Position numbers and translations under genes: made by a program. The notes below the pieces were generated by a model, which was not told where the DNA came from, ran no database searches, and worked only from the letters and a program-made list of their open reading frames with translations. Positions 1 through 42,372 of a stretch of DNA of 42,372 nt are shown piece by piece. Each line of letters begins with the position of its first letter. Position 1 is the stretch's first letter. Origin of the DNA: a virus; the IMG/VR virus record IMGVR_UViG_3300020215_000033, positions 1 through 42,372 of that record. The stretch is one strand, 5' to 3'.

Positions 1-99
1 ACCATCTACACGAACGGAATGATCAAGTGGGGCGGCCTCTTGGACTTCTTAATGAAGGTTATCGGTAAGGGGATAACGCTGAAATGGGGGCGCAAATGA
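1..99 (+). CDS. 3' part of small protein whose start is at 42213
   Basis: This is the tail of a 43-residue reading frame that begins at 42213 in the right copy of the terminal repeat; the frame is open from base 1 to the TGA at 97-99. The full protein starts MKKKILREF and is basic, with a central hydrophobic stretch. No family is recognised. The stop overlaps the next start as ATGA, so the two are translationally coupled in the early operon. Confidence 0.6.
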   Translation, partial: TIYTNGMIKWGGLLDFLMKVIGKGITLKWGRK

Positions 100-127
100 G
101 CAAACGGGATCGCATCGTAGCGGAGAA
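1..127. repeat. 127-bp direct terminal repeat (left copy)
   Basis: Bases 1-127 are identical to 42246-42372. An exact overlap of this length at both ends is the usual signature of a circular or circularly permuted genome closed by a k-mer assembler, rather than a biological terminal repeat. It means the two ends join and the reading frame at the right end continues here. Confidence 0.9.
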
Positions 128-176
128 GATACTCCAGGGACTTCCGGTGAGCGGGGCGGTGAGTGATGCTCGTTAA
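96..176 (+). CDS. very small early protein (26 aa)
   Basis: ATG at 96 overlaps the preceding TGA (ATGA), and the frame runs 26 codons to TAA at 174-176, overlapping the next gene. The peptide is basic at its N terminus (MSKRDRIVAEK) and looks like a short helix. No function can be assigned. It is listed because start-stop coupling on both sides fits the tightly packed operon; codon evidence alone would be too weak. Confidence 0.4.
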   Translation: MSKRDRIVAEKILQGLPVSGAVSDAR

Positions 177-366
177 GCAATTGCCGCGTTTTGAGTGCCT
201 TGGGTGCGATATGCCGCTTAGCTCCCCTAGCTCACATTGCGACGATTGTCGAAACGAGATCGCCGCCATGCGTAACCCTGAGCCCTGCAACGTGGACCTA
301 AAAGAAGCCTTCTACTTCACGCTCCTTTTCGTTAGCGCGATCTTCATTTGGTTTTGGGTGGTGTGA
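166..366 (+). CDS. zinc-knuckle protein with C-terminal membrane helix
   Basis: A 66-residue protein. Residues about 10-27 hold a CxxC...CxxC pair (CLGC and CDDC), a likely zinc knuckle. The last 20 or so residues are an aromatic-rich hydrophobic segment (from LKEAFYF to WFWVV) that would span the inner membrane. ATG at 166 is preferred over the GTG at 163. A tail-anchored zinc knuckle suggests a cytoplasmic domain tethered to the membrane. Function unknown; part of the early operon. Confidence 0.6.
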   Translation: MLVKQLPRFECLGCDMPLSSPSSHCDDCRNEIAAMRNPEPCNVDLKEAFYFTLLFVSAIFIWFWVV

Positions 367-368
367 AC

Positions 369-605
369 ATGGAAAACTTCGGCAAGCATTATTCTAGGTG
401 GCTGGACCCCCGCGATGTTGACGAGCGGGAATGCGACGTTAAGGACTGCGAGGACGGGCTTATCTACGGCCTAGACGCCAATGGATCCGAGGTTACTAGC
501 AAGTGCCCCTCTGAGGTCCATTGGACGCCCGAGGAGCGGCAACAGGTGAAGGACGATTTCACGTACGACTGTATGCGCGATATGCAGTTAGAGGGAGGGG
601 ACTAA
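369..605 (+). CDS. hypothetical early protein, Cys-containing, acidic
   Basis: A 78-residue acidic protein starting MENFGKHYSRWL at ATG 369; a GTG at 348 in the same frame would add seven residues inside the upstream gene. It has scattered cysteines (ECDVKDCEDG, then KCPSE) that could bind a metal, though the spacing is not a classic ribbon. It lies directly before the Bet recombinase, whose Shine-Dalgarno sequence (GAGGGAGGGG) overlaps its 3' end. No family recognised. Confidence 0.55.
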   Translation: MENFGKHYSRWLDPRDVDERECDVKDCEDGLIYGLDANGSEVTSKCPSEVHWTPEERQQVKDDFTYDCMRDMQLEGGD

Positions 606-606
606 A

Positions 607-1512
607 ATGGCCGAAAACGGAATGATCGTGCAGGACCAGACGGCGGGGATGCTTCCCGCGATTACCTTCACCCGGGAGCAGATAGACCTTATCAAGCAAA
701 CCGTGGCGAAGGAAACGACGGATAACGAGTTAGCCCTATTCCTTTATACGGCTAAGAGGACAGGGCTTGACCCGTTGGTTAGGCAGATTCACGCGGTAAA
801 GCGGTCGGGGAAAATGTCTATCCAAGTTGGGATAGATGGTTTCCGGCTTGTGGCGCAGCGGACCGGGTGCCATGCCGGGACTGACGACCCTGTCTATGAG
901 ATAGGCAAGGATGGCTTGCCGGTTAAGGCCAGCGTAACCGTTTACCGGATCGTAAACGGCCAACGCTGTCCCTTTACGGCTACGGCCAGGTGGTCCGAGT
1001 ACTTCCCTGGAGAGGCCCAGGGGTTCATGTGGAAGAAAATGCCCTTCCTCATGTTGGGCAAGTGCGCCGAGGGTCTGGCGCTTCGCAAGGCCTTCCCGGC
1101 CGAGTTAAGCGGCGTCTATGCCCCCGAGGAGATGGAGCAGGACCGGCTACCGGCGAATACGGTCAACACTCACGCCGAGAATGGCGGCAACGGTCACGCA
1201 AAGCCAGCCCAGGAGGCCCCGAAAGCCTCTAACGGTGGCTCCAACCAAGTCACGTTTGTCCCGACCGACGTTAAGGAGAAGTCCGGGACCAACAAGAACG
1301 GAAAGCCCTATACCAAGTGGGGGATTGTCTCCCCGGATGGGATTACCTACGGCACGTTCGACCGCGACTTGGGGCACCTGGCAATCGAGGCCAAGGATTC
1401 CGGGCAAGAGCTTACCCTGACCTATGAGCATGATGGGAAGTTCTACAACGCCAAAGAGGCGTTTCTTGTCGAGGGTGACGCCCAGGAACCGGAGGAAGCG
1501 GAGTTGATTTAG
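607..1512 (+). CDS. bet: Bet/RecT-type single-strand annealing recombinase
   Basis: A 301-residue protein of the phage Bet (lambda Red-beta) family, which anneals complementary ssDNA during recombination and concatemer formation. Family hallmarks are visible: DNELALFLYTAKRTGLDP near residue 40, IQVGIDGFRLVAQRTG near 72, and MLGKCAEGLALRKAFPAEL near 148-166. It is longer than typical Bet proteins. After a low-complexity linker (about 183-215) there is an extra domain of about 70 residues, with TDVKEKSGTNKNGKPYTKWG and DGITYGTFDRD, that resembles an OB fold and ends in an acidic tail. SD GGGAGGGG precedes ATG 607. Its natural partner is the exonuclease immediately downstream. Confidence 0.9.
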   Translation: MAENGMIVQDQTAGMLPAITFTREQIDLIKQTVAKETTDNELALFLYTAKRTGLDPLVRQIHAVKRSGKMSIQVGIDGFRLVAQRTGCHAGTDDPVYEIGKDGLPVKASVTVYRIVNGQRCPFTATARWSEYFPGEAQGFMWKKMPFLMLGKCAEGLALRKAFPAELSGVYAPEEMEQDRLPANTVNTHAENGGNGHAKPAQEAPKASNGGSNQVTFVPTDVKEKSGTNKNGKPYTKWGIVSPDGITYGTFDRDLGHLAIEAKDSGQELTLTYEHDGKFYNAKEAFLVEGDAQEPEEAELI

Positions 1513-1555
1513 TCCCCCAGTACCGAGCCAAGGCCGGGGCTACCGGCCAGTGAGC

Positions 1556-1575
1556 CACGGGACTATCATCCCGTG
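1556..1575 (+). promoter_or_regulatory. RNA hairpin between bet and exonuclease genes
   Basis: CACGGGA at 1556-1562 pairs perfectly with TCCCGTG at 1569-1575 around a six-base loop, followed by CAAAATTT. It lies in the 81-base gap between bet and the exonuclease. It may be a weak terminator or an RNA-processing site that sets the ratio of the two proteins. The GTG at 1573 lies within it, which argues against that GTG being the exonuclease start. Confidence 0.5.
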
Positions 1576-1593
1576 CAAAATTTGAGGAATGAA

Positions 1594-2394
1594 ATGAAAG
1601 TCGGAGCGATAAAAGAGGTTCCCATGACCCTGCCTGAGCCCAAGTATCAGGTCCAGTTGCTTGAGGAGGACGATAAGCACTTCTACCTCGTGAACGGGCG
1701 CAAGCTCTGCGGGGTTACGAATACGCTTGAGATCGTGGGGGGCAATAAGACCAATGCTCTCATGGGCTGGGCCACTAAGACGGCCCTAGAACGCGTCCAG
1801 AAGGCCCTAGAAGGCAAGGTGAACGGTTCCGGGTCTAAGGTCATTGTCCTGGACAAGAAATGGATTGCCGAGGTTCTAGCGGAGGCCCGCAAGCAACCCA
1901 AGAAACTCAAGGACGAGGCGGCGGACTACGGGACCCAGGCCCACTTAATCTTCGACGCCATCTTTAAGGGCCAGCCCTACACGGTCCCCGAGCCTTTAAC
2001 GGATACCGTTAAGGCATTCAAGGACTGGCTGTCCGCCACAAAGCTTAAGGTTATCGCCGGTGATACCAAGGTCGCCAGCCTGGAGCATGGGTATGGAGGC
2101 TCCCTGGACTTCCTGGCTTACCAGGATGGCAAGTACATCCTGGGGGACATGAAGACGTCAGGGGGGATCAGGGATACCTACGCGCTCCAGGTCGGGGCCT
2201 ATGCCCAGGCTCTTTGGGAAACCTACGGAATCAAAGTCGAGCGCGGCGTTATCGTCCGCGTCGATAAGAAGCCGCCCTATAGCTTTGAGGTCAAGGAGGT
2301 CCGCTGTATATGGACCGCCTTTGAATCGTTTTTGCACGCCAAGCGATTGGCGGAGGCAATGCAACAAGAGATGTACCTAACGGAGGATGCATGA
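1594..2394 (+). CDS. PD-(D/E)XK exonuclease, partner of Bet
   Basis: A RecB/Cas4-like nuclease of about 266 residues that would resect dsDNA ends to give Bet its substrate. Visible motif elements are a conserved histidine in YGTQAH (H117), the metal-binding Asp in GGSLDFL (D172), the D-x-K of ILGDMKTS (D185, K187) and a following QVGAYAQAL helix (Q199). Start choice is uncertain: ATG 1594 (GAGG six bases upstream) or ATG 1624 (AGAGG five bases upstream). The gene overlaps the next by ATGA. An exonuclease next to an annealing protein is the classic phage recombination pair. Confidence 0.85.
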   Translation: MKVGAIKEVPMTLPEPKYQVQLLEEDDKHFYLVNGRKLCGVTNTLEIVGGNKTNALMGWATKTALERVQKALEGKVNGSGSKVIVLDKKWIAEVLAEARKQPKKLKDEAADYGTQAHLIFDAIFKGQPYTVPEPLTDTVKAFKDWLSATKLKVIAGDTKVASLEHGYGGSLDFLAYQDGKYILGDMKTSGGIRDTYALQVGAYAQALWETYGIKVERGVIVRVDKKPPYSFEVKEVRCIWTAFESFLHAKRLAEAMQQEMYLTEDA

Positions 2395-2636
2395 TCGCAC
2401 AGCAGTCTAATACGTTCCTGTCGGACGAGGAGCTAAACCAAATCGAGATCACGGTTGGTGACCATCGTTTCTGGGCCTACACCAAGCGCAATGAGGGGGA
2501 GATTCTGGACAAGGTGAAGGCGCTTGTTAAGGGCGAGCTAAACCCGCAGCCCGAGAATAAGCCCGAGGTTGTAGCCCTTGTGGCTATGCCTAAGAAGCGG
2601 GGACCGGGACGCCCGAAGAAGAATCGCAACGTGTAG
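2391..2636 (+). CDS. small basic protein with AT-hook-like tail
   Basis: An 81-residue protein coupled to the exonuclease by ATGA. The N-terminal half is predicted soluble with no known domain. The C terminus holds KKRGPGRPKKNRN, a near-perfect AT-hook (core GRP flanked by basic residues) that binds the minor groove of AT-rich DNA. It could tether recombination or replication proteins to DNA. Only the motif is clear; the function is inferred. Confidence 0.65.
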   Translation: MIAQQSNTFLSDEELNQIEITVGDHRFWAYTKRNEGEILDKVKALVKGELNPQPENKPEVVALVAMPKKRGPGRPKKNRNV

Positions 2637-2643
2637 TAGGCCA

Positions 2644-2670
2644 GCCCGGAGCCTATCCGGGCACAATTTT
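2644..2670 (+). terminator. possible intrinsic terminator after recombination genes
   Basis: GCCCGGA (2644-2650) and TCCGGGC (2656-2662) form a perfect 7-bp GC-rich stem with a five-base loop, followed by ACAATTTT. The T run is short, so it may attenuate rather than stop transcription between the recombination genes and the HNH/replication genes. Confidence 0.5.
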
Positions 2671-2695
2671 AAGGGACAGCTGGGGGAGGCGTAGC

Positions 2696-3217
2696 GTGGC
2701 GGTTGGAAAACGTTTAAGGTTTGAGATATTCAAGCGGGATAACTTTACTTGCCGGTACTGCGGCAACAAGTCCCCAAAAGTAATCCTAGAGGTCGATCAT
2801 ATCGTTCCTGTTTCAGAGGGCGGGAGCGATGATGAAATGAACCTTGCTACCTCTTGCTTCGATTGTAATCGAGGAAAATCAAACAGGAATCTTTCAGAAC
2901 AGATAACCGGTGAAGACCCGCACGATAAGGCCATTTTCCTTGCCGAAAGAGAGCGCCAGCTTCAAGAATACAACTACATTCAGTCCCAGATTGAAGAGAG
3001 GATAAGCAAGGAAGTCCATTGGCTTGCATCTAACTTTAGGATTAACGAGTACGTAGAAAGGGCCTTGCGCCAAATCCTTTACGACAATTCAGTTTACGAC
3101 GTGTCCCGTGCGCTGGAAATAGCGATTGAGAAAAGGGGACGCCATTCTGTTGACTGCATCCCGTATCTTAAAGGCATTTTGCGAAATTGGGCTAATGAAA
3201 AAAAGGAGACAGCCTAA
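2696..3217 (+). CDS. HNH endonuclease with DnaD-like C-terminal tail
   Basis: A 173-residue protein from GTG 2696 (SD GGGGGAGG). Residues 1-70 are an HNH nuclease: CRYC, then LEVDHIVPVSEGG, N-x-A, and CFDCNRGKSN, so the His-Asn-His metal site and both zinc-type CxxC pairs are present. Residues about 95-173 form a helical region ending PYLKGILRNWANEKK, which resembles the YxxxILxxW motif at the end of DnaD-type replisome organizers. The stop overlaps the next start (taATG). It may be a homing-type nuclease or a nuclease recruited to replication; the DnaD resemblance is inference. Confidence 0.75.
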   Translation: MAVGKRLRFEIFKRDNFTCRYCGNKSPKVILEVDHIVPVSEGGSDDEMNLATSCFDCNRGKSNRNLSEQITGEDPHDKAIFLAERERQLQEYNYIQSQIEERISKEVHWLASNFRINEYVERALRQILYDNSVYDVSRALEIAIEKRGRHSVDCIPYLKGILRNWANEKKETA

Positions 3218-4011
3218 TGCCTTATTTAAATTTGGACTTAGATTACTTTGACCATCCTAAAACCAGGCGACTAATTGGCCTGCTGGGGAAGGGCTCGGCG
3301 GAATTGCCTATCAGACTGTGGATTTACTGCGGTAAATTCCACGCAAGAAATGGCGTTCTGGACGGGTATTCTGCCCAGGAGATTGAGGCGCTGGTTGGGT
3401 GGTGGGGTAAGCAAGGTCAAATGGTAGAGGCGATGACTAGGACGGGATTTCTGGAAACGGACGGCGGCACTTACCGCGTCCATGACTGGAAAGAGCATGC
3501 CGGGCACCTAATCGAGTTCAAAAAAAGGGCACAGGTAGCTGCCTTCGCTCGATGGGACAAAATAGGCAAGAAAAAGGGGGGTAAGCACTCCGACGAGGAA
3601 AATGCTTCGGGCATGCTTGGAGCATGCTTGGAGCAATCCCCTATGCTAACTATGCCTTCTGCTCCAGCTAAAAAAGACTTAGCGGCGAGCCCGCCGCGTC
3701 AGGATAGCCCTTTCCAAAAGTTCATGAACGCCTATCTAAAACAGTTCGAGGATATGGACATCCGCGATCCTGACGAGTTGAAGCGGAAGGCGGCGGGACA
3801 GGCCTATAAGCGTTTCTGTAGACCCGGTAAAGCGGTTTTTGACATGGCCCTGGGGGACCCGGATAAGGCCTTGGCTGGCGTTAGGGCTATAGGTCTATGG
3901 CTGCAAAACCAAGGCATGACGTGGACACTAGACACAACTGTGAAGTGGTTCCCGACCTGGATGCGTAACCCGGAGGAATTAAGTGGCAAAAGTACAAACC
4001 GAAGCCGATAG
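3217..4011 (+). CDS. replisome organizer / replication initiation protein
   Basis: A 264-residue protein with an N-terminal region (LDYFDHPKTRRLIGLLGKG, LWIYCGKFHARNG, VHDWKEHAGHL) typical of winged-helix phage replisome organizers that bind the origin and recruit the host helicase loader. A low-complexity linker (about 115-165) contains the direct DNA repeats described at 3611-3635. The C-terminal region ends KWFPTWMRNPEELS. As in lambda O, iterons inside the initiator gene would mark the origin. Upstream is the HNH protein; downstream it overlaps the SSB-tailed protein by 29 bases. Confidence 0.7.
   Translation: MPYLNLDLDYFDHPKTRRLIGLLGKGSAELPIRLWIYCGKFHARNGVLDGYSAQEIEALVGWWGKQGQMVEAMTRTGFLETDGGTYRVHDWKEHAGHLIEFKKRAQVAAFARWDKIGKKKGGKHSDEENASGMLGACLEQSPMLTMPSAPAKKDLAASPPRQDSPFQKFMNAYLKQFEDMDIRDPDELKRKAAGQAYKRFCRPGKAVFDMALGDPDKALAGVRAIGLWLQNQGMTWTLDTTVKWFPTWMRNPEELSGKSTNRSR
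3611..3635 (+). repeat. tandem 11-bp repeat inside replication gene, candidate origin iterons
   Basis: GCATGCTTGGA occurs at 3611-3621 and 3622-3632, followed by a partial third copy (GCA). Each unit contains the palindrome GCATGC. It lies in the linker-coding part of the replisome organizer, the same relative place as the lambda origin in gene O. Only two full units are present, so the origin role is tentative. Confidence 0.4.
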
Positions 4012-4633
4012 GTTACAGCAGGCGGTTGATAAAGACTCCCCGCAATGGCGGGCGATGCAAGCCGAGGCCATGCAGAAGTCCGGCGTCCATGCTGGCAAGT
4101 GCCATCCGTGGATTCCGGCCGTAACCGTAGGGATCTGGCTAGTCGATGAGGGCAATAAGAAGTTCGTCCGCTTCCACGGTCAAGACGTGAAGCTCTACCG
4201 CAACCCGGTTAAGATCGGCCTAAGCTGGATTTGCACCTACAGCGAATGGGCCAAGGGCGGGAGCGTCTATTGCCATCGTATCGCGGGATACCCGGCAGGT
4301 ATGGGCAAGGAGTACACGGCTAGGTGGTTCCGGTCGGTTAAGCCGCTACAAGACATGACCGAGCTTTGGGCCGAGATGAAGCAGATTGGGCCGCTATTCC
4401 TAACGGACTTCGGCTTCTTCTGTCACCGGGACGAAGACGGGACGATAGCGGCCTACAGGCACCCGGAGCATGTTCATAGGGCGCTGCCGGACCCCGTTCA
4501 GCTTGGGTTTGAGGGGAAGGTCCCATCGCACGGCCATGCCAGAATCCACGCTATGGCCGGGGATGCATACGTTCAAGAAAAAGATGAGGATTACGGAGAC
4601 GCGCAGGAACCGACGGAGGACGTGCCTTTTTAG
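3983..4633 (+). CDS. protein with SSB-type acidic C-terminal tail
   Basis: A 216-residue protein from GTG 3983 (SD CGGAGG). I do not recognise a canonical OB fold. It ends in an acidic stretch and the hexapeptide TEDVPF, very close to the DDIPF/DDVPF tail by which bacterial SSB proteins recruit partner enzymes. The N-terminal part (VDKDSPQWRAMQAEAM) is helical; the middle is rich in aromatic residues (WICTYSEWAKGG, FGFFCHRDEDG). Placement next to the replication initiator and ligase supports a ssDNA-binding or replication-accessory role. Either a divergent SSB or a protein mimicking the SSB tail. Confidence 0.55.
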   Translation: MAKVQTEADRLQQAVDKDSPQWRAMQAEAMQKSGVHAGKCHPWIPAVTVGIWLVDEGNKKFVRFHGQDVKLYRNPVKIGLSWICTYSEWAKGGSVYCHRIAGYPAGMGKEYTARWFRSVKPLQDMTELWAEMKQIGPLFLTDFGFFCHRDEDGTIAAYRHPEHVHRALPDPVQLGFEGKVPSHGHARIHAMAGDAYVQEKDEDYGDAQEPTEDVPF

Positions 4634-4646
4634 GCAAGGAGAAATC

Positions 4647-5300
4647 ATGAAAGAGTACCACAAGATCAACACCTGTTGGATGCGGGATCAGAAAGGAAAC
4701 ATCATCGAGGGCCAATGGTCTGACCCGGTATTCGGATACCTTGCCAATAACGAATGGGTATTTACTGAGAAGGTTGACGGGACCAATATCCGGGCCTACT
4801 GGGATGGGAATAGGGTTACTTTTGGGGGCCGGACGGATGCGGCATCTATCCCGACATTCTTGCTTAATCGCTTAAACGATCTATTCGATACCACGCCAAA
4901 GCGCCAGAAGTTTTCGGAGGTGTTCGGCCAAGATCACGCCTGCCTCTATGGCGAGGGCTACGGGGCAAAGATTCAGAAGGGCGGCGGTAACTACAAGGCT
5001 GATGGCGTTGACTTCACGCTGTTTGACGTGGCCGTAGGTGATTGGTGGCTAATGCGTAAGGACGTTGAGGACGTTGCCGCAAAACTGGGATGCGACATCG
5101 TTCCGATTCTTGGGAACGGGACGCTCCATGATGGCATTGCTAGAACGCGGAACGGCTTCAATTCGACGTGGGGAGATTTTATTGCCGAAGGGATTGTAGC
5201 CAGGCCGGTAGTTGAGTTCAAGACCCGAAAGGGTGAGCGGGTTATAACCAAGATCAAGCACAGAGATTTTAAATTTCTTGGGGCCACTGTAGCCGCCTAG
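4647..5300 (+). CDS. RNA ligase family protein
   Basis: A 217-residue nucleotidyltransferase of the phage RNA ligase group. Motif I is EKVDGTNIR with the AMP-accepting lysine at about residue 42; later motifs are visible as GEGYGAKIQ, DFTLFDV, EGIVARP and the C-terminal TKIKHRDF (motif V, K-x-K). It would join nicked RNA (or RNA in RNA-DNA hybrids), typically to repair host-cleaved tRNA. ATG 4647 has SD AAGGAG. A longer reading frame upstream overlaps the previous gene and lacks an SD. There is no polynucleotide kinase nearby. Its presence beside a phage ribozyme that leaves a 5'-OH end is notable. Confidence 0.8.
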   Translation: MKEYHKINTCWMRDQKGNIIEGQWSDPVFGYLANNEWVFTEKVDGTNIRAYWDGNRVTFGGRTDAASIPTFLLNRLNDLFDTTPKRQKFSEVFGQDHACLYGEGYGAKIQKGGGNYKADGVDFTLFDVAVGDWWLMRKDVEDVAAKLGCDIVPILGNGTLHDGIARTRNGFNSTWGDFIAEGIVARPVVEFKTRKGERVITKIKHRDFKFLGATVAA

Positions 5301-5318
5301 TTCTAGGCTAGGAGAATC

Positions 5319-5579
5319 ATGGCAACCAGATACGAGGAAACCTGTGACGCCTGCGGAAAAGTGACCAAGGGATTCTATTCCGAGGCGAAGTGGGGCGATA
5401 AGGAGTACGCGGAGAACTGCTGGACGGTTCGCGTGGATAATTCCTGGCTGGAGGATGTCGAGGAGGGGAAGCTCCTGCGGCATGATCGCGAATTAAGCCT
5501 AGACGCCTGCCAAGGATGCTCCAAGATTCTCGCTGAAGCAATTCGGGCGAAGGTCGTAGAGATTAAGGCTAATCGTTAA
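5319..5579 (+). CDS. zinc-ribbon protein
   Basis: An 86-residue protein with CDAC near the N terminus (residues 9-12) and CQGC near residue 66, a split zinc ribbon. The middle is acidic (WLEDVEEGKLL). SD TAGGAG precedes ATG 5319. Its TAA overlaps the next ATG, so it is coupled to the NinG-like gene. Similar four-cysteine proteins often bind nucleic acid or act as small antagonists of host enzymes; function not known. Confidence 0.65.
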   Translation: MATRYEETCDACGKVTKGFYSEAKWGDKEYAENCWTVRVDNSWLEDVEEGKLLRHDRELSLDACQGCSKILAEAIRAKVVEIKANR

Positions 5580-5965
5580 TGCCCCCGACTAAGCGAAAGC
5601 GGTTAGTGGCGAAGCTGGATCAGCTTTTTAGCGCATACGTCCGCTTGAGGGATAAGCGCGTAAACGGTGGCCGCTGCGTATTCTCTTGCCCGAAGCCGAT
5701 AGAGTGCTGCTTTCATTTCGTAACTAGAGCCAAACACTCTGTCCGCTGGAATTTTTCTAATGCGGTTGGTAGCTGCCATGGTCATAACTATCGGTACGAG
5801 TTCGATCCGCACTTTGCAATCACCTGGTACATCGACAAGTACGGTAAAGATGCCTACGAGCAGCTAATCCGCGACGGGAACAAGATAGCGAAGTTCAGCA
5901 TTGAGGACCTAGAGGCGCTTAAGGCAGATTTAGAAGAAAAACTTAAGGGGGTTTTGAATGGATAG
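5579..5965 (+). CDS. ninG: NinG/Rap-like recombination nuclease
   Basis: A 128-residue protein. The region LDQLFSAYVRLRDKRVNGG, CVFSCPKPIECCFHFVTRAK, WNFSNAVGSCHGHNYRYE and FAITWYIDKYG matches the layout of lambda NinG (Rap), a zinc-containing HNH-like nuclease that cuts recombination intermediates such as Holliday junctions and D-loops. It follows the Bet/exonuclease/ligase group as expected for a late step of the same pathway. It is shorter than lambda NinG. Overlaps: taATG upstream and eight bases downstream. Confidence 0.75.
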   Translation: MPPTKRKRLVAKLDQLFSAYVRLRDKRVNGGRCVFSCPKPIECCFHFVTRAKHSVRWNFSNAVGSCHGHNYRYEFDPHFAITWYIDKYGKDAYEQLIRDGNKIAKFSIEDLEALKADLEEKLKGVLNG

Positions 5966-6107
5966 GTTGGAAAACGAACTGCGGAAGAAGGCCGTCTATT
6001 TCGTGAAAGGTACTTGGCCGGAGTTGATCCAACAGCAACTGCCAAAAACATTTACCCATGGCGATGTTTACATGGTCGCGATACTCAAGGCCGGAAGGGG
6101 AGGGTGA
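5958..6107 (+). CDS. small hypothetical early protein (49 aa)
   Basis: ATG 5958 overlaps the end of the NinG-like gene; the frame runs to TGA 6105-6107. The protein begins MDRLENELRKKAVYFVKGTW and is a short amphipathic helix followed by a turn-rich tail. No domain recognised. SD-like AAGGGGG lies upstream in the ninG coding end. Included on position and coupling. Confidence 0.5.
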   Translation: MDRLENELRKKAVYFVKGTWPELIQQQLPKTFTHGDVYMVAILKAGRGG

Positions 6108-6111
6108 GGCT

Positions 6112-6276
6112 GTGATACGAGTTATAAACTGCGTCCTGTTGGCGTCGCTCGCCTGGGGAGGTGTTTGTTACCTGTGGAAACCCGGAGTGGCTATTGCGTT
6201 TTTGGGGGGGAACATCGTCGGGTTTGCTGCGGTTCTTATTGCTATGCGTGTATTTTTTGGGAAGGTGAGGCTATGA
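6112..6276 (+). CDS. small two-helix membrane protein
   Basis: A 54-residue protein from GTG 6112 (SD GGGAGGGTGAGG). Two hydrophobic segments are visible: INCVLLASLAWGGVCYLW and VAIAFLGGNIVGFAAVLIAM, with a short turn between. A longer frame from 6058 lies in the preceding gene and is less likely. Probably an inner-membrane protein of unknown role. Confidence 0.55.
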   Translation: MIRVINCVLLASLAWGGVCYLWKPGVAIAFLGGNIVGFAAVLIAMRVFFGKVRL

Positions 6277-6467
6277 CATATACGCTTCTGCTTATGTGGG
6301 TCGTAGGAGGCAATCCGGCGATGATTTCTATTAGCGGCTATCGTAGCCGGTTGCTTTGTGATGCGGATGGGTTCTATTGGTCCACGAAGCCGATTATGGA
6401 GAAAAGGCAGGGGCTGGGTTGGCAGCATCGAGAGCATCTCTGCTTCGCGGTAGGTGGGAAGAAATGA
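6273..6467 (+). CDS. small hypothetical early protein (64 aa)
   Basis: Starts at ATG 6273 overlapping the previous TGA and ends at TGA 6465-6467, which overlaps the next ATG. The sequence begins MTYTLLLMWVVGGNP, a moderately hydrophobic N terminus, then a soluble part with SGYRSRLLCDADGFYW. No family recognised. Tight coupling on both sides supports expression. Confidence 0.5.
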   Translation: MTYTLLLMWVVGGNPAMISISGYRSRLLCDADGFYWSTKPIMEKRQGLGWQHREHLCFAVGGKK

Positions 6468-6781
6468 TCGACCAATACCTATCCGAGGTGCGTGAGCGGG
6501 TGGAGAGGGCGAGCCCGGGGCCGTGGGAGCGCCGCAAGATGGCTGTAATCAGCGATGAATACTACATCGCAGATATGCAGCGGGGGCCCGATTATATGGC
6601 TCATGCTGACGGGGACTTTATCGCCCACGCCCGCCAAGACCTCCCAAGGCTGCTGCGGATCGTGGAACGGTGCAGAGAGGTTTTGGCCAGTCTGGCAGAA
6701 AAGAAATGCGGCTGCATTTACTGTGAGCGTCCTTGCGATGAAGTTGCCAAAGAGGCGCTTTCTTACACGGGGGAGGAGTGA
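6464..6781 (+). CDS. phage accessory protein with ASPGPW motif
   Basis: A 105-residue protein from ATG 6464, ATGA-coupled. It has the pattern RVERASPGPWE, then DGDFIAHARQDLPRLLRIVERCRE, seen in many uncharacterised phage and actinobacterial accessory proteins. The C-terminal part contains CGCIYCERPC, a possible zinc site. Likely soluble. Function unknown; the motif pair identifies the family but not its job. Confidence 0.65.
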   Translation: MIDQYLSEVRERVERASPGPWERRKMAVISDEYYIADMQRGPDYMAHADGDFIAHARQDLPRLLRIVERCREVLASLAEKKCGCIYCERPCDEVAKEALSYTGEE

Positions 6782-6795
6782 AGGGAAAAGGCAAG

Positions 6796-7014
6796 ATGAC
6801 CAAGCGGGATCTGTGCGCTTACCGAATTAACTATTCGCGCAAAGACTGGGGGAAGTATGTCCAGAATGGCTGCTGCATCACGCTGCCAGCGGGCATTCTT
6901 GACGCGGTAGAGGAGCTGTGCCGTGAGGTCGAAAGGCTGAACGGATGGAGGCGTGGTAAGGAAGTGGACACTGAGGCAATGAGGCGCAAATTAACGGGAG
7001 CCCAGGAGATTTAA
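6796..7014 (+). CDS. small hypothetical early protein (72 aa)
   Basis: Starts at ATG 6796 (AAGG four bases upstream); a GTG at 6778 overlapping the previous stop would add six residues and cannot be excluded. It is basic at the N terminus, then has a helix with alternating leucines (LDAVEELCREVERLNGW). No domain recognised. It continues the row of small genes before the methyltransferase. Confidence 0.5.
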   Translation: MTKRDLCAYRINYSRKDWGKYVQNGCCITLPAGILDAVEELCREVERLNGWRRGKEVDTEAMRRKLTGAQEI

Positions 7015-7017
7015 GTC

Positions 7018-7293
7018 ATGACCTTAACCGAAGCACTGGAAGTGGCCGACAATGCCGGATGCTATACGGGCGATCATGACGCTAAAGAAGCCCTAACGGT
7101 CCTGGCCCGGGAGGTGAGGCGGTGTAGGGAGGCGTTGGAAAGACTTGAGCATACGGCCACGCAAGTAAATCGACTTGTACTTAGGGCTTGTCGCGGGGAG
7201 GTTGTGCCGAGAGAGGATTGGATTTTATGGGAGTCGGAGTTGCGGAACGGCCTATATGCAACGAAGATGGCGATTGGGGCGGGGGGGGATTAG
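7018..7293 (+). CDS. small helical early protein (91 aa)
   Basis: Begins ATG 7018, three bases after the previous stop, with GGAG upstream. The protein starts MTLTEALEVADNAGCYTGDH, then carries a heptad-like helix (LAREVRRCREALERLEHTATQ). The start resembles other phage proteins of the same size but I cannot name the family. The TAG overlaps the GTG start of the DNA methyltransferase (taGTG). Confidence 0.5.
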   Translation: MTLTEALEVADNAGCYTGDHDAKEALTVLAREVRRCREALERLEHTATQVNRLVLRACRGEVVPREDWILWESELRNGLYATKMAIGAGGD

Positions 7294-7973
7294 TGACACC
7301 TCCGGGGCTTAACAAGATTTACCAGGGCGATTGTCTGGAAATCATGAGGGGGTGGCCGGATAAGTGCGTGGACTGCTGCATTACGGACCCGCCATTTGGG
7401 ATTGGATTTAAGTACGAGGAGCGTGAGAAGACGGCGGGGCCAAAAGAGTATTGGGATTGGCTCGGGCCGATAGTGAAGGAGATTCGGCGGCTTGTTAGGC
7501 CGGGGGGGCTAGTAGCTATTTGGCAGACGCAGCTCTACATGAAACACTTTTGGGAGTGGTTTCCCGAGCCGCATATATTCGTATCAGGAAAAAACTTTGT
7601 GCAGATTAGACCGACTGCGATCAATAGGGCCTATGACCCGGTAGCGATGTGGTACGAAGACGGTGAGCCGCTAAGACCAGAGAAGCCGTCCCGGAGCTTT
7701 GATTTCCACGTTGCAGATACCGCAAGCGTTATTTCTCGACCAAATTCTATAGAGCGGAGGCACCCGTGCCCCCGCCCGCTGGATGCCGTTATTCATGTGA
7801 TGGATAACTTTTCTGTCGGCACAGTGCTGGACCCTTTTTTTGGGAGCGGTACCGGGGGAATAGCGGCGTCCATGCTTGGCCGAAACTGGATCGGCATAGA
7901 GATAGAGCCCAAGTATGTGGCGATAGCCCAGGCGAGGATAGACGCGGAGCGGGCGCAAGGAAAACTATTCTGA
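7293..7973 (+). CDS. DNA (adenine-N6 or cytosine-N4) methyltransferase
   Basis: A 226-residue S-adenosylmethionine-dependent DNA methyltransferase. Motif IV is TDPPFGIG (DPPF near residues 32-35) and motif I is LDPFFGSGTGGIAA in the C-terminal half. Motif IV preceding motif I is the order of the beta class. The N terminus (NKIYQGDCLEIM) and the end (RNWIGIEIEPKYVAIAQARI) are typical. GTG 7293 is chosen because it overlaps the preceding stop and has a G-rich SD; in-frame starts further upstream would overlap the neighbour. No restriction partner is present, so it probably protects phage DNA or regulates. Confidence 0.9.
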   Translation: MTPPGLNKIYQGDCLEIMRGWPDKCVDCCITDPPFGIGFKYEEREKTAGPKEYWDWLGPIVKEIRRLVRPGGLVAIWQTQLYMKHFWEWFPEPHIFVSGKNFVQIRPTAINRAYDPVAMWYEDGEPLRPEKPSRSFDFHVADTASVISRPNSIERRHPCPRPLDAVIHVMDNFSVGTVLDPFFGSGTGGIAASMLGRNWIGIEIEPKYVAIAQARIDAERAQGKLF

Positions 7974-8152
7974 TGACCCGCCCCCGGAAGCGAAGCGATA
8001 AGGCAAGGATGGATTGGCTGTCCAGTCTTTTTAATGGTCGCTGCATAGTTAGCATTGCTTCTGAAGATGGCGTCATATCTATACGGGGAGATGGTGACGG
8101 TTTGCGCCCCGCCATAGACGCCGCGATAGAGGCCGAGGAGAAGAAGAAATGA
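7973..8152 (+). CDS. small basic protein, paralogue of 9747-9938
   Basis: A 59-residue protein from ATG 7973 (tgATG). It has KARMDWLSSLFNGRC, then beta-rich sequence, then DGLRPAIDAAIEAE. The same layout (xxDWL, a short variable stretch with C-x-I, then GLR-AIDA) occurs in the protein at 9747-9938, so the two are probably paralogues within the operon. Function unknown. Confidence 0.55.
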   Translation: MTRPRKRSDKARMDWLSSLFNGRCIVSIASEDGVISIRGDGDGLRPAIDAAIEAEEKKK

Positions 8153-8295
8153 ATCAGCGAGTTGGGACTTGCTCGAAGTGTCGTGGTGACGTTATGGGCT
8201 ATCGCGGGGCATGGATGGCGGTAACGCCTCCACCGCCGGATAGATGTTCTGGATGCGGCGCTGTGCGTGCCGATGACGTAATAGAGATGAGATGA
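8149..8295 (+). CDS. small zinc-ribbon protein (48 aa)
   Basis: ATG 8149 overlaps the previous TGA (ATGA). The 48-residue protein holds two CxxC pairs, CSKC at 8-11 and CSGC at 33-36, separated by a loop containing VTPPPPD. This is a minimal zinc ribbon. It is one of about a dozen such proteins in the early operon. No specific function can be assigned. Confidence 0.6.
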   Translation: MNQRVGTCSKCRGDVMGYRGAWMAVTPPPPDRCSGCGAVRADDVIEMR

Positions 8296-8335
8296 CCCCG
8301 AGCGTTGCGGCTGGGGAAGATTGAGGGGAGGGAGA

Positions 8336-8524
8336 ATGGTGGAGCATGTAAATAAATGTCCAGGATCGGGGAATCGAGAGTGCGCCAGGTGCATGGGCGA
8401 CTACTACGACTTCTACTTCGCCGAGTGCGGCAGGTTGAAGGACGCAATTGAAGCCCTGATTACGGCCCATAAAAACAACGTGGCTTTCGTGGCCGATCTG
8501 TGCCGGGGTCTTGGAAAGCCATGA
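8336..8524 (+). CDS. small Cys-containing early protein (62 aa)
   Basis: Starts at ATG 8336 (SD GGGGAGGGAG). Cysteines in CPGSGNRECARC suggest a zinc knuckle at the N terminus, followed by a helix (YDFYFAECGRLKDAIEALITAHK). The stop overlaps the next ATG. Unknown function. Confidence 0.6.
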   Translation: MVEHVNKCPGSGNRECARCMGDYYDFYFAECGRLKDAIEALITAHKNNVAFVADLCRGLGKP

Positions 8525-8769
8525 GCGCCCCGAACGCGGCTGGCGGTCTAACCGGAGCGACGCCTCAGGAGATAATCGACAGCCTTGGCGATCAGCTAAA
8601 TGATTATCGCGAAGCATGGCGGGCCGCAACCAAAGAGCGCGACCGATACCGAGCCGCTCTAAAAGAGGTCGGCTGGTACGTTGCCGTCGGCCAGGGCGAG
8701 GGACGATCAAAAGAGGAGGCGCTTGTGCGGATAGATGGTCTTGTGAAAGAAGCCCTGGAGCCCCGATGA
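8521..8769 (+). CDS. small coiled-coil early protein (82 aa)
   Basis: ATG 8521 is coupled to the previous gene (ATGA). The protein has TPQEIIDSLGDQLNDYREAW and RYRAALKEVGWYVAVGQGE, mostly helical. The ending KEEALVRIDGLVKEALEPR recurs as a pattern in phage accessory proteins. Soluble; no assigned role. Confidence 0.55.
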   Translation: MSAPNAAGGLTGATPQEIIDSLGDQLNDYREAWRAATKERDRYRAALKEVGWYVAVGQGEGRSKEEALVRIDGLVKEALEPR

Positions 8770-8797
8770 GAAGGGAGGAGAAAGCCCGGAGGAGAGC

Positions 8798-8947
8798 GTG
8801 AAGCATTTCATTGGCGGTGCAGCGGCTGGGCTGTTGTTGACTTTAATTATTCCCGTCCCACGGGATACGCCGCCGGTGGTTTCTGTTCTTTTGGTTATCT
8901 CGACTGTTCTTGCTGCGGGCATTGCTGCATGGGGACTTCTGCCATGA
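8798..8947 (+). CDS. small two-helix membrane protein (49 aa)
   Basis: GTG 8798 has SD CGGAGGAG. The 49-residue protein has a first hydrophobic helix (IGGAAAGLLLTLIIPV), a short polar turn with PRDTPP, and a second helix (VVSVLLVISTVLAAGIAAW). It is probably an inner-membrane hairpin. It resembles small holin- or exclusion-type phage peptides in shape only. Confidence 0.55.
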   Translation: MKHFIGGAAAGLLLTLIIPVPRDTPPVVSVLLVISTVLAAGIAAWGLLP

Positions 8948-9006
8948 CCCCCACCCGCCCAAAGTGGAAGCGTAAACCCATCTGCAAGTGGTTGGAGGGG
9001 AGATGA
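8944..9006 (+). CDS. possible 20-residue basic peptide
   Basis: ATG 8944 overlaps the previous TGA and the frame ends at TGA 9004-9006, overlapping the following ATG at 9003. The peptide (MTPTRPKWKRKPICKWLEGR) is strongly basic and aromatic. Coupling on both sides is the only support; it may simply keep ribosomes moving between neighbours. Confidence 0.3.
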   Translation: MTPTRPKWKRKPICKWLEGR

Positions 9007-9476
9007 AGCACTACGCCCATGAAGACGATACCGAGACGTGCGTCGACAAGATCGCGCGTCTTCAGCAGCAGCTTGACCGTGTGTGCCGAGAATCCGGGGT
9101 CGTCCTATTCAAAGATGGAGAGGTGCGGAACTTTCGCGCCGAGAAGGCAGAGGCCGAGAACGAGCGGCTGCGAGAGCAGAAGGACGGGGCCTACGCCGAG
9201 CGCAATAAGCTTGTTGCGGCCCTAAGCAAGTTGTTTCCGGCAAGCCTTGAGCGGCACGAGGAGAGCGATAAAACCTGGGAAGACGACTGGCGCTGGATCG
9301 TGTTCATAAACCTGCCGACGGGCCAAGTTTCATGGCACATCCATGATTCAGAGCTCCCGCTATTCGATCACCTTTACCGAATCTGCGGGCGCGTTTGGGA
9401 TGGGCATACGACGGAGGAAAAGTATCGAAGGTTGGCCGCCCTCAGGGCCTTCGACGACGGGGAGGTGGGATCATGA
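9003..9476 (+). CDS. phage accessory protein, coiled coil plus WDGHTTEEKY domain
   Basis: A 157-residue protein from ATG 9003. The N-terminal half is a coiled coil (ARLQQQLDRVCRE and RAEKAEAENERLREQK). The C-terminal half has WRWIVFINLPTGQVSWHIHD, LPLFDHL and VWDGHTTEEKYRRLAAL, a conserved domain found in many phage accessory proteins of unknown function. ATGA-coupled on both sides. Possibly binds a nucleotide or protein ligand; nothing catalytic is evident. Confidence 0.65.
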   Translation: MKHYAHEDDTETCVDKIARLQQQLDRVCRESGVVLFKDGEVRNFRAEKAEAENERLREQKDGAYAERNKLVAALSKLFPASLERHEESDKTWEDDWRWIVFINLPTGQVSWHIHDSELPLFDHLYRICGRVWDGHTTEEKYRRLAALRAFDDGEVGS

Positions 9477-9763
9477 GCGAGGGAATACCAGTAAAAGCGT
9501 ATGCCGCCGAAGTATTGCATTTAAAAAAAGAGATCGCCGCCCTCAAGCAGCAGCTCGACGCCGCAAAAGCGGAAATCGCTCGGAAGGACAGGGCGCTGAC
9601 TATCGCCGAAAGCTGGTTTCAGTCATACCGCTTCCGTCACGTCGATTGTGCTGGCGGCGATGATTGCAACTGCGGCGTGCGTGGAGCCCAAGAAATGATA
9701 GCGAAAGCAATCTCCGACGACACCGCCAAGGCCGCACGGGAGGCACATGGGAAAGAGGGCTAG
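9473..9763 (+). CDS. coiled-coil protein with Cys cluster (96 aa)
   Basis: ATG 9473 is ATGA-coupled to the previous gene. Residues 8-45 form a coiled coil (LHLKKEIAALKQQLDAAKAE). A cluster CAGGDDCNCGV lies near residue 60, a possible metal site, followed by a helix. It shares its architecture with other coiled-coil accessory proteins in this operon (9003, 10699, 11792, 12316). Function unknown. Confidence 0.55.
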   Translation: MSEGIPVKAYAAEVLHLKKEIAALKQQLDAAKAEIARKDRALTIAESWFQSYRFRHVDCAGGDDCNCGVRGAQEMIAKAISDDTAKAAREAHGKEG

Positions 9764-9938
9764 GACGGATACGTCTAGGCTGGACTGGCTGGTCAGGTAT
9801 CCGTGCAGCATCATTTATCGCGGGCCACAGGGATACGAGTTATTGGATAAAGATGGCCGCTTAGTTCGAGTTCGCGGTCTTCGACGGGCTATCGATGCGT
9901 GCATGGACGCCGAGGCAAAGGCTGGGAGGGCGAGGTGA
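9747..9938 (+). CDS. small basic protein, paralogue of 7973-8152
   Basis: A 63-residue protein starting MGKRARTDTSRLDWLVRYPC, with GYELLDKDGRLVRVRG and LRRAIDACMDAE. The DWL...GLRxAIDA layout matches 7973-8152, so duplication within the operon is likely. It overlaps the preceding gene by 17 bases, and its stop overlaps the next GTG. Confidence 0.55.
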   Translation: MGKRARTDTSRLDWLVRYPCSIIYRGPQGYELLDKDGRLVRVRGLRRAIDACMDAEAKAGRAR

Positions 9939-10216
9939 AGCGGAAAAAACTCAAGGCTTGGCCATGCGGCTGCGATATGGGAAATCCGTGGCACTACGAT
10001 TGCAGGGACCCGCGATGCAAGGCAGCCTCAAGAGAATCGGGCGAATCGCTCGGAGTGAACTGCGTTCGTGTTGGCGCAATTCTGTTAGCTGTGGCGTTTT
10101 TGCAGGGTTGCGGCTTCTATGTCCATAGAGGCGGCGGTTCCTACACATTCATTGGGCCGGGTAATCGACAGGTTGCCGCAAGATGCTCGCCGCTTTGGTA
10201 CGAGGGCTGGCGATGA
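9935..10216 (+). CDS. zinc-knuckle protein with internal lipobox-like segment
   Basis: From GTG 9935 (SD GGGAGGG) the 93-residue product starts with a basic region and CGCDMGNPWHYDCRDPRC, a Cys/His zinc-type cluster. After residue 44 it turns into RVGAILLAVAFLQGC, a basic residue, hydrophobic run and LQGC lipobox, as in bacterial lipoproteins. A cytoplasmic zinc knuckle fused to an internal lipobox is odd. Translation from the in-frame GTG at 10055 would give a 53-residue lipoprotein instead, so two nested products are possible. Confidence 0.5.
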   Translation: MKRKKLKAWPCGCDMGNPWHYDCRDPRCKAASRESGESLGVNCVRVGAILLAVAFLQGCGFYVHRGGGSYTFIGPGNRQVAARCSPLWYEGWR

Positions 10217-10241
10217 CACCCACCGGCGGCGGGAGGATACC

Positions 10242-10535
10242 TTGAGCAGAGAGATAGACGCGATGGTTGCGGAGAAGGTGATGGGCCTGCCGCGCGAGCA
10301 AGGCGATTGGTCGCCGAGTACCGACATCGCGGCGGCGTGGGGAGTCGTCGAGAAGATGCGCGACCGGGGCTGCTATGTAGCCGTACAAAACTGCCACTCC
10401 CCAGAGACCGAGTGGTGCGCCATCATCGCCGACGATGAAGACTCATACGAGGGCAAGGGTTCAGCCCCCATTGCCATATGCCTGGCTGCTTTGAAAGCCG
10501 TCGGCGTTAAAGTGCTGCCCAAGGGGACAACGTGA
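10242..10535 (+). CDS. phage ABA-sandwich domain protein
   Basis: A 97-residue protein from TTG 10242, chosen because GGGAGG lies six bases upstream and the product starts at the conserved region. It has REIDAMVAEKVMGLP, WSPSTDIAAAWGVVEKM and APIAICLAALKAVG, the pattern of the short phage ABA-sandwich family found in many early regions. The role of the family is unknown. A ten-codon frame at 10213 precedes it and may couple translation. Confidence 0.7.
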   Translation: MSREIDAMVAEKVMGLPREQGDWSPSTDIAAAWGVVEKMRDRGCYVAVQNCHSPETEWCAIIADDEDSYEGKGSAPIAICLAALKAVGVKVLPKGTT

Positions 10536-10702
10536 AGAAACGTATCGGCTGGATTCCATATTGCGTTAAAGCTGAACCAGGAAACGAGGATTACCTTGGG
10601 CCCTGGCTGGCGTGGATTACGGTAGAAAAGAAGGACGTAAAATTCACTGGCCCTAACTTCAAAATCCTTCCCGTATGGATTGACGTGCCGAGGAAGCCAT
10701 GA
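10532..10702 (+). CDS. small hypothetical early protein (56 aa)
   Basis: GTG 10532 overlaps the previous TGA (GTGA) and the frame ends at TGA 10700-10702, overlapping the next ATG. The protein begins MKKRIGWIPYCVKAEPGNED and is beta-rich with several tryptophans (LGPWLAWITVEKKDV). No family recognised. Confidence 0.5.
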   Translation: MKKRIGWIPYCVKAEPGNEDYLGPWLAWITVEKKDVKFTGPNFKILPVWIDVPRKP

Positions 10703-11454
10703 CCGAGCCGAGAGAGGAGCCGACGCAGGATGAGATCGAGAAGGCTCTTACCACGGCGGATCGCCTAAAGAAGCTGAACCAGGAAGGCGAGTATGCCAGG
10801 CTGGACTACGACGAACATTTCGTCACGCTGGCGAAGGCCCTCCGAGCGGCCCAGGAGAAGCTGACTTTCCGTGAAGACCAGGCCCAGCGGCTTAGAGAGC
10901 TTACCTGGCAAGCCGAAAAGCGGGCCAAGCAGGCAGAGCATGCCGCCAAAGAAGCCAATGAGATTTGCCTTACCTGGATGGCGCGCGCCGAGGAGGCGGA
11001 GAAAACCAGGAACGCATTCGCCAATGAAAGAGACCATTGGGTCAGGGAATATGCGGCCGTAAAGCTGGACCGCGATAATACGCGGGCCGAGCGCGACTCC
11101 CTGGCCGAGAAGCTGCGGGAGGCGGAGGGCGGAACACGACGCGGATACGCTGAGGGGCTGATGGATGCCGCCTTTATCATGCGCGGATTGGCTGCGGATT
11201 GTTTCGGAACCGACTTCAGCGGGCGCTACCTGGCTATTGCCGAGAAATTCGAGGAAATAGCGGAGGGAAAGATCGCCGGAGTTCGGGATCGTGAGCGGGC
11301 GCTAAGGAAGGAGCGGGACGCCATCGCCAAGCGGCTGGAGGCGGCGGAGAAGGTTTTCTCTGCGATTGAGAGTGAAGATCATCATGGCGACGGATGCGGA
11401 TTCCCGTGTCCCAATTGCAGCATTTGCAATGCCCTGGAGGAGTACCGAAAGTGA
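10699..11454 (+). CDS. long coiled-coil accessory protein
   Basis: A 251-residue protein dominated by coiled coil: about residues 45-145 (RAAQEKLTFREDQAQRLREL and following heptads) and 185-225. Between them is RRGYAEGLMDAAFIMRGLA with a globular look. The C terminus has CGFPCPNCSIC, a compact Cys cluster likely to bind zinc. ATGA- and GTGA-coupled to neighbours. Perhaps a scaffold for nucleic-acid or host-protein binding; no specific family recognised. Confidence 0.6.
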   Translation: MTEPREEPTQDEIEKALTTADRLKKLNQEGEYARLDYDEHFVTLAKALRAAQEKLTFREDQAQRLRELTWQAEKRAKQAEHAAKEANEICLTWMARAEEAEKTRNAFANERDHWVREYAAVKLDRDNTRAERDSLAEKLREAEGGTRRGYAEGLMDAAFIMRGLAADCFGTDFSGRYLAIAEKFEEIAEGKIAGVRDRERALRKERDAIAKRLEAAEKVFSAIESEDHHGDGCGFPCPNCSICNALEEYRK

Positions 11455-11612
11455 ACCGTATGAACTTCTTTGGATTTCAAGGTGCCTGTCTGTCTATGTA
11501 TGCAATTGGCCGAGGCGATGACCCGATTTGGCTGTGGTGGGGTTTTTATTTCATATCTGCAATCACATCGCTTATCGGAATACTTGCTCTAGAAAAGCAG
11601 GAAAACAAATGA
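11451..11612 (+). CDS. small membrane protein (53 aa)
   Basis: GTG 11451 overlaps the previous stop (GTGA); ATG 11460 is an alternative. The protein has hydrophobic segments MNFFGFQGACLSMYAIG and WLWWGFYFISAITSLIGILAL with a short acidic turn, so probably two membrane passes or one long one. Unknown role. Confidence 0.5.
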   Translation: MNRMNFFGFQGACLSMYAIGRGDDPIWLWWGFYFISAITSLIGILALEKQENK

Positions 11613-11657
11613 CTATTCGAGAACTATATTTCTATGGAAATAATCAGGAGGGGCGGC

Positions 11658-11795
11658 GTGGGGGACAGTGAGAAGCTGGAGCAAATGTACGTCAAGCTAT
11701 GCGAGATGCAGATAGAGCTACTTCAAATGCTGCGGGATATAAACCTTCAGAGGATTGCTAACGCAAAGGCCATCGGCCACGGGGGCGGGGAATGA
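11658..11795 (+). CDS. small helical protein (45 aa)
   Basis: GTG 11658 has a strong SD (AGGAGG six bases upstream). The product MGDSEKLEQMYVKLCEMQIE continues as one amphipathic helix (LLQMLRDINLQRIANAKAI). An overlapping 20-codon frame at 11609 has no SD of its own. The stop overlaps the next ATG. Probably a small coiled-coil partner protein. Confidence 0.45.
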   Translation: MGDSEKLEQMYVKLCEMQIELLQMLRDINLQRIANAKAIGHGGGE

Positions 11796-12097
11796 GCGAG
11801 AAATGCAAGCACCCCAGAAGCGAATGGGATTCTAGTTATGAGTGCATGGCCTGTTACGGTATAGAACAGGAGCGAGTCGCTAAGATTGAAGATGATAACA
11901 AACGGCTCCGGGAACGGCTCAGGAGGGCGGAGGCTGTTGTGCAGGCAGCGGATAACTTGGCCGGGAATGTCCATATAGAACTTTACGGCAATAGGACGGC
12001 TATCAGTTACACGGTTAATAACCCGATGGGGGTAGCTCTTAAGGCTTACCAGGACCTGAGAGGGAGGGAAGGGGATCGCGGGGGGAGCGGTGCCTGA
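11792..12097 (+). CDS. zinc-knuckle plus coiled-coil protein (101 aa)
   Basis: ATG 11792 (ATGA-coupled). It starts MSEKCKHPRSEWDSSYECMAC, a Cys/His knuckle (C-x2-H ... C-x2-C) of the type seen in small phage proteins. A short coiled coil (VAKIEDDNKRLRERLRRAEA) follows, then a beta-rich end (IELYGNRTAISYTV). Function unknown; it shares its layout with neighbours at 12090 and 12316. Confidence 0.6.
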   Translation: MSEKCKHPRSEWDSSYECMACYGIEQERVAKIEDDNKRLRERLRRAEAVVQAADNLAGNVHIELYGNRTAISYTVNNPMGVALKAYQDLRGREGDRGGSGA

Positions 12098-12326
12098 CTG
12101 CCTCCACCCCAAAGACTATGGCAAGTGCCAGCAATGTCGGCCGGAGGACTATGGAATGGTTGTAAAGCTTAAGGCGATCATTCATGGAGCAAAGCGGGAT
12201 CAACACGGAGAGTGGAAGTTGGTTCTCGCTATACCACAATCCGACGCCCTCAATGCTGCGGCTCTTGCGACTCAGAACGAAACGGTGTTCGACGTGAGCT
12301 TTAAGCCGGAGGAGAATGGCCAATAA
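12090..12326 (+). CDS. zinc-knuckle protein (78 aa)
   Basis: GTG 12090 with SD GGGGGAG. It begins MPDCLHPKDYGKCQQCRPED, again a C-x2-H...C-x2-C knuckle, similar to the start of the neighbouring 11792 protein. The rest has WKLVLAIPQSDALNAAALAT. Overlaps both neighbours by a few bases. Function unknown. Confidence 0.55.
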   Translation: MPDCLHPKDYGKCQQCRPEDYGMVVKLKAIIHGAKRDQHGEWKLVLAIPQSDALNAAALATQNETVFDVSFKPEENGQ

Positions 12327-12747
12327 CAGGATGTTCTTGAAGTGCGGGCATTGCCTTGAAACCTACTGCCTGGCAAAGCGCATGGTCGGCGGGTACTATC
12401 GCTCCGTTGCGTTTGACGACGATGACTTTGAAAAGTGGCTCGATAAGCATGAATGGGGTCAGTGCTTTGGCGGTGGGCGGCATGGTGTTCCGATTCTTGA
12501 CTGCTACACGATCAGCTATGAAAGCGAAGAACAGATAGACCGGCAGGCCCTGGGAGTGTCACAGGCCGAGGCGATTAGTCGCATGAAACAAGCTGAATCA
12601 AAGGCCAAGGCTTTAGAGCGCCAGCTAGACGATCTTCGCAACAACTTCACCATGAAGCTCAACCAGAAGATGGCCGAGTACATCGAGGAGACTAGGCGGC
12701 AGTTTCAACAGGACAAGGTAGAGGCTGGGCCTGAGGAGGGATCGTAA
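12316..12747 (+). CDS. zinc-knuckle plus coiled-coil protein (143 aa)
   Basis: ATG 12316. The N-terminal part has FLKCGHCLETYCLAKRM with CGHC and further Cys/His, including a later HEWGQCFGG, a likely metal site. The C-terminal 60 residues are coiled coil (RMKQAESKAKALERQLDDL) with an acidic end. Soluble. It continues the series of knuckle-plus-coil proteins. No function recognised. Confidence 0.55.
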   Translation: MANNRMFLKCGHCLETYCLAKRMVGGYYRSVAFDDDDFEKWLDKHEWGQCFGGGRHGVPILDCYTISYESEEQIDRQALGVSQAEAISRMKQAESKAKALERQLDDLRNNFTMKLNQKMAEYIEETRRQFQQDKVEAGPEEGS

Positions 12748-12963
12748 ATGTTACCGCGAAAAGTGCGAGGGCTTGGGGAGGAACATGCAATACAGTACGC
12801 CGTTGATCGGGATTTCGCGTATTTGTCCATAACCAGATTTTCGGGGGGTCAAAACTCTGAGGCGGTCCACCTGAACAAGAGGGCAATTCTCGATCTTTAC
12901 GATGTCCTTATTGACATAGTGAAGGAGATGGCGAAGGGGAAGGAGGAGGCTAACGCAAAGTGA
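12748..12963 (+). CDS. small hypothetical early protein (71 aa)
   Basis: ATG 12748 directly follows the preceding stop, with GAGGAGG upstream. The sequence starts MLPRKVRGLGEEHAIQYAV, has a beta-strand pair (DFAYLSITRFS) and ends in a helix with basic-acidic residues (LIDIVKEMAKGKEEANAK). No family recognised. Confidence 0.5.
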   Translation: MLPRKVRGLGEEHAIQYAVDRDFAYLSITRFSGGQNSEAVHLNKRAILDLYDVLIDIVKEMAKGKEEANAK

Positions 12964-13283
12964 CCGAGTGTATAACATGCAAGATGCAAGGGAAGACCTG
13001 CGAGATGTGTCTCGTGCCGTGCTACTACTGTAAAAAGCCGCGTGGCAATACAACCACGGGACACAGAGAGTGCATCCTGAAGTATGAGCCGGGGGAGTTG
13101 CGCGATAAGTTGGCGATTGCTGCATGGAAAGAGGGGTGGGTGCTCGCCTCCGTGGTGGGCAAGATTGATTGGCATGAGGCGGTAAAGCAGGGAAGGACAA
13201 GTGAGTATGTTGATGAGGCATCCAGGGCAGCTTACAGAATCGCTGACTCCATGTTGCGCATTAGAGAGGAGGGCTTTAAATAG
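12960..13283 (+). CDS. multi-CxxC zinc-binding protein (107 aa)
   Basis: GTG 12960 overlaps the previous stop (GTGA). The first 45 residues hold CITCKMQGKTCEMC and CYYCKKPRG then GHREC, enough for two zinc sites. The C-terminal half is helical with WKEGWVLASVVGKIDWHEAV. One of the most cysteine-rich proteins in the operon. Could bind RNA or DNA; not assigned. Confidence 0.6.
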   Translation: MTECITCKMQGKTCEMCLVPCYYCKKPRGNTTTGHRECILKYEPGELRDKLAIAAWKEGWVLASVVGKIDWHEAVKQGRTSEYVDEASRAAYRIADSMLRIREEGFK

Positions 13284-13465
13284 TGACCAAAGAGTCCCGC
13301 CGTGAGATTGCACTCAGGTGGAAGCATCTTGTCATTGATAATCACGTCAACATGAAGGTTGCTAGGCTGATGCTGAAAAAAGAGTACGACTATTCCGGGA
13401 CCTATGACTCATGGCGAAGATCGCTCTATAACTACTGCAAGGAGTTCAAAGTGCCTACAAGCTAG
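13283..13465 (+). CDS. small basic protein, last gene of early operon
   Basis: A 60-residue basic protein from GTG 13283, coupled to the previous stop (SD GAGGAGG). It begins MTKESRREIALRWKHLVIDN and has a helix-turn-helix-like spacing (VARLMLKKEYDYSGTYDSWR) but I cannot confirm a DNA-binding fold. It is the last gene before two terminators, a position often held by a late-gene regulator. That role is speculation. Confidence 0.5.
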   Translation: MTKESRREIALRWKHLVIDNHVNMKVARLMLKKEYDYSGTYDSWRRSLYNYCKEFKVPTS

Positions 13466-13526
13466 TTTCCCAAGTTTTCCCACGAAACCGCGTGACGGCG
13501 GTTTGACGCTCAGGTAAACTATTAAC

Positions 13527-13596
13527 GGTTGAGGGCTACGCTATGAAAAATGGCGCAGCCCTATTTTTTATCCCAATTTAGCGTAACCCCTCAACC
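13527..13596 (+). promoter_or_regulatory. long inverted repeat overlapping the early terminator
   Basis: GGTTGAGGGCTACGCT (13527-13542) can pair with AGCGTAACCCCTCAACC (13580-13596) as nine plus six base pairs with a small mismatch. The same left arm also forms the 5' side of the terminator stem at 13532-13562. The two structures are mutually exclusive, so this may be an anti-terminator/terminator switch at the early-late boundary. Confidence 0.45.
13532..13570 (+). terminator. Rho-independent terminator ending early operon
   Basis: AGGGCT-A-CGC (13532-13541) pairs with GCG-C-AGCCCT (13553-13562), one mismatch, followed directly by ATTTTTTA. It lies 66 bases after the last early gene. Confidence 0.8.
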
Positions 13597-13607
13597 AGGT
13601 TCGCTTG

Positions 13608-13640
13608 ACCCACTTCCGGCGGGGAGTGGGTTTCTTTTTT
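13608..13640 (+). terminator. second Rho-independent terminator of early operon
   Basis: ACCCACTTCC (13608-13617) and GGGAGTGGGT (13622-13631) form a strong stem with loop GGCG, followed by TTCTTTTTT. In tandem with the previous one it would strongly separate early from late transcription. Confidence 0.85.
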
Positions 13641-13664
13641 GTGTTTAGCGTTTCGGCGTGTGTT

Positions 13665-13835
13665 GTGTCGAGTCGCGTTGAAAGGAACTGGACGTGCGTT
13701 TACGTCGAGCACAACAAGTACGAGAGCGATAAGCGAAAGAGAAAGAGGTATCGGTGTCTTTACTGCAAGAGGCCGTTGCATCATACGCCCCATTCGCCGC
13801 ACAACCTGAGTTCCCGTGAGGCCAGAGGCGACTAA
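13665..13835 (+). CDS. possible basic zinc-ribbon protein
   Basis: The frame from GTG 13665 to TAA 13833-13835 gives 56 residues: WTCVYVEHNKYESDKRKRKR then YRCLYCKRPLHH, a basic linker and a possible zinc site. The frame extends upstream through the terminator, so the start is not fixed and there is no good SD. The cysteine layout resembles other small proteins here, but coding is not certain. Confidence 0.35.
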   Translation: MSSRVERNWTCVYVEHNKYESDKRKRKRYRCLYCKRPLHHTPHSPHNLSSREARGD

Positions 13836-13890
13836 TGGGGCGTGGGATGCTAGAGAGGATCGGAGCGTCCGGTACATGATTCCCTTTTTA

Positions 13891-13943
13891 CAAGCGCGGC
13901 TGATGAGGCTTAACGAGCCGAAACGAAGAGTACCGCGCCCTTG
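13891..13943 (+). ncRNA. hammerhead ribozyme (type I), self-cleaving
   Basis: All invariant core parts are present in order. Stem I 5' strand GCGCGG is at 13894-13899, then CUGAUGA at 13900-13906. Stem II is GGCU (13907-13910), loop UAACG, AGCC (13916-13919); then GAAA at 13920-13923. Stem III is minimal (A13923-U13931 and C13924-G13930, loop GAAGA). The cleavage triplet GUA is 13930-13932, and stem I 3' strand CCGCGC is at 13933-13938. Stem I extends through a CC bulge by CAA/UUG (13891-13893 with 13941-13943). Predicted cut is between A13932 and C13933. Stem I is the open helix, so type I. It lies in the sense orientation 120 bases before the terminase small subunit. Confidence 0.85.
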
Positions 13944-13976
13944 CGTCGGGAGTCAGCAGCAAGCGAAGCCTCTCAT

Positions 13977-14020
13977 GGCCGGGAGTAGTCTCCATGGTGA
14001 CATGGAGATAGGAACCGGCC
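13977..14020 (+). promoter_or_regulatory. two-tier RNA hairpin with GNRA loop in late leader
   Basis: GGCCGG (13977-13982) pairs with CCGGCC (14015-14020). Inside, TCTCCATG (13989-13996) pairs with CATGGAGA (14001-14008) around a GUGA tetraloop. The symmetric internal loop has AGUA on one side and GAA on the other, the signature pieces of the bulged-G (sarcin-ricin/loop E) module. It would form the new 5' end structure after ribozyme cleavage. A stabilising or protein-binding role is inferred. Confidence 0.6.
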
Positions 14021-14051
14021 GCCAATTTCTTAATAGCGGTGCCTGCTAACA

Positions 14052-14390
14052 ATGCCCTTCCAACCAGGCAAGAGCGGGAATCCGTCAGGAAGACCGAAGA
14101 AGACTAAGGAGCAGGTCGAGCTTGAGAAGCGGTGCCAGGAGTGGGTTTCACGAGAGGGATGGAACGCGCTCATGGAGATGGTGAAGCACCGCGACGTGAA
14201 GGTGAAGCAATGGGCGCTCTCAACGATCTTAGACCGGGGCTTCGGAAAGCCCGCCGAGGTACTGGATGTTACCACAAGGGACGAGTCTTCATTCAGCCCT
14301 GACGAGCTTGCAGCAAGCATTACCGAGCTTATCGCCGGAGAAAAGGCTCAAGGCGATGGAGCTGGTAAGCCAAACGAAGGAACTGCTTGA
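14052..14390 (+). CDS. terS: terminase small subunit-like protein
   Basis: A 112-residue protein starting MPFQPGKSGNPSGRPKKTKE; the FQPGKSGNPSGRPK start is typical of a family (DUF5681-like) often found directly upstream of terminase large subunits. The middle has VKHRDVKVKQWALSTILDRGFGKPAE, as in small terminases that recognise the packaging site. It overlaps the large subunit by 35 bases. The late leader with the ribozyme lies immediately upstream. Role inferred from position and sequence pattern. Confidence 0.75.
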   Translation: MPFQPGKSGNPSGRPKKTKEQVELEKRCQEWVSREGWNALMEMVKHRDVKVKQWALSTILDRGFGKPAEVLDVTTRDESSFSPDELAASITELIAGEKAQGDGAGKPNEGTA

Positions 14391-15792
14391 CCGTGAGGCG
14401 TTGCGGTTCTTCACGCCTAACGCGGCCCAGCAGAGATACATAGACGCCGTAGGCAGCCCGGAGTCATTTATAGTGATTTTCTCGGCGGGTAACGGTGTTG
14501 GCAAGACTGCGGCGACTGCGGCACTAGTCGCTGCAATCATTTGGCCTGAGCTTGCCCCAAAGAGCGTCTTCAAGTCCTGGGTCTTTCAGAACTGGCCCTA
14601 CCCCAAAGATTTCCGCATTGTCTCAACCCCGCAAGAGATAGCCGAAGGCGGCAGCATTCAGCGTGAGTTTAGGCGCTGGTTCCCCAAGGGCCAATACGAG
14701 GCCGTTAAGGGCGGCAAGCCCTACCTCTCGCAGTACACGGCCCGCGATTTCACGATCAACTTGATGTCCTACGACATGGCCCCTGAAGCGTTCGAGGGGG
14801 CCACTAACGGGCTGGTGATATTCAATGAGCCTCCGCCGAAAACGATCTTCAACGCCTGTGCGGCCCGTATGCGCCGAGGGGGCCGCCTTCTATTCCCCGG
14901 CACTCCGCTCATGGATGCAGCGTGGATCATGGACGATTTGGTGTCCAAGGCAGACGGCAAGTACATCTCCCTGGTTTCGGGCGACATCGAAGACAACTGC
15001 AAGGACCATTCCCCCAAAGGCCTCCTAGCTCATGCTGACATCGAAAAGATGCTCAAGAGCTACGACCCCGACGAGCTTGAGGCTAGGAAGTCGGGCAAGT
15101 TCATGCACCTGTCTGGCCGCATCTTCAAAACCTTTGACCGTTCCGTTCATGTCTCCGCCTCCGAGATCGTTCCTCCCTCAATCGGCGTAGCCCATTACCA
15201 GGTTGTCGATCCCGCCATTGGTAAGCCCCTAGCCGTATTGTGGGCCTACGTCGATCCCACTAAGACGGTCCATATCTACGACGAGTGGCCGGAATTCGAC
15301 TTCGAGGGCAGCAAGGATAGCGGGCTTAACGTGAGGGACTATGTCGAGCTATTTCGAGCGAGAGAAGGTAGACGAGGTATTCAGAAAAGGATTCTCGACC
15401 GGCATTTCGGAAATACCCGACGGGCTCTTGGAGGGCTCACGCTTAAACAGGAGTTCGCCGAGGCTGGTCTTGAATTTTCTGACTCCTACCACGTGGGCGA
15501 GAATCTTCCTGAAGTCGAAACGGGAATCCTGAAGGTCAAGGACTACCTCGCCTACGATAAGAGTAAGCCGCTAGACGCTATCAACCGCCCCCGGCTTGTC
15601 ATTAGCCCCAAGTGCAAAAACACGATAGCGGCCATGGAGAGATGGTCCCGCGATCCCAAGAACGGCAAGCCAAAAGAGGAATACAAGGACTTCGCCGATC
15701 TAGTGCGCTACCTGGTTATGGCTAACCCGGAGGTGGAGACGCCTAGGGACTGGTCTAGCAATGGTGGAGCGCATTACGGGGTAGGTGTTTGA
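14356..15792 (+). CDS. terL: terminase large subunit
   Basis: The ATP-driven DNA packaging motor and headful/site nuclease, about 478 residues. Walker A is GNGVGKT (about 45-51); Walker B is LVIFNE (about 152-157); a coupling-type segment LLFPGTP follows. The C-terminal RNase H-like nuclease has VVDPAIGKPLAVLWAYVD and a late Asp in KDFADLVRYLV. ATG 14356 is chosen since the protein then begins just before a helix leading to FTPNAAQQRYID. An in-frame ATG at 14266 would overlap the small subunit by 125 bases. Acts at the portal vertex. Confidence 0.9.
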   Translation: MELVSQTKELLDREALRFFTPNAAQQRYIDAVGSPESFIVIFSAGNGVGKTAATAALVAAIIWPELAPKSVFKSWVFQNWPYPKDFRIVSTPQEIAEGGSIQREFRRWFPKGQYEAVKGGKPYLSQYTARDFTINLMSYDMAPEAFEGATNGLVIFNEPPPKTIFNACAARMRRGGRLLFPGTPLMDAAWIMDDLVSKADGKYISLVSGDIEDNCKDHSPKGLLAHADIEKMLKSYDPDELEARKSGKFMHLSGRIFKTFDRSVHVSASEIVPPSIGVAHYQVVDPAIGKPLAVLWAYVDPTKTVHIYDEWPEFDFEGSKDSGLNVRDYVELFRAREGRRGIQKRILDRHFGNTRRALGGLTLKQEFAEAGLEFSDSYHVGENLPEVETGILKVKDYLAYDKSKPLDAINRPRLVISPKCKNTIAAMERWSRDPKNGKPKEEYKDFADLVRYLVMANPEVETPRDWSSNGGAHYGVGV

Positions 15793-15794
15793 CC

Positions 15795-15947
15795 ATGGTT
15801 AAACAATACGCCGACGAGCCGCTAGAGATTCTTATCTGCCCGCGCGGCTGCATCGCCGTTTCTGCCCCGCACGCGGCCTCCGACAAGTGCTTTAGGTGCA
15901 AAAAGAAGATGCTCCGTCAGAAGGCATGGGGCATAAGTGAAACATAG
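15795..15947 (+). CDS. small zinc-ribbon protein in late operon (50 aa)
   Basis: ATG 15795 follows the terminase stop. The product has CPRGC at 15-19 and CFRC at 32-35, an N- and C-terminal cysteine pair of a small ribbon, with a basic tail (KKKMLRQKAWG). It overlaps the next frame by 11 bases. Zinc-ribbon proteins in this position may assist head assembly or be accessory; unknown. Confidence 0.55.
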   Translation: MVKQYADEPLEILICPRGCIAVSAPHAASDKCFRCKKKMLRQKAWGISET

Positions 15948-16125
15948 CACGTCCATGCATGTCCCCGCGTCTTTTTACCCATTGGGCCTAAGCGCCCCTG
16001 ATGTCCCGGAGTACGGGCCTATCCACCGTGCCGGGAAGACAAAGGGTAAGACCCGCTCCCGCGTCACCTCCTTCGCCGGGCGGGCACCGATTTTGGGCAG
16101 GAGCGACCCTTATGGACCGTTCTAA
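15937..16125 (+). CDS. hypothetical protein (62 aa)
   Basis: From GTG 15937 (ATG 15955 is an alternative) the product is proline- and glycine-rich (VPASFYPLGLSAPDVPEYGP) with a basic, disordered C-terminal half. No domain recognised. It overlaps its neighbours slightly on both sides, in keeping with a real but short gene. Confidence 0.4.
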   Translation: MKHSTSMHVPASFYPLGLSAPDVPEYGPIHRAGKTKGKTRSRVTSFAGRAPILGRSDPYGPF

Positions 16126-16279
16126 GTGGGTGCAAGAGACGCATTCCGAGCCGCCCCGGCGGTATCACGCGATCTTCTGTTTTACCTGCCGGAAGACCGT
16201 TCCTTCAAAGTCTGCGGCAAAGAAGCATATGGGGCACGAAGTCGAGTATGTCGACGAGCGGGGATACCGAGATGATTGA
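16112..16279 (+). CDS. small C2H2-like zinc-finger protein (55 aa)
   Basis: ATG 16112 (AGGAG nine bases upstream). The protein contains CFTCRKTVPSKSAAKKHMGH, a C-x2-C...H-x2-H pattern close to a classic zinc finger. It ends within the start of the portal gene. Probably binds DNA or a protein; no assignment. Confidence 0.55.
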   Translation: MDRSKWVQETHSEPPRRYHAIFCFTCRKTVPSKSAAKKHMGHEVEYVDERGYRDD

Positions 16280-18257
16280 AGGCATGACGCCCGTCCCTCC
16301 CGCTGAGAATCCGATCATGGAGCCCATTGAGGCCCCGGACATGCAGGTCCTGTCCCGCGACCAGATGCTATCCGAACTTCATACATGGTGTAAGGAGTTC
16401 GTCCAGAAGTCCAAGCAATGGCGGCAGACCTCGTACGAGGCCGACTGGCTTAAGTGGCAGCGTGCGGCCCGTTCCCTCTACGACCCGGCCCTAGCCAAGA
16501 AAAAGGAGCCATGGCAGAGCCGCGCGGTATGGCCCGTTACCGCCTCCCATCGTGAAAACGCGATGGCCCAGCTATTCAAGACCGAGATAGGCCCTAGGCC
16601 GCCGCTGGATGTTAAGGCCCGCAAGGGCGTTGTCCCGCAAGAGATTCCAGGGGCCGATCAGTCCCAGAACATTAAAGACCTTGTTATCCGTGAGCGTGAG
16701 AAGTCGGGCTATGAGTTGGCGCGCAACGGGGTACTCGATGACAAGACTACTTACGGTTCAGGCTTTGCCCAGGTTTTCTTTGAAACGAAAGTCGAGGACC
16801 GTCTTGTCCAGGAGCCGATCCTGGAGGAGATTAACCCGTTTGACCTGGGTTCTGTCCAGAGGGCTCTAAGCGGGCAGCGCCAAGTAATCGGCTATAAGCC
16901 CGTGGTAAAGCCCCAGGTCATTTACCGGGGGGTAAGGTTCCGCGATTTGTCCATTTGGGACGTGTTCCCCGACCCGCAAAGCCTACAGATCAAAGGTCAT
17001 CCAATCGCTATCCGTTATTACATCACCTACGGCGAGATCGTAGACGGAGCTAAACCAACTCCAGACGGTAAGCCCGGGTACGTGTTGCCCGAGGCCGTGG
17101 AGAAGCTGCGGAGCGTGGCCTCCGAGGAAACGACTCCCGCCGACAAGCAGCAGGAGAAGGCCCAGCTTGGTATAGCCGATACTCGTGTAGAGCGCCCTTC
17201 CTACGGCCGCCTGCTTGAGTGCTACGAGGTCCAGGCCCGCCTGCCTAAGAAGTGGGTGCTAATCAATGGCGAGGAGATCGACGATCCCGAAGCCTTGATG
17301 CCTGCCAAGATTCGCATTCACGAGCAATGCGTCATCGCCGTGGAGATGAACGATTCCTACGACGGTGAGCCCAATATCTACAAAGATGACTACATGCCCG
17401 CTAAGGGCCAGTTCTACGGTGTGGGTATACCCGAGATGCTTAAAGACGTCCAGGACGTGACCAACGAGTCCATTAACCAGCGTTTAGACTCGGCTGCCGT
17501 GAGCCTGCTTAACGTCTATGCGGTGATTGAGAAGTCGGTTATCGACCCCAAAGACTTTACTCTTGGCCCTGGCTCCGCTATCCGGCTAAAAGCGATTGAT
17601 GGTATCACTCAGGTTGAGCACCTCCTGCGGAAGATAGACATGGGGAGTATTGACCGTGCGGCCTTCATTGAGCCCCAGGAATGGGAGAGGGCGGCCCAGG
17701 AGCGCACGTCGATTACGCAGACGAGCCTGGGGACTGAGGACAACACAGACACAACGCTTGGGGCCCAGAAGATTCAGCAGGGAGTAACCGGGGCTAAGCT
17801 CGCCTATATCGGGATGCTATCCGAGTACGGATTCCAGAAAGAGATTTTTAACGCCTACTGGAAGCTCATCTATCAGAACTATCAGCCCGAGGACTACGCC
17901 AAGGCCCTTGGACCGGAGCGCGCGGCGACCATTGTCCCCATGAGCCCGGAGCAGATAGAGAGCGATTACCAGTACTTCAGCCTGGGCATATTCGAGGCCG
18001 AGAATAAGGCGCTTAGACAGGCCCGCATGGCCCAGTGGGACCAGCAGTTTGGCGCAGCGCCGTGGGCTAACCGCGTAGAGGTGGCGAAGTCCGAGCTGCA
18101 ATCCATGGACGAGGACCCGGAGCGGTTCATTATCCAAGAGGCCGAGGCCGTACAGATCATGCAGAAGGCCCAGGAGATGGCCCAGGGCATGGCTCAACAG
18201 CAGATGGCTATGCAGCAAGAGGCTGAGAACGCGAAGACCCAGGAGCGGCCCAAGTGA
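16272..18257 (+). CDS. portal protein
   Basis: A portal of about 661 residues, of the large podovirus type that forms the dodecameric DNA channel at one capsid vertex. Signature regions include KEPWQSRAVWPVTASHREN near the N terminus, VFPDPQ with the surrounding wing region, KGQFYGVGIPEMLKDVQ in the middle (stem and crown side), and a long C-terminal helical barrel-like tail rich in Gln and Met (MAQGMAQQQMAMQQEAEN). ATG 16272 is favoured over the upstream ATG 16248, which overlaps the zinc-finger gene further. It sits between the terminase and scaffold as expected. Confidence 0.85.
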   Translation: MIEGMTPVPPAENPIMEPIEAPDMQVLSRDQMLSELHTWCKEFVQKSKQWRQTSYEADWLKWQRAARSLYDPALAKKKEPWQSRAVWPVTASHRENAMAQLFKTEIGPRPPLDVKARKGVVPQEIPGADQSQNIKDLVIREREKSGYELARNGVLDDKTTYGSGFAQVFFETKVEDRLVQEPILEEINPFDLGSVQRALSGQRQVIGYKPVVKPQVIYRGVRFRDLSIWDVFPDPQSLQIKGHPIAIRYYITYGEIVDGAKPTPDGKPGYVLPEAVEKLRSVASEETTPADKQQEKAQLGIADTRVERPSYGRLLECYEVQARLPKKWVLINGEEIDDPEALMPAKIRIHEQCVIAVEMNDSYDGEPNIYKDDYMPAKGQFYGVGIPEMLKDVQDVTNESINQRLDSAAVSLLNVYAVIEKSVIDPKDFTLGPGSAIRLKAIDGITQVEHLLRKIDMGSIDRAAFIEPQEWERAAQERTSITQTSLGTEDNTDTTLGAQKIQQGVTGAKLAYIGMLSEYGFQKEIFNAYWKLIYQNYQPEDYAKALGPERAATIVPMSPEQIESDYQYFSLGIFEAENKALRQARMAQWDQQFGAAPWANRVEVAKSELQSMDEDPERFIIQEAEAVQIMQKAQEMAQGMAQQQMAMQQEAENAKTQERPK

Positions 18258-18520
18258 CGCCTTTAGAGATAGCCCACCAAGTCCGTGAAACGATGGGCAC
18301 CGCTGGCTGGAAGCACATAGAGGCGATTATCCAAGCCCGTCTTAGGTACCCCGAAGAGCGCTTCGCCGCCGCTTGGGCCAAGGACCCCGAGAAGGTCAAT
18401 AAGAACGTGGTCATTAAGTGGGCCGCTTACGCCAATGGGGTCAGGGACACCAAAGAGGACATCCTAGATTTGTTGAAGCCGTTAAATAGCCCACAACCCG
18501 CAAGGGCTGGGACACAGTAG
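18254..18520 (+). CDS. head-module hypothetical protein (88 aa)
   Basis: GTG 18254 overlaps the portal stop (GTGA). An 88-residue helical protein (MTPLEIAHQVRETMGTAGWK, IIQARLRYPEERFAAAW) between the portal and scaffold. Proteins at this position in podoviruses are often uncharacterised. Ends just upstream of two small hairpins. Confidence 0.6.
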   Translation: MTPLEIAHQVRETMGTAGWKHIEAIIQARLRYPEERFAAAWAKDPEKVNKNVVIKWAAYANGVRDTKEDILDLLKPLNSPQPARAGTQ

Positions 18521-18523
18521 GGC

Positions 18524-18539
18524 TGACCCAAACGGGTCA
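18524..18539 (+). promoter_or_regulatory. small RNA hairpin upstream of scaffold gene
   Basis: TGACCC (18524-18529) pairs with GGGTCA (18534-18539), loop AAAC, 16 bases before the scaffold start. It lies in the 35-base gap before a highly expressed gene and may affect mRNA processing or stability. A second pairing, AGCCC/GGGCT, lies just before it at 18488-18508. Confidence 0.4.
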
Positions 18540-18555
18540 TAACCCGAGGAAGAAA

Positions 18556-19527
18556 ATGGAAGCGTCACTAGAGCCGAATCAAACGCAAACGCCGGGAATC
18601 CCGGGAGTTCCGGAATTCACGGGAAAGCCGGGAAACATCATGAACGACCTGGCCGCGTTGGCAGCTGAGCAGGCTCCCCAGGTAGCACCGGTAGCACCCC
18701 AGGCCGAAGTCGCCCCACAGCCCGAGACAACCCCGGCCCAAGCCGAGGCTCCGGCAACTGTGCCCGAGAAGTTTAAGGCCCCCGACGGAAGCCTGGACAC
18801 TGCAAAGCTGGAGAAAAGCACCGTCAATGTCGAGGAAGCGTTGGCTAAGTACCTGGAGAAGGAAAAGCAGCTTCGTCAGAAGATGAACGAAGTCAACCGC
18901 CTTTCCCAGATGCCGACGGCTCCCGCTGCTCCGGTGGCCCCTGTTGCACAGCAGGCGCAACAGCCGCTAACCCCGATGGAAATTCAGATGGCGCAAGACC
19001 TGATTAATGAGGCTGCCGCTAACGGCTACCAAATGCCTCAGGGTCAGGCGATAGCCCAGGCCCGCGTATTGGCTAAGACGCTTTACGCCAAGGCGGAGTA
19101 TGAGGCGAGCCTAACTGAACAACTGCGGGTCAAGTTAGAGGACCAGGACCGCCGAAGAGAGCTAGAGGAGATTGCGAAGTACGACGATAGGGTGTTGAGC
19201 CCGGAAGGGTTCGACGCTTTGTCCAAGATTCGGGAGTCAAAGCCCTGGATAAATCAATCTCCTACGCCATGGACGGAAGCCTACAACTACTACCTAGCCG
19301 AGCAGGCTAAGGCCGCAAGGCTCAAAGGGACGGTACTGCCGACTCCCACGGGACAGACAGCGAAGGCTCCGCCTACGCCAGTCAGTCCAGCCCCGAGAGC
19401 CGTAGTACAACCCACTGGACCGGACTTTAACGCCATGACTCCAGATCAGATAACGGCTCATGTTAAGACCTTGAGCCCTGAAGCGGAACGGGCGTTTTGG
19501 GCCTCCAGGGGGTTGAGGTTCAAATAA
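18556..19527 (+). CDS. capsid scaffolding protein
   Basis: A 323-residue, acidic, Pro/Ala/Gln-rich protein directly upstream of the major capsid gene. The N-terminal 60-110 residues are low complexity (VAPVAPQAEVAPQPETTPAQ), the centre is a coiled coil (EEALAKYLEKEKQLRQKMNE), and the end is helical. This is the usual composition and position of an internal scaffold that shapes the procapsid and then exits. SD GAGGAAG precedes ATG 18556. Confidence 0.75.
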   Translation: MEASLEPNQTQTPGIPGVPEFTGKPGNIMNDLAALAAEQAPQVAPVAPQAEVAPQPETTPAQAEAPATVPEKFKAPDGSLDTAKLEKSTVNVEEALAKYLEKEKQLRQKMNEVNRLSQMPTAPAAPVAPVAQQAQQPLTPMEIQMAQDLINEAAANGYQMPQGQAIAQARVLAKTLYAKAEYEASLTEQLRVKLEDQDRRRELEEIAKYDDRVLSPEGFDALSKIRESKPWINQSPTPWTEAYNYYLAEQAKAARLKGTVLPTPTGQTAKAPPTPVSPAPRAVVQPTGPDFNAMTPDQITAHVKTLSPEAERAFWASRGLRFK

Positions 19528-19542
19528 CAAATCGGCATAGGG

Positions 19543-19569
19543 GCTACCCGGACTAATAGACCGGGTGGC
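19543..19569 (+). promoter_or_regulatory. RNA hairpin just upstream of major capsid start
   Basis: GCTACCCGG (19543-19551) pairs with CCGGGTGGC (19561-19569), nine pairs including one U-G, loop ACTAATAGA. It ends eight bases before the AUA at 19578. It may stabilise the capsid mRNA or present the unusual start codon. Confidence 0.55.
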
Positions 19570-19577
19570 ACAGGACC

Positions 19578-20669
19578 ATAGCAGACCAGAATACTAGCAT
19601 CGTAAACAACGATAACCTCCTCGCTTCTTACTTTGAGCGTCGAGCGATTCGCGTCTTAGAAGATCAAGTCTGGTACTACCAGGCCGTTCAGAAGTCCGGC
19701 ATGGTGTTCCAGATTCCCCAGGGTGAGGGCCAGCAGATCACTTGGAACGGCTTCCGCAAGCTCGCGGCGGCTTCCTCGTTCCTCTCTGAGGCCTCCGGCA
19801 ACAGCGCCGCTGCCCTGTCCTCCCGCAAGGTCAACGTCACGGTCAACTCGCTTGGCCGGGTGGTTAAGCTCACCGACCTATTGGAGTACACGTCTGTCCT
19901 GAACGTCAACGAGCAGGCCATGCAGCGCATTGAGGACTCGGCCGCTCTTACCGTGGACAACGCGCTTCAGTACGCGGTGTTCAAGGGTTCGGGTGCGGCT
20001 GGCCGCCTCCAGGTCGGTCAGTTGGCGGACACTAAGACCAAGATCCTCTCGGCCTTGATGTCCGCTCGTGCGTCGTCCTTCTGCGCCAATACGGGTGATG
20101 CCGAGGCCGGGCGTCTACAGTGGGGTTTGCCGGTTGTCTTCGGCACCTCCTGCGTGCGCCTGTCTGCGGTTAGCAAGACGGCTCCCTCGATCAGCGCGCG
20201 GCTGGGTCCCATCGGCATCCGCAAGGCCGTTGCCCGCCTTAAGCGTCTGAATGTGAAGCCTCTGGCTAACGGCACGTATATGGGCATCGCGCATCCGAAT
20301 GCGCTGGCGACCATGTACGGCAATGCGGACTGGAAGCAGTGGCAACTCAACTGGAGTGGCGGACCCACGTCCACGATGTACAAGCACCAGGCGGGAACGG
20401 TTCACCAGGTAGCGTTGGTTGAGAGCAGCAACCAGCCTCGCTATGCGGTTGCGGCCCACAGCTGCAACATCACCACGATCCTCGGTGATGGCTGCTTGGC
20501 GGCCGCGGAATTGGATGGCTCGATCAAGTTCCTAATTTCGAAGCCAACCGAATCCACCACGAATGATCCCTTCCGCCTCAACAGCTATATCGCCTTCAAG
20601 GTGCGTATGGCTGGAGCGGTGCTTGACCCGTCGGCCGGTGTCCACCTCATCACTCACGAGCTTGTCTAA
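19578..20669 (+). CDS. major capsid protein, N4-gp56 family, apparent AUA start
   Basis: An HK97-fold major capsid protein of the N4-gp56 type, about 363 residues if translated from AUA 19578. Conserved pieces are FERRAIRVLEDQVWYYQAVQ, IPQGEGQQITWNGFRKL, LGRVVKLTDLLEYTSVLN and the central and C-terminal domains up to ITHELV. The first ATG in frame (19701) is too late: it would delete about 41 conserved residues. No ATG, GTG or TTG is in frame between the stop at 19557 and 19701. From AUA the N terminus reads MADQNTSIVNN. AGGA lies close upstream. Alternatives: an assembly error or a frameshift from GTG 19565. Confidence 0.85.
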   Translation: MADQNTSIVNNDNLLASYFERRAIRVLEDQVWYYQAVQKSGMVFQIPQGEGQQITWNGFRKLAAASSFLSEASGNSAAALSSRKVNVTVNSLGRVVKLTDLLEYTSVLNVNEQAMQRIEDSAALTVDNALQYAVFKGSGAAGRLQVGQLADTKTKILSALMSARASSFCANTGDAEAGRLQWGLPVVFGTSCVRLSAVSKTAPSISARLGPIGIRKAVARLKRLNVKPLANGTYMGIAHPNALATMYGNADWKQWQLNWSGGPTSTMYKHQAGTVHQVALVESSNQPRYAVAAHSCNITTILGDGCLAAAELDGSIKFLISKPTESTTNDPFRLNSYIAFKVRMAGAVLDPSAGVHLITHELV

Positions 20670-20690
20670 GCGTGAAGGTTGAGGAAATCG

Positions 20691-20737
20691 TCGCTTGAAA
20701 CACCGCCCATCCGAAAGGGTGGGCGGACTTGAAGCGA
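20691..20737 (+). promoter_or_regulatory. two-tier hairpin after major capsid gene
   Basis: CCGCCCATCC (20703-20712) pairs with GGGTGGGCGG (20717-20726) around a GAAA tetraloop. Outside it TCGCTT (20691-20696) pairs with AAGCGA (20732-20737), leaving an internal loop. No T run follows, so it is more likely a 3' stabiliser or processing site of the capsid mRNA than a terminator. Confidence 0.6.
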
Positions 20738-20756
20738 TGAATAACGCGGAGGGTAA

Positions 20757-21353
20757 ATGAAAAAGATTCTGTGTCTTGGCCTTGTGGCCTTGTTGTTCTG
20801 CATTAGTGCGAAGGCCGTTAAAGCGATTCAAGTAAATACCGCTGCCGCTGTGGTGGCTGACTCGGCCAACACGCCAGAAACGGCGGTTTACCGGGATACT
20901 TCGGGGAACTTCCAGGCTGGCACTGTTACCCTCCAGGAATTGACCGTTACCAATGATGTGAGCATTCAAGATGGACTTTCCGTAACCGGCAGCGTGGTTA
21001 CGGGCCTCCTCAATGTCTCCACGAACGTAATTACGTCAATGACGATGCACATAGAGGCGGAGACAAAGAGCTCAACGGCGGCCGTTATAACGGCATTTTC
21101 TGGGCAGACAGCAGACCTGTTGCGTGTTAGAGATAGTTCCCTAAATCCGCTCGTCCGCATCACGCCGAATGGGCGCATGGCTCTTTGGTCGCGAACCAGG
21201 GCACAGATCGACGCTCTGACCCCTGATGTTATCGGCGAGATGGTGTATTGCTCGGACTGCTCGGTTAAGAATGTGTGCATTTCCACGGGGACGGCCGTTT
21301 CCCAGTGGATGAGGATGGACCTAGCGACGGCTGGCTGCGGAACTGGAAACTAA
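20757..21353 (+). CDS. exported fibre/tip-like protein with Sec signal peptide
   Basis: A 198-residue protein with a clear signal peptide (MKKILCLGLVALLFCISAKA, then VKA) and SPase I-type A-x-A sites. The mature part has ADSANTPETAVYRDTSGNFQ and AGTVTLQELTVTND, repeats typical of trimeric tail-fibre shafts. The end RTRAQIDALTPDVIGEMVYC resembles fibre-tip segments. It has several C-terminal cysteines (YCSDCSVKNVC). A signal peptide on a fibre-like virion protein is unusual. It could be an exported surface protein rather than a virion part. Confidence 0.65.
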   Translation: MKKILCLGLVALLFCISAKAVKAIQVNTAAAVVADSANTPETAVYRDTSGNFQAGTVTLQELTVTNDVSIQDGLSVTGSVVTGLLNVSTNVITSMTMHIEAETKSSTAAVITAFSGQTADLLRVRDSSLNPLVRITPNGRMALWSRTRAQIDALTPDVIGEMVYCSDCSVKNVCISTGTAVSQWMRMDLATAGCGTGN

Positions 21354-21366
21354 TACAGGAGAAGAC

Positions 21367-21786
21367 ATGAAACTAAAAGAACAGATTTCCAAAACCTTTA
21401 GCGGGTTTATTGCGTTTTGCATTTTGCAATTCGCGATTCCCGTCCTTGCGGATACCGGCCATGAGGGTGCGGTACGAACTGAGCGCGGCAGCTATGCCGA
21501 TACCTTCAAGGTTACGGGTTCGTCTACCACTGGCACCAATATCTTTTCGGTCAAGACAAAGAGGGCCGACGGTACGTGCTTTAACAACACGTCCTCGACG
21601 GTATGGGTTAGCACAAACGCGACGACCCAGCACAATACGACCCATAGCAATATCACGTTCGGCATCCCGGTCCTATCTAGCTCCACGTTCCCGCTGGATG
21701 GGAATTTCACCGGGTCCCTGGCGATGACCTGCGACATCGGCGTTGCCTCCTGCGAGTTCCGATGCCTTGAGGGGTTAGTCCAGTAG
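21367..21786 (+). CDS. exported small protein, fibre-cluster, signal peptide
   Basis: A 139-residue protein with N-terminal basic residues (MKLKEQISKT) and a long hydrophobic run ending FAIPVLA|DTG, a plausible Sec signal. The mature part is a beta-rich Thr/Ser-rich domain (TFKVTGSSTTGTNIFSVKTK) with cysteines near the end (MTCDIGVASCEFRC). SD CAGGAG precedes ATG 21367. No family recognised. The similar neighbour at 21796 suggests the two are paired fibre-like proteins. Confidence 0.6.
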   Translation: MKLKEQISKTFSGFIAFCILQFAIPVLADTGHEGAVRTERGSYADTFKVTGSSTTGTNIFSVKTKRADGTCFNNTSSTVWVSTNATTQHNTTHSNITFGIPVLSSSTFPLDGNFTGSLAMTCDIGVASCEFRCLEGLVQ

Positions 21787-21795
21787 GGAGAGACA

Positions 21796-22284
21796 ATGAA
21801 AAATATCATTTCCGCAGCTTTACTTGCCTTCCTGTCTAGCACCGCTCACGCTGGTCTCGGTGATGGCTCCAGGAAAAATCAGGTGGACAACATCGCCATC
21901 GCAATCGGGACGAGCGACCAGAGCCTTACTTCTACGGCCTACACGGGGGTCGATGGAAGCACGGTAACGCTCACGGTCGGGCCCAATAGCAGGGTTCTCC
22001 TAGAGTTAAGCGCGACCCTTCGGAATGATACCGACGGTCAAGGGTGCTTCGTTCAACTAATGCAAGGAAGCACTGTTTTGAATACTGGAACAGTCGGATC
22101 GTGTGGAGTGTCTGTCGCGGCGGCAAACGCTAGGCAGCACTGTGGAATCACCAAGATAACCAGCGTCCTAGCGGCTGGGACCTACAGCTTCTCCGTGATG
22201 TACAAGGCCACAGGAGCAAGCACCTGTATTTTCAACGGGGCAGACGCAAATTGGACCTTTATCGCGGAGGAGTTGCGTTTCTAA
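21796..22284 (+). CDS. exported small protein, fibre-cluster, signal peptide
   Basis: A 162-residue protein with signal peptide MKNIISAALLAFLSSTAHA|GLG and a beta-rich mature domain (VTLTVGPNSRVLLELSATL) that looks like a small jelly-roll or fibre-head domain. Cysteines occur in regular pairs (GQGCFVQ, VGSCGVS, QHCGITK, STCIF), which suit an oxidising compartment. Ends taATG into the next gene. Function unknown; the location among virion genes suggests a receptor-interacting or decorating role. Confidence 0.6.
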   Translation: MKNIISAALLAFLSSTAHAGLGDGSRKNQVDNIAIAIGTSDQSLTSTAYTGVDGSTVTLTVGPNSRVLLELSATLRNDTDGQGCFVQLMQGSTVLNTGTVGSCGVSVAAANARQHCGITKITSVLAAGTYSFSVMYKATGASTCIFNGADANWTFIAEELRF

Positions 22285-22460
22285 TGCTTAGCAACGCCAT
22301 TTTGTTTTTTGCGGCGATAGGGTTCGTATCAAGCATTTTAACGTTCGCGGTTTTCTTGTTCTTCGTGGTCGGCACGTTAAACGATTGGATCGCGGAAGCA
22401 ATCGAGCATTCCAGGGCCAGGTGTTGCCGATTGGATCGGGATAATGGAAGCCACAACTGA
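22284..22460 (+). CDS. small membrane protein (58 aa)
   Basis: ATG 22284 overlaps the previous TAA. The protein begins MLSNAILFFAAIGFVSSILT and continues FAVFLFFVVGTLNDW, about 30 hydrophobic residues, one or two membrane passes, then a basic Cys-containing tail. It sits between the exported proteins and the methyltransferase/glycosyltransferase cluster. Function unknown. Confidence 0.55.
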   Translation: MLSNAILFFAAIGFVSSILTFAVFLFFVVGTLNDWIAEAIEHSRARCCRLDRDNGSHN

Positions 22461-22977
22461 AACCATAAAGCTAAACCTCGGTGCTAGGGATAGGCGTATT
22501 CCTGGCTTCAAGAACATGGATATTGACGCCCATGCGGGCGTTGATTTCGTGGGGGATGTCTCCAATCTAAGCCAGTTCCCCGACGGTAGCGTAGATGAAA
22601 TTTACGCCTCCCATATCCTTGAGCATTTTGAGCATCACAGGACTTTGGCTGTATTGAAGGAGTGGTGCCGGGTGCTAAGGCCTGGCGGTCGGCTTTTAGT
22701 AGGTGTTCCCGATTTTGCCCGGGCCGTAGAGCTATACCAGACCATGGGGCTGGATGAGTGGATTATCCGCTTCCTCTGTGGGGATCAGGAGTATAAGACC
22801 GCCTACCATTACACGCTTTTCGATGAGGATAGGTTGTCCCAGCAATTGCGCGCGGCTGGATTCTCTGACGTGTTCCGTGTTGAGCAATTCCCGTTAGAGA
22901 ATGACGGCGACTGCTCAAACCTCGTCAGCACCGTTGATGGGCAAAACGTGTCTTTGAACCTCATAGCGACTAAATGA
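22444..22977 (+). CDS. SAM-dependent methyltransferase (polysaccharide-type)
   Basis: A 177-residue class I methyltransferase. It has KLNLGARDRRIPGFKNMD (motif I, with Gly-Ala-Arg in place of the usual Gly-Cys-Gly), VDEIYASHILEHFEHH and VLRPGGRLLVGVPD. The layout matches predicted methyltransferases that sit in LPS and capsule clusters. It opens a five-glycosyltransferase cluster, so it may methylate a sugar. Overlaps the preceding gene by 17 bases and is coupled by ATGA to the next. Confidence 0.75.
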   Translation: MEATTETIKLNLGARDRRIPGFKNMDIDAHAGVDFVGDVSNLSQFPDGSVDEIYASHILEHFEHHRTLAVLKEWCRVLRPGGRLLVGVPDFARAVELYQTMGLDEWIIRFLCGDQEYKTAYHYTLFDEDRLSQQLRAAGFSDVFRVEQFPLENDGDCSNLVSTVDGQNVSLNLIATK

Positions 22978-23696
22978 CAATTGAGCTAATCACGAGGGTA
23001 AAGTATCCGGTCCTCTACCTGAGGATGAAAAACAGCGCCACAAAAACGGCGTCTGGGGATATTAGATTCTCCGCCGCCTTCGATGATGGTCAGCCCAAGT
23101 TAGCCGAGTCATACAACCTCCTGGGGTCCATGTCTGACGCCGACATTCTCCTATTCGTCCACGATGACGTTATCTTCCTATCGAATGGCTGGGACAAGAA
23201 GATAGAGGACGCTATCAGGCTTGGGTTTAACGTGGTCGGGGTTGTGGGGAGCCAGAAGTACGAGGGCGGCCTTATCTTCGATGCTGGGAGGCAATACTCC
23301 TCCGGCAAGCTGGCCTACCTCCAAGACGGTAAGCGCAGGGTCAAGCTTATGGCAAACCGCTGCGAGATAGAGCCTGTGAAGGTTGTGGATGGCCTCTTTA
23401 TGGCGGTAGCGGCAGATCATTTTAAGAAGACCGGTTTTGACTGGCAGTTTGATGGACTCTTCTACTATGACGTTGACCTTTGCCTTCGCTCCAACTGTGC
23501 CGTAGCGGACATCCTGGTTAGCCACGAGAAGCCGTCTGACCTTTACGGTAAGTACCCAGCCGACATGAAGCCCAGAGATGCTTACGCGGATGCCTTTAAC
23601 GCCAAACACGGATTCAAAGGCGAGCCCCCGATAGGGGATCAGAGCTGCCAGCAAGTAGCTTACGAGGACTACGTGCTGGACGGTATCAAGCTATGA
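22974..23696 (+). CDS. GT-A fold glycosyltransferase
   Basis: A 240-residue protein. LLFVHDDVIFLSNGWDKKIE holds a D-D-V type DXD-like motif used to bind the metal and nucleotide sugar; VVDGLFMAVAADHFKKTGFD and FYYDVDLCLRSNCAVADIL fit the acceptor side of small GT2-like enzymes (DUF4422/glycosyl family). ATGA-coupled both ways. Part of the sugar cluster; acceptor unknown. Confidence 0.7.
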   Translation: MTIELITRVKYPVLYLRMKNSATKTASGDIRFSAAFDDGQPKLAESYNLLGSMSDADILLFVHDDVIFLSNGWDKKIEDAIRLGFNVVGVVGSQKYEGGLIFDAGRQYSSGKLAYLQDGKRRVKLMANRCEIEPVKVVDGLFMAVAADHFKKTGFDWQFDGLFYYDVDLCLRSNCAVADILVSHEKPSDLYGKYPADMKPRDAYADAFNAKHGFKGEPPIGDQSCQQVAYEDYVLDGIKL

Positions 23697-24496
23697 GCCT
23701 TGGAACGTTTATGCTCGTTAAAAACGAGAAATTCTGGATCGCTCCGCATATTCTCCGCGTGCTGCCCCACGTTGATCAAATGTGTTTTTTCGACGGAAAC
23801 AGCACGGACGGTACGCTTGAGATTATCGAGCAGATCAAGAATACCGACCCCAACGGCCACAAGATCAAGCTAGTTAAAGACCGGGACCCCAAGGACCTAA
23901 AAGACGACTACGTTAAACTTTTCAATGAATGTATGTGGTCGCTGGAAACGGATTTAGCATGGTTCCTCCATCCGGACATGTGGGTTATCAATCCCGAGGA
24001 GATTAACCGCGTCCGTAATTCCGACGCCATCGCCCTGGTAACTCACATGGAGTCCTATGCCGGTGAACCTGGCGGGAAGCTCTACAAGATCGAGCAGGGA
24101 CGCGGCGAGTTGTGGAAGAACATCTACCGCCTTCGCAATCCAAACCTCGGGGCTCACTATCACGGCTGGTATGGTGCCGCAAATGAGGACGTTTACTTCA
24201 GAGAGATAACCGGCGACCAGCACGAGCACCACGGGGAGCAGGTGGGAAGGTATCCCTATGCCGTTGAGGACAGCGGCCTTAAGGTCATGCATTTCTCGGA
24301 TGTTCGCCCCTATGACCGCCGCCTGTCCAGAATGGTGACGTGCCTCCTTAACCAGGGCTATTCCGCAATAGACGCCAAGAACATCGCCCCGACCCATCCC
24401 CGGGTAAGCCTGGAAGATGGCGTCGGGTTTAAGTTCGCCCCTGCCGAGTATCCGGCAGAGTTTCTAGCCGCACAGAGGGAGGTCGCTAGTGTCTGA
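23693..24496 (+). CDS. GT2-like glycosyltransferase
   Basis: A 267-residue protein with an N-terminal GT-A pattern (MLVKNEKFWIAPHILRVLPH, DGNSTDGTLEIIEQIK) and WFLHPDMWVINPEE (DXD-like HPDMW). The C-terminal half includes HGWYGAANEDVYFRE and LKVMHFSDVRPYDRR. This is the pattern of glycosyltransferase family 2 enzymes that lack a membrane anchor. ATG 23693 is coupled by ATGA. Donor and acceptor unknown. Confidence 0.75.
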   Translation: MSLGTFMLVKNEKFWIAPHILRVLPHVDQMCFFDGNSTDGTLEIIEQIKNTDPNGHKIKLVKDRDPKDLKDDYVKLFNECMWSLETDLAWFLHPDMWVINPEEINRVRNSDAIALVTHMESYAGEPGGKLYKIEQGRGELWKNIYRLRNPNLGAHYHGWYGAANEDVYFREITGDQHEHHGEQVGRYPYAVEDSGLKVMHFSDVRPYDRRLSRMVTCLLNQGYSAIDAKNIAPTHPRVSLEDGVGFKFAPAEYPAEFLAAQREVASV

Positions 24497-24938
24497 AATA
24501 GCAGTTGAGTTGGCGAGCGGAAAGAAATGCCCTGCCTGCAAAAAAATAAAAAGCAGGGATGAATTCAATAAGGACGTGCAGAAAATTAGTGGGCTGCACC
24601 CCCATTGCAGGGAATGCGTGGCGGTTCGTGCTGGCAAGTATTATCGAGAAAACAAGGCTCATATTTTGGTCTGCCAGAGGAAGCGGATTTTCGAGAAAAA
24701 GTACGGAATAAGCGTTGCGGATTACGACTCCATGAATTCATCTCAGGGCGGTGTATGCAAAATTTGTGGCGGTAAAAATAATGCTGGCAGGAGGCTCGCC
24801 GTAGACCACTGCCATGTAACGAATAAAGTGCGCGGTCTTCTGTGCAACGCATGCAATCAGGCGATAGGCCTACTTAAGGACTCTGTGGAAAATATAACCA
24901 AAGCCGCTGATTACGTCAGGATGTCGGGGGCAATTTAA
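24489..24938 (+). CDS. recombination endonuclease VII-like protein
   Basis: A 149-residue HNH/endonuclease VII family protein from GTG 24489 (SD GGAGG). It starts with a zinc-ribbon pair (CPACKKIKSRDEF, then HPHCREC). The nuclease has YGISVADYDSM, GVCKICGGKNN, then VDHCHVTNKVRGLLCNACNQ and AIGLLKDSVENI. These are the signature residues of the family that resolves DNA junctions in T4. It splits the glycosyltransferase cluster, so it is likely a mobile, homing-type gene rather than a core resolvase. Confidence 0.85.
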   Translation: MSEIAVELASGKKCPACKKIKSRDEFNKDVQKISGLHPHCRECVAVRAGKYYRENKAHILVCQRKRIFEKKYGISVADYDSMNSSQGGVCKICGGKNNAGRRLAVDHCHVTNKVRGLLCNACNQAIGLLKDSVENITKAADYVRMSGAI

Positions 24939-26401
24939 TGGAATCGCTTCTAAGTTTCGTCATTCCCGTCTATGAGCCTGACGAGGTGGTCTTTGACAAG
25001 GCCCTTAAGGCCCTGTGTGCCCAGAGTTTAAAAAAGTGGGAAGCGGTGTTTGTGCTTGACGGCCCGTGCCCGGAGGGACGCGCCTTGATTGCCAGGCACA
25101 TGAAGAAGGTCCCCAACCGCTACGAGATCGTCGAGATTCCGCATGGCGGTGCCCAGAAGGCCAGAAATGCGGGCTTCCCGTACACTAAGGGCAATTACGT
25201 CGTATTTTGGGACTACGACTGCGTCATTGAGCCGCATACCGCCCTTGCCTGGGTCGAGCTTTTGGACAAGGACCCGAAGATAGGTTTTGTCTATAGCGCC
25301 TATCGCTACCTAAACGAGATGGGGGGCCTGGGCTCCGAGCCCTTCGATCCTTGGCTACTTCGCGTCCGCAACTACATTTCTACATGTTTCCCGCTTAGGC
25401 GCGAGCTATTCCCTGGCTGGAATGAGAGCCTAGAATCCGCACAGGACTGGGACTTCTGGCTCTCCGTTGTCGAAAAGGGTGGCGTAGGCCAATTCTTGCA
25501 GGGCTACGCCTTCGCCACGGCCTACCCTACTCCTAAGTCAATTAGTGGCAAGGGCTGCACTCCAGAAGTGTGGCTAGAGCGTCAGGACAAGGTTAAGGCC
25601 CTCCACGGTATCCCGATTCGCGAGGTGTGCGTTACAAGCCTCCACGACAAGCTAGACGGGATCGCCATCGCCAAGGCCATAGACGCGGACTATCAGGATT
25701 ACCCGTCGGATAAGCCCAACCACTACAAGACGATAATCCAAATTGGCTTTAGCCTTAAGCCAGAGGAATTCGAGCGGTGCGCTTCCGTCTGGGGTAAGCA
25801 GCATAAGAAGATTCTTTTTTGGACCGCCGACGACGTTGAGCTAGTCCACGACGGAATAGCCCTTCGTGCCCTTGGTGAGTACTCAAAGAAGATCAACGCG
25901 ATTGCCACGCAATACGTCGAGGATAAAAAGGCCTACGAGATCATGACTCGGGCCGGTTTTGCGGTTGAGATTCTGCCGCTTCCCACCATCTCCAAAGAGG
26001 ATGTCGCGCCTCTCCCGGAGGAGCCTAAGTTTCTCGTCGATATTGCCCCCAACTACGGGCACGTCTTCAACGTGATTCAGGAGGCAATCCCCGACATAAA
26101 GTTTGAGATTCTTGGCGGTGCCCAGGAGATCGACAAATTCACGGGCATGATTTGCTTCCGGCAAGATGGCCTTTTGCGGCCTGCCGTTAAGCGGATTCTA
26201 GCGGCCGGTCGGCATGTAGTCAGCAACATTCAAGCTCCTTTTACTGGGTTCATGAGTGACCATGTTTCCGATGCCAAGTTCATTACTGACTTTGTTGAAA
26301 GGATTCGCCAGGCGGCAAAGAAGCCCACCAGCAAAGAGGCCGTCCGTTACTGGATCGACCAGCGACGCATAGATAAATTCAAGGAGGTTGTGTGCGCTTA
26401 A
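24938..26401 (+). CDS. GT2 glycosyltransferase with extra C-terminal domain
   Basis: A 487-residue protein. Residues 1-200 are a GT-A domain: LSFVIPVYEPDEVVFDKALK, WEAVFVLDGPCPEG, RNAGFPYTKGNYVVFWDYDC with the DYD motif, and ESAQDWDFWLSVVEKGG (catalytic-side acidic residues). Residues 240-487 form a second domain (IIQIGFSLKPEEFERCAS, DIAPNYGHVFNVIQEAI, ILAAGRHVVSNIQAPFTGFM) that resembles the nucleotide-binding half of GT-B enzymes. A bifunctional enzyme or an acceptor-specific extension is possible. Confidence 0.75.
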   Translation: MESLLSFVIPVYEPDEVVFDKALKALCAQSLKKWEAVFVLDGPCPEGRALIARHMKKVPNRYEIVEIPHGGAQKARNAGFPYTKGNYVVFWDYDCVIEPHTALAWVELLDKDPKIGFVYSAYRYLNEMGGLGSEPFDPWLLRVRNYISTCFPLRRELFPGWNESLESAQDWDFWLSVVEKGGVGQFLQGYAFATAYPTPKSISGKGCTPEVWLERQDKVKALHGIPIREVCVTSLHDKLDGIAIAKAIDADYQDYPSDKPNHYKTIIQIGFSLKPEEFERCASVWGKQHKKILFWTADDVELVHDGIALRALGEYSKKINAIATQYVEDKKAYEIMTRAGFAVEILPLPTISKEDVAPLPEEPKFLVDIAPNYGHVFNVIQEAIPDIKFEILGGAQEIDKFTGMICFRQDGLLRPAVKRILAAGRHVVSNIQAPFTGFMSDHVSDAKFITDFVERIRQAAKKPTSKEAVRYWIDQRRIDKFKEVVCA

Positions 26402-27099
26402 GTTTCGTTATCCCTGCCCATAACTCGGCAGCGTGGCTTAATGCTGCGGTGGAGTCCTGTCTTGGGCAGACCTACAAGGACATTGAAATAGTCATCGTCA
26501 ACGACGCCTCAACTGATTCGACGCCGGATTACCTGGCCTGGCTTGCAAAGCAGGGGCACGGTGAAAAGCTGAAGATTATTTCTAATGAAATAAACCTGGG
26601 CCGCTCCGCTTCCCGCAACATCGGCAACCGGGCCGCTTCCGGTGATGTCCTCCTAGTCCTTGATGCCGATGACGTTGCCGCCCCTCGTCGGGCAGAGCTA
26701 ACCGCCGCCAAGTTTAAAAAAGGTGCCGTGTTTGTCCACGGTGCCTGTCATAGGATGGACGCCGTTAGGCGGGACATGGGGCTGATGGAGACTGACGTAT
26801 TCAACCGTGAAAAGGCACTGGAGACTCTGACTAATCGGATCGTACACAGCACGGTCGCTTACTCGCGCGAGTTCGCGGATAAATACCCTTACCCTGAATC
26901 CGGCGATGCCGCTCGTCTTGGCCTAGATGATTGGGCGTGCTTCATCGCCGCCGCGATGGATGGTGTTAAGTTCGACTTTATCCCTTCGCCTATCGCCGCT
27001 TACCGCGATGGCGTGGGCATATCGTCTAACCGCGATGAGGCCGAGGTCCTTAAGTTCAAAAAGGAGTTCTTGGCGAAACTGACGGCGGTGCCGGCATGA
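26392..27099 (+). CDS. GT2 family glycosyltransferase
   Basis: A 235-residue classical family-2 enzyme from GTG 26392 (SD AGGAGG). LSFVIPAHNSAAWLNAAVES, VIVNDASTDSTPDYLAWL, LGRSASRNIGNRAASGDVLL and LDADDVAAPRRAEL are all visible, with the DADD metal motif. The C-terminal half has the family's LDDWACFIAAAMDGVK region. It is coupled to its neighbours. It would add a sugar from a nucleotide sugar in the cytoplasm. Confidence 0.85.
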   Translation: MRLSFVIPAHNSAAWLNAAVESCLGQTYKDIEIVIVNDASTDSTPDYLAWLAKQGHGEKLKIISNEINLGRSASRNIGNRAASGDVLLVLDADDVAAPRRAELTAAKFKKGAVFVHGACHRMDAVRRDMGLMETDVFNREKALETLTNRIVHSTVAYSREFADKYPYPESGDAARLGLDDWACFIAAAMDGVKFDFIPSPIAAYRDGVGISSNRDEAEVLKFKKEFLAKLTAVPA

Positions 27100-28232
27100 G
27101 CGAAGTGGCGGCGCTGATGATCCAAGCCTCAAACGCTGGGGTAGCCCACTATAGACTCGATAGCTGGGCACAGGCAGCGTATCGACTTAGGGCGGGCCAC
27201 TTCTTCATCCCATGGTACGACAAGAGCCTAGACGAAACGCACCCCTGGGAATCAGACTTGCTGGACACCCGCTATCGCACACGCATTAAGTCCGAGCTAG
27301 CCTCTCACGCAAAGACGGCGAAAGTTTTGGTGTCCCAGATGTGCCATACCGAGCCCGCGCTAATCGAATTGGTCGAGCTTAAGTGCCTAAACAAAATTCC
27401 GTTAGTAACCGAGATCGACGACAACATTCTATCTACTCCGACCTACAACGTCGCCCATTCGACTTATAGGCCCGGCTCTGCGTTCAGGTCTTTGGCTATA
27501 GATCAATTCCGCATGTCGGACGCGATGATTGTTTCTACGCCTTACCTGAAGGAAGTTTATAGCGAGTTCAACCCGAATATCTACGTCATCCCCAATAGCC
27601 TCGACTTCAGAATATGGGACAACCTCAAGCACCGCCGGAATACCGACTTTATCCGTATTGGCTGGGCAGGTGGGAAGACGCATGAGGAGGACTTGAGGAT
27701 TGTCGAGCCAATCGTCCGGAAAACGCTTGAGCGGCACACGAACGTCCGCTTTTCCTTCGTCTGCGGCGTCCCGAAGTTCTTCCGTGGAATTGATCGTGTA
27801 GAGACGATAGACGAGGGCGTCCGGATTGACCGTTACCCGCAATTCCTAGCATCCCGCTCCTTTGATATTGGCCTAGCGCCTCTAGTCGATAACGCCTTCA
27901 ACCGTGGGAAGTCAAACCTGCGCTGGCTTGAGTACGCGGGCCTTAAGGTTCCGTGCGTAGCCTCAAACGTGGGCCACTTCGCGGAGACCATCACTCAAGA
28001 CCATGATGGCATTCTCTGTGAGAATCAAAACGAGGGCGAATGGCTAGAAGCCCTTGAATGGCTTATCTCCGACGAGAAGGAACGCCGGAGGATGGGGAAG
28101 GCTGCCAACCAGACTGCCCGCCGCAAATTCAATGTCGAAGCTAACGTATTCGAGTACGCCAAGGTACTAAACGAGATCATAGACAGGGGCCAGGTTGTGA
28201 AGTTGCCCGAGTCACAGGAGGCGTCCGCGTGA
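27096..28232 (+). CDS. GT-B glycosyltransferase (family 4-like)
   Basis: A 378-residue enzyme with two Rossmann halves. The N-terminal side has VTEIDDNILSTPTYNVAH, then SDAMIVSTPYLKEVYSEFNP and IYVIPNSLDF. The C-terminal side has IRIGWAGGKTHEEDLRIVE, DIGLAPLVDNAFNRGKSNLR and WLEYAGLKVPCVAS, with the conserved E of family 4 and the final Rossmann helix. ATGA-coupled to the GT2 before it and to the tail adaptor after it. Acceptor unknown. Confidence 0.8.
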   Translation: MSEVAALMIQASNAGVAHYRLDSWAQAAYRLRAGHFFIPWYDKSLDETHPWESDLLDTRYRTRIKSELASHAKTAKVLVSQMCHTEPALIELVELKCLNKIPLVTEIDDNILSTPTYNVAHSTYRPGSAFRSLAIDQFRMSDAMIVSTPYLKEVYSEFNPNIYVIPNSLDFRIWDNLKHRRNTDFIRIGWAGGKTHEEDLRIVEPIVRKTLERHTNVRFSFVCGVPKFFRGIDRVETIDEGVRIDRYPQFLASRSFDIGLAPLVDNAFNRGKSNLRWLEYAGLKVPCVASNVGHFAETITQDHDGILCENQNEGEWLEALEWLISDEKERRRMGKAANQTARRKFNVEANVFEYAKVLNEIIDRGQVVKLPESQEASA

Positions 28233-28876
28233 TTTTATCAACCCTTCAGCAGTTGGTCGCTGACTTCGTGGGCGACCCCAATCAAACCCGGTTTTCCGCT
28301 ACGCAATATGTTGACGCCATAAACCGAGCCCAGGAACAGTTTATTCTGGATTCAAAATCGCTTTTCAAATATGCGACTCATACGTCCACGGCTGGGACTT
28401 CCACCTATAGCCTAACCACGGATTTCCTTTTAGAGGAATCCATAACCTACAACGGGATTTATTTAAAGCCAGTATCAAGACGTACTCTAGCGGTTCTTTA
28501 CCCGGATACGGATTGGACACTGCTGGAAGGCACTCCGACCATGTACATGATTGATCCGGAGCAGATTAACCGCGTATTCCGTCTTATACCGATACCCCAA
28601 GAAGCAAAAACTGTTGTTTTGAAATACCTCGCGCTCCCTAGTGAGGTATCCGCCGCTACCGATGTTGTTTTAAACGCGGCGACCCTTATGACTCAGTTTC
28701 ATATGGGTGTAGCCGCATTCGCAGCCTGGATACTGCTGAATTACGAAACCGCCACGCCGGAGATCGTGGAAAAAAAGCGGGAAATGCAGAAAATCTATCA
28801 AGACTACGTAAACAAGGCTATTGAGAATTACGGAAACACCAAGAGCGAGCCTCTCCGGTTCCGCCCCATAAAGTGA
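28229..28876 (+). CDS. head-tail adaptor-like protein
   Basis: A 215-residue protein from GTG 28229, placed after the glycosyltransferases and directly before the tail hub. Its sequence (LQQLVADFVGDPNQTRFSAT, YVDAINRAQEQFILDSKSLF, TSTAGTSTYSLTTDFLLEES) matches the pattern of podovirus adaptors (P22 gp4/gp6-like) that bind the portal. It is helical with a beta-rich middle. No signal peptide. Confidence 0.7.
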   Translation: MILSTLQQLVADFVGDPNQTRFSATQYVDAINRAQEQFILDSKSLFKYATHTSTAGTSTYSLTTDFLLEESITYNGIYLKPVSRRTLAVLYPDTDWTLLEGTPTMYMIDPEQINRVFRLIPIPQEAKTVVLKYLALPSEVSAATDVVLNAATLMTQFHMGVAAFAAWILLNYETATPEIVEKKREMQKIYQDYVNKAIENYGNTKSEPLRFRPIK

Positions 28877-31713
28877 AAGGAATACTTCTCGCCTTATCCC
28901 TAGCTATCCCCGCTTCAGCCCAGCAGGGGAGCGTCGTTATTGACCGCTTCGGCGGGCTGAATGACTCCGAGTCCCCGGCAGTCATTGCCAATCATGAAGC
29001 CCAAGACGCGCTAAACGTAGAGGCCAACCTAAACGGGACCGCCCTACTCAAGCGCCAGGGTTTCACTCGCGAAGCCTCTCTAACCGTCACGACCGCCCCC
29101 GTGACGGGAAGTTTTTTCTTCACGATTGATTCCGGCGATAACCTGGCAATCGTTTGCCATGATCGCTATTGCGCCAAGTCAGTAAACGGCGCGGCCTTTA
29201 GCAACTTTATATCCAGTGCCGGAACTTCTGCCGGAGTGCCTACGCGGTGGTCGTTTGTGGCGGTTGATGGCGATTTATACGGAGCCAATGACCGGCGAAA
29301 CTCTATTTTAAAGTACGACGGGATTACCGCTTCCTGGCCCATTGGTCCGCCCGCTGGCTCTCTAATTGAATTGAGTGAGGGGCGCCTGATTGTGGCAGAC
29401 ACGTCTGCCAATCCCGGTCAAGTGTGCTACTCGGCTGGGGGGGACTACACCAATTTTACTACGGGAACCGATTCGGAGGACGCATGGTGCGATGACCTCG
29501 GCGCGTATGGCGACCGCATAACGGGGATCAAGTGTCACCTGGGTCGATGCCATTTCTTCAAGCAAAACAGTATCACAACGTGCCAGGTTGGCGACCAATA
29601 CACCACGGTTTGCTCCTTAACTTCTAGCAACATAGGGACGAACGACCCCAACTCGATTACAGCGGCTCCGGATGGGATTTACTTTCGGGGCAATGACCGC
29701 CACTTCTGGAGACTGGGAGATAATGGGCTAACCCTACTTTCTCAGCGAGTTTCAAACTTCGTTAAGAATCAAATTGGCGGCTCTCAAAAGAGCAACACTC
29801 AGACGACGGCGGCCGACTGGGACGCCGGTGTCCAGGTGCCCACGGGGACATTTAGCACGGCTTTCGCGAATGGAGCAATCAATAATTCCAGTGTAACTCT
29901 TGTTGATACCTCGCAGTCTGATTTCAACCTAGGAACAACTATAGATTCGGGGCTTTCCCTTGGCGATGTTCCGGGAGCCGTCCAGCTTTCATCCGTGGTC
30001 TTTCAAGACAATTTCGGAGACGGAAACTTTACTTCCGGCCCTGTGTGGACCGACGCCTCCGGCGGCAACTGGCAGGTTTCTAGCGAAAGGCTAGTAAATT
30101 CTATCGGAAACGGTGAGATTTACGCCTCGCATACCATAAGTACAGGTTCATGGCAGCTAGACGCCGGAATCAATCCCACGTCCGGGAATACTCTTTTCGT
30201 TAAGTTTATCGCCACGGGGACAACCCTGACGGATACCGGGTATGCCCTTGTTTTGCTTCATGGCGGCTCCGTTCTTACCGTGTCAATAAAGAAGTATCCC
30301 GCTGATACCGTTGTAGCTCAAATAGGCGATTACATACCGATTAACGGTGTCGATTCCCTGAATACGTACAGAATCGTAAGAAACGCATCCGGCAACTTTC
30401 AGGTTTACAGCAGTACCGGGCTAATCTTCAGCGGGACAGATGCGACGTATAACACGCCGGGGAAGATCCTCCTAAAATGCGGCACCGGGAACTGTAGCGC
30501 CGATAACTTTTATTTCTTCAGATACAAGGGGCTCCCCGAGGACGGGACACAGACGTTTGTTTCTCGGGTATTTGATACCGGCTACTCTACGACGGTTGGC
30601 TATAACTTCGAGGCCAATATCTCCAGTTATACCGATGCGGAGATAACAAACATTAAATTACAGCAATCCGATACGCATAACGGCACATTCCTTTCCGTCG
30701 GCGGTGTAAGCAATCTTGGGCTAGGCGAGTTTGTGCCCGCGACAAAGCGGTACTGGCGCTATCAGCTTAATTTTAACACCACAGTTGCGACAAAGACCGC
30801 CCAGGCTTTTGACGTAACGATGCGGGCGGCAAGCACGGGAACTTATCGGACGCAATGCATACAGCCAAACTCTAGCATCTCCTCATGGGGAATTTTAAGC
30901 TGCTCGGAAAGCAATATCGGCTCCGGGTCATTCGTTTACTACTCAACCTCTGCTGCAACCTGCGGGGCCTTGCCTACGAGCAATCCGACATCGTGGCAAA
31001 CGTCCGTCACTAACAACGCTACGCTCTCTATAGCAACCAATACGGCGGTTTATATCGGATTTAGGTCTCTCTTGGGCAACGCGACCGACCAGGCCCGAAT
31101 AGAGTCTTGCACCCTCTACTGGACCGAGGGGACAGCGGCCCAGCCCGTTTGGGGCGCGTATGATAGCCGATCAAACTCTATCTACTGGACCGCTACCACT
31201 ACAGCCGCGACCCAGGGCGACCGGGTTCTAAAATACGACCTAAACCTAGACCAGTTCTTCCCGTTCGACCTGCGGGCTACGGCCCTGTCGTCTATAAACA
31301 ACTCTATTTACTTCGGCTCCTCCATAGGCGGCTACTGGAACCGCTACGCCCCCGGAGGGGTTCATACCGACAACGGCTCCAACATCTCAGCTTACTGGAA
31401 GTCCAAGGACTTCGGAGGCGCTAACCCCTTCCAGGAAACTATATTTAACCGCCTATCTCTAGTAGCCAGAAACCAGACCACAGGGAGCATGACCCTTACC
31501 CACAGACTCAGTAGCGGGCAGAGTGGGAGCCATACCGTATCCCTTTCGACTACTTCAACGCTGCCTTACATTCGGGATAACTACAACATCCCGCTCACGA
31601 GCCCGCATAACTTCATGAGCGTGCAAGTAAGCAACAATTCCAGCACCCCGTTCGAGGTGCTTGGGATCAAGTTGGACTACAACACTTCTGGATGGCGACC
31701 GGTGAATCCGTAG
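28873..31713 (+). CDS. P22-gp10-like tail hub/stabilisation protein with signal peptide
   Basis: A 946-residue protein. After residue 23, IDRFGGLNDSESPAVIANHE, QDALNVEANLNGTALLKRQG and a long beta-propeller/beta-rich body match podovirus tail stabilisation/hub proteins that plug the portal channel. Residues 1-16 (MKGILLALSLAIPASA, then QQGS) are a Sec signal peptide. There is no other ATG, GTG or TTG start before the conserved region, so the signal belongs to the gene. Many cysteine pairs follow (IVCHDRYC, IKCHLGRC, TCQVGDQYTTVC), fitting an oxidising compartment. GTG overlaps the previous TGA. Unusual for a virion hub. Confidence 0.75.
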   Translation: MKGILLALSLAIPASAQQGSVVIDRFGGLNDSESPAVIANHEAQDALNVEANLNGTALLKRQGFTREASLTVTTAPVTGSFFFTIDSGDNLAIVCHDRYCAKSVNGAAFSNFISSAGTSAGVPTRWSFVAVDGDLYGANDRRNSILKYDGITASWPIGPPAGSLIELSEGRLIVADTSANPGQVCYSAGGDYTNFTTGTDSEDAWCDDLGAYGDRITGIKCHLGRCHFFKQNSITTCQVGDQYTTVCSLTSSNIGTNDPNSITAAPDGIYFRGNDRHFWRLGDNGLTLLSQRVSNFVKNQIGGSQKSNTQTTAADWDAGVQVPTGTFSTAFANGAINNSSVTLVDTSQSDFNLGTTIDSGLSLGDVPGAVQLSSVVFQDNFGDGNFTSGPVWTDASGGNWQVSSERLVNSIGNGEIYASHTISTGSWQLDAGINPTSGNTLFVKFIATGTTLTDTGYALVLLHGGSVLTVSIKKYPADTVVAQIGDYIPINGVDSLNTYRIVRNASGNFQVYSSTGLIFSGTDATYNTPGKILLKCGTGNCSADNFYFFRYKGLPEDGTQTFVSRVFDTGYSTTVGYNFEANISSYTDAEITNIKLQQSDTHNGTFLSVGGVSNLGLGEFVPATKRYWRYQLNFNTTVATKTAQAFDVTMRAASTGTYRTQCIQPNSSISSWGILSCSESNIGSGSFVYYSTSAATCGALPTSNPTSWQTSVTNNATLSIATNTAVYIGFRSLLGNATDQARIESCTLYWTEGTAAQPVWGAYDSRSNSIYWTATTTAATQGDRVLKYDLNLDQFFPFDLRATALSSINNSIYFGSSIGGYWNRYAPGGVHTDNGSNISAYWKSKDFGGANPFQETIFNRLSLVARNQTTGSMTLTHRLSSGQSGSHTVSLSTTSTLPYIRDNYNIPLTSPHNFMSVQVSNNSSTPFEVLGIKLDYNTSGWRPVNP

Positions 31714-31721
31714 GAGGTTTT

Positions 31722-32465
31722 ATGGCTAAAAACGACCGAGCGATTAGAGAGCAGTTCATGAGGGTCTTGGGCCGAGATGCCAGGCCCGACGAAATCGAGT
31801 TTTTCAATGGCTTCTTGGCTGAGAACGACCTGACGCCCTTCGACGTTGGCGAGATCATCGCCGGACACCCAGAGGCTCAGCAGACCAGGCTTAACCAACA
31901 GACCGACCAATACGGCCAGATGTTAGGTAAGTACGACGACCAAATTCTAGGCCAGGCACAGAAGACTCTACAGGGCCAATTTGCCCGCATGGGACGGCCT
32001 TCTAGCACGGGCTACACGGCGGCTTTTTCTAACGCGGCCCGCGACGTTGCCATGGCCCGCCAGGGACAGCTTGCACAGTTCTACGGCGGTGGGCTCCAGG
32101 GTCTACAGAATCAGTACATGGCCGCTGGCTCCTCCCAGGTTCCACGGGCCCTTGGACTCCGCGATGAAAGGCGGCAGCGGGGATGGGCAATCGATGACTA
32201 CTACAGGGCTCAGAACGACTACAACTCAGCCATGCGTGGCCAATCAACCCGCAACCTCCAGGGTTCTCTGCTTAACGCGGGAATAAACCTTGCCGCCCGT
32301 GGAGCCGCTGCCCTTGGCACTAAGGGCATGTCGGAGTTCGGCCAAGCCGGGGCACAGCAGAGCGGAGCTGGACTTGGACCGTATAACCCTGGTGGCGGGT
32401 TTAACTACGGCTACAAGCAGCCCGGAGTTCAGGACTTTTACAACATCCCCTACGCGAGGTACTAA
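31722..32465 (+). CDS. ejection/internal virion-type protein
   Basis: A 247-residue protein from ATG 31722 (SD TAGGAGG). Residues 10-46 form a compact helical module (QFMRVLGRDARPDEIEFFNG, FLAENDL, VGEII). The rest is Gln/Gly/Ala-rich (GQFARMGRPSSTGYTAAFSN, LGQLAQFYGGG-like stretches), typical of small internal proteins delivered with phage DNA. It sits directly after the tail hub and before two other likely ejection proteins. The N-terminal module recurs in the exported protein at 39913-40542. Confidence 0.6.
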   Translation: MAKNDRAIREQFMRVLGRDARPDEIEFFNGFLAENDLTPFDVGEIIAGHPEAQQTRLNQQTDQYGQMLGKYDDQILGQAQKTLQGQFARMGRPSSTGYTAAFSNAARDVAMARQGQLAQFYGGGLQGLQNQYMAAGSSQVPRALGLRDERRQRGWAIDDYYRAQNDYNSAMRGQSTRNLQGSLLNAGINLAARGAAALGTKGMSEFGQAGAQQSGAGLGPYNPGGGFNYGYKQPGVQDFYNIPYARY

Positions 32466-32467
32466 CC

Positions 32468-33367
32468 ATGGCTCCCGAATTTCGACCGCCGTCCTTCGTC
32501 CAGCCTAAACAGTACGACGCAATCCCCGCTGGCATCGACCAAATCTTTGAGACTTACCAGCGGAGCAAGCTTCTAAAGCAACAGGGGTTAATTCAGAATG
32601 CCCAGCTTGCCGCCCAGGGCATTGACGTTGGGGCGCTCCAGGCCGACCCGTTTGCCGAGTACCGGAGATTGGGGCAGGACTACCTTTCCAAGCGCCAGCG
32701 TGAAAGCCAGATGCAGGACGTTGATATGCGGCTGAAGGAATCGGAGATAGTTAAGAATCTCCGCGAGCCCAAGCCGACGATGTCCAACCCTGGCCCGAGC
32801 ATGGAAGGGAAGATTCTTCCTCCTAATTCCGTCATGGCCCTGAATGAAGGCAAGAACGTGGCCCGACTATTGCCCGACGTTGAGCAGGCCCTGCAACAGA
32901 GTGAAGCCATTATGGGACCAGTTCAGGGGCGCAAGGGCAGCATGAACCCCTATGACACGAATGCACAGACCGTTGACGCTAGATTTAGAACGGCGTCCCA
33001 GGCCTTCGGGCGCTTCATGGAGGGCGGCGTGCTTCGCAAAGAGGACGAGGACAAGTATCGCAAGATGTTCCCCCAACTCAGCGATACGCCGGATGTGGCA
33101 AGAAACAAGCTGTCCATCGTTCGCCGGATGCTCGCTCAGAAGTACGAGGATGACAGGATTACTCTTGGGAAGTCAGGCTATGACGTTACCGGATTCGAGG
33201 CACTCTCTATCCCGGCGTCCATCTTCGACAATCCCGCTTCGCAGGGTTCCCGGCGAGGGGAATCGCTCGCCGATGCCGTCCGTGCTGAGAAGGCCCGGCG
33301 TGCTGCCGCGCGGGGTATTGGGGGTGATAGCAATATGCGTGCCGCTATCGCGCCTGGAGGGTTCTAA
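32468..33367 (+). CDS. ejection/internal virion-type protein
   Basis: A 299-residue, mainly helical protein. Residues 4-16 are EFRPPSFVQPKQY, followed by a long helix (IFETYQRSKLLKQQGLIQNA). The middle has LLPDVEQALQQSEAIMG and MNPYDTNAQTVDARFRTAS with a C-terminal helical domain. Position after the hub and composition suggest an internal ejection protein. The EFxxPxFVxPxQY piece recurs in the exported protein at 39913-40542. Confidence 0.6.
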   Translation: MAPEFRPPSFVQPKQYDAIPAGIDQIFETYQRSKLLKQQGLIQNAQLAAQGIDVGALQADPFAEYRRLGQDYLSKRQRESQMQDVDMRLKESEIVKNLREPKPTMSNPGPSMEGKILPPNSVMALNEGKNVARLLPDVEQALQQSEAIMGPVQGRKGSMNPYDTNAQTVDARFRTASQAFGRFMEGGVLRKEDEDKYRKMFPQLSDTPDVARNKLSIVRRMLAQKYEDDRITLGKSGYDVTGFEALSIPASIFDNPASQGSRRGESLADAVRAEKARRAAARGIGGDSNMRAAIAPGGF

Positions 33368-34647
33368 TGCCAGGCCTAGAGAAGCTTTCCGATGCCGAGC
33401 TAGACGCTTTGGAGGCTGGGGACTTAAGCAAGCTATCCGACGCGGCGCTTGATGCCGTAGAAGCTTATGAATCCTCCACGCCCCAGGTTATCGCTTCGGG
33501 CTCATCTACTAGTTCATTGGAGAGGTTCGGACGTGGCCTGATCGGGCAGGAAAGAGAAAAGGGCTTCACTCTGGCAAACCTGCAAGAGGAGACGGGGCAA
33601 AACGCTGGCCCAATGGCTGGAGCCTCAATCGGAGCGGCTACGGGTGCCGCTTACGGAGTCCCTTTCGGCCCAGTCGGTATCGCCGCTGGGACTATTATCG
33701 GCGCTGGGGTTGGAGCTTTTGGCGGGCGCATGGCCCAGACTGGTCTAGGGAATGTGGCAAATGTCGTAGGTGCTGATGCGCCGTATAAGCCTCTTGGGCA
33801 GGCGACTAAAGAGGCTGCCGTAGAGGGCGGGCTTAATGCCGCGTTCGCTGGTATTCCGTTTGCGGCAAAGGGAGCCGGGGCACTAGCAAAGGCAGGAATC
33901 GGGGTCGAGGCTGGCCCACTGGCAAGGAAAGCGGGAGCCCAAATTTTGCGGGCTGGCCCCGCAATTCCCGAGAAGTATGGCGAAGCGATGCTTAAGGATA
34001 TGAGCATCCTAACGCGGGCACAACCTCGAGATGTGATGAGCAAATCGTACCAGGCTTTTCAAAACTACACGGGGCTGAAGGGGCTGGACGAGATTGCCGG
34101 GGAACGGGCCAAAGCGTGGACCGCCGGCGAGCTTTACGAGACTGCCCTAACTACGGCCAACAACATAAAAAGCGGGGCACAGGTTTCCCCCCAAGAACTG
34201 TACACGGCCAGCCAGGCCGAAAATCAGCTTAACCGGCTCGCGCGTGCCGGGAATCCTGACGCGATGGCAATGCGTGGCGCAAAGAGCCTTGAGCAGGCCG
34301 GGAAAGCTGCTGATGAGGCTCTGGAAAAGATTTACCCGGAATATAAGGGACTGAGAAAGGGACTTTTTGAAAGCAAGGTCCGCGAGCAGATTGGGAGTGC
34401 CTTACCGCTAAACAAGAATACTAGCCCCAATGTTCTTAGAACGTGGTCCGCTGGTGTAATGGCGGCAAGAGCCATGGAAAGCATGAACCCTCTTGGGCTT
34501 GTCGCGGCTCCGTTTGTTTCCCCTGCCGCCTGGGGGCTTGGCCTTCGCGGGGCCTACGCTGCAAGCAAGGTTGTCCCGCCCATTGCTCGTTCTAGCGGAG
34601 CTGCGGCGCTCCAGCAGTACTACATGAGGCAACCAGCTACACCGTGA
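33367..34647 (+). CDS. large internal/ejection protein with glycine-zipper segment
   Basis: A 426-residue protein that opens with two LSDAxLDAxEAG-type repeats (LEKLSDAELDALEAGDLSKL). These short repeats are seen in other podovirus internal proteins. Residues about 80-130 are a glycine/alanine-rich hydrophobic zipper (GASIGAATGAAYGVPFGPVG and IAAGTIIGAGVGAFGG) that could form a membrane pore or channel. The C-terminal half is helical (LEQAGKAADEALEKIYPEYK). Likely forms part of the DNA ejection conduit. The stop overlaps the next GTG. Confidence 0.6.
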   Translation: MPGLEKLSDAELDALEAGDLSKLSDAALDAVEAYESSTPQVIASGSSTSSLERFGRGLIGQEREKGFTLANLQEETGQNAGPMAGASIGAATGAAYGVPFGPVGIAAGTIIGAGVGAFGGRMAQTGLGNVANVVGADAPYKPLGQATKEAAVEGGLNAAFAGIPFAAKGAGALAKAGIGVEAGPLARKAGAQILRAGPAIPEKYGEAMLKDMSILTRAQPRDVMSKSYQAFQNYTGLKGLDEIAGERAKAWTAGELYETALTTANNIKSGAQVSPQELYTASQAENQLNRLARAGNPDAMAMRGAKSLEQAGKAADEALEKIYPEYKGLRKGLFESKVREQIGSALPLNKNTSPNVLRTWSAGVMAARAMESMNPLGLVAAPFVSPAAWGLGLRGAYAASKVVPPIARSSGAAALQQYYMRQPATP

Positions 34648-35327
34648 TCCTCGCCCTCCTCCTATCCCTAGTCCTCCCCGTTCGGGCCCAAGAGCTATCA
34701 AGCGGCCCGGTGAGGAGTCTTTTTAGAGATACGAGACTAGACACGATAGAGCAATTGGTTCGTGAGGTGCGGTCAGGTAATGCTGACCTAACAGGAACGC
34801 CGACATTCCGCAATGGGGCAAATCTAGGCGGCAGCACGTTCGCGGGGGATGCGACGTTTTCCGGGAGTATCACAAACACTGGATCAGTAACCAACAGCGG
34901 TAACGTGGTCCACAATGCCTCGACCACCTTCAACGGCGGGGTTTTCGGAAACGTCCATATCACCACAAGGTCCGTTAGGGGAACGGGGATTAGCTGGGGC
35001 TCGTCGGGCCTTGTCTCCAAGAGCACGCTAACCGTAATAGGCAGCACAATTACTATCCATGCAAACATTCACATCCGGACTTCTGGAGCGGCCAACATTT
35101 ACGCCGGATACCTAATAGACGGGCGCTGCCCATCTTCCTGGACTTGTTCCGGGACCTGCACAAGCAATCAAAACCCATGGGGAACAAATAACGACACTCG
35201 CGCATCAATGACCATAGACACTGTGGAAACCGTTGCCCATGGGTCGCATACGGTGAGTATTTGGGCGTGCGCGGATTCAGGGACAACGGCAAACGGCGCT
35301 TACGATTTTAGGTTAGAGGCGAATTGA
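34644..35327 (+). CDS. exported fibre-like protein with signal peptide
   Basis: A 227-residue protein from GTG 34644 (GTGA overlap). MILALLLSLVLPVRA|QE is a Sec signal. The body has fibre-type repeats (GTPTFRNGANLGGSTFAGDA, TFSGSITNTGSVTNSGNV) typical of tail-fibre shafts, then a small domain with CPSSWTCSGTC and WACADSG. As with 20757, a signal-bearing fibre-like protein in the virion operon is unexpected. Could be a secreted adhesin or a virion part. Confidence 0.6.
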   Translation: MILALLLSLVLPVRAQELSSGPVRSLFRDTRLDTIEQLVREVRSGNADLTGTPTFRNGANLGGSTFAGDATFSGSITNTGSVTNSGNVVHNASTTFNGGVFGNVHITTRSVRGTGISWGSSGLVSKSTLTVIGSTITIHANIHIRTSGAANIYAGYLIDGRCPSSWTCSGTCTSNQNPWGTNNDTRASMTIDTVETVAHGSHTVSIWACADSGTTANGAYDFRLEAN

Positions 35328-36052
35328 TGCGGGGCGTCTTTATTCTTATTGCATTCTCCTTAGTCTGCCCGGCTCCGTGCCGTGCGGAAAGCGGCTTCGG
35401 GTTCTGGATTGAGGAGGACTATCCGAGATCAGATGATGGCCGGACTTTCGCCGCTGGAGTAGATTGGGCTTCCTGCGGTGGTCGGCCATGGTCCGCTGAG
35501 TACTCCCTGCTAACAAACCAGGCAATCGGCTCAAGGGCTGATTTTGCGACGGTTAAGACAAGAATACTCAATGGTGAATCTACCGAGCTTTGGCTAGGCG
35601 GCGGCGTTTCCGGTGCCCTGGGTGGTAAAGAGTTGCAGGTGCGGGTACACAAGGCTCTAGCCTCTGGCGAAGGCACAGCAAAGGCTTTGGAGTATGGCGT
35701 TGCTCCCAGAATCGCCCCGTGGGTAACTCTTAATCGCAACCCTAAAGAAGTCCTAGGCTTGAGATACACCCTTAACTGGGCTCCTCATATCCTCTCCTCG
35801 GCACAAGTGGGGCCAGCTATCCGGCTTGGCCCATTCCAACTATCCGGCGGCTATCTCTGGGGGACTTGGCTGTCTCCCGGGATGGCTGACGTCCTGGGTC
35901 AAGGTTGGTGGAGTGAGGTTTCATGGAAGTACAAGAGGCTCGAAGCGTCCATAGAAGCGTATCCGACTTCTCGGCGCGGGCTTCCAAGCAATCTCTTTGT
36001 CTGGCGTGTCGGTGTGGCTCTCGGCGGCAAATGTGCGGGCAACTGCCCCTAG
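35327..36052 (+). CDS. exported protein, possible outer-membrane beta barrel
   Basis: A 241-residue protein from ATG 35327 (tgATG). The signal peptide MRGVFILIAFSLVCPAPCRA|ES is followed by alternating polar/hydrophobic strands (LGLRYTLNWAPHILSSAQVG, SEVSWKYKRLEASIEAYP, NLFVWRVGVALGG) as in outer-membrane barrels. It resembles lambda Lom only in being a phage-encoded exported surface protein. Cysteines at both ends (CPAPC, GGKCAGNC). A surface-remodelling or exclusion role is inferred. Confidence 0.5.
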   Translation: MRGVFILIAFSLVCPAPCRAESGFGFWIEEDYPRSDDGRTFAAGVDWASCGGRPWSAEYSLLTNQAIGSRADFATVKTRILNGESTELWLGGGVSGALGGKELQVRVHKALASGEGTAKALEYGVAPRIAPWVTLNRNPKEVLGLRYTLNWAPHILSSAQVGPAIRLGPFQLSGGYLWGTWLSPGMADVLGQGWWSEVSWKYKRLEASIEAYPTSRRGLPSNLFVWRVGVALGGKCAGNCP

Positions 36053-36061
36053 GAGGCGGCA

Positions 36062-36337
36062 ATGGAGATAAACGACGGGGATATTTTCGACTTCATGAAG
36101 GAAGTCACTAGCTCCCTGGGCCGCATTGAGGAGGGGGTTAAGAACAATGCGGAGCATACGAGCGCGGTTAGCCGTAAGGCCGACAGGATTAGGGAGGAGC
36201 TTTCAGAGCACGTCCGGGACACCGGGGCGCATGGCCTAGACGCCCAGGAGAAGGCCTCCAAGAACATTTTAAGCTGGTTCGGTTGGGCGGTTGGAGCGGG
36301 GGGCCTGGCCTTGGCCTTGGTCAAATGGCGTGGCTAG
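36062..36337 (+). CDS. holin-like protein (XhlA-type layout)
   Basis: A 91-residue protein with an N-terminal amphipathic/coiled-coil region (FMKEVTSSLGRIEEGVKNNA, AVSRKADRIREELSEHV) and one C-terminal hydrophobic segment (WFGWAVGAGGLALALVKW). This layout matches XhlA-type holin-associated membrane proteins. It lies immediately before the endolysin, a typical lysis-cassette arrangement. The reading frame overlaps the endolysin start by 13 bases. Confidence 0.6.
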   Translation: MEINDGDIFDFMKEVTSSLGRIEEGVKNNAEHTSAVSRKADRIREELSEHVRDTGAHGLDAQEKASKNILSWFGWAVGAGGLALALVKWRG

Positions 36338-36900
36338 AGGACATGCTCAAGTGGCTAAGGCTCCGCAAAGCTGGCATATACGTCTCGTTTCCGCTGCCGA
36401 GCTTTTATCGCAATACGGATAAGGTTATCGGTAAACCGATAGAGGACGACATGCAACAGAGTAGAGGGACGGACTGGAGCCCCGAAGACGTGCCCGACGT
36501 TGCGGTATCGAGAGAGTACAAGCATGGGCATCCCGAGCTAATCAAACGCTTTATCTCGATTGCGACTGAGTACGCCCAGCAGTTCCCCGGAAGGACTCTC
36601 TTGGTGACATGCGTTTACCGAAGCCCTCAGGAACAGCAGAGGCTATACAAGATCGGCAGGTTCGGGGACACTCGCCCCAGGGTCACCAACTGCGATGGGA
36701 TCACTAACCCGAGCAAACACAACAAATTTCCAGCGAGGGCGCTTGACGTTTGCGTCCTGGAAGGCGGTAAGGCCTGCTACGACGAGCGGCTTTACTGGCC
36801 CCTTCTGCCGCTGGCAAAGAAGCACGGGCTTGTTTCCGGTGGGAGTTGGACATCGTTCCAAGACTGGCCCCACCTCGAACTTCCCAAAGACGTGGCCTAG
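36325..36900 (+). CDS. M15-type endolysin (L,D- or D,D-peptidase)
   Basis: A 191-residue peptidase of the M15 (VanY/L-Ala-D-Glu) type that cleaves peptidoglycan stem peptides. Zinc ligands are visible as H132 (SKHN), D141 (ARALDV) and H183 (DWPHLEL); the conserved YRSPQEQ (R99) and PLLPLAKKHGLVSGGSW are present. There is no signal peptide, so release by the holin is expected. Start at ATG 36325 (ATG 36343 is an alternative). Sits between the two holin-like genes. Confidence 0.85.
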   Translation: MAWLEDMLKWLRLRKAGIYVSFPLPSFYRNTDKVIGKPIEDDMQQSRGTDWSPEDVPDVAVSREYKHGHPELIKRFISIATEYAQQFPGRTLLVTCVYRSPQEQQRLYKIGRFGDTRPRVTNCDGITNPSKHNKFPARALDVCVLEGGKACYDERLYWPLLPLAKKHGLVSGGSWTSFQDWPHLELPKDVA

Positions 36901-36909
36901 GAGGCTTAA

Positions 36910-37185
36910 ATGCTTAATACCGTACTAGCGTTCGTAGCAAAGTGGACCGTTGGTAAGAAGCTGCTGGGCGGCGTGGCGTGGCTTCACGACAAGGCCGACG
37001 GGAAGCGCTCCGAGATCATTCTCGCGGTGACTGCATTGATTCACGCGCTTAAGATCATCGGCGTGTTATCTCCCGAAGCAGCCGGTGCTATCGAGGCGAT
37101 TCTCCTTCCGCTTCTTCCCCTGACCCTTGCCGACAAGGCCAGCAAGATCATGAAGACCGTCGATAAAGTGGTGCCACAGCCGTAA
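36910..37185 (+). CDS. holin-like small membrane protein
   Basis: A 91-residue protein from ATG 36910 (SD TAGGAGG). Two hydrophobic segments (IILAVTALIHALKIIGVL and AIEAILLPLLPLTLADK) are separated by a short turn with SPEAAG. The N terminus is amphipathic (LAFVAKWTVGKKLLGG). It directly follows the endolysin, so it may be the main holin or a second lysis membrane protein. Family unclear. Confidence 0.55.
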   Translation: MLNTVLAFVAKWTVGKKLLGGVAWLHDKADGKRSEIILAVTALIHALKIIGVLSPEAAGAIEAILLPLLPLTLADKASKIMKTVDKVVPQP

Positions 37186-37186
37186 T

Positions 37187-37360
37187 GTGCCCAAGTACCT
37201 CTGGATACAGATGCAGTGTCCCGGCACCTGTAAGAGGGAAACACTTGCCGTATTGGATGAGGAAGGCGAAGTAACGATGCGCTGCGGATATTGTTGGGTG
37301 CAGTACGTAGTGAGACGTCCAGGGGGTGGTGCCCATGGCGAAAAGGAAGAAACTGAGTGA
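37187..37360 (+). CDS. small zinc-ribbon protein (57 aa)
   Basis: GTG 37187 lies one base after the holin stop. Two CxxC-type pairs (CPGTC at 11-15, CGYC at 33-36) with WIQMQ and WVQYVV strands between, an OB-free zinc ribbon. The C terminus is disordered (GGGAHGEKEETE) and overlaps the next gene in another frame. Not assigned. Confidence 0.5.
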   Translation: MPKYLWIQMQCPGTCKRETLAVLDEEGEVTMRCGYCWVQYVVRRPGGGAHGEKEETE

Positions 37361-37526
37361 TGACGAGAAGTTAGAGCTAGCCCGTATCTGTAGCGCCTTC
37401 GTTACTTACCTCAAAGAGAAGACCGACGGAAAGCTGGAGCTAAAGCCAAAGATCGTAGAAGCTACGCCGAAGAAGCCCACCATTAGCCGGGTGGGGGCGG
37501 CTGGGTACGTCTGGCGGATGGCATGA
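37335..37526 (+). CDS. small basic protein (63 aa)
   Basis: ATG 37335 (GGGGG run upstream; GTG 37326 is an alternative) gives MAKRKKLSDDEKLELARICS, a basic start followed by a helix, and a Lys/Pro-rich end (LKPKIVEATPKKPTISRVG). No domain recognised. Its stop overlaps the phosphoesterase start as ATGA. Confidence 0.5.
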   Translation: MAKRKKLSDDEKLELARICSAFVTYLKEKTDGKLELKPKIVEATPKKPTISRVGAAGYVWRMA

Positions 37527-38413
37527 TTCACCATATCACTCGCCTAAATCCTGGGTATGCTGCGGCAAGCATCTACGTTTTTGGAGATCGCCAGCAGGGC
37601 TCTACGGGGTATCTAAAGGAAGCCTGGGAGGAGTTCCGCAATCAGTTTAAGCGGGAGAAGAACGCCGTGGCTCTTGGCCTAGGTGACTATGGCGACTGGC
37701 TTAGGCCCACTATGCGCGAGCGGATTTACTCCTCCCTAGCCAAAGACGATAGCGCCCGGCACCAACTAGACGACATCGTCAGGAAGAATCATGATGAGAT
37801 CATCGATGATATGGAGTTCCTTAAGGGCAAGCTAATCGGCTTGCACGAGGGACACCATAACCATACCTTCCTCAACGGCGGATCGACTGACCAAAGGCTG
37901 GCGGCGGCCCTAAAAGCCCCATTCCTGGGGTGGACCGCTTCAACTAGGCTAGTCATTCAGGACCCGGCCAAGGACGGAAGTGGTTATGTGTACACCATTG
38001 TATCTACCCATGGGAACGCTAACGGGCGGCGAGTGGGAGCCGCTGTTAACTGGATGGAGCAAAATATCGTAGCTGGCTTCACGGCAGACCAGTACATCAT
38101 GGGGCACGGTTGCAAATCGGCTAACTTCGTGCCCTCCGAGCGTTCCGTAATTCGCCGGGTAGGTCCCCCAGGGATCGACCGCCAGCTTCCCAGGTGCCTA
38201 ATCGTGGGAGGCTTCGCCCGCTGCTATACGGACGGATGGAATAGCGACTATGGCGAGAGGTCCGGCTTCACGCCGCAGCCTATAGGGTGGGGGATAATTC
38301 GCCTCAAGATCGGGACCAAAAGAGCCCAACAACTGGCTAAGGGCGTATCTACCGGAAGGCTGGGGTCTAAGGCGTTATCTGTGGAACAGATCAACGTAAC
38401 CCCGGACCTCTAA
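37523..38413 (+). CDS. calcineurin-like metallophosphoesterase
   Basis: A 296-residue enzyme with the metallophosphoesterase motif set: FGDRQQG (Asp), LGLGDYGDWL (GDxGD-like), LIGLHEGHHNH (GNHE-like, with Gly-Leu-His in place of Gly-Asn-His), VSTHGNANG and IMGHGCKS. Members cleave phosphodiesters or phosphomonoesters and can act on nucleic acids or proteins. It is the last gene of the late operon. Role in the phage is unknown; DNA end processing or nucleotide signalling is possible. Confidence 0.7.
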   Translation: MIHHITRLNPGYAAASIYVFGDRQQGSTGYLKEAWEEFRNQFKREKNAVALGLGDYGDWLRPTMRERIYSSLAKDDSARHQLDDIVRKNHDEIIDDMEFLKGKLIGLHEGHHNHTFLNGGSTDQRLAAALKAPFLGWTASTRLVIQDPAKDGSGYVYTIVSTHGNANGRRVGAAVNWMEQNIVAGFTADQYIMGHGCKSANFVPSERSVIRRVGPPGIDRQLPRCLIVGGFARCYTDGWNSDYGERSGFTPQPIGWGIIRLKIGTKRAQQLAKGVSTGRLGSKALSVEQINVTPDL

Positions 38414-38415
38414 AA

Positions 38416-38596
38416 ACTGTGCCCACTTTGTGCCCGTGCCTGCGGGAGCATGGTATCCCTTGATACCCCAAGATTCCGGCATTTCTCGTCGAGAAACGCC
38501 AATTTCGACGCATGCCCCAGCAAAAATAGGGCTCCCTCGGGAATCCCCTTAAACGGGGATTTCTTTTTCGTCTGAGACTGTGCCCGATTTGTGCCC
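38416..38596. other. candidate attP region with paired direct repeats
   Basis: ACTGTGCCC-AC-TTTGTGCCC at 38416-38435 recurs as ACTGTGCCC-GA-TTTGTGCCC at 38577-38596 (18 of 20 identical). Between them are the dyad GGTATC/GATACC (38452-38467) and the 15-base palindrome TTTCTCGTCGAGAAA (38482-38496). The region sits directly beyond the integrase stop, the usual place for attP with arm and core sites. No tRNA-like sequence is seen. Confidence 0.45.
38542..38569 (+). terminator. terminator of the late operon
   Basis: AATCCCC (38542-38548) and GGGGATT (38555-38561) form a perfect 7-bp stem, loop TTAAAC, followed by TCTTTTTC. It is orientated to end rightward late transcription before the leftward integrase. 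Confidence 0.85.
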
Positions 38597-38602
38597 ATCG
38601 TT

Positions 38603-39610
38603 TTAAATCGGGGGTAGCTTTTTGACCGCATCGCCTAGGGATTCTGGGGCCAGATGGGCGTAGATCATCGTTACCAGAATGCTAGAGTGCCCAAGCAACT
38701 TGGACACAGTGTAAAGCGGGACCCCAGCCTGGACTAGATGGCTGGCGTAGGTATGCCGTAGGGTATGTAGGCTCCCCTTAAGCCCAGCGGCCCTTTTAAT
38801 CCTCATAAAGCGCAAAGTCATTGCCAGGCGGCTGGGCCGTTCTCCAAGCACCCAGGGGCCGTCCTGGCGCGTTTTTAGGCGTTTCAGGTGGTCCATAAGG
38901 TCTTCAGGCATAGGCACCCAACGCTCTTTATAGCCCTTTGGGTGCCAGCCGGGCTTATGCGAAACGTGTAGGCGCTCTCGTGCGAAGTCTATATCATCCC
39001 ATGATAGGTGGTACATCTCGGAGCGCCGAAGACCGGCCCTAGCTCCCAGCAGGATCACGGTCTTATACAGGTCTTCGCTCTCATTCAAGAGCGCTTTGAG
39101 TTCCGCCGGGGTATAGAATAGTGGTGCTTTATTGGTTAGCTTTAGCTTCTTAACTCCCCGCCATACTTCAGCCTTGAGATACCCCCATTCATGGGCCTTC
39201 TTAAGCAACGCCTTAATTGCTCCCATCTCGCGATTGATCGTTTGGACTCCCTTCCCTTCCCCACGTCTATGCGCTTTCCAGCGTTCTAGTAGCTCCGGTT
39301 TTATCTCAGCTAACTTGTCGGGCTTACTGTAGCGTTCAAGCGAACGTATTGCCATGCGGTCCTGGTAGTGCGTGGCTTCCGATTTGGTTCCCTTCGAGTG
39401 CGCCAGATACTTCTCCTTAAAGGCTTCCCAGGAAAGGCCGCTCGCGACCCAGGATGTCCCCTTGTTATTTTCCTCTTTGATGATGTCTAGGAGCTTTCTC
39501 TCGGCTTCCCGCTTATCCGTATCGAGGGGCCTGCGGACGCGCTTGCCGTCGCCATCATAGAATGTGACGTACCACTTTTTGCTTCCAGCACGTCTATACA
39601 GCTTCGCCAT
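38603..39610 (-). CDS. int: tyrosine recombinase (phage integrase)
   Basis: A 335-residue integrase. The N-terminal arm-binding part (KLYRRAGSKKWYVTFYDGDG) and core-binding SAM-like domain precede the catalytic domain. Catalytic residues are visible: R195 (AGLRRSE), K near 225-228 (HPKGYK), H282-xx-R285 (LHTLRHTYAS), H308 (LLGHSS) and Tyr317 (MIYAHL). It would integrate phage DNA at a host att site and, with the Xis-like protein, excise it. It reads leftward, next to the attP-like repeats, with a small membrane-protein gene immediately upstream. Confidence 0.95.
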   Translation of the reverse strand: MAKLYRRAGSKKWYVTFYDGDGKRVRRPLDTDKREAERKLLDIIKEENNKGTSWVASGLSWEAFKEKYLAHSKGTKSEATHYQDRMAIRSLERYSKPDKLAEIKPELLERWKAHRRGEGKGVQTINREMGAIKALLKKAHEWGYLKAEVWRGVKKLKLTNKAPLFYTPAELKALLNESEDLYKTVILLGARAGLRRSEMYHLSWDDIDFARERLHVSHKPGWHPKGYKERWVPMPEDLMDHLKRLKTRQDGPWVLGERPSRLAMTLRFMRIKRAAGLKGSLHTLRHTYASHLVQAGVPLYTVSKLLGHSSILVTMIYAHLAPESLGDAVKKLPPI

Positions 39611-39611
39611 C

Positions 39612-39830
39612 TTATGGCTTCACTAGCTCCCTAATCCACATAGCCGGGGGCGAGTAGGGGAAGAACGCTACCAGGACGTAGAGGCAGGCAAGTAGAACAA
39701 ACGTTCCACCGAAGACGATGTTGATGACCCAGAAGTTCATTCTAGGCGTAACCCACTTTTGGTAGAAGTGCCCCAAGACCGACGCTATCCCTGCGGCGGC
39801 TATCATCGAAATCCACGATTGATCGGCCAT
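39612..39830 (-). CDS. small membrane protein upstream of integrase
   Basis: A 72-residue protein from ATG at 39830 (SD CGAGG). Segments WISMIAAAGIASVLGHFY and NFWVINIVFGGTFVLLACLY are hydrophobic, so two membrane passes. It overlaps no other gene and sits one base upstream of the integrase start, so the two are probably co-transcribed in the lysogen or on induction. Function unknown; could be a lysogeny-expressed exclusion protein. Confidence 0.6.
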   Translation of the reverse strand: MADQSWISMIAAAGIASVLGHFYQKWVTPRMNFWVINIVFGGTFVLLACLYVLVAFFPYSPPAMWIRELVKP

Positions 39831-39844
39831 GGTTACCTCGTATC

Positions 39845-39860
39845 GCAAATCGCGATTTGC
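39845..39860. promoter_or_regulatory. perfect 16-bp palindrome, candidate operator
   Basis: GCAAATCGCGATTTGC is a perfect palindrome, 15 bases upstream of the membrane-protein/integrase leftward genes. It lies next to TATACT (39868-39873), a possible rightward -10 box. A dimeric repressor would bind such a site. A weak match to a leftward promoter is possible but not clear. Confidence 0.6.
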
Positions 39861-39892
39861 AAAGTGCTATACTCCCTCGTCCGCTTGTTGAG

Positions 39893-39920
39893 GAGCCCCG
39901 AAAGGGGCTCTTTTATTTTA
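39893..39920 (+). terminator. rightward terminator between two leftward genes
   Basis: GAGCCCC (39893-39899) and GGGGCTC (39904-39910) with loop GAAA, followed by TTTTATTTTA: a very strong terminator on the plus strand only. The flanking genes run leftward, so it would end either a small plus-strand RNA starting near 39875 or rightward read-through. Confidence 0.75.
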
Positions 39921-40542
39921 TTGATCCTTCCCGCTTGCCCATCCTAAGAATCTCTTTTATGTCATGCTCTCCAAGATTGTCACCCTTCAAATCATTGTTT
40001 TCGTGCAAGAACCTGAGGAAAAAATTTGTCTCATCCGCGCGCGGATAGCGATTTAGAACCTCGTCAAAGGCGTTTAATATCATTAGCTTTCGCTCATAGA
40101 GCAGGTTCTTTTGAAACTCAATAACTTTGTCCATCCGCCTTATCTCGGCCTCATTTTCTGCGGCTCGCTGCATTGAATCAATGGCCCTATTCATGTCCAC
40201 GTTGTACTGAGCGGGCTTTACAAAGTCAGGAGCCTTAAACTCTAGATTCGACTTGTACGCCGGGGGAGAATAGCTAGGCGCATAATCATTATGTGGGTTG
40301 TTATCGTTGAACCGCTGCTGGTTCGGATGATACCATCCGCCGCCGTAGTTCCTCATCGGCTGATAGTACGACGGGTTATAGGCGGGCTGGCTAGGCGTAT
40401 AGCGCTTGTTGTCCCAGCGGTAAGCGTTGGGGGCGCTTCTTTCGTGCGGCTCAACGTATGTCCCGTCGCTTTTGTAGTAGCCGCCGATTCTTTCGGCGTG
40501 GCAGGGAGCGGAAAGCAAGACGGCCAGTAGTCCTATCCACAT
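39913..40542 (-). CDS. exported protein carrying ejection-protein-like modules
   Basis: A 209-residue protein, ATG at 40542 with GGAGA six bases upstream. Signal peptide: MWIGLLAVLLSAPCHA|ER. Residues 20-98 are Tyr/Pro/Asn-rich and probably extended. Residues 101-113 (EFKAPDFVKPAQY) match residues 4-16 of the virion protein at 32468. Residues 159-182 (FDEVLNRYPRADETNFFLRF and LHEN) match residues 12-35 of the virion protein at 31722. It is expressed leftward, apart from the virion genes, beside the integrase. A periplasmic decoy or superinfection-exclusion factor is inferred. Confidence 0.65.
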   Translation of the reverse strand: MWIGLLAVLLSAPCHAERIGGYYKSDGTYVEPHERSAPNAYRWDNKRYTPSQPAYNPSYYQPMRNYGGGWYHPNQQRFNDNNPHNDYAPSYSPPAYKSNLEFKAPDFVKPAQYNVDMNRAIDSMQRAAENEAEIRRMDKVIEFQKNLLYERKLMILNAFDEVLNRYPRADETNFFLRFLHENNDLKGDNLGEHDIKEILRMGKREGSIK

Positions 40543-40591
40543 ATATCATCTCCGCCATTCCGGTTTATTAACCCGTTGAACTGTTCCATAA

Positions 40592-40633
40592 GTCCTATTT
40601 CAGGGCCTAAAAAAAGCATAGGACATTAGCCCT
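40592..40633. promoter_or_regulatory. interlocked inverted repeats upstream of exported-protein gene
   Basis: GTCCTAT (40592-40598) matches ATAGGAC (40618-40624), and AGGGC-C-TAA (40602-40610) matches TTAGCCCT (40626-40633). The pairs are interlocked, as in a pseudoknot or overlapping operators. They lie 50-90 bases upstream of the leftward exported-protein gene. Confidence 0.4.
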
Positions 40634-40665
40634 AGAAAAATTGCCTATTTTACTCATGTTCCAAT

Positions 40666-40693
40666 TGTGACATTTTATCATAATTTCGTCACA
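40666..40693. promoter_or_regulatory. dyad TGTGAC/GTCACA near rightward small gene
   Basis: TGTGAC (40666-40671) and GTCACA (40688-40693), separated by 16 bases, form an inverted repeat 22 bases before the start at 40715. TAATTT lies inside it, so it may overlap a promoter. Likely a binding site for a dimeric regulator; CRP-like half-sites are similar but the spacing differs. Confidence 0.35.
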
Positions 40694-40714
40694 TCGTCGT
40701 CTAAGGAGCGTCAA

Positions 40715-40945
40715 ATGAAATGTGAGGTTTTGCGAGATTGCGAGATTTTCGCGCACGCCGACTACGGCGGCGATCGAGTTATAGCCGGTAGAAACAATAA
40801 GGGACAGATAAAATACTGCCAGTCGAGCAATATCTGTGGTTGCGTAAAACATACTATTCTTTCCCCTGAGTACCTTTATGTTTTGGCACTGCTTTTGGAG
40901 AAGGACGGTCTTCCGGCAATCCGAGCTTCATTCCCGCCGCTTTAG
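40715..40945 (+). CDS. small Cys-rich protein overlapping the RHH regulator antisense
   Basis: A 76-residue protein from ATG 40715 (SD AAGGAG, eight bases). It begins MKCEVLRDCEIFAHADYGGD and has QIKYCQSSNICGCV, a Cys cluster. Its 3' end overlaps the opposite-strand RHH gene by 92 bases. The good SD and an isolated rightward position support expression, but no family is recognised. Confidence 0.45.
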   Translation: MKCEVLRDCEIFAHADYGGDRVIAGRNNKGQIKYCQSSNICGCVKHTILSPEYLYVLALLLEKDGLPAIRASFPPL

Positions 40946-41171
40946 CCCGGATCGCCAGGAATTTTAGAATTTGGTCGAGGTTGCTTCCCGCCTGAGCCAC
41001 AACTTCATCATTGTTTTCTAGCCATCGCTTAAGAACAACCCGAATCATATCGTTGTAGTCTTCGCGCTCCTCGCGAACGGCGAAGCGATCAATTTTTTCC
41101 CACATAGACGCGGGAAGCGATAGCCAGCGTCTTATCCGTTTTTCCCTTTTCTCCGACGGTGATTGGGCCAT
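40854..41171 (-). CDS. ribbon-helix-helix-like DNA-binding regulator
   Basis: A 105-residue protein with ATG at 41171 (GAGG upstream). RRWLSLPASMWEKIDRFAVR and EEREDYNDMIRVVLKRWLEN have the RHH pattern: a beta-strand, then two helices. A basic, disordered tail follows. It is divergent from the early promoter at 41193-41221, whose dyad (GGACA/TGTCC) it could bind. It is the best candidate for the lysogeny repressor in this genome, since no CI-like helix-turn-helix protein is visible. Confidence 0.65.
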   Translation of the reverse strand: MAQSPSEKREKRIRRWLSLPASMWEKIDRFAVREEREDYNDMIRVVLKRWLENNDEVVAQAGSNLDQILKFLAIRAKAAGMKLGLPEDRPSPKAVPKHKGTQGKE

Positions 41172-41192
41172 TATTTTTCCTCAAAAAAAGGC

Positions 41193-41221
41193 TTGACACA
41201 TTCCGGACATTCTGTTACAAT
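41193..41221 (+). promoter_or_regulatory. sigma70 promoter of the early operon
   Basis: TTGACA at 41193-41198 and TACAAT at 41216-41221 with a 17-base spacer: near-consensus. Transcription would start near 41228. Confidence 0.9.
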
Positions 41222-41227
41222 TTGTCC
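41205..41227. promoter_or_regulatory. dyad operator over early promoter
   Basis: GGACA (41205-41209) and TGTCC (41223-41227), 13 bases apart, flank and overlap the -10 box. The dyad sits between the divergent RHH gene and the early operon, so a regulator bound here would block RNA polymerase. Confidence 0.55.
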
Positions 41228-41247
41228 AGATAGTACGAATTGAACAA

Positions 41248-41292
41248 ATGGCCCCCGGTAAATGGAAAATAGAACTCGAAGCAAAAGAATAG
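41248..41292 (+). CDS. possible leader peptide (14 codons)
   Basis: MAPGKWKIELEAKE from ATG 41248 to TAG 41290-41292 lies in the early leader. It has no SD. Its start overlaps the left arm of the 10-bp stem at 41252-41261, so its translation could influence which RNA structure forms. Coding is unproven. Confidence 0.25.
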   Translation: MAPGKWKIELEAKE

Positions 41293-41350
41293 CCCCAACA
41301 AATTGCGGGCTGGGACACATTCCTCTTACCGGGGGTCATAGTCCCAGCCC
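41252..41350 (+). promoter_or_regulatory. early leader RNA with two interlocked 10-bp stems
   Basis: CCCCCGGTAA (41252-41261) pairs perfectly with TTACCGGGGG (41326-41335). GGGCTGGGAC (41307-41316) pairs perfectly with GTCCCAGCCC (41341-41350). The arms alternate (A5', B5', A3', B3'), so they form either a pseudoknot or mutually exclusive structures. AGCCC at 41291-41295 is a competitor for the B left arm. The B stem is followed by CTATTTTCCTATTTCC, a weak terminator-like tract. It sits between the promoter and the first early gene. Confidence 0.7.
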
Positions 41351-41410
41351 CTATTTTCCTATTTCCGTTACCGCCAAGTCCAGGGAATTTCATGAACTAA
41401 GGATGACACC

Positions 41411-41737
41411 ATGTCCGATTTTTTTCAAGGAGATAATTTCCCCGATGTATGGGTGGAAGGCGGTACTCTCATGAAGCGGCGATACTCCCGGATCATAAAG
41501 CGGAAATACTCCGACATCGTGGCCGACCTTTACGAGGCCAAGGGCTGGGACGATTGCGCCATGGCCTACCATGCGGGGAAGATGTTCCCCGAATATAAAG
41601 AGGAGATCACGCCGGAGCGCGTCCGGGAGTGGCGGAAGGCCAACGGACAGCCGGGGGCGTGGTTCTCTAAGGTAATGGAGTTCACGCTCGATATTCGGCT
41701 ACCGCCGCAATGCTACTACGGAGTGGGGAAACGCTAA
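41411..41737 (+). CDS. first early-operon protein, hypothetical (108 aa)
   Basis: ATG 41411 (SD AAGGA). It starts MSDFFQGDNFPDVWVEGG, then a basic helical part (MKRRYSRIIKRKYSDIVADL) and a C-terminal segment (REWRKANGQPGAWFSKVMEF). As the first gene after the structured leader it may be a regulator, but no fold is recognised. The TAA overlaps the Xis-like start. Confidence 0.6.
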   Translation: MSDFFQGDNFPDVWVEGGTLMKRRYSRIIKRKYSDIVADLYEAKGWDDCAMAYHAGKMFPEYKEEITPERVREWRKANGQPGAWFSKVMEFTLDIRLPPQCYYGVGKR

Positions 41738-41901
41738 TGGAAATCGTCAGCCCTTATTTCACCACAAAGGAAGCCGCAGCCTACCTTAAGTGCCATCCGA
41801 AGACGCTTAGTCGGATGGCAAAGAAGGGGAAGATCAAGGCTAAGAAGATCGGTTGTGACTATCGGTTCCATATTGATGATTTGGATGCGAGGAGCAAGTG
41901 A
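41737..41901 (+). CDS. xis: excisionase-type helix-turn-helix protein
   Basis: A 54-residue winged-helix protein starting MEIVSPYFTTKEAAAYLKCH, then KTLSRMAKKGKIKAKKIG and YRFHIDDLDAR, the HTH_17 (Xis/MerR-like) pattern: EAAxYL, the recognition helix and the wing. Small proteins of this type direct excision by binding next to attP. It is the second gene of the early operon, so excision would follow induction. It could also be a transcription regulator. Confidence 0.8.
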   Translation: MEIVSPYFTTKEAAAYLKCHPKTLSRMAKKGKIKAKKIGCDYRFHIDDLDARSK

Positions 41902-42059
41902 ATTCATTTTGCGTCCGCTGCGAGGACAACATCTACCCAATTCTCCGCTACTACGGCGTTTGCGAAGAATGCGCCCAGGTTATGTCCGCAGAGGAGCGAA
42001 GGCACATTATGGCGTTCCGTAGGGCCTTCTTTGCTGGTCGTCTAATGGAGGGACTATGA
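41898..42059 (+). CDS. small zinc-knuckle protein (53 aa)
   Basis: GTG 41898 with SD GGAG (GCGAGGAGCAAGTG). CVRC at 5-8 and CEEC at 22-25 form a small zinc knuckle, then a basic helix (RRHIMAFRRAFFAGRL). It overlaps the previous and following genes by a few bases. Function unknown. Confidence 0.6.
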   Translation: MNSFCVRCEDNIYPILRYYGVCEECAQVMSAEERRHIMAFRRAFFAGRLMEGL

Positions 42060-42235
42060 CCCCAGGACGAGCGGTTTGCGCGTGGTGTGGTGAGGAAATG
42101 GGGATACGGGCAGAACTTCGTCCAGGAACAATCAGCCATGGACTATGTGCCAAGTGCGAGGCGAAGGAAAACGCCCGGCTGGATGCCCTAGAGAAGAAAA
42201 GGAGGGGCGAGAATGAAAAAGAAAATCCTGCGTGA
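42056..42235 (+). CDS. small zinc-knuckle protein (59 aa)
   Basis: ATG 42056 overlaps the previous stop (ATGA). CAWC at 8-11 and CAKC at 31-34 form a zinc-ribbon pair, followed by a Glu/Lys/Arg-rich helix (LDALEKKRRGENEKENPA). It overlaps the next gene by 23 bases. Function unknown. Confidence 0.6.
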   Translation: MTPGRAVCAWCGEEMGIRAELRPGTISHGLCAKCEAKENARLDALEKKRRGENEKENPA

Positions 42236-42344
42236 GTTCACCGTGACCATCTACACGAACGGAATGATCAAGTGGGGCGGCCTCTTGGACTTCTTAATGA
42301 AGGTTATCGGTAAGGGGATAACGCTGAAATGGGGGCGCAAATGA
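42213..42344 (+). CDS. small basic protein spanning the circular junction
   Basis: A 43-residue protein (begins MKKKILREFTVTIYTNGM, ends IGKGITLKWGRK) with ATG at 42213. It continues through the terminal repeat; the same frame is the open 3' part at 1-99. SD GGAGGGGCGAG lies upstream. The basic ends and a hydrophobic middle are the only visible features. Not assigned. Confidence 0.6.
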   Translation: MKKKILREFTVTIYTNGMIKWGGLLDFLMKVIGKGITLKWGRK

Positions 42345-42372
42345 GCAAACGGGATCGCATCGTAGCGGAGAA
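42246..42372. repeat. 127-bp direct terminal repeat (right copy)
   Basis: Identical to 1-127. The unit genome therefore ends at 42245. The copy contains the end of the junction-spanning gene and the start of the 26-codon gene (ATG 42341). Confidence 0.9.

Follow-up and report, generated by a model that had tools for sequence, protein, structure and literature searches.

A type I hammerhead ribozyme within a probably mobile cassette at the packaging gene cluster of related phages

The window analysed in this work, a stretch of 42,372 nt of viral DNA, carries a type I hammerhead ribozyme motif at positions 13894..13938 of the + strand, with a predicted cleavage site between A13932 and C13933. 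The motif is part of a unit of ~400 nt that comprises, in this order, a small Cys-rich ORF, a hairpin (hp1), the hammerhead and a second, two-tier hairpin (hp2), and the same order is found in two contigs of uncultivated viruses, L054 and L069. Our best explanation, to which we give a probability of about 0.7, is that a genuine type I hammerhead resides in a unit that has been inserted at differing junctions of the packaging gene cluster, where it would cleave the late transcript. Since the motif recurs together with the Cys-rich gene and the two hairpins at different places in two distant relatives, we see in it a travelling RNA-cutting cassette and not a one-off, and this hammerhead-bearing cassette is probably mobile.

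The hammerhead motif

Read on the + strand, 13894-13938 consists of GCGCGG, CUGAUGA, GGCU-UAACG-AGCC, GAAA, C-GAAGA-G, UA and CCGCGC, and its helices follow the type I order, with an open stem I and closed stems II and III. The inner stem I pairs GCGCGG (13894-13899) with CCGCGC (13933-13938) at six of six positions, and the 4 bp of stem II (GGCU 13907-13910 with AGCC 13916-13919) enclose the loop UAACG. Core positions C3 to A9 are CUGAUGA (13900-13906), GAAA occupies 13920-13923, and the triplet GUA ends at 13932, after which the cut is predicted. Stem III is short but closed, with only 2 bp in the window (A13923-U13931 and C13924-G13930) and the loop GAAGA. All the nucleotides that define the type I core (C3 U4 G5 A6 N7 G8 A9, G12 A13 A14, the A15.1-U16.1 pair and H17) are present in the window, and likewise in L054 and L069. 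The first-pass annotation of this DNA had placed at 13891-13943 a hammerhead with a complete type I core, a 6-bp stem I and a 4-bp stem II, in which all the conserved core nucleotides fit, and our reading of the sequence bears this out (13900-13906, 13920-13923 and 13931-13932).

A comparison with the Rfam hammerhead models, also proposed in that annotation, gave a match below threshold only. A permissive search of the window gave the hammerhead model Hammerhead_HH9 at 16.9 bits (E=0.2), which lies below the gathering score of 52; at curated thresholds there was no match in the window, and neither the L054 nor the L069 hammerhead was recognised. Such a sub-threshold score is a detection limit, not a biological criterion. 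A type I descriptor weaker than the actual site (at least 4 pairs in stem I, at least 3 in stem II and at least 1 in stem III beyond the A-U) is expected 0.004 times per window, and 13894-13938 was its sole match when the window was scanned. A chance origin of the motif is unlikely, because 40 Mb of simulated sequence contained no match with at least 4 pairs in both stem I and stem II.

Copies of the unit in two relatives

Among viral contigs, a pattern scan picked out a single one that shares the architecture of the window, L008 (whole contig, L054), and the alignment of window and L054 matches throughout, from the 3′ part of the small ORF over hp1 and the hammerhead to hp2. The 4.3-kb scaffold L054 contains N runs as well as an inverted repeat of 38 nt, for which reason its gene order is less certain; the stretch compared here (2590-2890) is free of N. 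The two arms of that repeat (L054:1219-1254 and 2919-2954) lie beside the N runs and are probably an assembly artefact. L069 came from a search for portal relatives, and the third copy was seen in it by tblastn with the small ORF and by reading of the sequence.

Three pattern scans (hp1 plus hammerhead; the block after stem I; GACGAACC plus core) had true matches only in the L008/L054 and L069 contigs; the remaining matches were coding sequence or chance and were discarded. When 734 kb of related contigs (about 90, picked independently of the motif) were scanned with a slightly laxer hammerhead descriptor, the L069 unit and a second copy of the L054 stretch (L068) were found and no other hammerhead. 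Covariance models of hp2 (R1) and of hp1 with the hammerhead (R2), applied to 76-78 contigs (682 kb for R1), strongly matched the window, L054 and L069 units only. The portal-profile genome scan led to one distant locus, which lacks the unit, and a search of the phage collection gave no DNA match to the window and none for the small ORF or the portal, so that it offers no cultured relative. Only three copies of the unit are known, and each of the three stretches has a single hammerhead, with no clustered pair flanking a gene.

The small ORF (13641..13835, + strand, GTG start) encodes 64 residues with the pattern RNWTC...HN...KRYRCLYCKRPL, and its homologues adjoin the hammerhead in L054 (45-52% identity to the window) and in L069 (40% over 43 aa). 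Between window and L054, differences at the three codon positions number 9/8/18, a third-position excess as for a coding gene. No Pfam or PHROG match was obtained at threshold, the AlphaFold model (mean pLDDT 51) is unreliable and too poor for a structure search, and the label zinc-ribbon-like, which we use tentatively, has the cysteine pattern as its sole basis. Upstream of the hammerhead, hp1 (13845..13870, + strand) reads GGAUGC-UAGAGAGGAUCGGA-GCGUCC, with the counterparts AGGCGC-UAGGAUGGAUCGGA-GCGUCA in L054 and AAUGCC-AGGAGAGGUCGG-GGCAUU in L069. The two-tier hairpin noted earlier at 13977-14020 is real: hp2 (13977..14020, + strand), just upstream of a start codon, has an outer stem GGCCGG/CCGGCC and an inner stem UCUCCAUG-GUGA-CAUGGAGA, and its architecture is conserved in L054 and L069. 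In both hairpins most pairs are retained despite base changes.

The hammerhead core is identical although the window and L054 sequences are only about 67% identical. All three units have 6 bp in the inner stem I; in the order window/L054/L069, pairs 1 to 6 are GC/AU/AU, CG/CG/CG, GC/GC/AU, CG/CG/CG, GC/GC/GC and GC/CG/UA. Stem II is GGCU-AGCC in the window and GGGG-CCCC in L054; in L069 it is CCGG-CCGG, and a U-U stands at the base. Both stems show compensatory double-sided changes across the units (n=3 sequences), and the homologous units keep core and stem I pairings alike.

Stem I extends further than its inner part. With the outer stem the hammerhead spans 13877..13955 (+ strand) in the MFE fold; 8 bp pair UGAUUCCC (13877-13884) with GGGAGUCA (13948-13955), and L054 and L069 each have an outer stem of 7 bp. 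The internal loop in between is UUUUUACAA / CCUUGCGUC in the window, and its 3′ side has exactly 9 nt in all three units (CCUUGCGUC in the window, CCCUGCAAA and CCCCGCAAA in L054 and L069), with CCYYGC in common. It is this 9-nt 3′ loop and the outer stem I that the relatives keep, and not the CAA/UUG extension across a CC bulge that had been proposed at first. In each of the three units the MFE fold includes the inner and outer stem I together with stem II and hp2; when the window motif is folded in isolation, the hammerhead structure is 1.6 kcal/mol less stable than the MFE structure, which shares its stems. Loop II is UAAYG in two of the three units, and a pseudoknot search found Watson-Crick complementarity between loop II and the 5′ loop strand of stem I over just 3-5 nt, too short a stretch to prove a contact between the two.

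Could the conserved RNA instead be a small overlapping protein gene, with the hammerhead as its by-product? Window and L054 both have an open frame with the reading ...RLMR.N.PK..V.RPC, and L069 can likewise be read through in one frame. Across the hammerhead, however, the codon-position differences are 4/5/7, with no clear third-position excess of the kind seen in the real ORF, and on this count the overlapping ORF was rejected; moreover, the conserved blocks of L069 fall in shifted frames and the stems covary. We regard this alternative as highly improbable. The identity of the motif as a hammerhead ribozyme is well supported by its intact core, the covarying stems in two divergent relatives and the MFE folds, and the fold is very probably under selection.

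Would it cleave? The main doubt comes from the 2-bp stem III of the window and L054, because type I hammerheads whose helix III is weak are often poor at cleaving as monomers and can need dimers (PMC7761336). A further doubt concerns L069, whose U-U mismatch sits at the base of stem II, where mispairing was a ground for rejecting candidates in a published survey (PMC3088659). A structurally conserved hammerhead that is catalytically dead or very slow, its stem III being too short, would agree with the 2-bp helices and with the monomer inactivity of such forms (PMC7761336), but hardly with a core that has stayed unchanged at this level of divergence. In L069, which has the triplet GUC, stem III is long, with at least 8 pairs, and this argues that the lineage is catalytic; cleavage of the dimer type is also possible. 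We consider a dead or very slow ribozyme improbable and cleavage in the cell likely.

Genomic position and distribution

The unit of the window follows a strong inverted-repeat hairpin and a terminator-like hairpin and precedes the gene for a terminase small subunit-like protein (14052..14390, + strand; Pfam DUF5681, E=9e-8), after which comes the gene for the terminase large subunit (TerL, 14266-15792). The annotation had put the small subunit (TerS) about 120 bases after the cut, and its start is in fact 119 nt from it. In L069 the unit lies between a TerS-like HTH gene (1922-2401) and TerL (2835), and in L054 between TerL and portal. In each of the three phages the gene that comes next after the unit, on the same strand, is a packaging or portal gene, and it is a different one each time. 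L047 and L048 resemble the window in a homologous upstream gene (32%), TerS (45%) and portal (55%), and have no unit at the corresponding place. Nor is there a unit at the corresponding place in L131, which has the TerL nearest to that of L069 (74%) and two other ORFs between TerS and TerL. Because some contigs are fragmentary, absence of the unit is meaningful only if the contig includes the junction in question; more than 20 contigs include the TerL-portal junction. When the TerL proteins of 26 phages are placed on a tree, the distribution of the three carriers requires 3 separate changes, all of them forced by well supported branches.

These data bear on the view of the first-pass annotation, in which the hammerhead belongs to the leader of the late operon and would trim the 5′ end of the late mRNA, and on the reading of that leader as a fixed regulatory one, inherited vertically. 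That the unit lies upstream of a packaging or portal gene holds, in the same orientation in three of three phages, and hp2 stays beside the start codon. The fixed leader is unsupported, because L047 and L048 share the neighbouring genes without the unit and because the three phages have it at three different junctions; the changing downstream gene and the three changes required by the TerL tree also speak against it, and we hold it to be unlikely. The same unit is found at different loci in related genomes, at three junctions and with three tree changes, which is the mark of a mobile element; the three diverged copies revealed neither element ends nor target-site duplications. We lean towards a unit that is mobile or has been repeatedly acquired.

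Two further small Cys-rich ORFs lie between TerL and portal in the window (15795-16280), and many relatives carry a homologue of the second (16113-16279) at this position. An HNH endonuclease gene (2696-3217), near RecT and exonuclease genes, could be a trans-acting helper for a non-autonomous element.

Proposed role of the cut

Hammerheads cleave by internal phosphoester transfer, leaving a 5′-OH and a 2′,3′-cyclic phosphate. We propose that, in related phages, the unit entered the packaging gene cluster at differing intergenic junctions and that, when late transcription crosses it, stem I would fold around the core and the RNA would cleave itself after A13932. The cut would part the small-ORF RNA, ending in the cyclic phosphate, from the downstream packaging mRNA, beginning with the 5′-OH, on which hp2 would lie about 45 nt from the new end, ahead of the translation start. 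Such a hairpin-bearing 5′-OH end should withstand 5′-end-dependent decay, and, at whichever junction the unit is inserted, the downstream genes would probably gain a 5′ leader that is uniform, stable and independent. The chances that the main benefit falls on the downstream mRNA seem to us about even.

Alternatively, the ribozyme may serve the upstream small ORF, either by making the 3′ end of its mRNA or because cleavage is controlled by the ORF product through binding to the hairpins, downstream effects being incidental. ORF and RNA travel together in three of three copies, and the predicted cut in the window is about 97 nt past the ORF stop codon. But hp2, which lies 3′ of the cut, shows the same degree of conservation as the hammerhead, which points to a downstream role too, and the predicted fold of the ORF product is unreliable; we find this alternative doubtful.

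If cleavage frees the downstream message as we propose, the unit might represent a novel class of small mobile phage element, in which the hammerhead makes insertion between essential packaging genes tolerable: the element would cut itself off the message and give the downstream gene a hairpin-protected 5′ end, hiding its presence as self-splicing introns do. We offer this only tentatively.

The phage does encode an RNA ligase, as had been stated (gene 4470-5300; PF09414, E=3e-20), which is Rnl2-like and weakly matches T4 RNA ligase 2. Ligases of the Rnl2 type require 5′-phosphate and 3′-OH ends. This type cannot seal hammerhead-cut ends unaided, and the ligase lends no support to a simple splicing or circularisation model.

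Relation to known hammerheads

Hammerheads of phages and prophages are already known, some of them clustered and flanking genes (PMC3088659), as are minimal type I forms in retroelements (PMC7761336). The motif shares with the type I hammerheads of bacteria and phages (Rfam clan CL00010) the core, the open stem I, the closed stems II and III and the NUH triplet, and also the phage or prophage setting (PMC3088659); it differs in the 2-bp stem III of the window, below Rfam thresholds, and in being a single ribozyme that shares its unit, beside packaging genes, with a Cys-rich ORF and two hairpins. The clustered prophage hammerheads that flank single genes (PMC3088659, Fig. 3) likewise combine a phage gene with RNA that cleaves itself and would divide a polycistronic transcript, but they come in twos or threes, whereas here there is one, and the same ORF and flanking hairpins accompany every copy while the genomic position changes. 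Penelope-like elements and retrozymes (PMC7761336) have minimal type I hammerheads with a very weak helix III and an association with mobility, as here; our unit belongs to a virus of bacteria and has a clear stem I internal loop, and neither a reverse transcriptase nor tandem copies were seen. The hammerhead of the haloviruses HF1/HF2, 13 nt upstream of a helicase gene (PMC3088659), likewise lies in the 5′ leader of a phage gene, with an altered core, whereas the core of the window is standard. A literature search, which covered few subscription journals, found no hammerhead at terminase genes and no description of such a unit. The ribozyme chemistry is ordinary; the unit and its wandering position are, as far as could be found, undescribed.

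What hammerheads do in bacteria and phages has yet to be settled (PMC6155905). The present one belongs to a recurring unit in which the gene, the hairpins and the class of downstream gene are defined, and this provides a model of the purpose of the cut that can be tested; the combination of hp1, a 6-bp inner stem I, the 9-nt loop and hp2 is a search template for members overlooked by Rfam. The viral contigs L011, L016, L020 and L025 also contain ordinary type I hammerheads, their stem III normal, in pairs about 540-940 nt apart, which resemble the published clustered prophage hammerheads.

Lastly, the region upstream of the unit (13527-13632) folds far better than its shuffles (z -4.5). A long inverted repeat, GGUUGAGGGCUACGCUA / UAGCGUAACCCCUCAACC, encloses an alternative terminator-like hairpin, GGGCUACGC / GCGCAGCCC, with a U-run, and is followed by a second, intrinsic-terminator-like hairpin (13607..13632, + strand). 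Ahead of its terminase genes the unit-less relative L047 likewise shows a long hairpin of comparable kind, together with a terminator-like one, and the region is possibly a terminator/antiterminator switch of the late operon.

What the first reader, a model, noticed from the sequence alone, without database searches (positions are those of the whole stretch)
39913..40542. Leftward exported protein built from pieces of two ejection-type virion proteins: possible superinfection-exclusion decoy
Seen: after its signal peptide and a Tyr/Pro-rich spacer it contains EFKAPDFVKPAQY, which matches EFRPPSFVQPKQY at the N terminus of the protein at 32468, and a VLxRxxRxDExxFFxxFLxEN module that matches the N terminus of the protein at 31722. 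It sits apart, on the opposite strand, beside the integrase. Established: prophages often express surface or periplasmic exclusion proteins. Inference: it may bind the partners of the ejected proteins in the periplasm and block DNA entry of related phages; alternatively it is a rearranged paralogue.
Basis: partly seen in the sequence, partly recalled or inferred. Interest (0 to 1): 0.72.

Follow-up and report, generated by a model that had tools for sequence, protein, structure and literature searches.

The report
Exported phage protein mimicking injection proteins
A temperate phage carries, in the gene block used while it lies dormant, a secreted protein whose front half is a common bacterial surface-type protein and whose back half resembles the ends of the phage's own DNA-injection proteins, so it may keep related phages from injecting their DNA, though this is untested.

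Summary
Gene 39913-40542(-) encodes a 209-aa protein with a signal-peptide-like N-terminus. Its two best matches among the other 79 window ORFs are the N-termini of two adjacent ejection-region proteins (31722, 32468); none of 440 control proteins matches either N-terminus as well.

The protein has two parts. Residues 1-95 are an exported module (phrog_29674) found alone in bacteria, plasmids and phages. A related phage (L078) carries a 103-aa homologue that stops where the extra part begins. Residues 96-209 are a helical extension found nowhere else, holding both ejection-like segments. The second segment is a divergent DUF4214-like module.

The gene precedes a small membrane protein and the integrase. 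An unrelated phage (L133) has the order repressor, exported protein, small membrane protein, integrase, which supports expression in the lysogen.

Most likely this is a lysogeny cassette acting in the envelope. Superinfection exclusion against incoming ejection proteins fits best (about 0.4), analogous to Ltp, SieA and T4 Imm/Sp, but it belongs to none of those families. Decoy action is inference. A recent paralogue is unlikely: there is no DNA similarity and GC3 is lower. None of 49 relatives found through the ejection gene carries it.

The parts
39913..40542 (-). P0001, the 209-aa exported protein of the finding
   Evidence: ORF and translation; ATG preceded by GGAG, stop codon two codons upstream in frame
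40495..40542 (-). Signal peptide-like N-terminus, residues 1-16 (MWIGLLAVLLSAPCHA), type I cleavage likely, no lipobox
   Evidence: sequence inspection; hydropathy; no dedicated signal-peptide predictor was run
40258..40494 (-). Exported module GYYKSDGTYVEPHERSAPN plus Tyr/Pro/Asn spacer, residues 17-95
   Evidence: phrog_29674 E=4.5e-4; plasmid relatives match phrog_29674 at 1e-18; 103-aa stand-alone homologue in L078, local score 228 against shuffle maximum 85
39916..40257 (-). C-terminal extension, residues 96-209, predicted helical (110-165, 169-181, 192-205)
   Evidence: absent from all 71 viral-contig members of the N-part family; AlphaFold2 single sequence, block pLDDT 87-92 at 121-150
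40204..40242 (-). EFKAPDFVKPAQY segment, like the N-terminus of the 32468 protein
   Evidence: exact motif pattern does not recur in ejection genes of IMG/VR
39928..40080 (-). Divergent DUF4214-like three-helix module (ILNAFDEVLNRYPRADETNFF...KREG)
   Evidence: match to 31722 N-terminus; same motif in L006 ejection-position gene, PF13946 E=3e-4; helix pattern
39612..39848 (-). 78-aa small membrane protein (two hydrophobic stretches) between P0001 and integrase; likely true start ATG at 39830
   Evidence: same order in L133 and a 56-aa TM protein after the L078 homologue
38603..39610 (-). Tyrosine integrase
   Evidence: PF00589 E=1.2e-26; phrog_1
40854..41171 (-). RHH/CopG-like candidate regulator upstream
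   Evidence: weak: phrog_7325 CopG-like repressor E=0.053
31722..32465 (+). P0002, ejection-region protein with the N-terminal DUF4214-like module
   Evidence: position and synteny with L006 16988-18034 and the L078 homologue 4646-5551 (score 165)
32468..33367 (+). P0003, ejection-region protein; N-terminus EFRPPSFVQPKQY
   Evidence: C-terminal domain shared by 49 IMG/VR loci, with variable N-termini

Best explanation
P0001 is a lysogeny-module (moron) protein carried with a small membrane protein next to the integrase. Its N-terminal half is a widespread exported module that takes it across the inner membrane. Its C-terminal half is an added helical domain that resembles the N-termini of two of the phage's own ejection-region proteins. 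Most likely the lysogen makes it in the envelope, where the C-terminal domain engages the ejection proteins of an incoming related phage and jams assembly of the DNA conduit (superinfection exclusion after adsorption), perhaps with the small membrane protein as partner. Shown here: the two-part architecture, the non-chance similarity, and the conserved cassette order in an unrelated phage. Inferred: export, expression in the lysogen, binding to ejection proteins, exclusion.
For: The best matches of P0001 in the genome are the N-termini of two adjacent ejection-region genes; 0 of 440 controls reach either score. The exact motif is not common elsewhere in IMG/VR, so its sharing inside one genome is notable. 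P0001 matches its own phage's P0002 module (59) better than that of the related L078 phage (35). A stand-alone N-part homologue ends where the extension begins. In L133 the operon cI-like repressor, exported protein, small TM protein, integrase parallels P0001, 78-aa TM protein, integrase. Known precedents: Ltp lies beside int, with anchor, spacer and an active domain (PMC3952083), and SieA blocks P22 through ejection proteins gp16/gp20 (PMC10883804).
Against: There is no functional evidence. The C-terminal extension has no relative in any collection searched, so no conservation supports a function. DUF4214-like modules are common and Pfam does not call one in P0001. Closest relatives lack the gene. 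The region between the RHH gene and P0001 holds a terminator-like site, so co-transcription with a repressor is not shown in this phage. Several late proteins of this phage group also carry signal-peptide-like N-termini, so export is not specific to exclusion.
Confidence: 0.4

Rival explanations
1. Ordinary lysogenic-conversion (moron) exported protein: the N-part does an envelope job in the lysogen unrelated to phage exclusion, and the C-terminal helices are an oligomerisation or anchoring domain whose similarity to ejection proteins reflects a generic DUF4214-like fold and a Pro-rich linker.
For: The N-part family is widespread in bacteria, plasmids and viral contigs as stand-alone exported proteins; DUF4214-like modules are common; P0001 is not conserved in relatives.
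Against: The two best matches fall on two adjacent genes of the same genome, both at N-termini, above 440 controls.
Confidence: 0.35
2. Virion or late-expressed component: P0001 is made late and interacts with the ejection machinery during assembly or entry.
For: Ejection-like segments; several structural-region genes of this phage group also have signal-peptide-like N-termini, including the stabilisation-type protein 28873 and its L078-record homologue.
Against: It lies leftward beside the integrase, opposite to the late operon; the L133 parallel is in a repressor-integrase operon; it lacks the conserved ejection core domain.
Confidence: 0.12
3. Recent rearranged paralogue: a fusion made by copying the 5' ends of the ejection genes behind an exported gene, with no selected function yet.
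For: Both segments resemble the same phage's genes more than those of a relative; the L078 homologue lies next to the ejection genes.
Against: No DNA similarity (local scores 21 and 17 against null means of about 19); nucleotide identity in the aligned blocks is concentrated at codon positions 1-2 and lowest at position 3; C-part GC3 0.535 against 0.65-0.72 in the supposed sources.
Confidence: 0.08
4. Chance similarity only.
For: Each single pair is weak (shuffle 3/3000 and 28/3000), and the motifs were picked after the fact.
Against: Joint result with controls and adjacency of the two targets.
Confidence: 0.05

Closest known systems
Ltp of Streptococcus phage TP-J34 (superinfection-exclusion lipoprotein)
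   Same: Leftward gene directly upstream of int in the lysogeny module; exported; anchor, low-complexity spacer, small active domain (PMC3952083)
   Different: Ltp is a lipoprotein of a Gram-positive host and, per PMC10883804, its block is overcome by tape measure protein changes; P0001 has no lipobox and no Pfam match; its supposed target is an ejection protein
SieA of phage P22
   Same: Prophage-expressed exclusion whose target is the ejection proteins of short-tailed phages (PMC10883804)
   Different: [quoted passage not shown] P0001 is a predicted soluble exported protein with no sequence relation found
T4 Imm plus Sp
   Same: A small membrane protein plus a periplasmic protein that together block entry of later phages (PMC6832632), as a functional parallel to the 78-aa protein plus P0001
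   Different: T4 is lytic and Sp acts on the gp5 lysozyme; no sequence relation tested or found
phrog_29674 / bacterial exported GYYKSDGTYVxPHxRSxPN proteins
   Same: Residues 1-95 belong here
   Different: Most members are short (about 70-130 aa); none of the 71 viral-contig members has the C-terminal extension
DUF4214 (PF13946) N-terminal modules of ejection-position proteins (L006 16988-18034)
   Same: Three short helices with an L-x-R ... E/G ... F/Y signature
   Different: P0001's copy is below Pfam detection and sits at the C-terminus of an exported protein

Membership tests
phrog_29674 exported module | signal peptide followed by GY-x-x-(D/N)GTYV-x-x-H-x-R | tested here: met
   phrog_29674 E=4.5e-4, residues 5-45; alignment of six members with invariant G, Y, GTYV, H, R; L078 homologue local score 228 against shuffle maximum 85
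phrog_29674 exported module | stand-alone protein ending after the Tyr/Pro/Asn tail | tested here: not met
   P0001 continues for about 114 residues after the point where the L078 protein stops
Ltp lipoproteins | lipobox with lipid-anchored Cys | tested here: not met
   sequence SAPC|H has Pro at -1; no lipobox by inspection
Ltp lipoproteins | Ltp-type repeat domain detectable by Pfam | tested here: not met
   no Pfam family at E<=1
SieA | integral inner-membrane protein | tested here: not met
   no hydrophobic segment beyond the signal peptide in sequence or model; no SieA sequence was compared
DUF4214 | match to PF13946 | tested here: not met
   no hit for the isolated C-part at E<=10; the ejection-position homologue in L006 hits at 3e-4
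ejection-protein family of 32468 | conserved C-terminal core EGGVLRKEDExKY | tested here: not met
   core absent from P0001; present in 49 IMG/VR loci and in 32468
superinfection-exclusion proteins (functional class) | blocks DNA entry of related phages after adsorption | not testable with these tools
   needs host and phage
superinfection-exclusion proteins (functional class) | expressed from the prophage | tested here: inconclusive
   cassette order shared with the L133 repressor-integrase operon, but no expression data and a terminator-like site upstream in the window

The most novel reading that the evidence does not exclude
A temperate phage excludes its own kind with an exported molecular mimic: a host-type secretion module fused to a domain imitating the N-termini of two of its ejection proteins, which acts in the periplasm as a dominant-negative decoy for the assembling DNA conduit.
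Probability: 0.22. Interest if true: 0.8.

Novelty: new variant of a known kind. Interest (0 to 1): 0.5.

Why it matters
If true, it would be a superinfection-exclusion protein that works by imitating the ejection proteins it blocks, and it would give a concrete way to ask which ends of ejection proteins meet in the periplasm. Even if exclusion fails, the cassette 'exported phrog_29674 protein, small membrane protein, integrase' in unrelated phages marks an unstudied lysogenic-conversion module.

Tried and rejected
Homologue searches for the whole protein and for the C-part found nothing in IMG/VR, phages, or whole records of 49 relatives. The genome-contig search hit only the N-part. Fold searches with the single-sequence model gave no usable match (mean pLDDT 59.6). 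Pfam and NCBIfam gave nothing for P0001. The Psychrobacter plasmid hit was a frame with stops and was discarded. A motif-only scan of IMG/VR returned nine matches, near the rough number expected by chance, none convincingly in an ejection gene. Recent duplication was rejected on DNA and GC3. Integrase proximity of the N-part family was checked: within about 2 kb in L092, L093, L133, L134/L136 and L139, out of 22 of 50 records with an integrase. That is suggestive, not a strong enrichment.

Full report
The window is a complete circular phage genome: it carries a 127-base direct terminal repeat and is a virus record of 42,372 bases. The genes read as a temperate short-tailed type phage: terminase, portal and major head protein by PHROGs, a stabilisation-type tail protein and ejection-type genes by synteny with Manatee Spring phages and IMG/VR relatives, then endolysin and integrase.

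Check of the observation. The ORF 39913-40542(-) encodes 209 aa. Each pair alone is modest (3/3000 and 28/3000 shuffles). Real proteins are the better control: among 440 ORFs from related phages, none reaches 59 against the first 60 residues of 31722 and none reaches 50 against the first 40 of 32468; the best control sum is 64, against 109 for P0001. The similarity is therefore unlikely to be chance, though it was picked after the fact and some control ORFs may not be genes.

Anatomy. Residues 1-95 and 96-209 have different origins. The first part is a signal-peptide-like N-terminus plus the module GYYKSDGTYVEPHERSAPN and a Tyr/Pro/Asn tail. It matches phrog_29674. The same family gives exported proteins of about 100 aa on Xanthomonas plasmids, proteins in Bacteroidota-type genomes, and 71 viral-contig loci. 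The closest one, in L078, is 103 aa long, aligns to P0001 with score 228 (shuffle maximum 85) and stops where the P0001 extension begins. L078 comes from a related phage, with homologues of the portal, head, glycosyltransferase, stabilisation and ejection genes. There the gene lies opposite to the late genes, just beyond the three ejection-type genes, and is followed after 9 bp by a 56-aa membrane protein.

The extension, residues 96-209, has no counterpart in any of those family members or anywhere else searched. It is predicted as a long helix followed by two short ones (the model is a single-sequence one and fold searches were empty). It contains EFKAPDFVKPAQY and then a module with the pattern of DUF4214. 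That reading rests on the protein at the same position in the Manatee Spring phage MW202566 (L006 16988-18034), which hits PF13946 at 3e-4, on a motif scan of about 660,000 residues that found a clean pattern only in that protein, in 31722 and in P0001, and on the L078 homologue of 31722, which by eye has two such modules. Pfam itself does not call the module in P0001. The exact EF..P.FV.P.QY pattern does not recur in ejection genes of IMG/VR: nine hits, close to my rough expectation of about five by chance. N-termini of the 32468 family vary widely between phages. P0001 resembles its own phage's module (59) more than the L078 one (35).

The extension is not a recent copy. There is no DNA-level similarity to the two ejection genes, nucleotide identity in the aligned blocks is lowest at third codon positions, and its GC3 is 0.535 against 0.65-0.72 in the supposed sources and 0.695 in its own N-part.

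Setting. P0001 is followed by a 78-aa protein with two hydrophobic stretches and then by the integrase, all leftward. L133, an unrelated phage, has a cI-like repressor, an 85-aa member of the N-part family, a 67-aa single-TM protein and a tyrosine integrase in one tight operon. This parallel is the strongest argument that the cassette is read in the lysogen. In the window itself a terminator-like site and a rightward ORF separate P0001 from the RHH-like gene upstream, so its promoter is unknown. None of the 49 relatives found through the ejection gene carries P0001 or an N-part gene, and none of those with an integrase shows an equivalent exported gene beside it.

Mechanism. Shown: architecture, non-chance similarity, conserved cassette order. 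Inferred: export, prophage expression, binding of incoming ejection proteins, block of DNA entry. Precedents make this reasonable. Ltp of TP-J34 lies next to int and consists of an anchor, a spacer and an active domain (PMC3952083). SieA of P22 blocks injection, and escape mutants map to ejection proteins gp16 and gp20 (PMC10883804). T4 pairs membrane Imm with periplasmic Sp (PMC6832632). P0001 fails the defining features of Ltp and SieA, so it is not filed as a member of either. I put the exclusion reading at 0.4 and the specific decoy/mimic reading at about 0.22. An ordinary lysogenic-conversion protein is nearly as likely.

Noticed in passing
window 20757-21353, 21367-21786, 21796-22284, 28873-31713, 34644-35327, 35324-36052: Six structural-region proteins, including the stabilisation-type tail protein (VKGILLALSLAIPASAQQ), begin with signal-peptide-like sequences. 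Homologues in the L078 record and 18 of 50 related loci also show such late-strand genes. This is unusual for tailed-phage virion proteins.
   Followed up: partly
window 39845-39917 (+): A palindrome GCAAATCGCGATTTGC and an extended -10-like TGCTATACT lead straight into a terminator-like hairpin (39890-39913), which could give an RNA of about 35-40 nt antisense to the 3' end of P0001.
   Followed up: no
window 41193-41221 (+): Strong promoter-like site TTGACA-17-TACAAT with TG before the second hexamer, between the RHH-like gene and the rightward early genes; possible lysogeny switch.
   Followed up: no
window 40715-40945 (+): A 76-aa ORF with a good ribosome-binding site overlaps the 3' end of the RHH-like gene on the opposite strand; no PHROGs match.
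   Followed up: partly
L134 and L136 (IMGVR_UViG_3300028832_000128): One 75.6-kb contig carries two copies of the exported protein, small TM protein, integrase cassette about 37 kb apart, as if two related prophages or a duplicated phage genome.
   Followed up: no
L095 592-1429 (+): Another N-part family member (181 aa) followed by an 87-aa two-TM protein, on the strand opposite to long phage-type genes.
   Followed up: partly
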